This document shows, piece by piece, positions 1 to 64,000 of a DNA stretch of 64,000 nt. Source of the stretch: Closterium sp. NIES-65. Taxonomy: Eukaryota; Streptophyta; Zygnematophyceae; Desmidiales; Closteriaceae. The DNA is taken from the NCBI GenBank assembly GCA_948144175.1, contig CANXME010002307.1:2377001-2441000 (forward strand). The letters run 5' to 3'. Below the pieces are notes generated by a model. That model was not told where the DNA came from and made no database searches. It was given only the letters and a program-made list of their open reading frames with translations. Both the position numbers and the translations under genes were made by a program. Numbering within the stretch: the stretch's first letter is position 1; each line of letters opens with the position of its first letter.

Positions 1-1500
1 GATCACCAGACTGAAGTGCCTTGGTGAATATATCAGCAGTGTTGGCCTGAGTGGCCACGTAACGCAGATGAAGCTGACCACGTTGCTGCAACTCTCGAGC
101 CAGGAAGTAACGTATAGCGATGTGCTTCGTTCTGTGCTCCAGTCTGTGCTCCTCACACAAGGCAATGGCAGCCTTGTTGTCAACGTACAGCACTGGAGGA
201 GAACGAGGCTGCTCTCCCAGGTCGGTCAGCAGGTAGGTGAGCCAGCGTAACTCCTGTGCAGCCATGGCTGTGGCGTAGATCTCAGCCTCACAACTGGAGC
301 TGAGAACTGAAGACGAACGTGTAGAACGCCACGAAACTGAGCCAGAGCCAAGACTGAAGGTGTAACCCTGTGACGACCGCTGAGTAGCCTGGTCGTCAAC
401 CCAAGAAGCGTCTTAGTGCCCAGTGAGAACAACTGAGCTCCTCCCTCCAAGCACGAGCCCCATGCCCGATGTACTGCACAAGTAGCGCAATACCCTCTTT
501 GCAGCATCCCAGTGCACCTTTCGGTGCCTACCAGGAGCCACGTAGCGGGCCAAAAGGCCAAGAGGGTACGCTAGGTCAGGACGAGTGCAAGTCATCAGGT
601 ACATGAGGCAGCCAACTAGCTCTGGGTAAGGACCACTCGGCTCTACGGACTCATCCGAAGGCAGAGCTGAGAGCGAGTGACCTGTAGCCAGAGGAGTGGC
701 CTGTGCCGAGGACCAGGTGAAGCCGAAGCGCTGAAGGACCTGCTGCACCATGTGTGACTGAGTCAGTGTGATGGTGCGGCGTGCTCTGTCCCGGGTGATC
801 TGCAAGCCAAGGTAGCTGCGCAGTTCACCCAGGTCTGTGCACGTGTGTCTCTTCTGCAGCTCCGACTTCACGTGGGCGAGTGCCACAGTGTCAGCAGTAG
901 CAAAGACCAAGTCGTCGACGTACACAAGGACGTAGAACGGCGGCAGTGAGGTGTCGGTGCGCAGAAACAGCGACGGGTCAGTAGTAGAAGGTGCGAACCC
1001 AAGTGCTGCAAGTCTAGTCCTCAATGTGTCGTGCCACTCACGTGGCGTCTGGCGGAGACCGTAGACCGGCCGCCGGAGGCTCCACTGGGTACCAGGAGGA
1101 AACGACCCAGTGAAGCCAGGTGGGCGGCGCAGCCAGACCTCCTCATGCAGGCTGCCCTGCAAAAAAGCTGTGCTTAAGTCAAGAGAGTGAAGCTCGTAGT
1201 CACGCTGAGCAGCAACGTGCAGTAGCACCCGAAGAGTGGTCATCTTCAGGGTGGGGGAGAAGGTGTGAAAGAAGTCTACTCCCTCTCGCTGACTGAACCC
1301 TCGAGCAACGTAACGAGCCTTGAAGACGTGCGGAGAACCCGGCGGCCGCTTCACCCTCAAAATCCATATGCCACTGACGATGTTCGCCCCAGGAGGGGGA
1401 ACCTCGTCGACGTAAGTGCCAGTGGACTGCCACGATGCCGTCTCTGCGTCCATGGCTGACTGCCACTGAGAGGAGTACTCACCCGCGATCGCCTCAGCGT
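1..1500 (-). pseudogene. RT and RNase H region of copia A
   Basis: Copia reverse transcriptase with the YVDDLVFA active-site box near 917 and the usual N-terminal RT block (ARYVARGFSQREGVDFF) near 1300. The RNase H region, with the DNKAA and HIALRYFLAREL blocks, runs to the left edge. Fossil copy. Confidence 0.85.
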
Positions 1501-2999
1501 AAGAGCACGGGGTCGGGATGTCTGGAGCATCCGGGTCTCCCTCAGGGGCAAGCAGCATGGACACGAGATGAGGCGCAGCGGCTGCAAGACACTCAAGGTC
1601 CTCTTGTCTGACCTCAAGGACGTCCGTGCCTAGAGCACACTCACCCCCGACGGACGGAGGACAAACAGACTCAGACTCACCAACAAGACTCGCGGCGTAG
1701 TCTAGACGACAGCGAGCAGCAAAGTCGACGAGCTCAGCAACTAGGGCAGACGCAGCAGCAGACTCAAAGGAAGGGTCAGTGACAGCAGTGGCCAGGAGAC
1801 GCGTGATAGTAGGACTGGTAGCACGAAGAGAGTCAGACTCTGGGTCAGCAAGAACAGGAAGAGAGGACGTAGGAGGAGACAGCAGAGGGACACGCTGTGG
1901 AGCAGTGGAAGGACGCAGAGTCATATAGTGTGTGACAGGGACAGGTGGAGGACGCTCACGCGGAACACGGCGACTAGTGCGAGCAGCACGAATAGGTGAC
2001 ACAGGACGAGACACAGGCGACACGAGACGAGACTGAGGCTCACGACGCTCTGTAAGACTGCTTGTCGGACCAGTATAGGGAGAAGGACCAGGAATTGGCG
2101 AGGCAGGTGGTAGCTGTGACTGCGACTGGACAGGCGGAGGACACTCTAAGGAGGGAGGAGGACTAGGAGGAGGCGGCTGACCAAGAACCTACTGAAGGAG
2201 CGGAACGAAGTACGGCCGCGGCCCTGAAGTGCCCTTAGAAGCAGTAGAGACAGCACCAGAACCTCCAGCTGAACCAGCACCAGCAGCACTAGAACCTCCA
2301 GTAGCACCAGCAACACCTCCAGTAGCTCTAGTACCTCCAACAGCACCAGCAGCACCTCCAGCAGCTCCAGGACCTCCAGCAGCACCAGCAGCACCTCCAG
2401 CAGCTCCAGCACCTCCAGCAGCACGAGCAGCACCTCCAGCAGCACCAGCACCAGCAGCACCTCCAGCAGCTGCAGGACCTCCAGTAGCAGCAGGGCCTCC
2501 AGCGGGCGGTACTTCAACACCAGGAGCTCCACTCTGGAGGCTGCAGCGCCGAGCGTACCACTCACGTAGCCGCTAAGGGGAGGGAGTCTCCGGCTGCGAC
2601 AATGCACCCGCAGGACCACCAGCCCCAACTCCAGCAGACCCCCTAGCTCTAGTAGCTCCACGACGGAGGCTGTAACACTGGGAGTACCACTCACGCAGCT
2701 GCTGTAAAGAGGGAGCGCCAACAGGCGCAGTACGGTCAGTCTCAGAACCCCCAGCCTCAGCTCCTCTAGGCTCAGCACCCCTAGTCGAAGCACCCCCAGG
2801 CTCAGCACCCGCAGTCTCCGCACCCCCAGACTCAGCACCCCCAGTCTCCGCACCCCCAGGCTCAGCATCCCAAGGAGGGAGGGGGTCTACCGACGGGACA
2901 CCTGGGGTGAGGAAGAGCAGCGGGGGGGGGAGCGGGGCAGTGCGGTAGGGGAAGAGACGGTAAAAGGGTACCGACTCGTCAAACGTGACGTCCTGAGAG

Positions 3000-4300
3000 G
3001 TGAAGACACGGCGCGAGGTGGGGTGGTAAAACTGCCAGCCAAGCGCGTCAGGGACAAAGCCAAGGAAGACACAAGGAACGGCACGGGAGGAGAGCTTGTC
3101 CGCGGACGTATCGCGGACAAAGGCTCTACATCCCCAGACTCGGAACACCGACGCATCGCCAACCTCCCCCGTCCAACGGAGGGTAGGCGAGGTCTCCGGA
3201 ATAGAGAAACGGGGCCAGAGGTTGAGCTGATGTGTGGCGTACTGCACTGCAAACGGCCACACGAAATGGGGGGCAGCCGCATGGATCATGGAGGTACGAG
3301 CGACCTCCATGATGAGACCAATGCGGCGCTCAGCAACCCCATTCTGCTGCGGAGAGGCCGGGAGAGTGAACGTCTGACGGATGCCGTGCTCCGCACAGTA
3401 GGCTGCCAAGAGGTCAGAGGAAAACTCGCCACCTCTGTCAGAGTGCAGACGTAGGACAGGAAAGTCCGACTGGAACCGGTCGCGGAGCTGGAGACGAGCA
3501 GCAGGGATCCAGGGGATCAAGACATCAAAGACCTCACCCTTGGTACGCAAGGGGAAGACCGTGGTGTAGCGCGTGTAGTCGTCGACGACCAGCAGAAAGT
3601 ACCGCTCGTGGCCCTGCCCCCGGACGCGAGCGGGGCCCCACACGTCCAGGTAAAGAGTCTGCAGGGGAGCCTCTGTGGGAGGGAACGAGGAAGAGTGAGG
3701 AGCGGCGCGCTGCCGCCCCTCGACACAGGGAAGACAGGGAGGAGCAGGCGAGGGTGGCAGGGGAGGGAGAACCCTGGGAAGACCAGAGACAAGGTACCTG
3801 GAGTGCATGCCGCGAAGGCGCTGCACTGACGGGTGACCAAGGCGGTGGTGCCAGAGGACAGTCCTGTGCGACAGGGAGCGACACGAGCATGGGGCCGACA
3901 GCTGACCTGACGCAGACGCAGCCGCAGCTACCTGAGGGGACTCAGTGGTCAGTGTGTACAAGTCCGTCCCTGGCTGCCGAGTGAAGGTAGCCAGGTGACG
4001 ACCCGTCTGGGCACACGTGCAGTGTGTCACACGCTCATAGGCAGGGGTGAACTGGTGAACACCCGCGTCCTGGAGCGCGGAACCCGCCACCAAGTTCGTA
4101 GAGAACGAGGGGAGGTAGAGGCCCGACAGCGTGCCAGACGGGACAGCAGGACAAGGGAGGGCAATGGTGGAGGTCGCAAGGACCGGACCTCCTGAGGGGT
4201 CAGCAAGTGAGACAGCAACTGGTCTAGGAAGCTGCTCTAGGGCAGTGCGGTCGCGAAAGAAACAGCGAGAAGCACCTGAGTCCGGTGTGAAGGTGTGAAG
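3000..4300 (-). pseudogene. Protease and integrase region of copia A
   Basis: Minus-strand protein has the aspartic protease motif FTPDSGASRCFF (about 4275), the pre-integrase block LWHHRLGHPSVQRL (about 3840) and the integrase core with DVWGP, HSDRGGEFSS and QQNGVAERR (about 3640-3310). Order protease-integrase-RT is diagnostic of Ty1/copia. Confidence 0.88.
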
Positions 4301-4559
4301 TGCCTGAGTAGGTGCGGTACCAGCAGACGCAGATGCACTAGCACCTAGGGCAGCAGCCTCACCAGGATCTAGAGCAGCAGACGCACTAGCACCTAGAGGT
4401 GCAGCCTCACTGGTCCCAATACCCCCGTCGGGCGTTACACTCAGGTAACAGTCACCCTCAACACTAATAGTCAATGCATACATAGCAGCAAGGATAGCAT
4501 CATAATCAAGAGCAAAGATATCAATCCCCTTCTTAAGCAGATCAGCCCAGCGGGGCAAC

Positions 4560-5699
4560 TCAGAGGCGTCAGGAAACTGCTCGCGCCAGGCGTCGTCGAG
4601 GCGAAAGAAACAACGCTGCGCCGTGTGAAACCTCCCACAAGTCTGGCCAGTGCGGTCACCTATGCGGATGACGTACGGGCACGTACCTCCACCCCCAGAC
4701 CCCCCACGCTGAGAGTACCACTCACGGAGCTGCTGGGGCGACGAGGTCTCGCTGGGACACTGCTGCTGCTGCCTCTGGCCGCCGCCGAGCCCGCCACGCT
4801 GCACCGCTCCACCACGCCCTCCACCAGCTCCACCGCCGCCACCACCGCCACCACCACCCCCGCCACCTCCACCACCGCTGCCGCCCCCTCCACCCCCTCC
4901 ACCACTACCTCCCTCGCCGCCACCTCCTCCACCCCGGCCCCCCTTGCCCCTGCCGCCCTTGCGCCGCCCACTGGGAGCGTACGCAGCTCCAACCCCCTCA
5001 GCACCTAGGAAGTCGAAAGCAGCAGCAGCAGATGCAATGGAGGGGAGAAGGGGGGAGGGGGAACATCCCTCAAAGAAGGGAGTGCGAGGGTCGCGCCGAG
5101 AGGCACCTATAGCTACAATGCTCTTCTCAGCTGCAAGGAGTTCCTTCTCGAGTATGTCGACAGTGAGGTCTGTGGGGGAGAGAGCGAGAAAGTGGTCCCT
5201 GACAGCGCGAAGAGAGTCAGGGAGGCGAGTGACTAGGTGGTAGAGGGTGAGGTACATCGGGGGGGGTGGGGGGGGGTCTTGGCTAGGAAATCGGGGGGGA
5301 GCGCGGCACGGTAGCAGAGATCACTAGTACGAAGGTGAGTGATGAGGTCAGCTACAGTGGCAAAGGCAGACAGATCCGGGAAGAGATAGGGCAGTGAGAG
5401 ACGGCCTATCGCAGCAGTAGCAGGGGAGGAGTAGTGTGCAACTACAGCATCGTACAGCTCCTTAGCGGCAGGTGACTGCGAACGGCTAGGCGAGCATGGG
5501 CGTCACGAGTCTGCCACAGTAAGAAAGCACTGCTGTCAGCAGTAGCAGCAGGTGCAGGGGCAGCGCCGGACGTGTGGTCATATAGGGAAACGTCGTCCTT
5601 GGCAGTGATCTGAAGGAACAGGTGTAGGTCATCGAGCCAGACATCAAACTTAATCGGTCGGCCCTCAGCGTCAAAAGTGAGAACAGTGGGACTAGCCAT
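4560..5699 (-). pseudogene. gag region of copia A
   Basis: The gag N-terminus, MASPTVLTFDAEGRPIKFD, matches that of element B. A poly-Gly run (about 4790-4960) and a cysteine/histidine zinc-knuckle-like block (about 4600-4680) follow. An REWYSQ motif precedes the knuckle. Confidence 0.8.
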
Positions 5700-6100
5700 A
5701 GTGGGAGTAGCAGTAGCAGTAGTAGCAGTAGCAGTAGCAGCAGTAGCAGTAGCAGTAGCAGCAGTAGCAGTAGCAGTAGCAGTAGCTGCTGCACGTGGGG
5801 CGGCGCGGCTCGGTCAGGGTGGTGCGATTCGGGCGGCGCGACTCGGGCGGCGCGACTCGGGCGGCGCGGCTCGGGCAGGGCGGCGCGGCGCTGCTCGAAC
5901 TAGGCTACGCGGCACGGCACGACGGTGGGCCTGCGCGTGGGCGGCTGTGCGTGGGCTGTAGTCGTGCGTGGGCGGCGGCTTACGTGGGCGACGCGGCGGC
6001 CTACGGGCGGGGCTGCGGGCCGCTCGTGGCGACGTGGGCAGCTAACAGTCGGCGCGCGCGTAGAAACGGCCGCGCGCGGGCTGCTAGCGGGCGACTCGCG

Positions 6101-6135
<35 letters not shown>

Positions 6136-6279
6136 TGCGCGCGGCACTAGCGAGCTGCGCACGGGCAGCAGGAGAAGGAGAGGCGCACGAGGGCGCACTA
6201 GGAGAGAGGCGCTTTAGGGTGCTTCTAACGGTGGGCCCTTAGGTAAGTCCTAGGTCTAGGACCTAAGCTCTTAATACCA
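5700..6279 (-). other. Leader of copia A: AGCAGT-type microsatellite, GC-rich tract and A28 run
   Basis: Between the 5' LTR and gag lies a hexamer-like GTAGCA/GCAGTA repeat (5706-5790), a GGCGCGGCTCGGGC-rich stretch, and a run of 28 A (6104-6131; T on the element's sense strand). No gene here. Elements F and H have related leaders. Confidence 0.7.
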
Positions 6280-6405
6280 TGTCAGAAAGAAGAAGTGATT
6301 GAACTAGGAACATTGGTGGTACAAGTAGGAAACCCTAGAGTAGTGTACCCCCTAAAGGCTAACCCACTATAGCCTACACAACAATAACATATATAATGTT
6401 TGACA
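6280..6405 (-). repeat. 5' LTR of copia A
   Basis: 126-bp TG...CA terminal repeat. It shares the central block GTGTACCCCCTA and the TATATAATGTTTGACA end with the LTRs of B and F. The primer site follows directly at 6279 downward. Confidence 0.85.
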
Positions 6406-6758
6406 CCCATTTCTGGTCTTCTCTTAGCAGCTGATTCAGAGCCGCGGCTGTCTTGCTAAAGTTCGGTATTACGGTAGTAGTTGAGGAATCCGAGCACTGC
6501 CCTCAGCGTGCTCCTGTCCTTCGGCTGCGGGACTCTATCCAATACCTCCACCTTCGCTTGCTGAATTCCTAGCTGCCCCCTTTGGACCTCGAATCCCAAG
6601 TACTTCACCCCGGTATTCCCGAAACTGCACTTCTTCGGGTGGCAAGTAAGGCCGGCCTCCCGGATGGCATCGTAGCTTGCACGTCCTTCACGTGCTGCTC
6701 CGCGTCAGGACAGAAGACCACCACGTTGTCTATGTAACAGGCTGCTGCTGGCACCCCC
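6406..6758 (-). pseudogene. Gypsy element J, downstream RT segment between insertions A and B
   Basis: The minus strand encodes Ty3/gypsy reverse transcriptase: a CYIDNVVVF box next to B, then PKDRSTLRAVLGFLNYY, typical of the block just past the RT catalytic core. It continues the RT sequence found on the far side of B at 14434. Copia A cuts it on the left. Confidence 0.85.
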
Positions 6759-6890
6759 TGTTGGAATCACTGAACAGGAATGAATGAACTAGCAGTGAAA
6801 TGAGTACAAGTACCTAACCCTAGAATTGTGTACCCCCTATAGGCTAACCCACTGTAGCCTAAACTAACACAACATATATAATGTTTGACA
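6759..6890 (-). repeat. 3' LTR of copia B
   Basis: 132 bp, TGTTGGAATC...TTTGACA on the plus strand. One difference from the 14302 copy. Confidence 0.93.
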
Positions 6891-7123
6891 CACCCCCATA
6901 GGCAAAGTGGGGGAGAACTAGGGGTCACAAGACCAGTCAAGGCAAAGCAAAGCAAAACAAGCTCAGGGTGGATCTCAAGGATACCACACAAATTCCGAGC
7001 ACAAGCAAGTGGTCACAAGACCAGTTCACATGCAGGTTTATAATAGAGCAAAAGGTACAATGATCACAACCTAACAAGAGTAAACATGCAGATATATATA
7101 TAGAGATCACAGTACAAACAGAC

Positions 7124-8900
7124 TCAAGAAGTAAGCAAGTGAGGTCTAGTAGGCACAAGGCCTAGAAGAGTGCAAAAGCGCTGATGGTCACAAGGCTGAA
7201 GCGCCTTGGTGAACACATCAGCAGTGTTGGCCTCAGAGGCCACGTAACGCAGGCGAAGCTGACCACGCTGCTGCAGCTCTCGAGCAAGGAAGTAACGCAG
7301 AGCAATGTGCTTCGTTCTGTGCTCCAGTTTGTGCTCCTCACACAAGGCAATGGCTGCCTTGTTGTCGACGTACAGCACTGGAGGAGAACGAGGCTGCTCT
7401 CCAAGGTCGGTCAGCAAGTAGGTGAGCCAGCGTAGCTCCTGGGCCGCCATGGTTGTGGCGTAGATCTCAGCCTCACAACTGGAGCTGAGAACAGAAGAAG
7501 AGCGAGTAGAACGCCAAGAAACAGAACCAGAGCCAAGACTGAAGGAGTAACCCTGAGACGACCGCTGAGTAGCCTGGTCGTCTGCCCAAGAAGCGTCTGA
7601 GTGCCCAGTGAGAACAACTAGGACTCGCCCTCCAAGCACTAGCCCCATGCCCGACGTACTGCACAAGTAGCGCAACACCCTCTTAGCTGCATCCATGTGC
7701 TCCTTCCGGTGACGGCCGGGAGCGACATAGCGTGCAAGAATGCTGAGAGGGTATGCAAGGTCTGGTCGAGTGCAGGTCATCAGGTACATGAGGCAACCCA
7801 CAAGCTCTGGATACGGGTCACTCGGCTCTACGGACTCATCCGAAGGCAGAGCTGAGAGCGAGTGACCGGTAGGCAGAGGAGTGGGCTGAGGCGAGGAGTA
7901 CGTGAAGCGGAAGCGCTGAAGGACCTGCTGCACCATGTGTGACTGAGTCAAGGTGATGGTGCGGCGTGCTCTGTCCCGGGTGATCCGCAAGCCAAGATAG
8001 CTTGTCAGATCACCCAGGTCTGTGCACGTGTGTCTCTTCTGCAGCTCCGACTTCACGTGGGCGAGTGCCACAGTGTCAGCAGTAGCAAAGACCAAGTCGT
8101 CGACGTACACAACGACGTAGAACGGCGGCAGTGAGGTGTCGGTGCGTAGAAACAGCGACGGGTCAGCAGTAGAAGGCGCGAACCCAAGAGCCGCAAGCGT
8201 AGTCCTCAGTGTGTTGTGCCACTCACGAGGCGCCTGGCGGAGACCATAGACTGGCCGTCAGAGGCTCCACTGGGTACCAGGAGGGAACGACCCAGTGAAG
8301 CCAGGTGGACGACGCAGCCAGATCTCCTCGTGAAGGCTGCCCTGTAGGAAAGCAGTGCTGAAGTCAAGCGAGTGGAGCTCGTAGTCACGCTGAGCGGCGA
8401 CGTGCAGCAGAACCCGAAGAGTGGTCATCTTCGGGGTCGGGGAGAAGGTCTGGAAGAAGTCAACTCCCTCTCGCTGACTGAAGCCTCGTGCAACGTAACG
8501 CGCCTTGAAGACAGGCGGAGAACCCGGCGGCCGCTTCATCCTGAAAATCCACATGCCACTGACGATGTTCGCCCCAGGTGGGGGAACCTCGTCGACGTAG
8601 GTGTCTGTGGACTTCCAGGAAGCCATCTCTGTGTCCATGGCTGACTGCCACTGAGAGGAGTAGGGACCGGCCATCGCCTCTGCGTAAGAGCGTGGGGTCG
8701 GGATGTCTGGTGCATCCGGGTCTCCCTCAGGGGCAACAAGCATGGACACGAGATGGGGCAAAGCGGCAGCAAAGCACTCAAACTCCTCCTGCCTGTCCTC
8801 AAGGACGTTAGTGCCAAGAGCACACTCACCCCCGACGGACGGAGGACAGACAGACTCAGAATCAGCAACTAGGCTAGCAGCGTAGTCTAGACGACAGCGA
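7124..8900 (-). CDS. RT and RNase H region of copia B
   Basis: The N-terminal RT block (VARGFSQREGVDFFQTFSP) lies near 8470 and the YVDDLVFA box near 8105. RNase H, with SDASWADDQATQRS, SSCEAEIYA, YVDNKAA and EHRTKHIALRYF blocks, runs from about 7610 to 7150. The protein ends a little past RNase H, as in other copia elements. Confidence 0.9.
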
Positions 8901-9339
8901 GCAGCAAAGTCGACAAGCTCAGCAACTAAGGCAGATGCAGCAGCAGACTCAAAGGAAGGGTCAGTGACAACAGTAGCCAGGAGACGCGTGACAGTAGGAC
9001 TAGTAGCACAAAGAGAGTCTGACCCAGGGTCAGCAAGAGCAGGAAGAGAGGAAGCAGGAGGAGACGGCAGTGGGACACGCTGTGGAGCAGTGGACGGACG
9101 AAGCGCCATCCGGTGAGTGCTTGGGACAGCAGGAAGACGCTGACGCTGGACTCGACTACTAGAAAGAGCAGTGCGGACATGCGACTCAGGACGAGACTCA
9201 GGCGACACAGGACGAGACGCAGGCTCACGCCGCTCAGTAAGACCTCCAGTCGGACCAGTGTAAGGAGCAGGACCAGGGAGAAAGGAGGCAGACGGTAACG
9301 CCGACTGCAGCTGGACAGGCGGAGGACACGCTAAGGAGG

Positions 9340-10400
9340 GAGGAGGAAAAGGAGGAAGCTGACCAAGAACCTGATAAAGGAGCGGAACAAAGTACGGCCG
9401 AGACCGAGCAGCGACACTAGAGCCAGCATGGACACCCGCACCAGGATTCGCAGCACCAGCAGCAGCTCCAGCGCCCACGTCCTCAGCACCAGCGGCAGCT
9501 CCAACGCCCGGGTCCTCAGCACCAGTAGCAGCTCCAACGCCCGGGTCCGCAGCACCAGCGGCAGCTCCAACGCCTGGGTCCTCAACACCAGCAGCAGCTC
9601 CAACGCCCGGGTCCTCAGCACCAGCAGCGGCTCCAATGCCCGGGTCCTCAGCACTAGCACCAGCTCCAACGCCCGGGTCCTCAGCACCAGCGGCAGCTCC
9701 AACGCCCGGGTCCTCAGCACCAGTAACAGCTCCAACGCCTGGGTCCGCAGCACCAGCGGCAGCTCCAACGCTTGGGTCCTCAGCACCAGCAGCAGCTCCA
9801 ACGCCCGGGTCCTCAGCTCCAGCAGCAGCTCCAACGCCCGGGTCCGCAGCACCAGCGGCAGCTCCAACGCTCGGGTCCTCAGCACCAGCAGCAGCTCCAA
9901 CGACAGTGGGGTCCGCAACACGAGGCACGCCACTCCGAAGAGTGCAGCGCCGCTCGTACCACTCACGGATCCGGTCGCGGGAGGGGAGCTCCCGAACGGG
10001 AGAAGAAGCACTAGCACCAGTCCCAGTAGTACGTCCGGCTCGAGCGGTACCTCTCCGGAGGCTGCAGTACTCTAAGTACCACGCACGCAGCTGCTCCGAG
10101 GAGAGGGCTCCTCCAGGTGCAGGACTCCCAGGCCTAGTACCTCCAGACTCAGAACCCCCAGACTCCGGACTCCGCAGCTCAGCACCACGAGGCTCCACAC
10201 CCCCAAGCTCAGCACCCTCAAGCTCCACACCCCCAGGCTCCACACCCCCAGGCTCCACACCCCCAGGCTCCACACCCCCAGGCTCCACACCCCCAGGCTC
10301 AGCACCCCCAGGCTCAGCACCCCCAGCAGGACGAGAGTCGACAGCTACCTCAACAGGCTCAACCGGGTCTACCTGAGACACACCTGAGGGAGCGGCACCC
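9340..10400 (-). repeat. Protein-coding tandem repeats in the integrase-RT linker of copia B
   Basis: Two in-frame arrays. A 15-bp repeat coding PGGVE/PGGAE lies at about 10160-10330. A 33-bp repeat coding DPGVGAAAGAE lies at about 9450-9905. Both keep the reading frame. The linker also carries two copies of an R[EA]WY motif (about 9960 and 10080). Confidence 0.85.
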
Positions 10401-10479
10401 TGAGGGGGGAGGGGGTCTGCAACAGCAGCACCTGGCGCGAGGAAGAGAGGCGGAGGGGGGAGCGGGGCAGTGCGGTAGG

Positions 10480-11900
10480 GGAAGAGGCGGTAGTAGGGGA
10501 CGGACTTGTCAAAAGTGACGTCCTGGGAGGGCAAGACTCGGCGCGAGGTGGCATGGTAAAACTGCCAATTAGACGCGTCCGGGACAAAGCCGAGGAAGAC
10601 GCAGGGAACAGCACGGGAGGAGAGCTTGTCCACAGACGAATCGCGGACAAAAGCTCGAGACCCCCAGACTCGGAAAGGCGACGCATCGCCAACCTCCCCC
10701 GTCCACAGCAGTGTGGGCGAGGTCTCCGGCAAGGAGACACGGGGCCAGAGGTTGAGCTGATGCGCAGCGTACCGGACCGCAAACGGCCACAGAAAGTGGG
10801 GGGCAGGCGCATGGATCAAGGAGGTACGGGCAACCTCCATGACCAGGCCAATGTGGCGCTCCGCAACCCCATTCTGCTGTGGAGAAGCCGGAAGCGTGAA
10901 CGACTGCTCAATGCCGTGCTCGGCACAGTAGGCTGCCAAGAGGTCAGAGGAGAACTCACCACCTCTGTCAGAGTGCAAGCGCAGGACAGGAAAGTCCGAG
11001 TGAAAACGCTCGCTGAGCTGGAGACGGGCTCTGCGGATCCAAGGGATCAAGACATCAGGGACCTCACCCTTGGTGCGCAAGGGGAAGACCGAGGTGTAGC
11101 GCGAGTAGTCGTCAACAACTATCAGGAAGTACCTCTCCTGACCCTGACCACGGACGCGGACTGGGCCCCACACGTCCATGTGGAGTGTCTGCAAGGGAGC
11201 AGTCGTCGGGGGGAACGAGGAGGAGTGAGGAGCGGCGCGCTGCCGTCCCTCGACACAGGGGAGACAGGTAGGAGCACGCGAGGGTGGGAGGGGAGGAAGG
11301 GCCCTGGGCAGACCAGAGACAAGGTACCGGGAGTGCATGGCACGAAGCCGCTGCACAGACGGGTGGCCAAGGCGGTGGTGCCAGAGGACAGTCTCGTGTG
11401 CCAAAGAGCGACACGAGCAGGGGGCGGACAGCTGACCTGACGCGGACGCGGACGCAGTCGCAGCAACCTGAGGGGACTCAATAGTCAGTGTGTACAGGTC
11501 CGACCCCGGCTGCCGAGTGAAGGTAGCCAAGTGACGGCCCGTACGAGCACACGTGTAGTGTGTCACGCGCTCGTAGGCAGGGGTGAACTGGTGAACACCC
11601 CCGTCCTGGAGTGCACATCCTGCCACCAAGTTCGTAGAGAACGAGGGGAGGTGGAGACCTGACAGTGTGCCCGACGGGACCGCAGGGCAGGGAAGGACAG
11701 TGGAAGAGGTCGCAATGACCGGACCCCCAGAGGGGTCAGCAAGGGAGACAGCAACTGGCCGAGCAAGCGGCTCAAGGGCAGTGCGGTCACGAAAGAAGCA
11801 GCGAGAAGCACCTGAGTCCAGTGTGAAGGTGTGCAGTGCGGCAGTCGACGCAGTACCAAGGGGGGGAGAAACACGAGCACCTAGAGCAGCAGCCTCACCA
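10480..11900 (-). CDS. Protease and integrase region of copia B
   Basis: Protease motif FTLDSGASRCFF near 11820. Pre-integrase HHRLGHPSVQRL near 11370. The integrase core carries DVWGP, VVDDYSRYTSVF, HSDRGGEFSS and QQNGVAERH (about 11180-10850). The C-terminal block FRVWGSRAFV follows. Confidence 0.9.
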
Positions 11901-11999
11901 GCACCTGGGGTAGCCGACACGCGAGTACCTGGAGCGGCAGACGCACTGGCCCTAATGCCCGGGTCGGGCGGCACACACAAGTACTCAGCACCCTCTCCA

Positions 12000-13315
12000 C
12001 TAGTAGACATCACATACATGGCAGATAGAATAGCATCAAAGTCTAGAGCATAGATATCAATCCCCTTCTTCAGGAGATCAAGCCAGTGGGGCAGCTCAGT
12101 GGCCTGAGGGAACTGAACACGCCAAGCGTCGTCGAGACGAGAGAAGCAGCGCTGTGTGGCGTGCGGTCGTCCACACTGCTGACCAGTGCGGTCACCAGTG
12201 CGAGTGACGTACGTGCAGCTAAGACCACCCCCACCCCCGTGCTGAGAGTACCACTCACGGACCTCCTGGGGCGAGGGAGTGTGCTGCTGGCCCTGGCCAC
12301 CGTCAGTGCCTCCACGGCCACCACCACCGCTGCCACCTCCTCGACCACCCCAACCCCTGCCGCCGCCTCGTCCACCGCCACCCCAACCGCTGCCTCCATT
12401 CCTGCCACCTCCCCCGCCGCTGCCGCCACCACCCCCACCGCTACCACTCAACCCTCCAGCCGAGCCACCACCCCCACTGCCTCCACCGCCCCCACCGCCG
12501 CCTCCCCCGCCGTCACCGCCACCACCCTTGCCCCCTTTGCCCTTGTCGCTGCGGCGTCCGCTCGAGGCAGACGCAGCGCCGACCTTCTCAGTACCAAGAA
12601 GGTCGACAGCAGCAGCAGAGGCGACAGAGGGAAGAAGGGGGGAAGGAGAACACCCCTCAAAGAACGGGGTACGGGGGTCGCCACGAGAGGTACCTACAGC
12701 GACTATGCTAGTCTCAGCTGCAAGTAGCTCCTTCTCAAGGAGGGCAATGGTGAGCTCAGTGGGGCAACGAGCTAGGAAGTGGTCCCTGACAGCACGCAGT
12801 GTGTCAGGGAGGCGGGTGACTAGGTGGTAGAGAGTGAGCCAGAGTGGAGGGGGGTGCGTGGCAAGGAACTCAGCAGGCATGGCGGCACGGAAGCGGGCCT
12901 CACTAGTACGGAGGTGCGTGATGAGGTCAGCGACTGTGTGAAAGGAGGCCAGGTCGGGAAACAGGTAGGGGAGGGAGAGACGGCCTAGTGCGGCAGAGGC
13001 AAGTGAGAAGTAGCGAGCAACTACAGCTGTGTACAGTGCCTGTGCAGTCTTGTGCTGACCAAAGTGCTCGCGTTCGTCTATCGGCAGGGAGTTGCGAATG
13101 GCGAAGCGAGCGTGGGCATCACGAGTCTGCCACTGTGAGCGAGCAGTGCTGTCAGCAGTAGCAGCAGGGGCAGTGAAATGGCCTAGGGCGTGATCGTACA
13201 GTGAGATGTCATCCTTGGCTGTGAGCTGTAGGTAGAGGTGCAGGTCATCGAGCCAGGTGTCAAACTTCACAGGGCGGCCCTCAGCATCGAACACGAGAAC
13301 CTGTGGGCTAGCCAT
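12000..13315 (-). CDS. gag region of copia B
   Basis: Starts at 13315 with MASPQVLVFDAEGRPVKFD, then a UBN2-type gag-like helical region (WLTLYHLVTRLPDTLRAVRDHF). A poly-Gly/Ser tract follows at about 12540-12300, then a PQEVREWYSQ motif, and a CX14CX3HX4C knuckle-like block near 12150-12215. This encodes the particle structural protein in copia elements. Confidence 0.85.
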
Positions 13316-14301
13316 AGGAACAGTAGAAATAGCAGCAGTAGCAGTAGGAGAAGCAGGTAGGACGAACCAGGTAGGGCAGGGCGGCGCGGCCCGGTTCAGG
13401 TCAGGTCGCGGCTCGGCTGGGTGGCGCGGCTCGGTTCAGGGCGCGCGGCTCGGCTCGGGGCGCGCGGCTCGGGTCGCGCGGCTCGGGTCACGGCGGGGAT
13501 GGGCCGCCCGCTCTCCCTCGTGTGCTGCGGCGGGAACGGGCCGCCCGGGGCCTCTAGGTTGTGGGCACGGGTCGGCGAGGTCGGCACGGGGCCGGTTGGG
13601 GCCCTAGAGGGGCGAGCCCGGGGCCGATCGAGGCCTGAGCGGGGCTAGCGCGGGGCCAAACGGGGCCTTGACGGGGCTAGCAAGGGGCCGACGGGGCCTG
13701 AACGGGGCTAGCGCGGGGCCGACGGGGCCTGAAACGGGGCCGACGGGGCCTGAAACGGGGCTAGCGCGGGCCCGATTGGGGCCTGAATGGGGCTAGCGCG
13801 GGGCGGACGGGGCCTGTAACGGGGCTAGCGCGGGCCGACGGGGCCTGAGAGGGGCTAGCGCGGGGCCGACGGGGCCTGAAACGGGGCCAACGGGGCCTGA
13901 AATGGGGCTAGCGCGGGCCGACGGGGCCTGAGAGGGGCTAGCGCGGGGCCGACGGGGCCTGAAACGGGGCCGACTGGGCCTGAAACGGGGCTAGCGCGGG
14001 CCGACGGGGCCTGAGAGGGGCTAGCGCGGGGCCGACGGGGCCTGAAACGGGGCCGACGGGGCCTGAACGGGGCTAGCGCGGGGCCTGAACGGGGCCTTAA
14101 AGGGGCCGACGGGGCCTGAACGGGGCCGCTAGGGAGAGCGGGCGTGGGGCCGACGGGGCCTGAACGGGGCTAGCGCGAGGCCGTCAAGAGGGGCGTGACA
14201 CGCCGAGGCGCCCTAGGGCACAGGTAGGTAGGTAGGTAGGTAGTTACGTAGTGGTGGGCCCTTGGAAAATTTCGGTCCTAGGAAGGACCTGCTCTATACC
14301 A
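13316..14301 (-). repeat. Leader of copia B with GC-rich minisatellite
   Basis: The stretch between primer site and gag is non-coding. From about 13620 to 14180 it is a tandem array built from GGGGCCGACGGGGCC, TGAAACGGGG and CTAGCGCGG blocks in 30-50-bp units. A short (GGTA)n run lies at about 14223-14242. Confidence 0.75.
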
Positions 14302-14433
14302 TGTTGGAATCACTGAACAGGAATGAATGAACTAGCAGTGAAATGAGTACAAGTACCTAACCCTAGAATTGTGTACCCCCTATAGGCTAACCCACTGTAG
14401 CCTTAACTAACACAACATATATAATGTTTGACA
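14302..14433 (-). repeat. 5' LTR of copia B
   Basis: 132 bp, paired with 6759-6890. The primer site lies directly to its left on the plus-strand map (14301 downward). Confidence 0.93.
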
Positions 14434-14950
14434 CCCCCCGCAGTATCGTGTCCATGGCGCGCTGGAACAGAGCAGGCGCGTTCTTCAACTCGAATGGCAT
14501 AAATCACCACTCATACAAGCAGTCCGGCCCGTGAAACGCCGTCTTCTTGCAATCTGTCAGTCTGATTGGGATCTAGTTGAATCCCTGCCGCAAATCTAAG
14601 GTAGAGAATACTTTCGCCCCTTGCAGCTTATCGAAGATTTCTTCGGCCGACTGCATGGGATACCAATCTGCCACCGTGACCTTGTTCAGACTTCGCTAAT
14701 CCCCACATATTCTCCGCGCTGAGACGGCTCCAGTCAGATCTTTCCGCGAGGTTACAACCGTCGCTGCAGCGTAGTCGCTCTCTGACCGGTGTATTAACCT
14801 CGCCTCCAACAGCTCGTTGCACTTCTTGGTGCAAATGTCTAAATCCCGCGGGCTCATCCGCCGCTTCCGTTGATAGACTGGGACTTCACTGGTGAGCTCG
14901 ATCTTCATCTCGTGCGTGGTACACTTCCCCAGCTCCAGCAAGGTGTACGC
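14434..14950 (-). pseudogene. Gypsy J reverse transcriptase, N-terminal half
   Basis: Minus-strand residues VPVYQRKRRMSPRDLDIC, LIHRSESDYAAATVV and MPFELKNAPALFQRAMD match the first RT blocks of Ty3/gypsy pol. Copia B separates this from the CYIDN box at 6758. Confidence 0.87.
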
Positions 14951-14959
14951 AAAAGTCCC

Positions 14960-16150
14960 GCGGTGCCGCTTCCGCGTCTCCCTCGGTCTCTCCCTCCATC
15001 ACTTCTATGGCCATGTGCGCCGCCCATCCTTCATCTATCTTCTCGTCGTATCTAGCTTCGATCATGGCTAACGACTTCTTCTGCCATTCAATGGACCCAA
15101 GGTTTCTATACCTCTCGCAGCACGCGATGTCTCTTTGCAGCTCCTTCGCCTTCAAGTGCATCCGCATCGTATCCAGGAGCCAGGTCATCACGTTTGCATC
15201 CATGGCTCGGCCTAAGGCTGCTCAGCGCTGTTGCCCGGTCACCTCTGGATGTGCAGTGGCTCCCCACAAGTGTCCCATGGCCGCCTCTCTCTTGTTTGCC
15301 GTCGGCTGTTCCCAAACTCCCCTCTGTACGTCATAAATCATTCCAGGCCCCGGAAGCTCCCCTTCCATGCGGAATCCGCATGCATCTGCGTAGGATACTA
15401 GCGTGGGCAGTGCCTGCCGAGGATTGCCCGGCTCGTTGCATTGGTACTGCGACGGGTGGTCCATGCATGTCACGGGGGCCGGTAGGCGATTCGGCTCCAG
15501 GATGTCGCTCACTAGGCGTGGCTCCGGACGCTGCATTAGCGCCAACGAGTGCCGCAACGCCGCTGTTGACATCACATTCTGCCAGTACCTCCGTGGTCGG
15601 TGTGCCCGCGATCCCAGCTGCGCCGCGTCGACCGGTACTCCTCTCCCCAGGACCCCCACTATCTCCTCGAACGCTCGTTTCATGGGCTCTCTCCTGTCTT
15701 CTGCCAGATCCACGTTCTCCAAGATGTAGGCAACCTCTCCTTAGCACTGCTGAAGCATCTCTAACACTCGTTGGAGGTCTCAGAACGACGCTCCTCTGAC
15801 ATCTTCCATCCCCAGACCTTCCCCAGCCCTAGAGTATCCTTGACATTCCCTTCACCAGATCCACCTGTCCCCACCGGTCCAGTACTCCTTCTGAGATATC
15901 CCGCACGTCATGTACTTCCTGCACTGCTTCATGCGGGATGGCGTCCTCCCACATCTGGTCTGGGTATTCATCTCGCAGCAGCAAGGCATGGTGTCATGCC
16001 ATCTTTCGCACTACTGGATTGCGCTTGACATGAATCCACTGCTTGATGGTACACCCTGCTCGCAACGCCGCTGCCAGGCCAGTCCCGATTCCCCTATATA
16101 GCTCTAAGACGCGTATAGGTACGTCCAAGGCCTGAATGCAACTGACGCGT
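14960..16150 (-). pseudogene. Cytosine-C5 DNA methyltransferase domain inside gypsy J
   Basis: This segment sits between retropepsin and RT. Motif I is VLELYRGIGTGLAAALRAG, near 16110. A VDLV block follows. Motif VI is YILENVDLAED, near 15715. Motif VIII is SRAHRPRRYWQN, near 15610. The C-terminal block has PSQYQCNEPG, LPTLVSYADACGF, AAMGHLWGATAHP and AMDANVMTWLL (15450-15180), as in motifs IX-X of C5 methyltransferases. The family transfers a methyl group from S-adenosylmethionine to cytosine in DNA. Capture of such enzymes by retrotransposons is known (from memory) in charophyte algae and dinoflagellates. Here it is a fossil, broken at more than one point. Confidence 0.85.
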
Positions 16151-16489
16151 TCCGTCAAATCGGCCGGGCTTTGTCCCAAGGTCCGTCTCTCTATCCGTCG
16201 TTCGTATTCCTCCTCGTACCTTTCCCAGGGCCATTCCTCTACCTCCTCAGTCAGGTCCCGCTTTTGTGCTTGATACGCCTCACGTGGCTCCTGCCGCACG
16301 AACCGTACTGGCAGCGTGCCCACAATGCTCTCTGGATCCCAATACTGCACGCGGAATAACACCTTCTCCTGCCAGGTACAAATAGTGGCTCCCACCCGGT
16401 AGAGGGGTTCCATACCGACGAGGACATCGTAGTCCTCAGATTCTGAGACGTTGCACTGCAGACGGATGCAACACTCTTTTTCGGTCCCC

Positions 16490-16740
16490 GGTAGGAGTAC
16501 CACTTCCACGGGCCTTCTCGTTTTCGGCATCCATTTGGGCTCTACTCCCTCGGCTGTCATGAGTTGAATCCCCCTCTCCATGGTCCGTCCGGCTACGTCC
16601 AACTTCAACTGTTTGGCGAGCCCCTTTCCTATCAGCACATGATGCGCGCCCGTATCTATGATTGCCTGCTCCATGGGTAGGCCCCCCACGGTAAGGCTCC
16701 CCTTCTCTGCAATCAGCACTGATGCCTAGCACACTAGCCG
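16490..16740 (-). pseudogene. Gypsy J retropepsin
   Basis: Minus-strand LTVGGLPMEQAIIDTGAHHVLIGKGLAKQL shows the DTGA active-site triad of an aspartic protease (about 16656) with the usual following ILIG-like block. It lies between gag and the methyltransferase. Confidence 0.85.
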
Positions 16741-16980
16741 TTCGTTAGGATGTCGCCTCACACCTGAAGGACGCGTTCTCTCCATCTGGCTGTTCCGTTG
16801 GCGGGCTCCACTCATCACCTCACTCTCTTGGGATTGGCTAACCCTGGGTCGGAGTCTGAGGTCGTCTCGCGCCCGAGGATATGCCATCACTGCGTACTCC
16901 CACTGGTAGTCCTCCTCTCCCTCTTCTTCGGCCTCGTCCACTTCTTCATACGCCAGCACCGCCCGCGCTTTTACTTCCTT

Positions 16981-17937
16981 CTAGTTAGGTAACTGCTCCA
17001 GTCGCAGCTGCAGCCGCCGGACTTCGGCTTGGAGCTCTTCCTTAGTCGCTCCCAACACTTCTCTCGGCCGACTGTAACAGTCTTCCTTCCGATGCCCGCG
17101 TTTCCCGCACTGCTCACAGGTCAGCGCTTTGGGGCAGTCCCGCTTCAAATGCCCGTGTTCCCCGCAGGTATGGCAGAGCCGGGGGTCTGCGCGACCGCTG
17201 CCCCCGGAGGAGGAGTCTGGTACTGTCGCTGCTGCCCAACTCGTCCTCGCCTGACTCCTTCCTTCTGAATCTTCCAGATCCAGCAGTCGCTGCGCCTGTT
17301 CCGTCTTCTTCGTCAGAAGGTAAACTTCCTTGAGGGTGATGTCAGCGCCTATGCCGTAGACGGTGCTCCGAACCACTCCTTTCAGCTCGTCGTCCAGCCC
17401 CCGTACGAACTTCCTCACAAGCAGGCATTCATCCTGGCTTTCCAAGTCCTCGGCTAGTTCTCGGAGTCGGCAGTAGTACGCCAGCAGCAACTCCTCCTTC
17501 TTCCGTCGGAAGTCCCGAAACTCATCGACGCGCGCTTTGGTCTGTCCAGCGAACTCCTTCCACATCAATTGTATGAACCGGGCCGTAGGGTTGGAGATCT
17601 CTCCTTCCGCTAATTCTTCCAAGACCTCGTCTCGAGTCAGGCGATAGAACGTCTCTGCTTCGCCCGCCAAGGTTCCCACCATTTTCCGGAAGAACTCCGC
17701 CGGGTCATATCCATCTCGCTCCCAACAGAACTGGACGGTCTCTAGCTGCATAAATGTGAAAACAATCACGCAAGCATCTTCTCTAAGCTTGCCTACTTTC
17801 TTAAGTACTGGCGACGGGTTACCGTTGTGCTAACGGTTCCTTTTTGCCCACCAATTCCTAGTTTTCGGTTCGTTCGATTTGGCTCCTGCCAGCTCCGTCA
17901 TTATCCTCTCTACTGTAGCTTTTATTTCGCCTAACAT
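16981..17937 (-). pseudogene. Gypsy J gag
   Basis: Retrotransposon gag core (WERDGYDPAEFFRKMVGTLAG, then DEFRDFRRKKEELLLAYY) followed by two CCHC zinc knuckles, CHTCGEHGHLKRDC and CEQCGKRGHRKEDC (about 17180-17070). The zinc knuckles bind RNA in this family. The sequence is traceable upstream to an ATG at 17937. Confidence 0.85.
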
Positions 17938-18235
17938 TCACGAAGATATATCTAATGCCTACGCAAAGATTAGGATCGTGACATAACTGTTTGGCACTCA
18001 ACTCCAATTCAGGTCATCATACCAACTTGAAACCGGCTGACAGAATAAGCACACCAAAAAGACGATGGGGCGATTGATACAGGCCACGTATGACGGCCTG
18101 ACAATAGGGAGCAGCAACTGCCACTTATCGAGTTGGCGTACAACAATTCGACATCCTCCACCACCCAACAGTCAACTTTCTACCTCAACTACGGACAAAG
18201 CCCGATCATACCCGTGACAACGAATCCCTAAAATC

Positions 18236-18376
18236 TGTCAGAATCCCAACCACTAGACCATTGGGATAAAAGGGCTTGTTTCAGTAGCGGGTCAGTGCGC
18301 CCATAACCCCCCAGGCGAACGCGCCTGTAACCCTCTCCAGGATCAATCGGGCATCCACAGTGCAGATCTACTGACA
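18236..18376 (-). repeat. 3' LTR of TRIM K
   Basis: 141 bp, preceded (minus strand) by the polypurine tract. Confidence 0.92.
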
Positions 18377-18429
18377 CCCCCCCACACTAGGAGGCCCACG
18401 ACTAAGCACAGCGGCACCGGCCTACATGT

Positions 18430-18501
18430 GCATACACCGGGATTCGAACCCGAGACCGCTTTGATACCATGTCAGAATCCCAACCACTAGACCATTGGGA
18501 T
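18430..18501 (-). promoter_or_regulatory. tRNA-like sequence / type 2 Pol III promoter candidate in TRIM K
   Basis: If 18501 is tRNA position 1, the A box starts at position 8 and the B box at 52. T33, the T-loop TTCGAAT and a 5-bp T stem (TCGGG/CCCGG) then fall in the canonical places. The D stem pairs with wobbles. The anticodon stem is weak and the acceptor ends do not pair, so this is not a functional tRNA gene. Confidence 0.6.
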
Positions 18502-18610
18502 AAAAGGGCTTGTTTCATTAGCGGGTGAGTGCGCCCATAACCCCCCAGGCGAACGCGCCTGTAACCCTCTCCAGGATCAATCGGGCATCCACAGTGCAGA
18601 TCTACTGACA
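18470..18610 (-). repeat. 5' LTR of TRIM K
   Basis: 141 bp. Its 3' end (minus strand) supplies the 5' half of the tRNA-like sequence. Confidence 0.92.
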
Positions 18611-19019
18611 AAATCCCATCCCACGTGCACAACAATTCGCCGAAATAACTACAAGCAGCCTGGATTTGAGCAACTGATGCAATAAAATGAACAATCATAA
18701 TCGCTAAACGCAACGCCGACCGTCACTGTCGCCCCGTCACTTTCCAACCCGACGACCTGGTTTTGCTCGACACTCAGAACCTCCGCTTGCCCATCACTGT
18801 AAAGTTACGCCCGAGATATTACGGGCCGTTTCGCATCAGCCACATGATCAACCCGGTAACATCACACCTCTTCCTCCCCGCTGACTAGTACGTCATCCCA
18901 TCTTTCCACATCAGCCTCTTCTGCCCATACATTCCGTGAGAAAGTCAACTGCCACATAGCCGACCATCCAACATGACCCACCGAACCAATCATTCCGCCT
19001 GCACATTGTTGGAGACTAA

Positions 19020-20054
19020 AGACGGAGTCTAAGAAGATTAGGTACCTAAATTTCTCAAAATCGTTGGCTTAGAATTCTGGACAGAACTGTCAATTTTACA
19101 AGAAATGTCATTGACAAAAAAGTTCACTGTCAAAACTTTACCAAACAGATCTGTTGTAGCCATAGTCCGTGGCTACAATTCCCAATTTGAATCGTACGAA
19201 AAGGTGAAGTAAATCATGAGTTATGAATTTCGGCGCACTAGGGGGTATGCTGCCATAGAATCTTAACTCAAACACAAGAGTCTCACAAGTTCACACAAGA
19301 AAATAAGAGTGGCTAGAAACCAGGTAGGAGAGGATGAGGAGGACGAGAGGGAAGGTCCCAAGAGAGTCCCCAACCAAGGAAACCCCATACCACACAATTC
19401 CCCTCTCTCTAGGCAACCCAACTTTGACCTTTGTCACATTCCCAACCTCCACAATCCACCTCACCCAAGTTGGCCACACTTGCCAACCCAATTTGGTTTC
19501 TCCCAACCACTTGGCAGCATCTACAGTGATGGGGACGAATTTCCCAACCCCCAAAAGTCTGTACCCCATATTGAGTCACTTCACAACTTCCCAAAGTCGT
19601 CGCATCACAAACAAATCTTTGAACGATTATAACTTCCTCGTTCTTGCTCCGATCGCGACGGTTCTTGGTTCGTCGGAAAGCTCTTGAGCAGAGGAGTCAT
19701 TTCAGATATCCGCTCAAGCAAAATATCATTCACACACACTCAGAGAATCCAAACCACACGAATCACAAATTCTTGCACACGCTCATACCACGCATGCAAC
19801 GCACGAACATATGATGGGAGGCAGACAGACGTGAATGCAAGTGATAGCATCACATAACACACATATATGAAGTGATATTAGAATACGATCCACGTGGGGC
19901 CCGATGCATTGATTTTCTGAGTTGGTGGAAAGACGGAACTCCAAGAGAAGACAGCTTGATTCCTTTTGACAAAACTAAAAACCACCCCGTCCTCATCGAG
20001 TATCCGCACTACCTAAGCACTTTTGATAAGGGCATCCTTTGGGGAGGGGGGTAG
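19020..20054. other. Lower-GC segment before the putative gypsy I 3' LTR
   Basis: No known domain. Two open stretches exist: 19309-19632, and 19872-20054 (ends WWKDGTPREDSL, YPHYLSTFDKGILWGGG). Neither resembles a family I know. Position suggests the 3' region of gypsy I. Confidence 0.4.
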
Positions 20055-20055
20055 T

Positions 20056-20079
20056 GTAAGGAAATATATATTTCCTTAC
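20056..20079. repeat. 24-bp perfect palindrome
   Basis: GTAAGGAAATAT followed directly by its exact reverse complement, just right of a polypurine run. It may form the 5' tip of an LTR. Confidence 0.8.
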
Positions 20080-20092
20080 TTCATCACACATC

Positions 20093-20240
20093 TTTTAGAA
20101 TCTAACTTAGTAGAGGTAGATGAAGAATGGTGATTAGGGTAAGGGGAGAGGGGTACAAGAAGAGTGTCGAGAATAATTTGTGTACTCCCTATGATGAAAC
20201 TCACTAAAGCCTATTTAACACTATCTAACATAGTTTGACA
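20093..20240 (-). repeat. 3' LTR of copia C
   Basis: 148 bp, ends TAGTTTGACA on the plus strand. Pairs with 35344-35490. Confidence 0.88.
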
Positions 20241-20399
20241 CACCGCCATAGTCTAAGTGAGGAGCATCAAAGCAAAAAAATGGTCACAAGACCAGTCAAG
20301 AAAAAGCAACAAGGCAAAGCTCAGGGCGGATCACAAAGTAACCGCACAGTTTCGCACAAGCAAGTGGCCACAAGGCCCTGCTGAACTGAAACCCGAACC

Positions 20400-21350
20400 G
20401 CTGAAGGACCTACTGCACTATGTGTGACTAAGAGAGTGTAATGGTGCGAGCAGCTTTGTCCCTGGTGATCTGCAGGCCAAGGAAACGTCGCAGCTCACCG
20501 AGGTCAGTGCACGTGTGTCTCTTCTGCAGCTTGGATTTCACCTCAGCCAGAGCGACCCTGTCTGGTGTAGCAAAAGCAAGGTCATCGACGTAGACAAGAA
20601 CGAAGAACGGAGTGGAACCAGTGCGAACAAACAGCGATGGGTCGGCTGACGAAGGACGGAACCCGAGGTCGGCAAGAGTTGTGCGTAGTGTGTCGTGCCA
20701 CTCACGGGGCGCCTGGCGGAGACCGTAGACTGGTCGCCGCAGACTCTACTGGGTCCCAGAAGGGAAAGTGCCAGTGAAGCCAGGAGGACGACGCAGCCAG
20801 ATCTTCTCATGTAGACGGCCCTAGAGAAACGCAGTAGAGAAGTCAAGAGAATGCAACTCGTAGTCCCGATGCACTGCAACGTGAAGTAACACCCGAAGAA
20901 TAGTCATCTTCGAGGTCGGGGCAAAGGTCTAGAAGAAGTCAACTCCCTCATGCTGACTGAAGCCCCTAACCACATAGCGCGCCTTGAAGATAGGCGGCGA
21001 TCCCGGCAGCCGCTTCACCTTGAAGATCCACATGCCATCGACTACGTTTGCCCCACGCGGGGGAACTATGTCGACGTACGTGCCTGTGAATCTCTAAGAC
21101 ACCATCTCTGCCTCCATGGCCGCTATTTACTGAGAGGCCCACTACCCTGACACTGCCTCACGGTACATGCGAGGAGTCGGTATGTCAAGGGCGTCGAGGT
21201 CTCCCTCGGGGGCTAGCAGCATGGCACAGAGATGGGGAGAAGCGGCTCCCAAGAACTCCAACTCAAACTGCCTGTCCTCTAGGACGTCACAGCCAAGGGC
21301 AGACTCACCCCTGGCAGACAGAGGACGGGGAGGAGCAGCCACCACTCAGG
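20400..21350 (-). pseudogene. RT region of copia C
   Basis: Diverged copia RT: the YVDDLAFA-type box is near 20590 and the ARYVVRGF-type block near 20970. It aligns by eye with the RT of A, B and F. Fossil. Confidence 0.8.
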
Positions 21351-21829
21351 TAGCGTAGTCAAGGCGGTGAGTGGCGGCAAAGTCAGTGACAGCGGCAGTA
21401 AGAGCCGAGACAAACGACGGAGAGGTGCAACGGTCCGTGACTTGAGAGGTGAGAACACGGGTGGACACAGGATGAGCGGCACGGTAGTAGTCAGTGATAG
21501 GGTGAGACAACGAGGCTGTAATGGATGACTTGGGAGGGGACAGGAGAACAGACTTAGGAGGAAAATGAGGAGGACTAGAACGAAACAGGACAGAGCGGAG
21601 GTCGGTGACTGGGGACGAAGGACGAGCACGAGGAGGACAACGAGTGGCCCAAGTGTGCGGGGCAACAAGAGGAGGCGACTCAGACTGAGGAGGAGAGAAA
21701 ACAGCCGGAGACGGGTCCGGGGGGGGGGGGGAGAAACGTAGGACCGTAAACAGGAGGAGACCGTGAACAGTCGGGAGGAGGGGAGGGAAGACCAAGGGCC
21801 CAAAGGTCACTCACAGGTGGAGACAACTT

Positions 21830-22560
21830 CTGCAAAGGTGGTTGCTGCGGCTGCAGCTGCTAATGCTGCTACTACGACTGCTGCTGCTACAACTGCTGCT
21901 GCTGCTCCTGTTGCTGCTCCTCCTGCTGCTGCTGCTCCTTTTGCTGCTCCTCCTGCTGCTGCTCCTCCTGCTGCTGCTCCTCTTCTTGCTACTCCTCCTG
22001 CTGCTGCTCCTCCTCCTACTGGTCCTCCTCCTGCTGCTGCTCCTCCTGCTGCTGCTCCTCCCATTGCTACTTCTCCTCCTCCTGCTACTCCTCCTTCTGC
22101 TGCTGCTCCTCCTACTGCTGCTCCTCCTGTTGCTGCTGCTGCTCCTCCTGCTGCTGCTGCTCCTCTTGCTACTGTTGCTCCTCCTGCTACTTCTCCTCCT
22201 CCTACTGCTGCTGCTCCTCTTGCTGCTGCCCCTCTTCCTGCTGCTGCTCCTCCTCATGCTGCTCCTCCTCCTACTGCTGCTCCTCCTCTTGCTCCTCCTC
22301 CTCTTGCTGCTCCTCCTCCTGCTGCTCCTTTTGTTGCTCCTCCTCTTGCTGCTGCTCCTCCTCCTGCTACTGTTGTTGCTGCTGTTGCTGCTCCTCCTGC
22401 TGCTACTCCTCCTACTGCTGATGCTCTTCTTGCTACTGCTGCTCCTCCTCCTGCTGCTACTGCTGCTGCTGCTGCTACTGCTGCTGCTGCTGCTACTGTC
22501 GCAGCTGCTCCTCCTCCTTCTGCTACTACTCCCGCTGCTGTTGCTCCAGCTGTAGCCTCT
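21830..22560. repeat. About 730-bp GCT/CCT trinucleotide array in copia C linker
   Basis: Almost pure mixture of GCT, CCT and ACT triplets on the plus strand. On the element's sense strand it follows a Gln/Glu/Arg-rich stretch (ELRRLEREEQQRLERER), so it probably grew from Gln/Glu codons of the integrase-RT linker. The long Leu-, Ala/Pro- or Ser/Arg-only open frames here are products of the repeat, not genes. Confidence 0.85.
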
Positions 22561-22619
22561 CCCTCTCCAACCTCTGCTGCTCCTCACGCTCCAGCCGACG
22601 AAGCTCCTGGAAACGGGTC

Positions 22620-24670
22620 AGGTAGCGGCGGGGAGGGGGAGTAGGCGCCGCAGAAGTAGCACCTCCAGTGCCAGTACCGATGACTCCAGCACTCCTAGGA
22701 CCAGTACCTCCAGAACTGGCACCCCCAGTGCCAACAAAGACAGCTCCAGCACCCCCTGTATCGGCGCCTCTAGCTCCGACACCCCCAAAACCAGCACCTC
22801 CAAAACTAGCACCTCCAGTGCCAATACCCTTAGCTCCAGCACCCCCAGAACTAGCACCTCTAGTGCCCATACCCTCAGCTCCAGCACCCTCAGAACTAGC
22901 ACCTCCAACGCCCGCTCCTCCAACACCAACACCTCCAAAGTCTACTGCAACGTGTCGCGGTCGTGCCAAAGGCCGCGGCGGTAACTGTGAATACGACTGT
23001 GCGGAAGGAGACGACACCTGAGGTGCAACCGAAGGAAAAGCGGTAGCATGGGACACACCTGACAAGGCAGGACAAGGGGGGGGCGGGTGTACCGGAGGAG
23101 CGGGAGCAGGAGGAGGAGTGGGGGCAAGGAAAAGGGGAGGGGGGGGAACCGGGAGACCTCGACAGGGGTACCGGACGTAGTAGGACACAGACTCGTCAAA
23201 CCGGACGTCGCGAGAGTCGAGGAACCGGTAGAGGGGCGTGTGATAAAAGGTGTAGTCAGAGGAGCCACTGGGAACCCAAGGAAGACACAGGGTAGGGCGC
23301 GAGCCGAGAGCTTGTCCGCAGAGGTGTCGCGGACAAGCGCAAGGCAGTCCGACGCGACACTTAGGGACCCAGTCCAAAGACTGGTTACTGAAGCCCCTGG
23401 CCGTGAGACACGAGGCCAGAGGTTCAGCTGGTGGGCGGTGTAGCGAACCACGTAGGGCCACAGAAAATGGGGCGCATGGGCGTGGATCATGGAGGTACGG
23501 GCGATCTCCATGACCAAGACTATGCGGCGCTCAGCAACCCCATTCTGCTGTGGGGACTCTGGAAGCGTCCAGGACTGAGTGATGCCCTGCTCACTACAGA
23601 ATTCGGCAAGAATGCCAGAGCGAAACTCATCCCCACGGTCGGAGTGAAGACAACTGACACGACGGCTGCGAGTGGACTCAGTGGCCAACAACCACCTGAT
23701 CAACGTAGAAGTCACGTCAGAATTCTTCGCCAGGGGGAACACGGTGGTGTAGCGCGAGTTGTCGTCAATGACAACTAGAAAGAAGCTCTCCCTTTCGGGC
23801 CCAGTGCGAGGGGCGAGGCCTCAGACGTCCAAGCGGAGAGTCTCAAAGGGCTCGGTGGCCGGACGAAGGGAGGAGGAGTGAGGGGTGGCGCGTAGCCGAC
23901 CCTCAACGCAAGGAGTGCACTGCGGCGCGGGCGAAGGGGGGAGCGAAAGAAAGAGGCGCGGAAGACCGGAGTCAAGACCCTGACTGGACATGCTATGGAG
24001 GCGTGGGATGGACGGGTGACCAAGACAGTGGTGCCACAAGACTGTCGGGTGGGAGAGTGACCGATAGGAGCACGATGCAGTGACCTGACCAGACGCAGCT
24101 ACCTGACCAGACGCAACTACATGACCAGACGCAGCTACCGGACCATATGCAGCTACCTAGGGGGTGTGCAGTGTGCAGAACGAATATTCCCGAGTGGGGC
24201 TCTCTGGTGAACGTGGCAAGAACTACCCCAGTAGAAGCGTCTGTACAGATCGCAGTCCTCCCGTGCGCAGGAAAAGTGACTGTGACCCCACGATTTTGAA
24301 GATATCCAACACCTATCAGGTTCCGAGAGAATGAGGGGATGTAGTGACCACTGAGGACACCAGAGGGGACAAGTAGGCACGGGAGGGTGATAGAACTGCG
24401 AGCGACTGCTGGTCCAAAAGTAGTATTAGCTAGAGCAACTGTAACCGGGACAGAAAGAGGTGTGACAGTGGTGTGGTCTCGGAAGAAGCACTGCAACGCA
24501 CCAGAGTCTAGCGTGAAAGAGAGCGGCGCGTCAACCGCAGGCACACATGGGCTAGTAACTACACAAGCACCTACACTAGAAGCACAAGTTCCCACACTAG
24601 TAGAATGTCCTAAGCTAGGCACATGCAAATCAACAGATCCAATAGTACTAGAGTTATCAATAAACATGGC
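22620..24670 (-). pseudogene. Protease, integrase and linker region of copia C
   Basis: Protease FTLDSGALQCFF near 24515. Pre-integrase HHCLGHPSIPRLHSM near 24020. Integrase HSDRGDEF and QQNGVAERRIVLVMEIARTSMIHAHAP (about 23650-23480). A Gly-Ala-rich linker (22640-22960) follows. Fossil, several breaks. Confidence 0.82.
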
Positions 24671-24689
24671 ACTATAAGCTTCCTACATA

Positions 24690-25024
24690 GATATAGAATG
24701 AATATGGTAACCATGGCAAGACAGAGTAGGCCAATGCGGAAGTGATGAGTCAGGCCCAAAACGCTCATGGTAGAGGTTGTCGAGGCGGCCGTAGCAGCGG
24801 GATGCAGAGTGGTTAGGGCGCAAGCAGGTAGTGCTAGCGTCAGGGCCAGTCACAATCCTGTACTGGTAGGGGCCGACGTCGCGACCACCGCGGTGAGCCG
24901 CCCATCTGGCTGTACTGCTGCTGGGGCCGACACTCCTCAGGGCGAGCGGTCCCCACTGCCGGGAGTGCTGCGACTGCTGCCACTGCGGCTGACCCTGCTG
25001 TTGTAGAACTCTACTGGACGCCAT
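24690..25024 (-). pseudogene. gag remnant of copia C
   Basis: Minus-strand block with RIVTGPDASTTC, HSASRCYGRLDNLY and LPHWPTL matches the knuckle and post-knuckle part of the B gag. A Gln-rich segment takes the place of the poly-Gly tract. Confidence 0.65.
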
Positions 25025-25489
25025 CGTACAAGCCAGAGGGGCGTGAGAGCAGGATGAGCTAGTAACAGTCGCACGGAAACGTGGCGTGGAGGCTAGCCTA
25101 GAAACCGGTGAAGAGGGTGGCGAACGGTGCTAAAATGCAAAGTCGAAGAAAATGAGGAACAACTAGGCTAGAAGCTTTACGACTCGCTCGAAGAGGTGAG
25201 TGCGGCGGCCAGCCGCCGTGAGAAACGTCTATGGCCGGAGGCGTGTGGGTGGGACAGCATGTACGTGTGCAGTTGCAGCTGCCGGGTGTGGTCGAGTGCG
25301 GTTGAGTGCGATTGAGTGTGGTCTAGACCAGACCTGTCGAAGTTCCTGGGACCCATACTTGCGCTCCCCAGCTCCTCCCCAGCTGACCCTGTTTTTGGTG
25401 TAGCTGAGCATATGGGCGCCCTTAACGGTCACGGGCGCACCCCAAAGTGAAAAATTCAAATCCGGGCCTGTGAAGAGTTTGCACTTAGA

Positions 25490-25602
25490 CGCTAAGGGAA
25501 AATTTGGGTGCTCCAAAGCTGACTTAATCACCTGAATCACTTTACAAACACGGGAAAAACGCTAAGGGAAAAATCTACTCCTCTCCTGCAAAATAAGGAG
25601 AA

Positions 25603-25638
<36 letters not shown>

Positions 25639-25990
25639 TTAAAGAGGCTAAGGGAAAATTCGGGTGCTCCAAGCTGACCTAGACACTTTACAAACACAGG
25701 ATGGCTAGAAAACGTTAAGGGAAAAATCCACTCCTCTCGTGCAACCTAAGGAGAAAGGGGGGGGAGGGGGGGGACACTCAGACGCTAAGGGGAAATTCGG
25801 GTGCTCCAAGCTGGCTTAGACATTTTACAAACACAGGATTGGCTAGAAAACGCTAAGGGAAAATCCACTCCTCTCGTGTTAGGAGGAAAGGGGGGGGGGG
25901 GGGGGGGGGGGGGACACTTAGACGCTAAGGGAAAATTCGGGTGCTCCAAGCTGACTTAGACACTTTACAAACACAGGATTGGCTAGAAAA
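25490..25990. repeat. Tandem repeat with long G runs in copia C leader
   Basis: About 3.5 copies of a 130-150-bp unit: CGCTAAGGGAAAATTCGGG, TGCTCCAAGCTGACTTAGAC, TTTACAAACACAGGAT, then ACTCCTCTCGTGC and a poly-G run. G runs of 33 (25603-25635) and 24 (25890-25913) are present. The fourth unit is cut by element G and resumes at 27587. Confidence 0.85.
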
Positions 25991-26131
25991 TGTCAGAATG
26001 TTATGTTATCTAGCCTGCAGTGGGGTGCTCCATAGCGAGTACAACCCAGTTAGGGTTTGCTATTTGTATCCAACTGCTTGCTAGTGAACCTCCTCTTTCT
26101 TCATTCTTACTTTTCACTGCTGATTCTGACA
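25991..26131 (+). repeat. 5' LTR of element G
   Basis: 141 bp TGTCAGAATG...GATTCTGACA, followed by the primer site. Confidence 0.93.
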
Positions 26132-26399
26132 TGCTATCAGAGCAGGTCGATCCCCTTGGGTCGATCCTGTGGGTGGGCCCACCACCTAAAGCTTCCGCTG
26201 CTCTACTACTGTCGCGTGCCCCGAGCGCACTACCCTTCCTTCCTGCCGCGCGCTCCGCGCGCGGCGAAATTTTTTCTTCCCGCCGCGCGTCTGCTGCGCG
26301 CGGCGGTTTTCCTGTGTGGCGCGCGCCCGGGGGGGCGCGCGGCCCTTTCTTCTTCCTGGCGCCCCCTTGCGAGCCGCGCGCTGCCCCCGCCCGTCCGTC

Positions 26400-26720
26400 G
26401 CGGTGCCCTGAGGAGTCGCGCGCGACCCCTTGCCCAGCTCGTCGCGGCGCTCTGGGGTGCACACGCGGCCCCGCCCTGCTCGTCGCGGCGCCCTGGGGAG
26501 CCGCATGCGCCCTGGGGAGCCGCATGCGCCCCCTGCTTGTCCGTCGCGGCGCCCTGGGGAGCCGCGCCCGCCCCCTGCCCTTTTGTCGCGGCGCCCTGGG
26601 GAGCCGCGCCCGCCCCCTGCCCTTTCGTCGCGGCGCCCTGGGGAGCCGCGCCCGCCCCATGCCCGTCCGTCGCGGCGCCCTGGGGAGCCGCGCGCGCCAC
26701 CCCTCTGCCCCGCCCGTCCG
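26400..26720. repeat. GC-rich tandem repeat inside element G
   Basis: About 57-60-bp units containing GTCGCGGCGCCCTGGGGAG and CCGCCCCCTGCCC, roughly five copies. Open frames here are repeat products. Confidence 0.7.
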
Positions 26721-27440
26721 TTTTGGCACCCTGGGGGTCGTGAGCCGTCCCTCCCCTCACCGTCCCCCGCGCTCCTGCCCCTATCCCATCCGTTTTAGGG
26801 TTTTGGGGGTGAGGGGTGTGGGGGTGGTGCTTGTGGCGGTTTCGGTTGTGCGCGCCGTCCCCTTCTCCTCCTCCTACTTCGTCTCCCACTCCTGCAGCTG
26901 TCGCTGAGGGGGGTGGATGAGTGAGAGACTGGGGTTTAGGGTTTAAGGGGGGTGCCTTGGGAGTGGAGCTAGGGGTGAAACTGGGGGTGTGTGTGGGGGG
27001 GTGTGGGACTGCTTGGGGAGGCTGAGAGGAGGCTGCCGTCTTGTCGTCCGCAGCACCTGTAGTCCGGGGCGCTGTCCTGGTAGCTCAGAGAGCCTGCTGC
27101 GCCTGTCGCCCGTGGGTCCGTTGCTCCTGTAGCTCGTCGTAGCCCGTGAGCCAGTTACTCCAGTAGTCTGGGGCGCTGTCCCGGTAGCCACTGTGCCAGC
27201 CGCTCTTGTAGCCCGTGTGTCTGCAGCTTCAGCCGTCGTCTCCCATCTTCTCTCCTCTCACAGTCCCTCCTCCTCCTCACTTGCCCGCTGTGACTACCAC
27301 TAGCATTGCTCATAAGTGTGAACTTTAAACTGTTGCTTCTTGTAATTGTGCTCAGAATGTGTGGTGACATTGTGATCCACCCTGAGCTTGTTCTGCTTTG
27401 CTTACTGTGCTGATTACACCCCACTTTGGCTATGGGGGTG

Positions 27441-27581
27441 TGTCAGAATGTTATGTTATCTAGCCTGCAGTGGGGTGCTCCATAGCGAGTACAACCCAGT
27501 TAGGGTTTGCTATTTGTATCCAACTGCTTGCTAGTGAACCTCCTCTTTCTTCATTCTTACTTTTCACTGCTGATTCCGACA
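27441..27581 (+). repeat. 3' LTR of element G
   Basis: 141 bp, one difference from the 5' copy. Confidence 0.93.
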
Positions 27582-28071
27582 GAAAACGCTAAGGGAAAAA
27601 TCCACTCCTCTCGTGCACCCTAAGGAGAAAGGGGGGGTGGGGTCAGTTAGAATTTGGGGGGGGGTGGGTCCTACAACCAGAAACCAAAACTTTGAAACAG
27701 GGGAAGGCCTGGTTTGGGCCCTTAACGCATCCAGGGAAGGGTCGAGCAAGGCACTTAGTGGCACGGGTGCAGTGCGAATCCAACACTTTTGGCAGTCGAG
27801 CTGGAGCGAAGGTAGCCCGAAATGTTCAGGGCATTAAGGGCATATGCCCTTGAATCGACAGGCCTGGTCTAGACCGGTGGGGAGTGGTTAGTAGCGGGTA
27901 ATAATGGTCAAGTTCCATAGGAAAAGAGTGGGCTCTTCAAGGAGCATGGGCAGCAATGCGTAGCGAAGGCACGTGGAGTTACTTCTCGCGCGTTTGCCGA
28001 GTGTGTATGTGGGGGGGGGGAGGGGGTTAAGAGGCGTGACGGGACGTTACAGGGCGCATTACAGACGAGGC
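27582..28071. other. Remainder of copia C leader between G and F
   Basis: The tandem-repeat unit resumes at 27587, followed by about 400 bp without a gene. It ends with the GAGGC duplication of F (28067-28071). Confidence 0.6.
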
Positions 28072-28198
28072 TGTTCGAATGAGAAGGTTGGTTGCACTAG
28101 GATGATCGAGAGTACAAGTAGGAAAGCCTAGAGTTGTGTACCCCCTAAGGCTAAACCCACTATAGCCTACAAAACTATAACATATATATTTTTTGACA
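28072..28198 (-). repeat. 3' LTR of copia F
   Basis: 127 bp, TGTTCGAATG...TTTTTTGACA on the plus strand. Confidence 0.92.
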
Positions 28199-28429
28199 CA
28201 CCCCCATAGGCAAAGTGAGGGAGAGTAAAGTCAGGAAAGGCAAAGCAAGCTCAGGGTGGATCACAAAGTCACCACACACTCTGAGCACGGGCAAAGGGCC
28301 ACAAGGCCAGTTCACATGCAGAGGCATATATACAACAAAAACAGCACAGTGATCTCTATCTAGCAGTGCAAACATGCAGGTATATATATAAAGATCACAG
28401 TACAAGCAAAGCCTACACCAAGTGAGGAC

Positions 28430-29900
28430 AAGTGGGCACAAGCCCTAGCAAAGTACAAAAACGCTGATGATCACCAGACTGAAGTGCCTTGGTGAATATA
28501 TCAGCAGTGTTGGCCTGAGTGGCCACGTAACGCAGAAGAAGCTGACCACGCTGCTGCAACTCTCGAGCCAGGAAGTAACGTAGAGCGATGTGCTTCGTTT
28601 TGTGCTCTAGTCTGTGCTCCTCACACAAGGCAATGGTAGCCTTGTTGTCAACGTACAGCACTGGAGGAGAACGAGGCCGCTCTCCCAGGTCGGTCAGCAG
28701 GTAGGTGAGCCAGCGTAACTCCTGTGCAGCCATGGCTGTGGCGTAGATCTCAGCCTCACAACTGGAGCTGAGAACTGAAGACGAACGTGTAGAACGCCAC
28801 GAAACTGAGCCAGAGCCAAGACTGAAGGTGTAACCCTGTGACGACCGCTGAGTAGCCTGGTCGTCAACCCAAGAAGCGTCTTAGGGCCCAGTGAGAACAA
28901 CTGAGCTCCTCCCTCCAAGCACGAGCCCCATGCCCGATGTACTGCACAAGTAGTGCAATACCCTCTTTGCAGCATCCTAGTGCACCTTTCGGTGCCTACC
29001 AGGAGCCACGTAGCGGGCCAAAAGGCCAAGAGGGTACGCTAGGTCAGGACGAGTGCAAGTCATCAGGTACATGAGGCAGTCAACTAGCTCTGGGTAAGGA
29101 CCACTCGGCTCTACGGACTCATCCGAAGGCAGAGCTGAGAGCGAGTGACCTGTAGCCAGAGGAGTGGCCTGTGCTGAGGACCAGGTGAAGCCGAAGCGCT
29201 GAAGGACCTGCTGCACCATGTGTGACTGAGTCAGTGTGATGGTGCGGCGTGCTCTGTCCCGGGTGATCTGCAAGCCAAGGTAGCTGCGCAGTTCACCCAG
29301 GTCTGTGCACGTATGTCTCTTCTGCAGCTCCGACTTCACGTGGGCGAGAGCCTCAGTCTCAGCAGTGGCAAAGACCAAGTCGTCGACGTACACGAGGATG
29401 TAGAACGGCGGCAGCGACGTGTCGGTGCGCAGAAACAGCGACGGGTCAGCTGTAGAAGGCGCGAACCCAAGAGCCGCAAGAGTAGTCCTCAGTGTGTCGT
29501 GCCACTCACGTGGCGCCTGGCGGAGACCGTAGACCGGCCGCCGGAGGCTCCACTGGGTACCAGGGGGAAACGACCAAGTGAAGCCAGGAGGGCGACGCAG
29601 CCAGATCTCCTCGTGCAGGCTGCCCTGCAAGAAAGTCGTGCTGAAGTTTAGAGAGTGAAGCTCGTAGTCACGCTGAGCGGCAACGTGCAGTAGCACCCAA
29701 AGAGTGGTCATCTTTGGGGTGGGGGAGAAGGTCTGAAAGAAGTCAACTCCCTCTCGCAGGCTTAAGCCTCGAGCAACTTAACAAGCCTTGAAGACACGCG
29801 GAGAACCCGGCGGCCGCTTCACCCTAAAAATCCACATGCCACTGACGATGTTCGCCCCAGGAGGGGGAACCTCATCGACATAGGTGCCAGTGGACTTCCA
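28430..29900 (-). pseudogene. RT and RNase H region of copia F
   Basis: YVDDLVFA box near 29385, QSHMVQQVLQRFGF near 29205, RNase H blocks YVDNKATIALCEEH and HKTKHIALRYFLAREL near 28650-28560. Nearly the same sequence as A. Confidence 0.87.
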
Positions 29901-30499
29901 GGATGCCATCTCTGCGTCCATGGCTGACTATCACTGAGAGGAGTACTCACCCGCGATCGCCTCAGCGTAAGAGTGCGGGGTCGGGATGTCTGGAGCATCC
30001 GGGTCTCCCTCAGGGGCAAGCAGCATGGACACGAGATGAGGCGCAGCGGCTGCAAGACACTCAAGGTCCTCCTGTCTGTCCTCAAGGACGTCCGTGCCTA
30101 GAGCACACTCACCCCCGACGGACGGAGGACAGGGAGACTCAGACTCAGCAACAAGACTCGCGGAGTAGTCTAGACGACAGTGAGCAGCAGAGTCGACAAG
30201 CTCAGCAACTAGGGCAGACGCAGCAGCAGACTCAGAGGAAGGGTCAGTGACAGCAGTGGCCAGGAGACGCGTGACAGTAGGACTGGCAGCATGAACCCGG
30301 TCAGACTCCGGGTCAGCAAGGACAGGAAGAGAGGACGTAGGAGGAGATGGCAGAGGGACACGCAGTGGAGTAGTGGAAGGACGTAGAGTCATATAGTGTG
30401 TGCCAGGGACAGGTGGAGGACGCTCACGTGGAGCACGGCGACTAGAGCGAGCAGCATGAACAGGCGACACAGAACGAGACTCAGGCGACATAGGACGAG

Positions 30500-31350
30500 A
30501 CTCAGAATCACGACGCTCTGTAAGACCGCCTGTCGGACCAGTATAGGGAGAAGGACCAGGAAGTGGCGAGGCAGGCGGTAGTTGTGACTGCGACTGGACA
30601 GGCGGAGGACACTCTAAGGAGGGAGCAGGACAAGGAGGAGGTGGCTGACCAAGAACCTGCTGGAGGAGTGGAGCGAAGTACGGTCGCGGCCGTGCAGTGC
30701 CCCCCGAACTAGTAGAGACAGATACAGAACCTCCAATAGCAGCTCCAACTCCTGCAGCACCATCAGCAGCTCCAGTACCTCCAGTAGCATCAGCAGCTCA
30801 AGTACCTCCAGCAGCACCAGCAGCACCTCCAGCAGCACCCCCAGTCCTAGCAGCTCCAGTACCGCCAGTATGAGCACCTCCAGGACTAGTGGCTCCAGCA
30901 CCTCCAGTGCCGACCCCAGGGTTAGTAGCAACACCACCTGTAGTAGGCACAGCACCCTCAGCTCCAGCTCCAGTAGCACCACGGAGGCGGCGAGAGTACC
31001 GAGAGTACCACTCACGCAGCTGCTGGGAAGAGAGAGCACCCCCAGGCGCAGTACCCCCAGGCTCAAGACCTCCAGACTCAGCACTCCCAGGGACAACACC
31101 CCCAGGCTCAGCACCCGCAGTCTCCGCACCCCCAGGCTCAGCACCGCCAGACTCTGCACCCCCAGGCTCAGCACCCCCAGTCTCCACACCCCCAGTCTCA
31201 GCACCCCCTGTTCCAGTACCCCCAGACCCAGCACCACCAGGCTCAGCACGCTCAGGCTCGGCACGCTCAGTACCTCGCGGAGGACCAGAGTTGACAGCTA
31301 CCTCGACAGGCTCGACCGGGTCTACCAAGGAAACACCTGAGGGAGCAGGA
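30500..31350 (-). repeat. Repeat-rich integrase-RT linker of copia F
   Basis: 15-bp units coding PGGAE/TGGAE (about 31030-31270) and Gly-Ala-rich TGGAA units (30720-30900). A QLREWYSR motif sits near 31010. The equivalent linker in A spans about 2160-2870. Confidence 0.75.
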
Positions 31351-31449
31351 CCCTGGGGAGGAAGGGGATCTACCAAAGCAGCACCTGGCGTGAGGAAGAG
31401 CGGCGGGGGGGGGAGCGGAGCAGTGCGGTAGGGGAAGAGACGGTAGAAG

Positions 31450-32800
31450 GGGACCGACTCGTCAAGCGTGATATCCTGAGAGGCGAAGACCCTGCGCGAG
31501 GTGGGGTGGTAAAACTGCCAGCCAGGCGCGTCACGGACAAAGCCAAGGAAGACACAGGGAGCAGCGCGGGCGGAGAGCTTGTCCGCGGACGTATCGCGGA
31601 CAAAGGCACGAGATCCCCAGACCCGGAACACTGACGCATCGCCAACCTCTCCCGTCCAACGCAGCGTCGGCGAGGTCCCCGGAACGGAGACATGGGGCCA
31701 GAGGTTGAGCTGATGCGCGGCGTAGCAGACCGCAAACGGCCACAGAAAATGGGGGGCAGCCGCATGGACCTAGGAGGTACGAGCGACCTTCATGACCAAG
31801 CCAATGCTGCGCTCAGCAACCCCATTCTACTGAGGAGAGGCCGGAAGCGTGAACATCGGGCGAATGCCCTCCCCCTGACAGAAGGTCTCCAAGAGACCGG
31901 AGGAAAACTCACCACCTCTGTCAGAGTGAAGTTGCAGGACGGGAAAGTCCGTACGAAAGCGCCTCTCCTGCTGGAGACGGGTAGCGCGGATCCAAGGGAT
32001 CAAAACAGCAGGGACCTCTCCCTTGGTGCGCAGGGGGAAGACCGTGGTGTAACGTGTGTATTCGTCAACTACCAGCAGGAAGTAGCGCTCTCCTCCCTGT
32101 CCACGGACGCGGGCTGGGCCCCATACGTCCATGTGCAGGGTCTGCAGAGGGGCCTCCGTCGGGGGAAACTCAGAGGAGTGAGGGGTGGCATACTGCCGCC
32201 CCTCAACACACGGAAGGCAGGGAGGGGCAGGGGACGGTGGCAAGGGAGGCATTGACCTGGGGAGACCAGACACAAGGTAACGGGAGTGCATGCCACGAAG
32301 GCGCTGCATCGAAGGGTGCCCAAGGCGGTGGTGCCAGAGGACCGTCCGGTGCGACAGAGTGCGACACGAGCAGGGGGCGGACACCTGACCTGACGCATAC
32401 GCAGACGCCGCTACCTGAAGGGACTCAGTGGTCAGTGTGTACAAGTCCGACCCCGGCTGCCGAGTGAAGGTAGCCAGGTGTCGACCCGTGTGGGCACACG
32501 TGCAGTGTGTCACACACTCGTAGGCAGGGGTGAACTGGTGAACACCCGCATCTTGGAGCGCGGAACCAGCCACCAAGTTTGTAGAGAACGAGGGGAGGTA
32601 AAGGCCCGACAGGGTGCCGGACGGGACAGCAGGACAAGGGAGGCCAGTGGTGGAGGTCGCAAGGACCGGACCCTCGGAGGGGTCAGCCAGGGAGACAGCA
32701 ATCGGCCTATGGAGCTGCTCTAGGGCAGTGCAGTCGCGAAAGAAACAGCGAGAAGCACCAGAGTCCAGTGTGAAGGTGTGCAGTGAGGCAGTAGACGCAG
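31450..32800 (-). pseudogene. Protease and integrase region of copia F
   Basis: Protease FTLDSGASRCFF near 32775, pre-integrase HHRLGHPSMQRLRGM near 32320, integrase DVWGP, HSDRGGEFSSG and the FRVWGSRAFV block (about 32130-31610). Confidence 0.87.
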
Positions 32801-33039
32801 AACCTGAAAGCGCAGACTCACAAGTACCTGAAGCACCAGACACACCTGCACCTAGAGCAGCAGCCTCACTAGGACCTGGGGCAGCGGACACACTGGCACC
32901 TAGAGCGGCAGCCTCACTGGTCCCAATGCCTGGGTCTGGTGGCACACACAAGTAACAGTCACCCTCAACACTAATAGTCAATGCATACATGGATCCTAGG
33001 ATAACATCAAAGTCAAGTGCAAACACATCAATGTTCTTT

Positions 33040-34320
33040 TTAAGCAGATCAGCCTAGCGGGGCAGCTCAGAGGCCTCAGGGAACTGTGCACGCCAGGCGT
33101 CGTCGAGACGGAAGAAGCAGCGCTACGGCGTGTGGAACCTCCCACACGTCTGACCAGCGCGGTCACCTGTGCGGATGACATACGTGCAGGTATCCCCTCC
33201 CCCAGACCCCCCATGCTGAGAGTACCACTCACGAAGCTACTGGGGCGACGGGGTCTCTCCGAGACGCTGCTGCTGGCGCTGGACACCACCCGAACCTCCA
33301 CGCTGCGCTGGTCCACCCTGACCACCACCCGTGCCGCTGCCACCACGCCCACCGCCGCCTCCACCACCGCCTCCACCCCGGCCTCCTCCACCACCACTAC
33401 CGCCACCACCCCCGCCGCTGCCACCGACCCCCCCAGCCCCGCCACCACCCCCACCACCACCACCCCCACCGCCCCCACCTCCACCCCCACCTCCCCCGCT
33501 GGCACCACCACCACCCTTGCCCCCCTTGCCCTTGCCGCCCTTGCACCTCCAGCTAGGAGGAGACGCAGCCCCGACTTCCTCTGCACCAAGGAAGTCGACA
33601 GCGGCAGCTGAGGCAACCGAGGGGAGAAGGGGGGGAGGGGAACACCCGTCAAAGAGGGGCGTGCGGGGGTCGCCACGAGAGGCACCTACAGCATTGATGC
33701 TAGACTCAGCTGCAAGCAGATGCTTCTCGAGGAGGTCAATGGTGAGCTCGGTGGGGGAGAGGGCGAGAAAGTGGTCCCTGACTGCGCGAAGGGAGTCAGG
33801 GAGGCGGGCGACTAGGTGGTAGAGAACGAGGTACATCGGGGGGGGGGGGGGGGGGTTCTTGGCGAGGAACTCAGCAGGAAGGGCGGCGCGGAAGCGAGTG
33901 TCACTGGTGCGGAGGTGGGTAATGAGGTCAGCGACTGAGGGAAAGGCGGCGAGATCGGGGAAAAGATAGGGCAGCGAGAGACGGCCTATCGTAGCAGAGG
34001 CAGGCGAGGAGTAGCGAGCGACGTCTGCAGTGTACAGTGCCTTAGCAGTTTTGTGCTGGCCGAAGTGTACGCGCTCATCTAACGGCAGGTGGCTGCGAAT
34101 GGCTAGGCGAGCGTGGGCGTCACGAGTCTGCTACTGGGAGCGGGCTGTACTGTCAGCAGTGTCAGCAGGTGCTAGAGCGGTTCCGGACGCGTGGTCATAC
34201 AGTGAGACATCATCCTTAGCAGTGATCTAGAGGAAGAGGTGGAGATCGTCAAGCCAAGCATCAAACTGGAGCGGACGGCCCTCAGCATCGAAAGAGAGAA
34301 CAGTGGGTGTAGCATTAGTG
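33040..34320 (-). pseudogene. gag region of copia F
   Basis: LVLYHLVARLPDSLRAVRDHFLAL block near 33820, poly-Gly tract about 33290-33520, knuckle-like block near 33130-33190. The N-terminal part reaches about 34310. Confidence 0.8.
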
Positions 34321-35129
34321 GCAGCAGCAGCAGTAGCAGTAGCAGCAGTAGCAGTAAGAGAAGTAGCAGTAGTGGCGGTAGGGAAACGAACAGCTGGAAC
34401 AGTAGGGACAGGAATAGCAGGTGCTGTAGGTGGGGCGGCGCGGTTCGGTCAGGGCGGCGCGGCTCGGGTGGCGCGGCTCGGGCGGCGCGACTCGGGCGGC
34501 GCGGCTCGGGCACGTAGGGCAGCGCGGCAGCAGGCCTAGCACGGTGAGCGGCGGCGCCTAAGCTGCAGCTGCGCACAGGCCGCGGCTGGGTTCGTGCTGC
34601 AGTGAAACTCGAGCTGCAGGAGCCTACTCACGATCGTAACTGTGGGCGGGCTGTGACCTGCGGGCGGGCGGCGGTGGGTCGTGCGCCGTCCTAGGGGCGA
34701 GCGGTCGGGCTCGGGCTGCAGTCGCGCGCGGGCGGCGGCCTACGAAAGCAGGGGCGGCGACCTACGGGCGGGCGACGCGACTGCCTACGGGCGGGGCTGC
34801 GTTGCGCTGGAAAGCCAGCCGGGTGGGTCGACGGGCGGTTAGCGGCCTACTCGTGGGTGGTGCTAGCCGCGCGGGCGGCCTACAATCGTCGCGCGCGCGA
34901 TTTGGGCCGCGTGCGGGCTGCTAGCGGGCTGTTCGCGCTAGGAAAAAGAGGCCGCGCGCGGGCGGCTAGCTACCTGCGCACGGGCAGCGTGAGAGGACGA
35001 GGGGCACGAGGGCGCGATAGTAAAGAGGCGCACGAGGGCGGTGAGAGGGCGCTCTAGGGCGCTAGTAGCGGAAGGGTAGGCCCTTAGTTTAAGAAGGTCC
35101 TAGGTTCCTAACCTAGGCTTTTGATGCCA
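34321..35129 (-). other. Leader of copia F
   Basis: Non-coding. GCAGCAGTAGCAGT-type microsatellite (34320-34380), then GGCGCGGCTCGGGCGG-rich sequence like that of A. Confidence 0.65.
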
Positions 35130-35256
35130 TGTTCGAATGAGAAGGTTGGTTGCACTAGGAAGATCGAGAGTACAAGTAGGAAAGCCTAGAGTTGTGTACC
35201 CCCTAAGGCTAAACCCACTATAGCCAACAGAACTATAACATATATAATGTTTGACA
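35130..35256 (-). repeat. 5' LTR of copia F
   Basis: 127 bp, pairs with 28072-28198. Primer site on its inner side. Confidence 0.92.
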
Positions 35257-35343
35257 GAGGCACGTTACGAACAGGGCGACGCGCGCTACGGAGCAGACGG
35301 GGCGCGTAATCTTAGGCTGGGAACGAACCTACTGCTGATACCA

Positions 35344-35490
35344 TCTTAGAATCTATCTTAGTAGAGATAGAGAGAGAATGGTGATTAGGGTAAGGGGAGA
35401 GGGGTACAAGAAGAGTGTCGATAGTAATTTGTGTACTCCGTATGATGAAACTCACTAAAGCCTATTTAAACTATTTAACATAGTTTGACA
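35344..35490 (-). repeat. 5' LTR of copia C
   Basis: 147 bp, adjoining the primer site at 35343 downward. Followed by the ACATC duplication. Confidence 0.88.
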
Positions 35491-35495
35491 ACATC

Positions 35496-37190
35496 ATACC
35501 GCATAGAGGATTGTTCACGCCACTGTACACCAAACAGTAATCCGTCACCACTTTGGGACAGTCACATCGACCCTGTTTCCGCCATCATGAACCTGGTGCC
35601 CAAAACACCCGACTCGGCCGGCCATAGACCTCGACAGTTTCCCAATCTCGGCACTAGGCCCGTAGGGCACTCGTTCGCAAGCGCGTTGTCATTGCCATCT
35701 AGTTTCGCTAGGTATCTAACAACTCGCTCATGCCAAATGTGTTACCATTACCAAATGGGTTACCACAGTATTGTTTGCTTCGATAGTGCAATTCTCGCTC
35801 TTACTCGATTGCACTCGTAGCACAAATTCCCAGTCGCTTTAGAAGCATACATGTTTTCCACGATTTACACTCATCGTTACTTTTAGTGCCAAATTAGATG
35901 TTTTATTATAAGCGCACCTGCGCCTATATTGTGGGTTTGATGGGTAGCCAGCATTTGCGATCCCTTGGAATGCAATCACGCCGAACACGCACGGGGAAAT
36001 TGAGACCCACCACTTGTTTTGTCGTGCTTCTGATTGCTTCTGGAGAATTCTCCTCTTGGTGCCATACCTACATGTACAGTTGGTTGACCACGTGGCAGGG
36101 GAACACTGATGGCCCGAATGGCTGCTGATCTTCGGGCAGGAAAGTCTCTTGCCTGAAAGCCATTTCACGAATCAACAGTTGAGCGGATGAGAAGGCAGCT
36201 GCGAGAAGCTACAAGACCTCTCTGTATGCTTACGCCAAAACTTTTCTTGCCCAAAACAGCACTCCACCGACCATAGTTGGGTTGGGGGGATGTGCTACCG
36301 CACAATGTTTCTGTGGTCACTTTAAAAAGCCCTCCATTTTGTGATGGACACCAGAAACGATGGGATGACGGCTTTCTGGCTATATCCAGACTGGGCTGGG
36401 AACTCTTAGACGTGTTGCAACCCAAAGAGGTCGGGTCGACCACCCCCGATCCCCATTTCTAGGAAGGCTGGTTTGCGCAGAAAACCGACGGTTCAACCCA
36501 GCCTAATTTGGTTGGGTCTGCCCGACCGGGCTGACCATGTTGGGTCAACCAAGTCGATCTGACCAATCCCAACCGGCTTGCGACAAGTTACTAGAGAAAA
36601 CGAACTGTATCATCTCGTTGTACAGTCGCGTACGAATTGCAAATCCAGCGAGCCAAGGTTCTGCGTAACCACTGGTCAAACGAGGTGTTGTTTCTCGTCG
36701 CAGCTCGCCTAACCTGCAGGTAAGCTGGATGCCAATTGCGCTGTAGGTGCTTCGAGGGTGCGCCAAAATCTCTCAGAAAGTCTTAATTATCCCGAGCCGC
36801 GATCTTGCTGGGTCGGAACACGTCGTAAACCTACTCGGATGGATACCTTCTAGATTACATTTGGGGGCATTTGGGGCAGCATTCCAAACAAATGCTGTGA
36901 ATGTTAGCCCTTCATCACTGCGCGCTTATCATCTAGGGTTGTTGTCACACGTCAGGATGTTCCCGCACAGGGAGCTTGCGATTCGATAGTCAGCTATGCT
37001 GTGCGCAGATAGGTTGTCAGCTCAGCTTCGCTCCGCAAAAAGGGGGTGTTGCGGTTGCGGCGGAGGGAATGCCCGCCAGGTGAGGTGTTGTTGGTGTGGC
37101 TGTGTTGAATATTTTTGCGGAGCAGCAATTTGCCAATCCGCCGTCGAGGCAGTCGACTTGGGTTTTGGTGTTGAGCTGAGCAAAGGCACC
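35496..37190. other. Flank right of copia C, no supported gene
   Basis: Lower GC than the host-gene island. If gypsy I has its 3' LTR at 20055, the first part here is the rest of that LTR. Open frames such as 36165-36443 and 35898-36128 match no family I recognise and lack splice or composition support. Confidence 0.4.
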
Positions 37191-39287
37191 TGATGGACGG
37201 CGAAACCCTATACAGAAGCAGCCCTCCCACCGACCCCACTAATCTTAGCCCTATCATCCCCACCACGTATCACAGCTTCATTTGTTGTCTATCCCCGACG
37301 TATCAGCTCCCGACCTTCTGCTTATCCCGCCTGAGCCCAGCTTTCCTCTTTCTTTCCTCCTTATCACATCTCTCTCCATCCCTATCGTCCTGGCTCCTGT
37401 TCCCAGCAGTGCGAGAGCCTGTTCAGTAGAAGTCACTACAATTACCGACGTGATAGATGGACCGGCAGAGCGCGTCCGCCGTTGACATCGGCGCACAGAC
37501 TCGTTCGGTGCAACCCGAATCATTTCAGAGGACAGCTATGGCTTGTACCTCGCGCGGTTTCAGTGAGAACGCAATTTCGTGCTCATTAGTACTTCAACGA
37601 GGGAGATTACTACTAACCCCCTCGGAGGAGGAACGGACGCGCCGCGTGGTGTCCGTGCACGAAGCGGAGCGGAGCATTGATGGCCCTCCAGCCGCGCATT
37701 GTTTCTCCAGGTGCTGCCTTCCCTCTATCGCTGATACTACAGGACCACCGCAATCTGCGCTGTCATACGGCACTCTCTCCGTCTCATGCACTGACGTATG
37801 CTATCATTATCTGGTTGAAGAGGAAGCACCGTTCTCTGCGATCTTCCCGCTCTTGACCATCACCGAAAGAGTATACGTGTTTTTTCTCGTACAATAATTG
37901 AACATATATATTTCCCCCCTCGTTTTCCTCCTCCATCGTCGTCTCCCCTGCCGGCGCCCCCGCTCCCCACCTCACCCTCTCGTCCGCCCCCCTGTCGTCC
38001 GTCTGTCACAGCCGTCACGTTGACCACGGGCAACGCGACTACGGCTGGAAACCCGGCGACAGCCACTGGACGGGGGGTCCTCTTGAAGGCTTGGCGGAAA
38101 CACGGCATGGCTCGTGCGGCATGGAGGTGCGTGCTCTGCGGATGTTACGGGCCTCTCCCGCGCCTGTCGGCGTTGACGGAGCTGGAAGCCCATGCTGTTT
38201 GCGTCGAATCATGCCCTCTCATCGTCTTCTTTTAATTAAATTCGCGACCGCCGAGCGTAGTACGGGGATCTTCGCCGTGACTCGCCCGCGTGTGCGGGAG
38301 AGAAGCGGCGGGCCCCCGCGGGCCACGACGACGCGTCACGGTCCCTGCATGGAACGACGAGCACGGTCGTTGTTCCACCGTGGCGGTCGGTCAGCATGTC
38401 ACGTGTGCTTGGCCGCTCTGTCGCGGCACAGAGCGTCCCCTTTGCGCGCGTTTTCATTTCATTCGGGCAGTTACGAGCTCTTGGACGATTCGGGCGAAAC
38501 TAATCGCTCGTGTGCGGCAGGCGCTGGCTCTCCACTTTTTTTGTTTCTCTGCGTTTCTCGTCCGTCGCGCGTGTGTGCGCGCCTCTGCGTGCTCACCGCC
38601 CTTTTTGTGCGCCATGCCTCTCTCCCCGCCCTGCCAGGCCACGTGTCCGCGCTCTCCCGCTCGACGCGCCGACGATACTATCTGCGATCTGCTCGCAGCA
38701 GCGGGGCGGACAGCGGCGGCGCGACAACGAGCGCAGCGCGCGCAGTGCGGCGAGTGCGACGGTGATGGCGACGGCGGGCGGAATCGCAGCGCAGAGTACG
38801 TCTGATGTCGGTGGCTGTTTCGTCTGCTCACACCCGCTTTCCTTGCGTACTGACCGCTTAGGTCAAACTGAAACCCAAACTGGAGCTTGTGGACCGTAAT
38901 TGGTTTCCCGTGGGGCACATCCACGCCGCGATTGCTGGCCGCCCTTGCTGTTGCCCCCGCCTCCCACGGCGATGCTGCCGTGGCGCGAGATCCGTGCGAT
39001 TGGGAAGCATGGGTGGAGAAGTGCGAGGACTCATGGCTCAATTATTTGCTGCTATGCTTATGACGACTGCACCTGGCGTGGTTGCTAACCATGCTGTGCG
39101 TACCATGTTCTGTGAGTGCTGGTGTGCGTGCCGCCAGATGCGGAGCGGCGAGCGCTACGGACGAGGCAGCTGCAGCGGCGTGGAGTGGGAACCGTCAGCG
39201 GCACAGACGTGGCTGCACCACCGCGCGGCGCAAGGTAAGGCGGAAGCCCTAACCATTTATGTAAATTCTTTTGGCGGGAGCTTTCGG
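37191..39287. other. GC-rich intergenic sequence upstream of the malectin-like gene
   Basis: Many overlapping open frames on both strands (for example 38091-38765) with Arg/Ser/Ala-biased products and no domain. This is what GC-rich non-coding DNA gives. A 5' exon of the neighbouring gene could hide here, but I see no clear evidence. Confidence 0.4.
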
Positions 39288-39297
39288 ATATAAAAAG
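39288..39297 (+). promoter_or_regulatory. TATA box candidate for the malectin-like gene
   Basis: ATATAAAAAG in a GC-rich setting, about 170 bp upstream of the first in-frame ATG (39460). Confidence 0.45.
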
Positions 39298-39459
39298 GCG
39301 CGGCCACAGTGGTGGCAACGCGGGGATGGCTGACCGCTCACTCACGACTTCCGTGCGTGCCGCGTTTGTCGCGTCTTTCCGCGTCTCGTTCGGCCCGTTC
39401 GCTGATTCCGTTCCTGATTCCCCCCTCCGTCCCCCGCAATGTGATTGTCCGCGCTATAG

Positions 39460-42256
39460 ATGGACCCGACGAGCTCATCCATGCAGCGGATAAGGGAGCG
39501 CGATGGGGATGGATGCGCGTCAACAGTCACAGGAGGCGCAGGAGGGCGCGGAGGCCGGATACAAGGAAGAGGCGATGGTGGCAGCGACTGCTGCGCAACT
39601 AAGGGGAGGAGGAGGCTGCGCGCCACCGCGAAATCAGCAAGGGCGGAGGGCACGGATCCGCGGCAAGCATGGCGTGGGCGCGGACGCGGCGAGGCAAGTG
39701 CCTGGTGCGGCAGCCCGCTGCGGTGGTCGTCTCTACTCAGCCTGCCTCTGCTGCTGCTGCGGCTGCTGCTGCTGGGTTGCGTCGTCGCGTCGCCCGCCGT
39801 GACATCCCCTGGTATGCCTTTTCCCTTCCTCTCTGCTTGTACTTGTACAAAACTGGTGTGCTGCAGTTTGCCACTCACATCGCCCCGCCCGCGCACCCCA
39901 CCCCGCACGCCCCTCACGCCCTCCTTCCTCCCCACCGTCCCCAGGCGCGTCCTTCCCCGTGCGCATCAACTGCGGGGCGTCGGAGCACGTGACGGGCAGC
40001 GACGGGCGCGTGTGGGAGCCGGACACCTACTTCGCGGGGGGAGAGCCAGTGGCGGTGCTCAACGCGTCGCACCTGGGCTTTCCCAAGGAGGTGGCGTCGC
40101 AGCGCATCTTCCACACGGGCGACGTCAGCTGCTACGACATCCCGCTCTCCCCCGGCCGCTACGTCGTGCGCCTCGCCTTTGCCTACCACAGTGACACGTT
40201 ACCTGCCAAGACGTTTGAGACGGTCTCGTCCGTGACGGTGCAGGGAGGGCGCCCCATCAGGGTGCAGGATTTCAGCGTCTCTGCTACGTCTGCACGCACA
40301 AGCGCTGCCGCAACTCGCGACGGCACTGTGACGGCAAGCGCAGCTGAAGCTGAGCATTTGTATGCGCCGGCGGCTGCTCCCGGGGCCTCTGGTGAAGCCG
40401 TGGTGAGTCGGTTGCCGGATGACACGCCATTCTCATCCCCAGCAGGCAAGGGCCCTCTCGGAGCAACTGACGGCCAAAGTATGGCAGATCTGCCGCCCAG
40501 TGTGAGCGAGAGCGAGAGTGGGGACTTGGGGGCGTTGCGAGAGAGCATGCAGGGCCGGTGGCCGCGGTTTGCGGTGCTGGTGGAGGGCGTGCAGATGGAG
40601 ACGGTGAGCATGGCTGGGCACGTGGGGGCGGTGTACGAGCCCGAGTACATCATCGACAGCGCTGATGCCTCTCTCACGCTCTGCTTCCTGCCCGTGTGGG
40701 GCCACGCCCTCGTCAACTCCATCGAGCTCCTCCCTGTGCCCGCTGCCTTCTACTTCCTCCCCTCCGTCGTCCCCCCCAACGCCTTCCTCGCCGTGCGCGC
40801 CCGCATCGACTGTGGCCACGCCACCGCCAACGACTCAGCAGTCGCTGCCCCCAACAGAACCACAGTGGGCAGCACCAACCGCCTGGCGGGCGGCAATGCT
40901 GTGTTGCCCGCGACGCCAGTGACCAACTCCACGTGGAGCTTTGAAACGTTGGTGCGTACATCGGGGTTTGTTCCCACGGGCCAAGGCAAGACGCTGAGGG
41001 ATACTCTTGGGCGCCGGTGGTCCAGCGACCTCAACCAGATCGTGCAGATGCAGCAGGTGGGGGTCCCACCACCCAGTGGAGAGGCTTCGCAGGGTGCAGA
41101 GGGCAGCGGGCAGCAGGAGCACGCGCGGCCGCAGTGGCGTGTGAAGCCACCGAAGTCGGTGCAGACACTCATGTCGGTGAGCGGGGCGGGTGAGGCGCCG
41201 CTGTTCCTGGCGCAGGCGCTGCTGCAGACGGCGCGCGAGGCGGTGCTGGCGAGCGGGCTGCACTACTCGTTTTCATTCCGCGTGCCGGCGCGCCTCAACC
41301 GCTGGGTGGTGCTGCTGCATTTCGTGGCGGTGCAGCCGGGGTCGCGCGTGGGCGAGCGTGTGTTTGACATCCACGTGAACGGCGTGAGTGTGAGCAGCTT
41401 TGACATCCTGCATGAGGCCCACGGGCAGCACAACCGCCTCGTCACACTGCCTGTCGTCGTCGGCTTCAGCCGGCCCGCCATTGGGTCGGCGCCCACGCTG
41501 GAGGTGCGGCTGGTGGCGTGCAACGGCAGCAGGCTCAGCCCCCTCATCAGCAGCATCGAGGTCATTGAAGTTGTGCGCGCCAACGTCCCCCGCGAAAACG
41601 TCGTCTCCGGTAAGCCGCGTCCAGGGTGAACTTTGTCCCAGGCAGACTAGTCTCAGGTAAACCTTGGCTCGGGTAAACCTTGGCTCGGGTAAACCTTGGC
41701 TCCGGTAAACCTTGGCTCCCGTAAACCTTGGCTCGGGTAAACCTTGGCTCCGGTAAACCTTGGCTCCCGTAAACCTTGGCTCGGGTAAACCTTGGCTCGG
41801 GTAAACCTTGGCTCGGGCAAACCTTGGATCAGGTAAACTAGTTGCCTCCTACTTTTTCTCCTCTCTGAAAATTTAGTCGTCATCCCCTCATTCCCACTCA
41901 AAGTATGACTTGGACTCACAAGCTCCGTGTGTCTTCCATGCATGCTCGCAGAGCTGAAAGCCCAACAGAGTGGCGACCCCAAGTCAGCCATTCCGTCCGC
42001 GTCCTCCCATGGCCGTAGCTATGCAGCGGTGGTGGCAGGGGCGATAGGAGGGGCTGGCGCGCTGGTGCTGCTGGTCATGCTCGTGCCCCTCGTGCTGCTG
42101 TGGCGACGCCAGCATCGCCGCCGCCGCGCCGCCATGCGCTCCCACCTGCTAGGGCTCAATGCCGTTGACTCTGCAGCACTGCAAACACAGGATGTTGAAG
42201 GTGCTAGTCATAGTGAGGAGCTGGGGCTTGTTGATATCATAGAAGAGATAGGTTGA
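39460..42256 (+). CDS. Malectin-like (CrRLK1L-type) ectodomain membrane protein without kinase
   Basis: Three exons by eye: 39460-39811, 39945-41609 and 41952-42256, with GT-AG introns and matching phases. The sum is 774 codons including the stop. A hydrophobic stretch (SLLSLPLLLLRLLLLGCVVA, about residue 90) is a late signal peptide or anchor, so the true start may be an unseen exon. Exon 2 has two malectin-like units: RINCGASEHVTGSDGRVWEPD to ALVNSIELLPVP, then YSFSFRVPARLNRWVVLLHF to LISSIEVIEVV. Exon 3 gives a transmembrane helix (VVAGAIGGAGALVLLVMLVP) and an acidic tail of about 50 residues. FERONIA-type receptors, which sense the wall, have this ectodomain plus a kinase. None follows here, so it is receptor-like protein in form. 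Ligand unknown. Confidence 0.8.
41653..41840 (+). repeat. 16-bp tandem repeat in intron 2 of the malectin-like gene
   Basis: About 11 copies of GGTAAACCTTGGCTCG with small variants. Each unit carries GGTAAAC, which resembles a 5' splice site, and the array starts about 40 bp after the real donor (CCGGTAAGC, 41610). Confidence 0.85.
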
Positions 42257-42938
42257 AATGAAGTGCCTTGTATGTGTAGTTTTGTGTATAGTCAATGCTA
42301 TCTCAATTGCCGAACCGCTCCACAAGTGCAGCTTATCACGTGCAGCCCCTCACTTCGTTACACTCCCGCTACGAGGCGACGAATTTGCCCTTGGAAACGT
42401 GCGAACAGGGCAACAGCCATCAACCCGATAACGGTTGCTCTTTTCACACACTACTGAACTGTGTCCAGTCCTCTCCTTTCTTGTGGCAAATGGAGTGATT
42501 TTTGCTCGAAAAGGCATTTTTTAGGCGTAAGGTGTACTTGTAAATCACTAACACCAGCCAAAAGTCACTACACATTGTTTCACACACGTGATAGGCTGTA
42601 GTGGACATTACCCTGCATGGTATACCATATTATTCTCAACATTTTGATTTGATTTGAGACTCCTCAACGTAATAAATGCCAGTAACCAGTCCACCTTCCT
42701 TGATTTATTTGTTAAACACTATCATCAGTAACTTCAGAAGCCTGGGATGGGATGGGGGACAAAAGATAACCTTGATAAGATCCTGCAAAACATTCTGCAA
42801 TCACGGTATGTTAGCAGGAATAATAATATGTTAAAAAAGTATGGTGCATTACGGTATATCACCACAGTCGCACAATTGTGCCCGGTCAACATGACGGGGC
42901 AGGCAGGAACACATGGCCCGATTGCAGGGATGAACCTA
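42257..42938. other. Convergent intergenic region
   Basis: The 3' ends of the malectin-like gene (+) and the SET gene (-) face each other across 680 bp of lower-GC sequence. No gene seen. Confidence 0.6.
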
Positions 42939-45900
42939 TCAGGATGATGCTGCTGTTGCCGTTGCTGCAGCTGCTGCTTCCCCAGCACCATCCACCACAC
43001 CATGGATGCATGCACCGCTATCGAGCCTCTGAGCAAGTCTCTGCAGCAGCAGCTTCTTCCCCAGCCTGAACCGCACCACCATCTCCCGCTGCCCTAACGT
43101 GCGCATCACCTGCGCCGTACACACACTCGCATCAAACTCCACCCCTTTGCACCCCTCTGCACCAGCCGTCCCACTCCCTGCCTTGCCTGCGCTCCCCTCA
43201 CGTCCCTGTCCACTTCCCTGCTCTTCTTCCACAGCCTCCTTGCTGCTGTCTGCAACCTCCGCTGCCCCATCTTCTCTCTCTGCGCTTCCATCCACAGAAC
43301 CTGCAGCATCTGGCCCACTGTGTGGCGGTGGAGCCAGGCGGCAGGCAGCCAGGCGCTGCAGCAGGAGCTCATCCTCCTGTGGCGAGGAAGAGAAGGCCCA
43401 CAGCAGCTGCTCGGCACGCTTCGCAATGGCAGCGGCGGCCGCCGAGAGCGGTGCCACCAGGTGAGGGGGGATGGAGAGGGATGCGGTGGGAGGGGGGCAG
43501 GCTGGGTGGAAGGGGTCGCGGGAGAAGGAGACGGCCACTTGCGCCAGCTGCTGCCAGTCCAGGTCTGGCCAGCAGGGTTGCCAGGCGCGGGGAGAGGGCG
43601 CGAGGGGAGGGGGGAAGATGAGAGAGGGGAAGAGGGAGGCGAGTATGAAGATCGAGAAGGCAGAGAAAAGAGGAGCGCGGGGCGCATGCACTAGGCCCAC
43701 GGGTGGCTCAAGCGACGAGGATGAGATGGCACGTGATATGCATGCGAGGAAGGGCACAAGAGAAAGCTGGAGAGGCGGTTCAAGCACGGAAGCGAGGGCA
43801 CAGGCAAGCGAGCAAGAAAGAGAGCGTGAGCAGGAGCAGGAGTGAGCGAGTGAGCAAGGCAGAGGAGAGTGAGCGAGCAAGCAAGCAAGAGAGGGAGTGA
43901 ATGAGCGAGGAGCAGGAGTGACCTTCCCAGTGCTTCCACTTGAACCACACGGCAGCAAGCGCCGCCACGAGGCGGGGCTCCACCTGCCCATCCGCACCCG
44001 CGTTGTACGCGCCACCGTCCACCTCGTCCCACAGCGACAGGGCCACTGGGTACTGCTGCTGCGCGCCTGCCATGCCGCTGCCGCTGCTGGTGCTGCTGTG
44101 TGCCATGACCTCGGCGTGCACGGCGTCCTCTGCTGCCTCCACTGCCGCTGCCAGCGCCGCCTCCTGCTCCTTGCTCAGCCCAGGGTCGTACCACTGCGAT
44201 GGCGCTGCGCTGCCGCTGGTACTGGCCGCGGGCGTGGAGAGCGGGTGCAGCGAGAGCAGGAAGGCGAGCAGCGAGTCGGGCGTGTGGAAGAGCGGCATGC
44301 GGTCGTGCGGGTTGGCGGCGGGCAGGTGGCCGTGCAGCGCCCACAGCACGTCGTTGGAGAGGGCACCCAGGTTGAGCGAGAGACGCGTGTTGGCGGGGAT
44401 GGCTGAGAGGGCTCGGATGGTGACAGGTGGTGCGGAGTCGGAGGGGGCATGAGGGTCCGATGCTGTGCCGTGCTGGTCGCATGCACGCATGGTGGCCACA
44501 CAGCATGGGAGTGACCCACGTAAGGGAGGGGAGAGGGCATGGGCAGGCGGGGAAGGGCAGGCAGGGGCAGAGGAGGTTGTGAGGCGACGCAGTACGAAAG
44601 GTGGATATTGTTCAAGAGACGAAAGTCAGCCATTTACTGCGGGGCGAAAACGCGGAGAGATGGGAGATAAATACCTGCCACTCCAACTTGGCATTGGGCT
44701 CGTGCGAGTGGATGAATCCACCTGGCAGCGGCAGCAGCAGCAGCGGGGCACTGAAGCGGCTGCGCCTGCCCTGCCCCGCGCCCGCACCCATCCACTGCTC
44801 TACCCACTGCATGCTGCGCGCTAGCTCCTCCGCACTCGTGCCCACCCACTGCTGCTGCACCGCACTGCACCCCTGGGCGGATGCAGCGCCCTCCCCGGCA
44901 CCTGCAGACGCGGAACAGAACCCCTCACTGGAGCCACCACTGCCAGCAGCACCAGCTTCTGACGCGGCCCCGGCTGCAGCACCAGCACCACCAGCAGCAG
45001 CGGCAGTAGCAGTAGCGTCTTCCTTGTCGTCGCCCCTCTCCTTGGCGCGCACTGCTGCTACCACCTTGCCCACGGGCGAGGCCGTGGCAGCACTGGCGGG
45101 CAGCTGCGACGGCAGCAGGCCATGCGGCATGTGCGTGTAGGGCAGCAGCGGCAGCGCGCGTGAGAGCACAAGGGAGAGCGCCCAGAAGAAGTGCGACTTG
45201 GAGGCGCGCGCTATGGCCTTGGCCTTGCTGCGCAGATACTCCTCCTCAAACGCCGCCCGGTACAGCGCCAGCTGCACGGCCGTGCACGGGTGGGGGGGAG
45301 CGGGGGGGATGCGACGGTGACGAGGAGGAGGGGGGAGTGGGGGAGGTGGGAGGTGGGGTGGGTTCGGTGGTTATGGAAGGCTGTGTGGGAGAAGGCGAGA
45401 AAGTGCGGGCAAGCATGGGATCTCAGGGAATGCCTGTGAATGGTCTCTTCTTACAGAGGGAGCATGTGGAGGAGGGGAGAGAAGAACGGCAACAGAGAGA
45501 ATACACCACAACAACCGAATGCTGAGCTGCTCGCAGGCAAAGGGCAGAGGGCAGAGGGGCAGGGGCAGAGGGGCGAGACAAGAGGGCAGAAGGCAGGGGC
45601 ACGGACCCGGCGCATCATGGGCGGGTAGTCCAACATCTCCACCACCTCGCGCTCAAACAGCGCCGGCAGCGGTGCATACCGCGGCAAGCTGCCGATGAAC
45701 GCCGCCCACTTGGACTTGGCGCCCTTGGCGCGCTCGCGCAGGAGCCAGGCGGCAAGCACGGAGGCAGCGGTCCAGGGCTTCTCCTTGCGTGTCACGTTGT
45801 ACGGCAGCTGCCTCGCCTCCCCCTCCGCTAGCCCGTCCGCTGTCTGCTGCAGCGGTGCAGGCACCAGCAGCGCCGCTGCTGCCGCTGCTATGGGCTGCCG

Positions 45901-47157
45901 GGCCACTAGCATGGCGCCCGTGCTGCATGCGTGGGTGCGCCGGTGGGTGGGTCGATGCGTACACGCGTGGGTCGGTGGGAAGGGAAGAGTGGAGGGATAG
46001 AGGGATGGAGGGGAGAGTGAGTTGAAGCAGGGGAACAGCGGGAGTGGGAGAGGTGACAAATGCAGTGAATGTGGCCTGGCCTCTCTTATGCCGGGACCTT
46101 TCAGCTCTGAGCGTTGCTCCAACACAGGACCCTCAACGCACACCGCAGTGATGCGGCGCCTCGTGGCTGGAGGCCCTTCATACCCTCTCTGCCCTCACGC
46201 GCTGCTATGCCTATAGTTACGTGCTTCGAGAGCAAGAGGAACAGAGAGGGGGGCGGAGAGGAAAGGGGAGGAGGGGTGAGGAAGAAGGAAGGAGGGGGGA
46301 GGAGGAGCGAGGGGGAGGAAGGGGGGCTTACGCGGAGGCAGGAGAGTCTTGGGACGAGTGAGGGCATGCGGCAGGCTTGGGAGGTTCAACCTGGAAGGGG
46401 GATGGGGAAGCACGCAGAGGAGCTGAGAGGCGTGCGGGGGAGGCATGGCGCAGCAGCTGCATGGCCCGCCCACGTGTTGTAGCATAGCCGGCGGGTGGGG
46501 GTACTGGGGGAAAGGACGAGCGGAACAGAGGCGCAGGCGTGAAAGGCGTGGGGGAGGGAACATATGCCGCACATGCATCGCATTGGATTAAAGGCACTGT
46601 GCCGCCACGGGGGCAGGGGAGCGCAGTGGCGGAAGGGAAGTGGAGTGCGGGGAGGTGGCGGGGTCGCAACAAGCGCGAGGCAGTTGGGGATGCGCGCGCG
46701 AACTCACACCAACAGCGGCGTCCGGTCCCCCAATTCCCTGCGTCCCTTGTTCCGCAAGCCACGCATTCACCGCCGCTACACCCCCAGCATCCTCCCCTGC
46801 CGCCCCTTCCCCAATCTCCCCAAGGCGGGGGAGAGCTGCCCCCTCAATCACGGGGGGCGCGCGGTCGAAGGAGAAGAGCGGGGACGGCATGATGCCCAGC
46901 TCGCCCACATCCACGTCGCGCCACCGCACCCCGCCCGGCGCGGCGCTGGCGGGCACGAGGAGAGGCGCGCAGACGAGGGACGCGCAGAAGAGTAAGCGAA
47001 GGGCTGCGGGGAAGCGGAACGGGGAAGGCACGGGGAGGGAAACTGAAGGAGGGATACAACGGGTATGGCATTGCGGAGTGGGAAGAACTCTCCGCCAAAG
47101 TAGGCACGTGGCTTCCCCGTCGTGTTGCAGAACGAAAATTTCTCGTGGTAGGCGCAA
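42939..47157 (-). CDS. SET-domain protein of the Rubisco LSMT/SETD3-SETD6 class
   Basis: Six exons by eye: 47157-46710, 46210-46144, 45922-45607, 45271-44675, 44472-43923 and 43564-42939. Introns are GT-AG, all junctions are in phase, and the total is 868 codons. The N-terminus is Ala/Leu-rich (ALRLLFCASLVCAPLLVPASAA), a transit or signal peptide candidate; the start is uncertain. SET parts: VGIAAREGREGMKGL, GAMLVARQPIAA, WAAFIGSLPRYAPLPALF, SHFFWALSLVLSRAL, FIHSHEPNAKLEW, IPANTRLSLNLGALSNDVLWALHG. A Rubis-subs-bind-like C-terminus has VCTAQVMRTLGQREMVVRFRLGKKLLLQRL. Relatives methylate protein lysines or histidines. The usual NHS motif reads IHS here, and an Ala/Gly-rich loop (about 44900-45060) is inserted before it. 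Substrate unknown; plastid location is inference. Confidence 0.78.
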
Positions 47158-47811
47158 GGAGTGGTAAAGTATCGAGCTATTAATTATTATTCAGGCCCGA
47201 TCTTGCGACGTGCAGTGGGCGCGGCAAAGCGGTGCGGCACCAGCACCACATACGTACTGGTGCTGGCGAGCGCGGCATTCGCAAGGCAGCGTGCGTGCGG
47301 GATAGGAGTCATGGCGACAAGCATGCGGCGAGAGCAGAGACACGAGCTACAATGGCGGAGAGCTGATGAGCAGTACAGTAGGAACAACAAAAGCGGGACG
47401 TTCATCACTGAGGGTGGCCAGTAAAAACAACAGCAATAGAGCCAATGGCGTGCGGTACTTTTCAACATCCGCCTTTGGCACTGTTTTCCCCCTGGTGCCA
47501 TGCCACCCCCCCTGGTGCCATGCCACCCCCCCTGGTGCCACCCCCCCGTGTGCACCCAACCAATCAAACGGGGTAAGCGAAACTCACGCGCGCTCGCCAT
47601 GGCGGTTTGCGCGTTCGCGAATGTGTGCACGGAAGGAAGCTTGTTGGTCGCAAGAAAATCCTCAGCACAAGAGGATGCGTCACAGGTAAAATCCTTTCTG
47701 GAAAGCTTGTCTGCTTAATCAATTGTTTGAACATCTGATAGAGAAGTCATCTATTTATGTTAACAGTTTATACTAGAGCGCTGGAAAGCTACAGGCTGTA
47801 AAGAACTTCAA
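47158..47811. other. Intergenic region between SET and CPBP genes
   Basis: No gene seen. It holds 2.5 copies of a 20-bp repeat (CCTGGTGCCATGCCACCCCC, 47491-47540). Both neighbours are on the minus strand, so it combines the 5' side of the SET gene and the 3' side of the CPBP gene. Confidence 0.55.
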
Positions 47812-49631
47812 CTAAAATAGCAATTCTAGAAATACAAATCCATTCCACAAGCTGTGAAGCAAGATGGAGGCTAACAAGTTCCTAGAGCGAACAAAGACAA
47901 CCCCAATAACGAGACCAAGGAAGAAAAGTGGGAGCATGCGTTGCAGCGAGAAGTGCGCGAGTGCAAACACCATTGCACTGACCACCACTGAGGCCCAGAG
48001 GGGGAAGTACCGTGTGAGGGAGGGTAGGAGAAACCCCCTAAACACAACCTCTTCCCACACAGGCGCGCAGACAGCCACAGCAATGGCATAGAGCAGCGTG
48101 GCAATGGGGTCATGCGAGTGGATGGACTGCTCCAAGTGCGTGGTGGCCTGGAACTTGAGGGGCAGCGGCAGCAGCTGCAGGTTGAGCTTGGAGAGAAGCT
48201 GCACGAAGGGGAAGAAAGAGCAGGCGAGCAGCGCCTGCAGGTACCAGCGCCCTGACAGGTGCACGGGGAACCAGTGCGGCGGGAGGGGCTGGAAGCGCGT
48301 AAGGCAGCGGTTGAGAATGGCGATGCCAACGGTCATCTCTGCCAGGTCAGTGAGCAGGCTGTAGAGCGCGTGCGCTCGCAGCGACATGGCTGCTCGCCGC
48401 AGCCCCAGCGCCTGTGCCAGCAGCGGCACTAGCCACGAGCCGATGAGCCAGAACGCCAGGAACCAGAGGAACATGACCTGGAGTGGCGAGTGGGGGGAAA
48501 ACGAGGGGGGAAAACGCAAGAGTGTGTGGGAGGAGGCTGCACAAAATGATGGGAAACACCCACTGACATGTTGGAATGCATGGAAGCTGGAAAAAGAAGA
48601 AGCAAAACGGTGGCTTTGTTGACCCTTTTCCTTTCCAAGTTAGTTCAGTCGTGTGTTCCATCGCTCTCTCCCACCCACCCCCAAGCTCATGCTCTGCCAT
48701 GGCTGCAACTGCTTTGGAAGAAGGGAGGGGGAGTCACCTGGAAGATGGTGTCTCCCTGCCATGGCACGCTCCAGATGCGCTCCTCTGCTGCCGGCCCAAA
48801 CACCAGCCTGCCCCATTGGCTGCGCATCCGCGACAGTTGCACGCCCAGCCGTGCCCACCGACCAACCAGCCAGTGCCAGCTGGCGGGCAGGTCGTGCAGT
48901 GCATTGTCCACGTGCGCGTTCTCCTCACTCTCATCCCCATCCCGCGCCCGTTCCCCTTGTCCCGTTTCTTTTTCCGATCCGGAACCTGAATCCGCTGCTC
49001 CTGACGCCTTCCTATGCGCGCCCTCCCCCCGCCACGCCTGTTCCCCCTGCACCTGCGCGCCCCCTTGCCCTTGGTCCCCCTGCCCTTCCCCCTGCAGCTC
49101 TCTGTCGCACCAGCCCTCGTTCCGAGCGCCCCTGGGCACATGTCGCGCCTGTTGAGAGCGAGGGGGGTGGAAGTGGAAGCACGGAGGCGGGGAAGGAAAC
49201 GAGGGTGCGTGAACACAGCGACGACGATGGATCGCAAGGAATACGCGGAAGGCGTATGGGGGCGAGATGGCGAGAAGGAGTGGGAGGGCGGGAGGTTGGG
49301 GCAAATAAGCGAAGTTTGGAACAAAACGCATCTTCGACACTGCTGGCCGCCAAGCGCTACCAGGTCTCAGCATATCAATTCCCGCGCGCAGGCATCGCCG
49401 CTGTGCCCATGCGTTAGAAGGGGCGCGGGGAGATCGGGGAGGGGAAAGGGAGGGGGCGGCGTGCCTGGGAGAAGCGCGAGGACGGCAGCGGGAGACCCGC
49501 GCACGACACGCAGCTGCGCGCCCCACACACGCGGCACGCCCCGCCAGATGCCCGCCCCCCCACCACGCCTTTCCGCAGGCCGTCCCTTCCCCGCCTCCCG
49601 CCACATCCCCCGCTTTCCCCATCCCATCCAT
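47812..49631 (-). CDS. CPBP (CAAX/ABI-type) intramembrane metalloprotease
   Basis: Two exons: 49631 (or 49331) to 48738, and 48477-47812, with a GT-AG intron and in-phase junction; 519 residues from the upper ATG. The second exon is a multi-pass membrane protein with the three CPBP motifs: EEVVFR in CAPVWEEVVFRGFLLP, FALAH in SAMVFALAHFSLQRM, and HSLWN in ILLHSLWNGFVFLEL. Residues E, E, R, H and H/N are the metal-binding and catalytic set of this glutamic-type family. The first exon ends IWSVPWQGDTIFQ, as in plant plastid members, and begins with a Ser/Arg/Pro-rich, transit-like region. An internal ATG at 49331 (MRFVPNFAYLPQPP) is an alternative start. Plastid envelope or thylakoid location is inferred. 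Confidence 0.82.
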
Positions 49632-50989
49632 TCGAAGACGACAAATGCGCCGCAGGATTTAGCGACGGGCGGGGCTTGGCGGTCAGTGGGCGGGGGGACA
49701 CAGAGGTGCGCGGCCGCGCACGGCAAGGCGAGGGGCGGGCGCGCGGGCGCAAGCCGATGCCGTCTGCGGTGTGCGGAGAGGAGGGGGGAGATAGGAACAG
49801 GGGAACGGGAAGCGGCCAGAGTGAAGCGAGGACCAGGCGAGCGCGGGCGAATATGGATCGGCGTGGTGAGATTCGATCGTGGAGGTTACGTACGCGATGA
49901 TCGGATCCGACGATCGACGAGACACGAGAGACGACGGCGGGAGAATCGTTGCGGGCAAGACACCAAGGCAGAGGTAGCGGAGACACTGACTGGCGAAGGA
50001 AAGGTACCGAGGAAGGAGCGTTGAGCAAGGGATGGGCGAATGTTGAGGAGAGCGTGCGAGGGTCGGCGATCCGATCGACTCACCTGATCCTAAACCGGGG
50101 ATGGCGATAGAGCGGGCATCCGGCAATCCCGCATACGACGCCATGCGACGAAAGTCTGGTGATCCAACGGACCAGCGAAATGTGCGTGCGTGGAGATTAG
50201 TGCGGGGCTAACATAAACGCGCTCCTCTATCGAGCAAAAGCAGGAGAAGTCGGACAAACCTCCAGAGTGAGATTTGAATTACAGCGAGCCACAAGGTATA
50301 ATTCCTTGGAAGGTATGTGGCACAGATTTCTTAGACGGCCAGCTCGTGGACGACTGTGAGTAGGGTTGACCGTGAGACGCGAGTGCGACGATGGATGTGG
50401 AGCAATATCGCAGCAAGGGGGAGGAGAGGAGGTCGGGGAAGGAGGGGTGTGGTGCGGGGAGAAGAAGAATAGACACCTCGCATGAAACGATTTTTGCTAA
50501 AAAAGGGCTCGTACATTCCAAACACGTATTGCTCCACTCCATAACGGGTACAGGAGTGTCGACTCTCGTAGATTTGGTTCAGGAACGATCGACGGTCTCG
50601 AAACAGAAAATCTTCCTGGGAGTGAATGCGCGAATATCCATCTTGTAGAGTGCTTGCTACACGATGTCATTCCTTATCATCTCATCCACTCCAATATGCT
50701 GAGAAAGCCATCTAGACCTTGGCATTATTTGCCTAAATTTTTTTGACTGCGAGTCCTGAAAGCATTGCGTCGTCAGGGTTGAGAAGAAGGCTGGGAATAT
50801 TTGCGTAAATAATTCCCCTCCCCTGTTTTTGGAAGAGGGCTGGGAATGTGTCCAGGCTGAAACTAGGGAAAAGCCGTTTCAAGCTCCGCGTTACACGCTC
50901 TGCTACCGTAGCGCTAGCAAGCTACCCTTGTAATCCCCGTCACCCGTGAAGCAGGGCTCGCTGCCAGTCGACGGTCCAGCGCGCATCAC
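49632..50989. other. Divergent promoter region between CPBP and SOSS-B-like genes
   Basis: The CPBP gene (-) and the SOSS-B-like gene (+) diverge from here. GC-rich near 49.7 kb, lower GC near 50.7 kb. No gene, domain or clear promoter box seen. Confidence 0.5.
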
Positions 50990-53900
50990 ATGCATCCGCC
51001 CGTCGCACAACAGCACGGCTCGGCTCACCCGCACCAACACGCGCAGCAGTATTCGCCGGCGCAGCAGCAGCACTATGTGAAGATCTGCGAGCTGCGGCCC
51101 GCGCCAGGCAATGTGGTGAACACCGTCTTCATCCTCCTCGAGAAATGTGAGCCCGCCTGCGCGCGCGTCATTGTGCGCCGACCTGTGTAGCGCAGTGCCT
51201 TGGCATCGGCCTCGGAGTCGCCTCCCCTCAAACGTTGCCTCTCCCACGCTCTTCCCCTTCGCCTCTCTCGGTTTACCTGCACTCGCTCCCCCAGTGCTCC
51301 CCTCCCTTCAAGCACCCCCCGTGTGAGCCGGTCCTTCCGTCGTCGTTGCTATGTACACTGCGTCGCTGAACATGGTCGTATCTGCTGCTCTGTCCGCATT
51401 CTCGTTCCGCCGGTCTGATGGAATCGTGCTTCCCGCATGCCGTGTGCTGCGTCTCAATACGCAATGCCACACGCCATGCAACAGGGCCGGCGGCGCGGGT
51501 GAGCGAGGGAGGGGCGGTGGTTTGCACGGCGCTGGTGGCGGATGGCACGGCGGCGGTGCACATGCAGCTGTGGGGCGCGGAGGTGGACGCGCTGCAGCCG
51601 GGGGACATTGTGCGCCTCACCAGCGGGTCAGCTCGCCCTGCCCCGCTGCGCCACTCTGGCATGCTGCTTGCCTCGCATGTCTGCCCCGTTTCCAGAGTGC
51701 CAGAGTGCAAGAGTGCAAGAGTGCAAGAGTGCAAGAGTGCCAGAGTGCCAGAGTGCAAGAGTGCAAGAGTGCAAGAGTGCCAGAGTGCCAGAGTGCCAGA
51801 GTGCAAGAGTGCAAGAGTGCAAGAGTGCAAGAGTGCAAGAGTGCCAGAGTGCCAGAGTGCCAGAGTGCAAGAGTGCAAGAGTGCAAGAGTGCCAGAGTGC
51901 AAGAGTGCCAGAGTGCAAGAGTGCCAGAGTGCCAGAGTGCAAGAGTGCAAGAGTGCCAGAGTGCAAGAGTGCCAGAGTGCCAGAGTGCAAGAGTGCCAGA
52001 GTGCCAGAGTGCAAGAGTGCCAGAGTGCCAGAGTGCAAGAGTGCAAGAGTGCCAGAGTGCAAGAGTGCAAGAGTGGAAGAGTGCAAGAGTGCCAGAGTGC
52101 CAGAGTGCAAGAGTGCAAGAGTGCCAGAGTGCCAGAGTGCAAGAGTGCCAGAGTGCCAGAGTGCAAGAGTGCCAGAGTGCCAGAGTGCAAGAGTGCAAGA
52201 GTGCCAGAGTGCCAGAGTGCAAGAGTGCAAGAGTGCCAGAGTGCAAGAGTGCCAGAGTGCCAGATTTATTGCATGTCATGCTGCCTGCTTGCTGGTGCTG
52301 TGCGGGTGGGGGTGTCTCCCTGATCACGATGGCGGTGCAAGTGAGGGAGAGAGCGGGGGAGGGACGGCATGTTGGGTGGGTGCGGAATAGGCTGGCCGTT
52401 GCTGCGGTGGATGCCTATCCTGCAAGGGGATGAAGGGGTCATGAATGCGATTCTTTAAGGACGGTGTTCTTCCTGTGTGTCCACTGCCTGTCCCCCTCAC
52501 GTCAACCATAGCCTCTCTCCATCTGGTACCATCCCCCATTCCCCACACCCACCATTCCCCACACCCACCATGCACCACAGCCACCATTCCCCACACCCAC
52601 CATGCACCACACCCACCATGCACCACACCCACCATGCACCACACCCACCATTCCCCACACCCACCATGCACCACACCCACCATGCACCACACCCACCATG
52701 CACCACACCCACCATGCACCACACCCACCATGCACCACACCCACCATGCACCACACCCACCATGCACCACACCCACCATGCACCACACCCACCATGCACC
52801 ACACCCACCATGCACCACACCCACCATGCACCACACCCACCATGCACCACACCCACCATGCACCACACCCTCCATCCCCTACATCCCCATTGCTTCTCCA
52901 CTAAATCCACTCTACCCCTCTTCCCCCGTCCTCCTTTCCCCGTCTCGCTCGCCCCTCCCCCCTCCCACTCCCCCTTGCTCTTTTGCCCCGTTGCTCCCCG
53001 CTGCGCGTGCGCTGGCCCCGGTGGGCAGCATCTTCTCGTTCCACAAGTCGAACCTGGTGCTGCGCGCGGGCAAGAAGGGCGCTCTCGAGAAGATCGGCGA
53101 GTGCGTTGCGCCATGCTCACACCACGGGGGAGCGTGCATGGCAGGGGGGAGAGAGGGCGGGTGGGAAGGGGTAGATAGGGGGAGAGAGGGAGGGAGGGAG
53201 GGTGGATGGGGCAGAGAAGAGAGAGTGGGACAGAGGTGAGGGAGAGGCGGAGGGGTGAGGGAGAGGTGGAGGGGTGAGGGAGAGGTGGAGGGGTGAGGGA
53301 GAGGTGGAGGGGTGAGGGAGAGGGGGAGGGGTGAGGGAGAGGTGGAGGGGTGAGGGAGAGGTGGAGGGGTGAGGGAGAGGGGGAGGGGTGAGGGAGAAGG
53401 GGAGAGCCACTGGGGACGAAGCAGAGAAGGGTCCTTGGAAGCTTTTGTGTGTGACAGCGCATGCTGCATGCCATGCACGTCTTGCATCCCTGCCAGCACT
53501 GCACCTACTCTCCCCTCTCTCATCCCCATCCCCTCCCCTTGAACGCCCATCCACACCAACCGCTTCTCCCCTGGGCGAACATGTGTCTGCCACGCACGCG
53601 GCAGGTTCACAATGCTGTTCGTGGAGGCGCCCAACATGAGTCGCCTGCAGTGGGCGCCTGACCCCGCCAACCCCAAGCACTGGGTCTGTCACTGCACCCG
53701 CTGCCCATCCTCCCCCGCCGCCGCTTGCGTTGCCTGTAGGCTGGCACTGCATGCACACACCCCTGCACGCGTGTGTGTGCACATGCTGATCGCTGCCGTG
53801 CAAGGGTGCGGCATGGGCACGTGTGAGGTGGTCCTTGCTTGTGCTGCCACCATGCTGCACTCCCCACCCGCTCTTGAGTCCGGTCGGGTGGTGTCACTGC

Positions 53901-54134
53901 TCGCCCTGCACACCATGCTCACAACCGTTATCCATGATGGTCACTCATGGTCACTCATGGTCACTCGTGGTCACTCGTGGTCACTCATGGTCACTCGTGG
54001 TCATACGTGGTCATACGTGGTCATACGTGGTCATACGTGGTCATACGTGGTCATACGTGGTCATACGTGGTCACCCATGGTTGTGCGTAAACTGCAATTG
54101 ACCCATATGCCTGCTCAGGGCCTGCTCTGCCACC

Positions 54135-54216
<82 letters not shown>

Positions 54217-54364
54217 TCCCTCCCTCCCTCCCTCCCTCACTCACTCACTCTCTCGTGCTCTCCCCACCAACACGTCTCCCTCCATCTCCTCTCACGGCTG
54301 GCCCGACCTGCAGGTGCCCAGGGGGGGAATGCCTGCAGGCGGCATGGCACCACATGGCAGGTAG
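50990..54364 (+). CDS. SOSS-B/hSSB-like single-stranded DNA-binding OB-fold protein
   Basis: Five exons by eye: 50990-51146, 51485-51626, 53029-53100, 53605-53683 and 54314-54364. Phases match at all junctions; 167 codons with stop. After a Gln/His-rich N-terminus, the OB fold reads YVKICELRPAPGNVVNTVFILLEK, VVCTALVADGTAAVHMQLWG, LQPGDIVRLTSG, IFSFHKSNLVLRAGKKG, LEKIGEFTMLFVEAPNMS. These match the strands of human SOSS-B1/B2 (NABP2/NABP1), which bind ssDNA in double-strand break repair. The length (166) is near the 200 of the family. The last exon (VPRGGMPAGGMAPHGR) is short and Gly/Pro-rich, and its donor (TGG/GTCTGT) is weak, so the C-terminus is least certain. Introns 2-4 are packed with tandem repeats. 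Confidence 0.82.
51692..52264 (+). repeat. 8-bp minisatellite in intron 2 of the SOSS-B-like gene
   Basis: About 71 units of GAGTGCAA or GAGTGCCA, irregularly interleaved, with one GAGTGGAA. All six frames stay open (ARVQECKS-type or LALLHSCT-type products), which produces long false ORFs. Confidence 0.95.
52530..52875 (+). repeat. 16-bp minisatellite in intron 2 of the SOSS-B-like gene
   Basis: About 21 units of CACCATGCACCACACC, with CACCATTCCCCACACC variants at the left end. The long His/Pro/Thr frames here are not genes. Confidence 0.95.
53219..53400 (+). repeat. 19-bp purine-rich minisatellite in intron 3
   Basis: About nine units of GTGAGGGAGAGGTGGAGGG, all purine except one or two T. 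Confidence 0.92.
53936..54078 (+). repeat. 10-bp minisatellite in intron 4
   Basis: TCACTCATGG, TCACTCGTGG and TCATACGTGG units in succession, about 14 copies, changing type along the array. Confidence 0.92.
54139..54250 (+). repeat. (CT)n microsatellite and CCCT run in intron 4
   Basis: About 35 CT dinucleotides followed by TCCC and CACT repeats, about 60 bp before the last acceptor. It forms a very long pyrimidine tract. Confidence 0.9.
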
Positions 54365-54603
54365 CGTTGCTACCACGCCCACCTGAGAATCTGGACTCAT
54401 GCGGGAATAAGCAGCTTCTTCATCCTGCCGTTGCTGCTGAGGTTTCTGCAGTGCAGCCTGCCACACCTTGGCCACCCTCCCCCTCCTTCACTAACCCCAA
54501 ACCAACTCCCTGCCCTGCAACATACGGTACAAGTAGGACCTTCACATGTATATAGTGGGCAAGAGCAGCATTTCAAAGAGAGTGCCACGTGCTGACTGCC
54601 TCT

Positions 54604-55251
54604 TGTTGGGCTGAGAAAAGCCTTTAGGATCTTCGCAAGGCTCAACTTAGAGTAAGAATGTTGTAGTTGCGGAAGCGTTTTAATGATAAGTATTGAACCA
54701 CCTTGCGCTAGTATGTGAGGGCAAGATCGATTAATTAAAACAAGGAAATACAAGGTGTTTATAAGAGTACAAGGAATACGAAGAGATACAGCTAATAACC
54801 GTTTTACTGTTGCTGTTGCGGTTCGATACAGTGACGACTTGGGAAACTGCTCAATAACGAGTCAGTTGTTTGTCCTTGCTGTCGCGCTGTATTTGTCAGG
54901 TCAAAAGTCGCTGACCTTTGACTTTCGCGTAACCTCCAGCAGTTGTTACTTTCCTTCTTCAACCTCCGATGGTTGACTCGCCGATCCTTCGTTGTGTTTC
55001 GAACTTATGCTTTCCGAGTTTCTTGGTCAAGTAATCAGCTGCCATCTCGAACGTGGGGCAGTAGGACAGCTCGAGTCTCCCCTTCTCGATTTCGTCCTTC
55101 ACGAAGAAATATCGTAGTGCGATGTGCTTCGTCCTGTTCGCAAATCCGCTCTTGTTTGCTATGCGGATCGCTGACTGATTGTCGCAAAACAGGGAGAAGC
55201 TGAGTAACTGGGCCAGCTTCGCCTCTTCCAGCAGTTCGCGAAGGTACAGTC
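54604..55251 (-). mobile_element. Copia element E, 3' part (LTR and RNase H end)
   Basis: Reverse-orientation relative of D. RNase H end (RELLEEAKLAQLLSFSLFCDNQSAIRIANKSGFANRTKHIALRYFF) lies at 55251-55000. A diverged LTR related to D's runs to its CA end at 54604. D interrupts it at 55251/55252. The RT of E, or of a sister copy, is at 63069-64000. Old and broken (several breaks). Confidence 0.82.
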
Positions 55252-55687
55252 TGTTGGAAACAATAAGTCTTAAAGGCGCTTCTGTCGTGTCAAAACCCAA
55301 GACACTAGCGAAGCAGTCCGAATCGAAACATCGAGTCAAACCTCGGAGGTTAGGGTAACCGCCTGGAGGTTACGGGAAAGTCAAAGGTCAGCGACCTTTG
55401 ACTCGACAATTACAGTGCGACAGTTAAGGACACACAACTGACTCGTTACAGAGCAGTTGCCCGAGTCGCACTGTATCGAATCGCAACAGCAATGCAGTTA
55501 TCTATCTATTCATATTCCCTGTACTCTTGTATAAAATCTTGTATTTGCTTGTTTAATTCAATCTACTTTGCTCTCACACACTAGTGCAAGGTCGGTTCAC
55601 AAACTTCATTAAACGCTTCCGCTATTTCAAATATCCTACCCAGAGTTATCCTCTGCAAAGATCCTAAAGGGCTTTCTCAGCCCAACA
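55252..55687 (+). repeat. 5' LTR of copia D
   Basis: 436 bp, TGTTGGAAAC...TCAGCCCAACA. A TATAAAATC box lies near 55530. Confidence 0.95.
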
Positions 55688-55739
55688 TGGTATGAGAGCA
55701 AACAGGGGAAACTCTACCTTTTCAAGATCATTACAAGAC

Positions 55740-56510
55740 ATGGCAACAAACAAGGAAAGGAGCTCCCCTAATGGCTCCTCGGGCACTACTCCTACTCCAC
55801 CACCAGCCTCTGGCCTGCAGACAGAGGAAGGCACGGCAGCAAGACCAAGGGGAACGTCAACCGAGACCCCCACGAACCATCCTTCTGACTTCGACCAGAG
55901 CATGATGGAGAAATTCTTCTCCTTCATGTCCTTCTACGAGCAACACCAGCAGTCGGGACCTGCACAGACACACAACAGCAACAACGGAGCAACACCCATG
56001 AGCCTTGACGGGTCGTCATATGCGCGAGGGAATCAACAGCAGCAACCCACCTTTGCCCCGTACGAGCGCGGGTCGATCAGCTTCCTGCCTCAACCTTCAC
56101 CTGCGCAAGACAAACCAATGGACGCTTTACAAGTTCAGTCGCAATTCGCGCATGTCATGAAACTGCAAACATCAAGACCTTTCGACGGAAAGGACTTCTT
56201 CACCTGGTCCTTTGAATTCGAGCTGATGATGGAGGGCGCGCAGATACTCGGCTTCTTCGACGGATCCCTGCGGTATCCAGCAAACGGCACACAGTATGAG
56301 AAGCAGCAGTATACGTATCAATCGATGATGGCGTATACTATTCTACTGAGAAACATCACACCAACTCAGCAGCAGAACATTCGCTCTTACCGGAACTTCG
56401 GCAACTCGGCGGAACTCGCGTACGGCCATCTGAAGAACTTGTATCAAGCAACAGACAGTGTAAACCAGAGCAGGTTAATGGCGCAATTGACAACAGTTGA
56501 AATGAAACCA
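55740..56510 (+). CDS. gag region of copia D
   Basis: Starts at the ATG at 55740 (MATNKERSSPNG). A Gln/Pro/Ser-rich N-terminus precedes a UBN2/Retrotran_gag-type core (FDGKDFFTWSFEFELMMEGAQILGFFDG, YQSMMAYTILLRNITPTQQQNIRS). An earlier in-frame ATG overlaps the primer site and is unlikely to be used. Confidence 0.87.
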
Positions 56511-56524
56511 GGATAAAAGGGATT

Positions 56525-58850
56525 GGCGTATATCAGCCGATGTCGCGAATTGCGCGACAAGCTTCTTCGATGCGGAGGATCAATCTCTGAAGACGCCTTC
56601 GTGACAGTCATCATCGGTGGCCTCGGTCCTCAGTGGCGCGCCACCAAAGCAATTCTTCGAGCCCACGGAAGAATCTCTGAAGCACCACTTTGCGCCGAAA
56701 TCCACGCCGAGCAGCAGGTAATGGACCTGCAAGAAGAAAGGCACAAGAAAAAGGCATTAGCACCGGAGTTCGCTTTCCATACTCAGCGACGACACAACAA
56801 CTACAACAACCGACAGCAGCAGCCGAAGCCAGTACCTCCGTTTTGTCATATCTGCAAAACATCAGGACATCCACGCACGCATTGCCCGTCCCGTCAGACA
56901 ACACCACAGCGACAACTGCGGCCTTCAAGCTCCCAAGTTGCTTCGACACAAGCAAGTCCGACAACCACGATTCAAGCTTCAACGACTTCAACTGGACAAC
57001 CTGCACAAGGAGCAAGAAACATAGTCAACTGCATGGTCAAGATAAACGATTCTTGCATAGCAGAGTCACCACCCCACTACTCACCAGAAGAGGAGCTCGA
57101 CAACAGGACGCCCCGCCGCGAATCACTCCACCCGAATCCGACTTACGCCGCCATCGCTCAAAGTGAACCGTCCGGCCAAGACACTTGGTTTTTGGATAGT
57201 TGCTGCGGGCAACACATGTGCTCGTCCGGACGCTTCGTACAACGCGAACTCCGACTCCAACGAGAAGTTGTCATCGCGGTCGCCAACAATCAAAACCTGC
57301 GCACACGACGACAAGGAGTGGTACAGCTTCAGTCAAGAGAAACAAACGTCATACTGCACATGTCAAAGGTACTCATCGCTGAAGGGCTCGGTTACAACTT
57401 ACTGAGTGTTAGCCAGTTGATGGCGAAGGGGATTCACCTGGAAGCCGACAGCACCACCCAAGAGTTCAAGCTATACCACGGGAGAGGCGGTCTCTACATC
57501 GGGAAAGCAGTATTGAAGAACAATGTCTTCGTCCTCGACTTCGTTCCTGACCTGGGCACTGCAGACAGCGACGCCATCGTGAACTTTACCGACTGGACAC
57601 ACCCTCCGGATCTCGACCCCGACTTCAGCCCGGGAGGTTTCTGGTACTCCCACACTATCCCTGAAGCAGAACGAACACGAGCGTTAGCAACGATTCAACA
57701 AACACCAGAAGCAGAGACAACATCGGCAGCAGCAACAACATCGGCAGCAGCAACAACATCGGCAGCAGCAACAACATCGGCAGCAGCAGAGACAACATCA
57801 GCAGCAGCAGGAACAACGACACCAGTCACAGTCGACGAAGCACCACCAACACCCGCGCAACAGCTGAATCCGACTCAACGTGAAGTCCACCGAAGCGCCA
57901 ACTTCGTCGCCAGTCTTTACTCCAACTCCGACGCATACCAACGTTCACCCGGACACCGCGCCTCTGAAGAAATCTGGCACGCACGCACAGGACATCCAAG
58001 CAACACGGTTTTAAACAATACGATAAGAGCAGGAGTTCTTGACAAAAATTCTCTACTTCTACCCGACGGCAGAGAACTCCAAAAGGCACGAGGGACTTGC
58101 CTTATATGCCCCGAAGCTGACTTACCTCATCGACCATTCGCTCCACATCACAACCCGAGCGCACCAGCGTACGCACCACTTGAAAAGGTTTACAGCGACA
58201 TCCTCTACAATCGCGAACCAGGACAAGTCAACTACAACTACACCATCACCTTCATCGACGCCGCCACTCGATACGTCTGGCATCGTAACCTACCCAGCCG
58301 CGACTTGGCGCTCGCAGCATTCGCTGCCTGGCTACCGATAGCAGAGAGAGAGTCTGGAACGCAACTGAAAAGCTTCCAGTCAGACGGAGGTGGCGAGTAC
58401 ACCTCTCAGCGCTTCAAGCAGTTCCTGGAGGAAAGGGGGATCAAGCAACTCCTCTCCCTTCCCTACGCACATCAGCAGCAAGGTGTTGCAGAAAGAATGA
58501 ACAGGACTCTGCAGAACAGCATGCGCAAACTATTACGTGGCATGCGGCTACCCAACCACCAGTGGCCAGCAGCAATGGACCATGCTGTCATACTGCACAA
58601 CTTGTTGTCGTCGTCGTCACTCCCGAACAACGCATCACCGCATCTGCTGTGGACAGGGAAGCAAGGCAGCACAAAAATGTTACGAGTTTTCGGGTGCATG
58701 GTACAGTACAGACCCCCAGAAGCACGAGCGGGAAGATTTTCGCAACGGGCACAGTGGGGACTACACCTCGGCATCGAGAAAAATTACAACGCGTGGAGAA
58801 TCTTCGACGTCCACACAAAAGAAACAGTAGCAGTACGTGATGTGATCTTC
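56525..58850 (+). CDS. Knuckle, protease and integrase region of copia D
   Basis: CHICKTSGHPRTHC zinc knuckle near 56850, protease WFLDSCCGQHM near 57190, pre-integrase EIWHARTGHPSN near 57970, integrase VYSDILYNREPG, FIDAATRYVW, FQSDGGGEYTS and QQGVAERMNRTLQ (58190-58510). Between protease and integrase a TTSAAA hexapeptide repeat (57715-57810) marks a flexible linker. Confidence 0.92.
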
Positions 58851-59209
58851 TACGAATGACTCACCCTTCAGACGTACCTCGCCAACTTGCACGAGAATCA
58901 GGACCTCACCGGTGGCTTTCGTGGTGACCGAGCCTTCGCGTCAACAGCGGATGAAGCAGACTGGGATGAGCAGAATGTCGACAACGCATCGGAGGAAGCC
59001 GGACCTCTTCCGTACTGCTCCGTCGACGTGCCCATGGATGAGGAAAATCCTCGCGACAGTAACAACGCCGAAGTCTTCTACCATTTCGCCGACAATGGTT
59101 ACGTAACACCTGCAACAGTCAACACCAACGAAGCAGAAAGGGTAGGGCCAAATTTCATACCCGACCCAGAAGTGGGAGACGAAGCAGCTTATCCCGAGGA
59201 TCCAGAACT

Positions 59210-60800
59210 CCCTCGATACTCACAGACTGGACTGCAAATCCTTGGTCTCGTCACCGCAGTCCATGGCGCCGCCATTCCTAAGGAGCCTGCGACGGTTCAA
59301 CAGGCTATGGAGGGGGAACATAGGGAGAAATGGCGTGAAGCCATGGACAAAGAGCTGAAGGCACTGGAGGAGCGCAACACCTGGAAAATCGTTCCCATCG
59401 GCGTAGCACAAAACAAGACTATCCTCACCGGGAAGTGGGTCTTCCGTGTGAAGACGAAAGCTGACGGCACCATCGACAAATTCAAAGCTCGCTGGGTCGT
59501 ACGCGGCTTTGACCAGGAGCACGGAAGAGATTACACCGAAACCTTCGCTCCGGTCAGCCGTCACACCTCACTCCGAATCCTCATCGCCGTCGCCGCCATG
59601 AAGAAAAAGAAACTGCGACAAATCGACGTCGCAAACGCATTTCTCTACGCACCTGTGGATGCAAAAATCTTCGTCGAGCTCCCGCACGGCTCCCACGGCG
59701 AACCCAACCGAGTCTGTCAACTGCTTAAGTCGCTCTACGGGATCAAGCAGGCACCGCGACTGTGGCAGCAGTACCTACACGCCCGCCTCATCCGCATCGG
59801 TTTCAAACAACTCCCACATGACCAGGGCATGTATCGCCTCACAAAGGGAAGCGACTACGTTCTCCTAATCGTCTACGTGGATGATCTCCTCTACATTGGG
59901 TCAACCGACGTCATCGCCACGTGGTTCGAAGGGGAGCTTCAGAAAGACCTCACGATCACGGTTTCTTCTACCGTTACGCAGTACCTCGGGCTCAACATCC
60001 GCGAAGAAGAAAACGCAATCTATCTAAGCGCCGAGAAATACGCCGACACGATCGCCAAGCGCTTCTCGCTCACACCTACCGCTATCGCCACGCCTTACCG
60101 CTACACGTCAGGAACCGAAAAGGGACGACCTACTCTACTCAAGCCCGTCGGCATACGCGATTATCAGAAGAAGCTCGGGTGTCTTCTCTTCGCAGCAGTC
60201 ACATGCCGTCCCGACTTATCCTACTCCGCGAGCCAGCTCGCCACCTATCTCAAGAAGCCTGAAGCAGAGCATCTTGCGGAACTCGATCGCGCTCTCCACT
60301 ACTTTGTCAGCACCGCGACGATCGGATTAACTTATCACAAAAACGCAACTACACCGACCAAGCTAATCGGCTACGTCGACGCCGATCACGCCGGCGACTC
60401 CGATAACAGGCGCTCACGCACCGGCTATGTCTACCGCCTCGAGCCTATCGGTCCTATCTCCTGGCAGTCGAGTAAGCAGGAATTAATCGCACTGTCTTCA
60501 GCTGAAGCGGAATATATCGCACTCTGCTCAGCCACCAAGGAGGGACTTTACCTTCACGAACTGCTGGAAGAAGCGAAGTTAGCCGAGTTACCCAGCTTCA
60601 CCGTGTTCTGCGACAACCAGTCAGCAATTCGCATCGCCAACAAGAACGGCTTCGCAAACAGGACGAAACACATCGCCCTGCGCTATTTCTTCGTAAAGGA
60701 CGAGATCGAGAAGGGGAAACTCGATCTGTCATACTGTCCCACGTCTGAGATGGCAGCCGATTACTTGACCAAGAAGCTCGGAAAGCAGAAGTTCGAATAA
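59210..60800 (+). CDS. RT and RNase H region of copia D
   Basis: RT blocks WVFRVKTKADGTIDKFKARWVVRGF, QIDVANAFLYAPVDAKIFVELP, GIKQAPRLW and the YVDDLLYIGS box (59875). RNase H blocks YVDADHAGDSDNRRSRTGY, SSAEAEYIAL, FCDNQSAIRIANKNGF and HIALRYFFVKDEI. Ends at 60800 with KLGKQKFE, as copia pol usually does. Confidence 0.93.
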
Positions 60801-60862
60801 TGCATGCTGCTGACTGGACAAGGCCACGTCACCAGCAGCGACACTCCAGAAGCGAAGGGGAG

Positions 60863-61298
60863 TGTTGGAAACAATTAGTCTTAAAGGCGCTTCTGTCGTG
60901 TCAAAACCCAAGACACTAGCGAAGCAGTCCGAATCGAAACATCGAGTCAAACCTCGGAGGTTAGGGTAACCGCCTGGAGGTTACGGGAAAGTCAAAGGTC
61001 AGCGACCTTTGACTCGACAATTACAGCGCGACAGTTAAGGACACACAACTGACTCGTTACAGAGCAGTTGCCCGAGTCGCACTGTATCGAATCGCAACAG
61101 CAATGCAGTTATCTATCTATTCGTATTCCCTGTACTCTTGTATAAAATCTTGTATTTGCTTGTTTAATTCGATCTACTTTGCTCTCACACACTAGTGCAA
61201 GGTCGGTTCACAAACTTCATTAAACGCTTCCGCTATTTCAAATATCCTACCCAGAGTCATCCTCTGCAAAGATCCTAAAGGGCTTTCTCAGCCCAACA
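60863..61298 (+). repeat. 3' LTR of copia D
   Basis: 436 bp, five differences from the 5' LTR. Confidence 0.95.
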
Positions 61299-61559
61299 GC
61301 CAGAAACAGGAGCGACGCCGAGCCTAGCGGGAACACTGTGGCTAAGTGCAACGGACCAAGAGCAACGGTAAGCGTGGTCCTACTTAGGGAAACCGCAGGC
61401 ATGGAAGGCCTGCTTGCTTGTTTGTTTCCTCACATGTTAGCTAATGTCTCAGAAGCCGTTTTGCTACCCGGGAGCCACTCCAAGCAGGCAGTCAGCCGAG
61501 TTACTCGTGTGGACTCACAAAACCCTAGCTCAGTTTTCTAGTGCAGAGACAGGAAGTGC
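61299..61559. other. Unassigned 260-bp segment between D and H
   Basis: No gene or repeat recognised. It is not a continuation of element E, which would be expected if D had inserted cleanly. Confidence 0.5.
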
Positions 61560-61656
61560 CTAAGCAACAATCAAATCATCCCCAAGAAGTCAGGGGCAAG
61601 AGAAGGAACAAGTGAGGCATGAAGGTGCAGGAGGTGGAGGCTACCATCTTCCGACA

Positions 61657-62270
61657 GGCAGCAGCAGCCCAGCAGCAGTAGCAGCTGAGCAGTAGCAGCA
61701 ACGCAGCAGTAGCAGCAGCGCAGGCGGCAACAGCGGCAGCAGCAGCAGCGCAGCAGCAGCAGCACAGGTGGTAGCAGCAGTGCAGGCGGCAGTAGCAGCC
61801 TAGCAGCAGCAGCAGCTGAGCAGTAGGAGCAACGCAGCAGTAGCAACACAGGTGGCAGCAGCAGCCTAGTAGCAGCAGCAGCAGCAGCAGCAGCAGCACG
61901 AGTGCAGGGGGCAGGGCAGCACTAATGCACGGAGCGGCTTGGCTCAACTGAGCGGCTCGAGCAGCAGCAGCAGGTTAGCAGCCGTGCAACAGCAAAGGCA
62001 CGGCAGCCGCGCGTGCAGGGCAACAGCGCGGAGCAGGGCAGGACAGCCGCGCGTGCTGGGCAACAGCGCGGAGCAGGCCAGGGCAGCCGCGCGTGCAGAG
62101 CAACAGCGCAGCGCAGGGAAATAGCAGCAGTGCAGCAGCAGCAGCAGCGCAGGCGGCAGCAGTAGCTTAACAGCAGCAGTAGCGCAGGCGGCAGCAGCAG
62201 CTTAACAGCAGCAGTAGCGCAGGCGGCAACAGCAACTTAATAGCAGCAGCAGCGCAGCAGGGCACTATTC
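61657..62270. repeat. CAG-rich microsatellite in leader of H
   Basis: GCAGCAGCAG, GCAGTAGCAG and GGCGGCAGCAG blocks, interrupted. The poly-Leu/Cys/Ala frames on the minus strand come from it. Confidence 0.85.
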
Positions 62271-62825
62271 CAGTAACAGCAGGGCAGCAAGGCAGTAGTG
62301 CAGCAAGAGCAGGGCAGCAGGGAAGTGCGTCGGTGAAGCGCAGGAGCAGTGCAGGTGCGCGCGCGGCAGAGCAGGTGCGCGCGCGGCAGAGCAGGTGCGC
62401 GCGGGCCTGGCGCGGGTCGTACGGGCTGCGCGCGGGCCTGGCGCAGGGTGCAGGGGCTGCGCGCGGGCTGTACAGGGTGCGCGCGGGCGGCGCGCGGGCT
62501 GTACTGGCTGCGCTGCGGGCTGCGCATGGGCGGTACGGGCTGCGCGCGGCAGGGCAGGGCAGGGCAAGGTAGCGCGGGTGCGGGTCGCTGGTAGGGCGCA
62601 GGGCAGCGCGATCGCGGGCGGGGCAGGGCAGCTCGATGGTCAGCTCGAGCGCTAGGCGCAGGGCAGTGCACGTGCGGGGCAGGACGATTCTGGCGGGCAG
62701 GTCTAGTGGCGCGCCACGGACAGAAAAAACGATCGCGCCCTAGGGGCGCACGACGAGCAGTAAACTAACGGTGGGCCCTTAAACTTTTAGGTCCTAGGCT
62801 AGGAACGTCCTAGCTTTTAATACCA

Positions 62826-62958
62826 TGTTGAGATAGGTAGGAAGGAATGATGTGGATTAGGGCAATGAGGGGGATACAATGAAGTGTCGAGCAACTTAAT
62901 GTACCCCCTAAGGCTAAACCCACTACAGCCTAGATAACAGTAAACATATACCTTGACA
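62826..62958 (-). repeat. 5' LTR of copia H
   Basis: 133 bp TGTTGAGATA...ACCTTGACA. Primer site at 62825 downward. Confidence 0.82.
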
Positions 62959-63068
62959 GGAAGTGCACATTCGGCCAATTTCATCGACACCAAAGGTACC
63001 TCGCGTCGCCTTCGGGTTTCCATTGCCCAATCTGCACCCAACCTACGTTCCCAAGGTTCCTCGCCTAG

Positions 63069-64000
63069 TTAGGGTGCTGACGTCGGGGTGCTGACGAGGT
63101 AGTGCAGTGCGCGATCGAGCTCCGCCATGTGCTCTGCTTCGGGTTTCTTGAGGTAGGTGGCAAGTTGGCTTGCGGAGTACGAGAGGTCCGGTCGGCAGGT
63201 GATGGCTGCGAAGAGCAGACATCCTAGCTTTCGTTGGTTGTCGCATATGCCGGCGGGCTTGAGCAGAGCGGAGGCTTCCTTGTGACTTCCGGCGGTGTAG
63301 CGATATGGTGTGGAGGTAGTAGTTGGGGTGAGTCCGAAGTGCTTAGCGATGGTGTCGGCGTATTTCACGGCGCTGAGGTAGATCGCGCTTTCTTCTTCTT
63401 GGATGTTGCGGCCGAGGTATTGTGTTACGGTAGACGAAGCCGTGAGCGTGAGGTTCTGCTGCAGCTCCCCTTCGAACCAGGTCATGATGCCGTTGGTAGA
63501 ACCGATGTAAAGTAGATCGACTACGTAGACGATGAGTAGAATGTAGTCAGTGCCCTTCATGAGTCGGTACATGTCCTGGTCGTGCGGTAGCTGGCGGAAT
63601 CCGATGCGGATGAGTTAAGCGTGTAGATACTGCTACCACAATCTCGGAGCTTGTTTAATGCCATATTGAGACTTCAATAGTTGGCAGACTTGGTTAGGAT
63701 CTCCGTTGGAGCCGTGTGGTAGCTCGACGAAGATCTCAGCATCGACAGGTGCGTAAAGAAAAGCGTTGGCGACGTCGATTTGGCGTAGCTTCTTCTTCTT
63801 CATAGCGGCTATTGCGAGAAGAATTCGTGGAGAGGTGTGTCGACGGACCGGCGCAAATGTTTCGGTGAAGTCTCGTCCTTGCTCTTGGTCGAAGCCGCGT
63901 ACCACCCTGCGCGCTTTGAACTTGTCGATGGTGCCGTCTGCTTTGGTTTTCACAATGAAAACCAATTTTCCGGTAAATACCGTTTTGTTACGAGCCACGT
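63069..64000 (-). pseudogene. Copia RT of element E (or sister copy), cut by right window edge
   Basis: Minus-strand RT very close to D's: FTGKLVFIVKTKADGTIDKFKARRVVRGFDQEQGRDF, QIDVANAFLYAPVDAEIFVELPHGSNG, VYVVDLLYIGS, CRPDLSYSASQLATYLKKPEAEHMAELDRALHYLVST. It ends abruptly near 63069, before the segment homologous to D's RNase H. Same orientation as the E piece at 54604-55251. Fossil. Confidence 0.85.

Follow-up and report, generated by a model that had tools for sequence, protein, structure and literature searches.

The DNA stretch analysed here (the window, 64,000 nucleotides from the genome of Closterium sp. NIES-65) contains, on its minus strand, the broken remains of a Ty3/gypsy retrotransposon whose pol region includes a cytosine-C5 DNA methyltransferase (DNMT) of the Dnmt3 type. 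The explanation that we regard as probable is that a Ty3/gypsy family present in Closterium (or a near relative) at high copy number left a dead copy at this locus; the family encodes the methyltransferase within its gag-pol, and the enzyme would have in it the role proposed in the last section.

A damaged gypsy copy interrupted by two copia elements

The 5' part of the element extends over positions 17983-14434 of the minus strand, the strand of all element features given below, and runs from gag through protease and C5-methyltransferase into the reverse transcriptase (RT). It begins with a repeat, called A (17748..17983, found by blastn), whose partners lie in the flank left of the window in the same genome (L037, C2009:2367100-2377000) at 7450-7271 (95%) and 778-717 (98%). 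The gag remnant (16984..17754; PF00098, E 9.8e-9), which tblastn of the L033 ORF from residue 204 onward follows to 17754, retains two CCHC knuckles (17175-17134 and 17118-17077) and lacks about 204 residues of the gag start compared with full-length copies. The aspartic protease (PR; 16534..16695; PF13650, E 4.4e-6, residues 11-64 of the ORF 16725-15994) has the motif IIDTGA at 16662-16627, upstream of the broken methyltransferase domain (15153..16119). The first part of the RT (14434..14971; PF00078, E 8.8e-13, and tblastn) contains three stops and is cut at 14434 by a copia element, copia J. The second part (6406..6758, located by tblastn of P0007, P0019, P0025, P0027 and L032/L033), with a YIDN box at 6739-6713, is cut at 6405 by another, copia K. 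The gypsy RNase H and integrase lie beyond the left edge of the window, in L037, down to about 7611, which completes the domain order of Ty3/gypsy. The integrase is followed there by a repeat B (about 7617-7450), A (7450-7271), the rest of A (778-717) and B again (573-406); the two parts of this A repeat are separated by another insertion, which has direct repeats of 830 bp (97%). Since B, A and B are found in L037, the layout of the window copy is A-coding-B-A-B, as in most of the family copies described below. No gypsy target duplication was recognised for this copy.

Copia J (6759..14433) has terminal repeats at 6759-6890 and 14302-14433 that are 98% alike and is flanked on both sides by the 5-bp duplication CCCCC, which is of low complexity and weak when taken alone. 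The second insertion is represented by the right-hand terminal repeat of copia K (6280..6405), whose partner is at 9482-9612 of L037 (97%). With identities of 95-98% for the gypsy A repeats and 91% for B, against 97-98% for those of copia, the repeats fit a nesting order in which the gypsy element came first. Two repetitive tracts were also seen in copia J, namely GC-rich tandem repeats with a spacing of mostly 20-32 bp between its 5' repeat and the ORF (13566-14182) and 33-bp tandem repeats within the ORF (9342-10001).

The window copy is therefore old and dead, with stops, frame breaks, two copia insertions and a part of gag gone. The gypsy element with its own methyltransferase that had been proposed in the earlier note is real; this copy of it is dead, is cut by two copia elements and extends past the window. 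CpG decay was considered as the source of the stops and set aside: of the nine stops present in the four stretches scanned, five are codons other than TGA, and the observed/expected CpG ratio in three gypsy stretches is 0.76-0.91, which is mildly low.

To the right of the element, a 141-bp unit is present twice, at 18236-18376 and 18470-18610 (99% alike). Before and at the start of the second copy the minus strand reads tRNA-like (TGGTCTAGTGGTTGGGATTC, TTCGAATCCCGG), and the unit is perhaps a tRNA-derived SINE; ARAGORN reported no tRNA at the units, and Rfam found nothing above threshold in 17900-19000, its one match falling far under the gathering score. The plus strand at 18100-18231 and 18640-18952, split by the 141-bp units, encodes AYNNSTSSTTQQSTFYLNYGQSP and DLVLLDTQNLRLP...YYGPFRI, which by eye looks like a remnant of the C-terminal part of another gypsy integrase in the opposite direction.

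The methyltransferase domain is of the Dnmt3 type

The domain is split over two frames, with the break at about 15856-15848 and with in-frame stops at 15996, 15782, 15743 and 15224. Its landmarks follow one another as motif I (16107-16078), motif IV (from 15848, GAA TGT, reading Glu-Cys), motif VI (15722-15696), motif VIII (15611-15582), the blocks PTLVSYADA (15407-15381) and AMGHLWGAT (15281-15255), and motif X (15218-15171). All five blocks that had been noticed by eye (motifs I, VI and VIII and the two C-terminal ones) are thus at their place on the minus strand, with the protease motif upstream and RVT_1 downstream. The translated region (594 aa, residues 150-560 scored) matches the Closterium protein P0001 with an E-value of 2.8e-232 and 84% identity, and the Closterium protein P0006 is 91% identical over 22% of the query; the match to P0001, together with 150 matches in the source genome, shows that the motif blocks are not due to chance.

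A match to PF00145, the check suggested in the earlier note, was obtained above the 22-bit cut-off for the relatives (9/10, 9/10 and 2/2 in three scans), while the window copy stayed under it. The open ORF 15740-15222 gave no match, the frames with X at the stops gave E 0.024 (14.5 bits) in one case and nothing in the other, and the joined read-through of the domain gave E 0.0022 (17.9 bits). We attribute the miss on the window ORFs to the damage to this copy and to the model, which matches only a short part of the domain.

Against solved C5-methyltransferases, a profile of the domain gave its best E-value with DNMT3A (1.8e-28), followed by a DRM-group plant DNA methyltransferase (5e-15), DRM2 (1e-12) and a tRNA enzyme (6e-8). 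The motifs run linearly from I to X and are not rearranged as in DRM. By profile match, fold and motif order, the domain is a Dnmt3; the earlier note had suggested placing it among DNMT1, CMT, DRM and RID-type enzymes, and the closest type lies outside that list. The element enzyme shares fold and motif order with the catalytic domain of DNMT3A/3B and differs from it in sequence (about 20% identity) and in motif IV, where DNMT3A/3B have Pro and the element has Glu.

A many-copy family with split direct repeats

Using the C-terminal half of the methyltransferase, 150 scored matches (drawn from 1184 first-look candidates; lowest listed E 3.4e-62) were found in the 874-Mb genome of 2400 contigs, the window locus included. 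These copy numbers are rough in both directions, because some matches are so alike that contigs may repeat each other, and part of the 150 contain stops. The methyltransferase, whose absence from other copies had been named as a test, is present in them, in the genome as well as among annotated Closterium proteins.

Six genomic copies (L031-L036) were picked for their long ORFs and say nothing on the share of intact copies. Each has a single ORF, 1999-2139 aa long, in which landmarks of CCHC, DNMT, RT and RNase H are present, and the methyltransferase lies on the same strand as the rest of pol, between protease and RT, as had been proposed from the window alone. In annotated proteins of Closterium, P0023 and P0027 among them, it has the same position in a continuous ORF. 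The protease motif is present in five of the six copies, the exception being L032; L031, to which L032 is 99% identical, has it. An integrase landmark was found in four (L033-L036), and Pfam identified rve and H2C2 in both L032 and L033 and the protease in L033; by Pfam, the Ty3/gypsy order of gag CCHC, protease, RVT_1, RNase H and rve is complete in L033 and lacks the protease in L032. The tyrosine recombinase family was absent from both at E <= 0.01. The family belongs to Ty3/gypsy (Metaviridae) and not to DIRS.

Instead of the two plain terminal repeats usual for Ty3/gypsy, the copies have split direct repeats, arranged as A-coding-B-A-B in L032, L033, L034 and L036, with an extra A-B in L035 and as A-coding-B in L031. 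Within the five copies that have at least two A repeats, these are 100% (L032), 99.7, 99.0, 99.8 and 98.6% identical, and the B repeats of the fetched copies are 97.8-100% identical. The elements end in TGTCA...CCGACA, and 4-bp target duplications, of the short kind that a DDE integrase makes and with flanks read by eye, surround all six (CACG, ACTT, CTTC, CATC, GGTG and GTCA, from L031 to L036). In L035 (429-9266 as oriented), the whole array A-coding-B-A-B-A-B is enclosed in one such duplication; the extra A-B of L035 and the single A-coding-B of L031 hint at recombination between repeats. Two annotated Closterium gene models, P0024 and P0028, fuse copia and gypsy-DNMT pieces and could mislead gene-family counts.

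Relatives in bryophytes and a second arrangement of pol

A first protein search returned 22 proteins at E <= 0.001 (20 from Closterium, one from JGI data and one from Marchantia), and a third returned 1557 at E <= 0.01, 120 of them listed. The similarity to Closterium proteins places the host in that genus or close to it. Organisms named among the matches listed are Marchantia polymorpha, Calypogeia fissa, Sphagnum troendelagicum, S. fallax and Haematococcus lacustris; no named Klebsormidium sequence was among them (120 of 1557 in the third search), and tblastn found no relative of P0001 in IMG/VR viral contigs. One protein grouped with the element methyltransferases, P0092, is from a Candidatus Obscuribacterales MAG, probably a misbinned algal contig.

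In Marchantia, P0066 and P0115 combine DNMT, RVT_1 and RNase H in one protein; P0066 reads protease, DNMT, RT, and P0057 has CCHC and protease motifs ahead of the DNMT. A different order is found in P0055 and P0056, where RT and RNase H precede the DNMT (in P0056 recognised by our own profile, not by Pfam), and H2C2, rve and a PHD finger follow it, as seen by Pfam in P0051 and by eye in P0055 and P0056. Judged from these protein sequences, the elements that we label Haematococcus-type, with the DNMT between RNase H and integrase, represent a second pol arrangement. The PHD finger was noted in the Haematococcus-type proteins P0051, P0055, P0056, P0067 and P0169 (not in P0072), and such a polyprotein joins a methyltransferase to a possible histone reader.

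The phylogenetic tree was built from 60 rows with the motif IV columns left out, and comprises neither host Dnmt3 nor a named Klebsormidium row. The Closterium rows and the window copy group with support of 92/82, which is below the level at which the program regards a branch as firm, and the window copy joins P0001 with 100/95; the bryophytes together with rows without an organism name receive 99/96 and the Haematococcus group 100/98. That separate clade and the different position in pol suggest that Dnmt3 may have been captured independently by the streptophyte elements (PR-DNMT-RT) and by those of the Haematococcus type (RNase H-DNMT-integrase), a scenario to which we give a little less than even weight since, on this tree of element sequences, the DIRS-type rows lie farther from both groups than these lie from each other.

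Glu-Cys in place of Pro-Cys at motif IV

Motif IV was read position by position with our own profile in the 165 rows that matched it among 171 fetched proteins. The 40 Closterium rows read Glu-Cys in 26 cases and Ser-Cys in one, with 13 unreadable, while the 17 Marchantia rows read Pro-Cys in 13 and Pro-Ser in one, with three unreadable. Pro-Cys was also read in both Calypogeia rows, in two of three Sphagnum rows (the third being unreadable) and in all 25 rows that we label DIRS-type by their motifs. The single Haematococcus row was unreadable, and the 77 rows without an organism name divide into 67 Pro-Cys, four Glu-Cys, two Pro-Tyr and four unreadable. The Glu of the window copy is therefore the state of the family, and decay of this one copy was rejected as the reason for the missing Pro-Cys. 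An exact 20-base pattern for A-G-W-E-C-Q-G has 645 matches in the source genome (those listed use both codons for Glu and both for Cys), against none for A-G-W-P-C-Q-G and none for the reversed controls; these are genome-wide matches irrespective of element context, and the pattern would miss Pro forms with a different context.

The other catalytic residues are mostly kept in the readable Closterium rows (Cys 27/27, motif VI Glu 25/26, motif VIII Arg 23/25 and 22/24), and the same residues are kept in L031-L036. The Cys is the nucleophile (PMC6709928). On account of these residues we lean, by a modest degree, towards an active enzyme with an altered property: the Closterium enzyme would keep its covalent chemistry, and the Glu before the Cys would change its rate or its choice of target. 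A Glu-Cys form that does not transfer methyl groups, kept for DNA or cofactor binding, base flipping or assembly in the way of the catalytically mutated Dnmt3L and DRM3 helpers, is the main rival and seems to us the less likely of the two. The motif IV Pro has been called invariant, and OsDRM3, which has the Cys and no Pro, was predicted to be inactive (PMC2965745, as far as the text consulted goes); the 645 Glu matches against no Pro match in the genome and the repeated origin of Glu on the tree could fit such a helper. On the other side, the Closterium rows mostly retain Cys and the motif VI and VIII residues, whereas DRM3 clade members are described as lacking the proline-cysteine and Dnmt3L proteins as mutated in it (PMC2965745), and one published contact of the Pro, that with motif VI in M.HhaI, runs through its carbonyl (PMC4802922), which any residue has. 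To something other than an altered active enzyme or such a helper we assign a small share of the probability.

On the tree, the distribution of Pro and Glu at motif IV requires three changes. The four Glu rows without an organism name (P0056, P0072, P0105 and P0144) all fall in the nine-row clade that includes Haematococcus, in which four other rows carry Pro; RT and RNase H precede the DNMT in P0056, P0072 and P0144, and P0105 starts inside the DNMT and has the integrase zinc domain. Common descent of all Glu rows was disfavoured by the AU test (p 0.039), for a group that was named after the tree had been seen. A tentative reading, which we hold at somewhat under even chances, is that element-borne Dnmt3s have repeatedly exchanged the motif IV Pro described as invariant for Glu and that selection has kept it, for a chemistry or target choice special to the elements. 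The setting would be hundreds of Glu motif matches in one algal genome, in a gypsy group of the green lineage whose split repeats resemble those of DIRS and which is also present in bryophytes. A narrow literature search found no earlier report of Glu at this position.

The methyltransferase is under purifying selection

Pairwise dN/dS was calculated with a simple count method for seven pairs among L031-L036, which share copies and are not independent. The DNMT dS was saturated in three pairs; in the four others the ratio is 0.080 (L031/L032), 0.192 (L033/L034), 0.027 (L031/L034, dS 2.6) and 0.084 (L035/L036, dS 2.1), the deep ratios being rough because dS is saturated or nearly so. Where computable, the ratios of the other domains are 0.06-0.20 (gag), 0.03-0.18 (PR), 0.03-0.14 (RT), 0-0.30 (RNase H) and 0.03-0.15 (integrase). 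The methyltransferase is under purifying selection. Between Closterium and Marchantia, the DNMT (34-42% protein identity) keeps pace with RT (35-46%) and PR (26-39%); inside Closterium it is less conserved than RT (49% vs 66% for P0027/P0023, 39% vs 65% for P0025/P0030), and its dN in L035/L036 is 0.176 vs 0.111 for RT.

This faster change within Closterium, the broken window copy and the stops in part of the 150 scored places are what a passenger would show, that is, a methyltransferase captured once, useless to the element and decaying in all copies. We consider this very improbable, for the DNMT ratios of 0.03-0.19 are in the same range as those of PR, RT and gag, and the motifs are kept in the six long-ORF copies, one of which (L032) has identical repeats. 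That a host or microbial gene merely adjoins one gypsy copy or became inserted in it, as the location of most of the window domain in another frame than protease and RT might suggest, has next to no probability, since the fetched copies, like annotated proteins of Closterium and Marchantia, have the same domain at the same place within one ORF.

Comparison with known element-borne Dnmt3s

The precedents in charophytes and dinoflagellates that the earlier note had named are in print. KnitGypsy-Dnmt3 of Klebsormidium nitens carries a Dnmt3 in the Pol of a Ty3/gypsy element with DIRS-like repeats (de Mendoza 2018, PMC5890265), and since it is of the same kind as the Closterium family, the capture itself is not new. 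As described there, the two share an unrearranged, intronless Dnmt3 in gypsy Pol, a DIRS-like repeat arrangement around gypsy domains in place of two plain terminal repeats, and purifying selection, reported as Ka/Ks < 0.2 for KnitGypsy-Dnmt3. They differ in the host, in abundance ("fewer copies" than in Symbiodinium, vs the 150 scored matches in Closterium) and, compared by description only, in the key residues, which are reported as conserved in KnitGypsy-Dnmt3 and include Glu-Cys at motif IV in Closterium. The K. nitens enzyme produced no methylation in yeast, a result that its authors judged inconclusive (PMC5890265). SymbioDIRS-Dnmt3 of dinoflagellates is likewise a retrotransposon-borne Dnmt3 with split direct repeats (PMC5890265); it is a DIRS element with a tyrosine recombinase, and the DIRS-type rows have Pro-Cys and lie far off on our tree. 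A later paper, citing that of 2018, mentions elements of streptophytes and dinoflagellates with DNMT3, both LTR (for which it uses the name Copia) and DIRS (PMC12344493).

The Marchantia, Calypogeia and Sphagnum proteins (e.g. Mp_4g09160 and MARPO_0091s0058) are of the Dnmt3 type like the Closterium family and differ from it in belonging to land plants and in having Pro at motif IV in 18 of 18 readable rows (22 rows in total; 14 from Marchantia, including the one Pro-Ser). According to one published passage, land plants such as tracheophytes lack transposons of this kind (PMC6338049), a statement that the bryophyte rows contradict in part. Methyltransferase, gypsy and retrotransposon are not mentioned in the text consulted of the paper on the NIES-53/54 genomes (PMC10407611). 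Among the open-licence papers listed by our searches, none reports Dnmt3 elements of Closterium or bryophytes in its title or in the opening of its abstract, and a report elsewhere is possible. Apparently new, in that they were not found in print, are the many-copy Closterium family, the bryophyte carriers, the second arrangement with its chlorophyte member, and the Glu-Cys centre.

Proposed role in the element

Retrotransposons are often silenced by DNA methylation. In the family described here, the methyltransferase would be made as part of the gag-pol polyprotein, the protease would free the domain, and the freed domain would enter the particle together with RT and integrase. There it may act on the element's own cDNA or circular form, so that new copies could be marked or protected by methylation. 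We infer this action within the particle from the position of the domain in pol; action on the element's own DNA in the particle has been proposed for the dinoflagellate elements (PMC5890265).

For what reason an element would retain a de novo methyltransferase is a question left by the 2018 paper, at least in the part consulted (PMC5890265). Closterium offers a family of many copies, among them long-ORF copies that look recent, with an altered centre apparently maintained by selection, and Marchantia, a genetic model, has relatives with the ordinary centre. As the two carry one form each, the question becomes testable by comparing the Glu and Pro forms.
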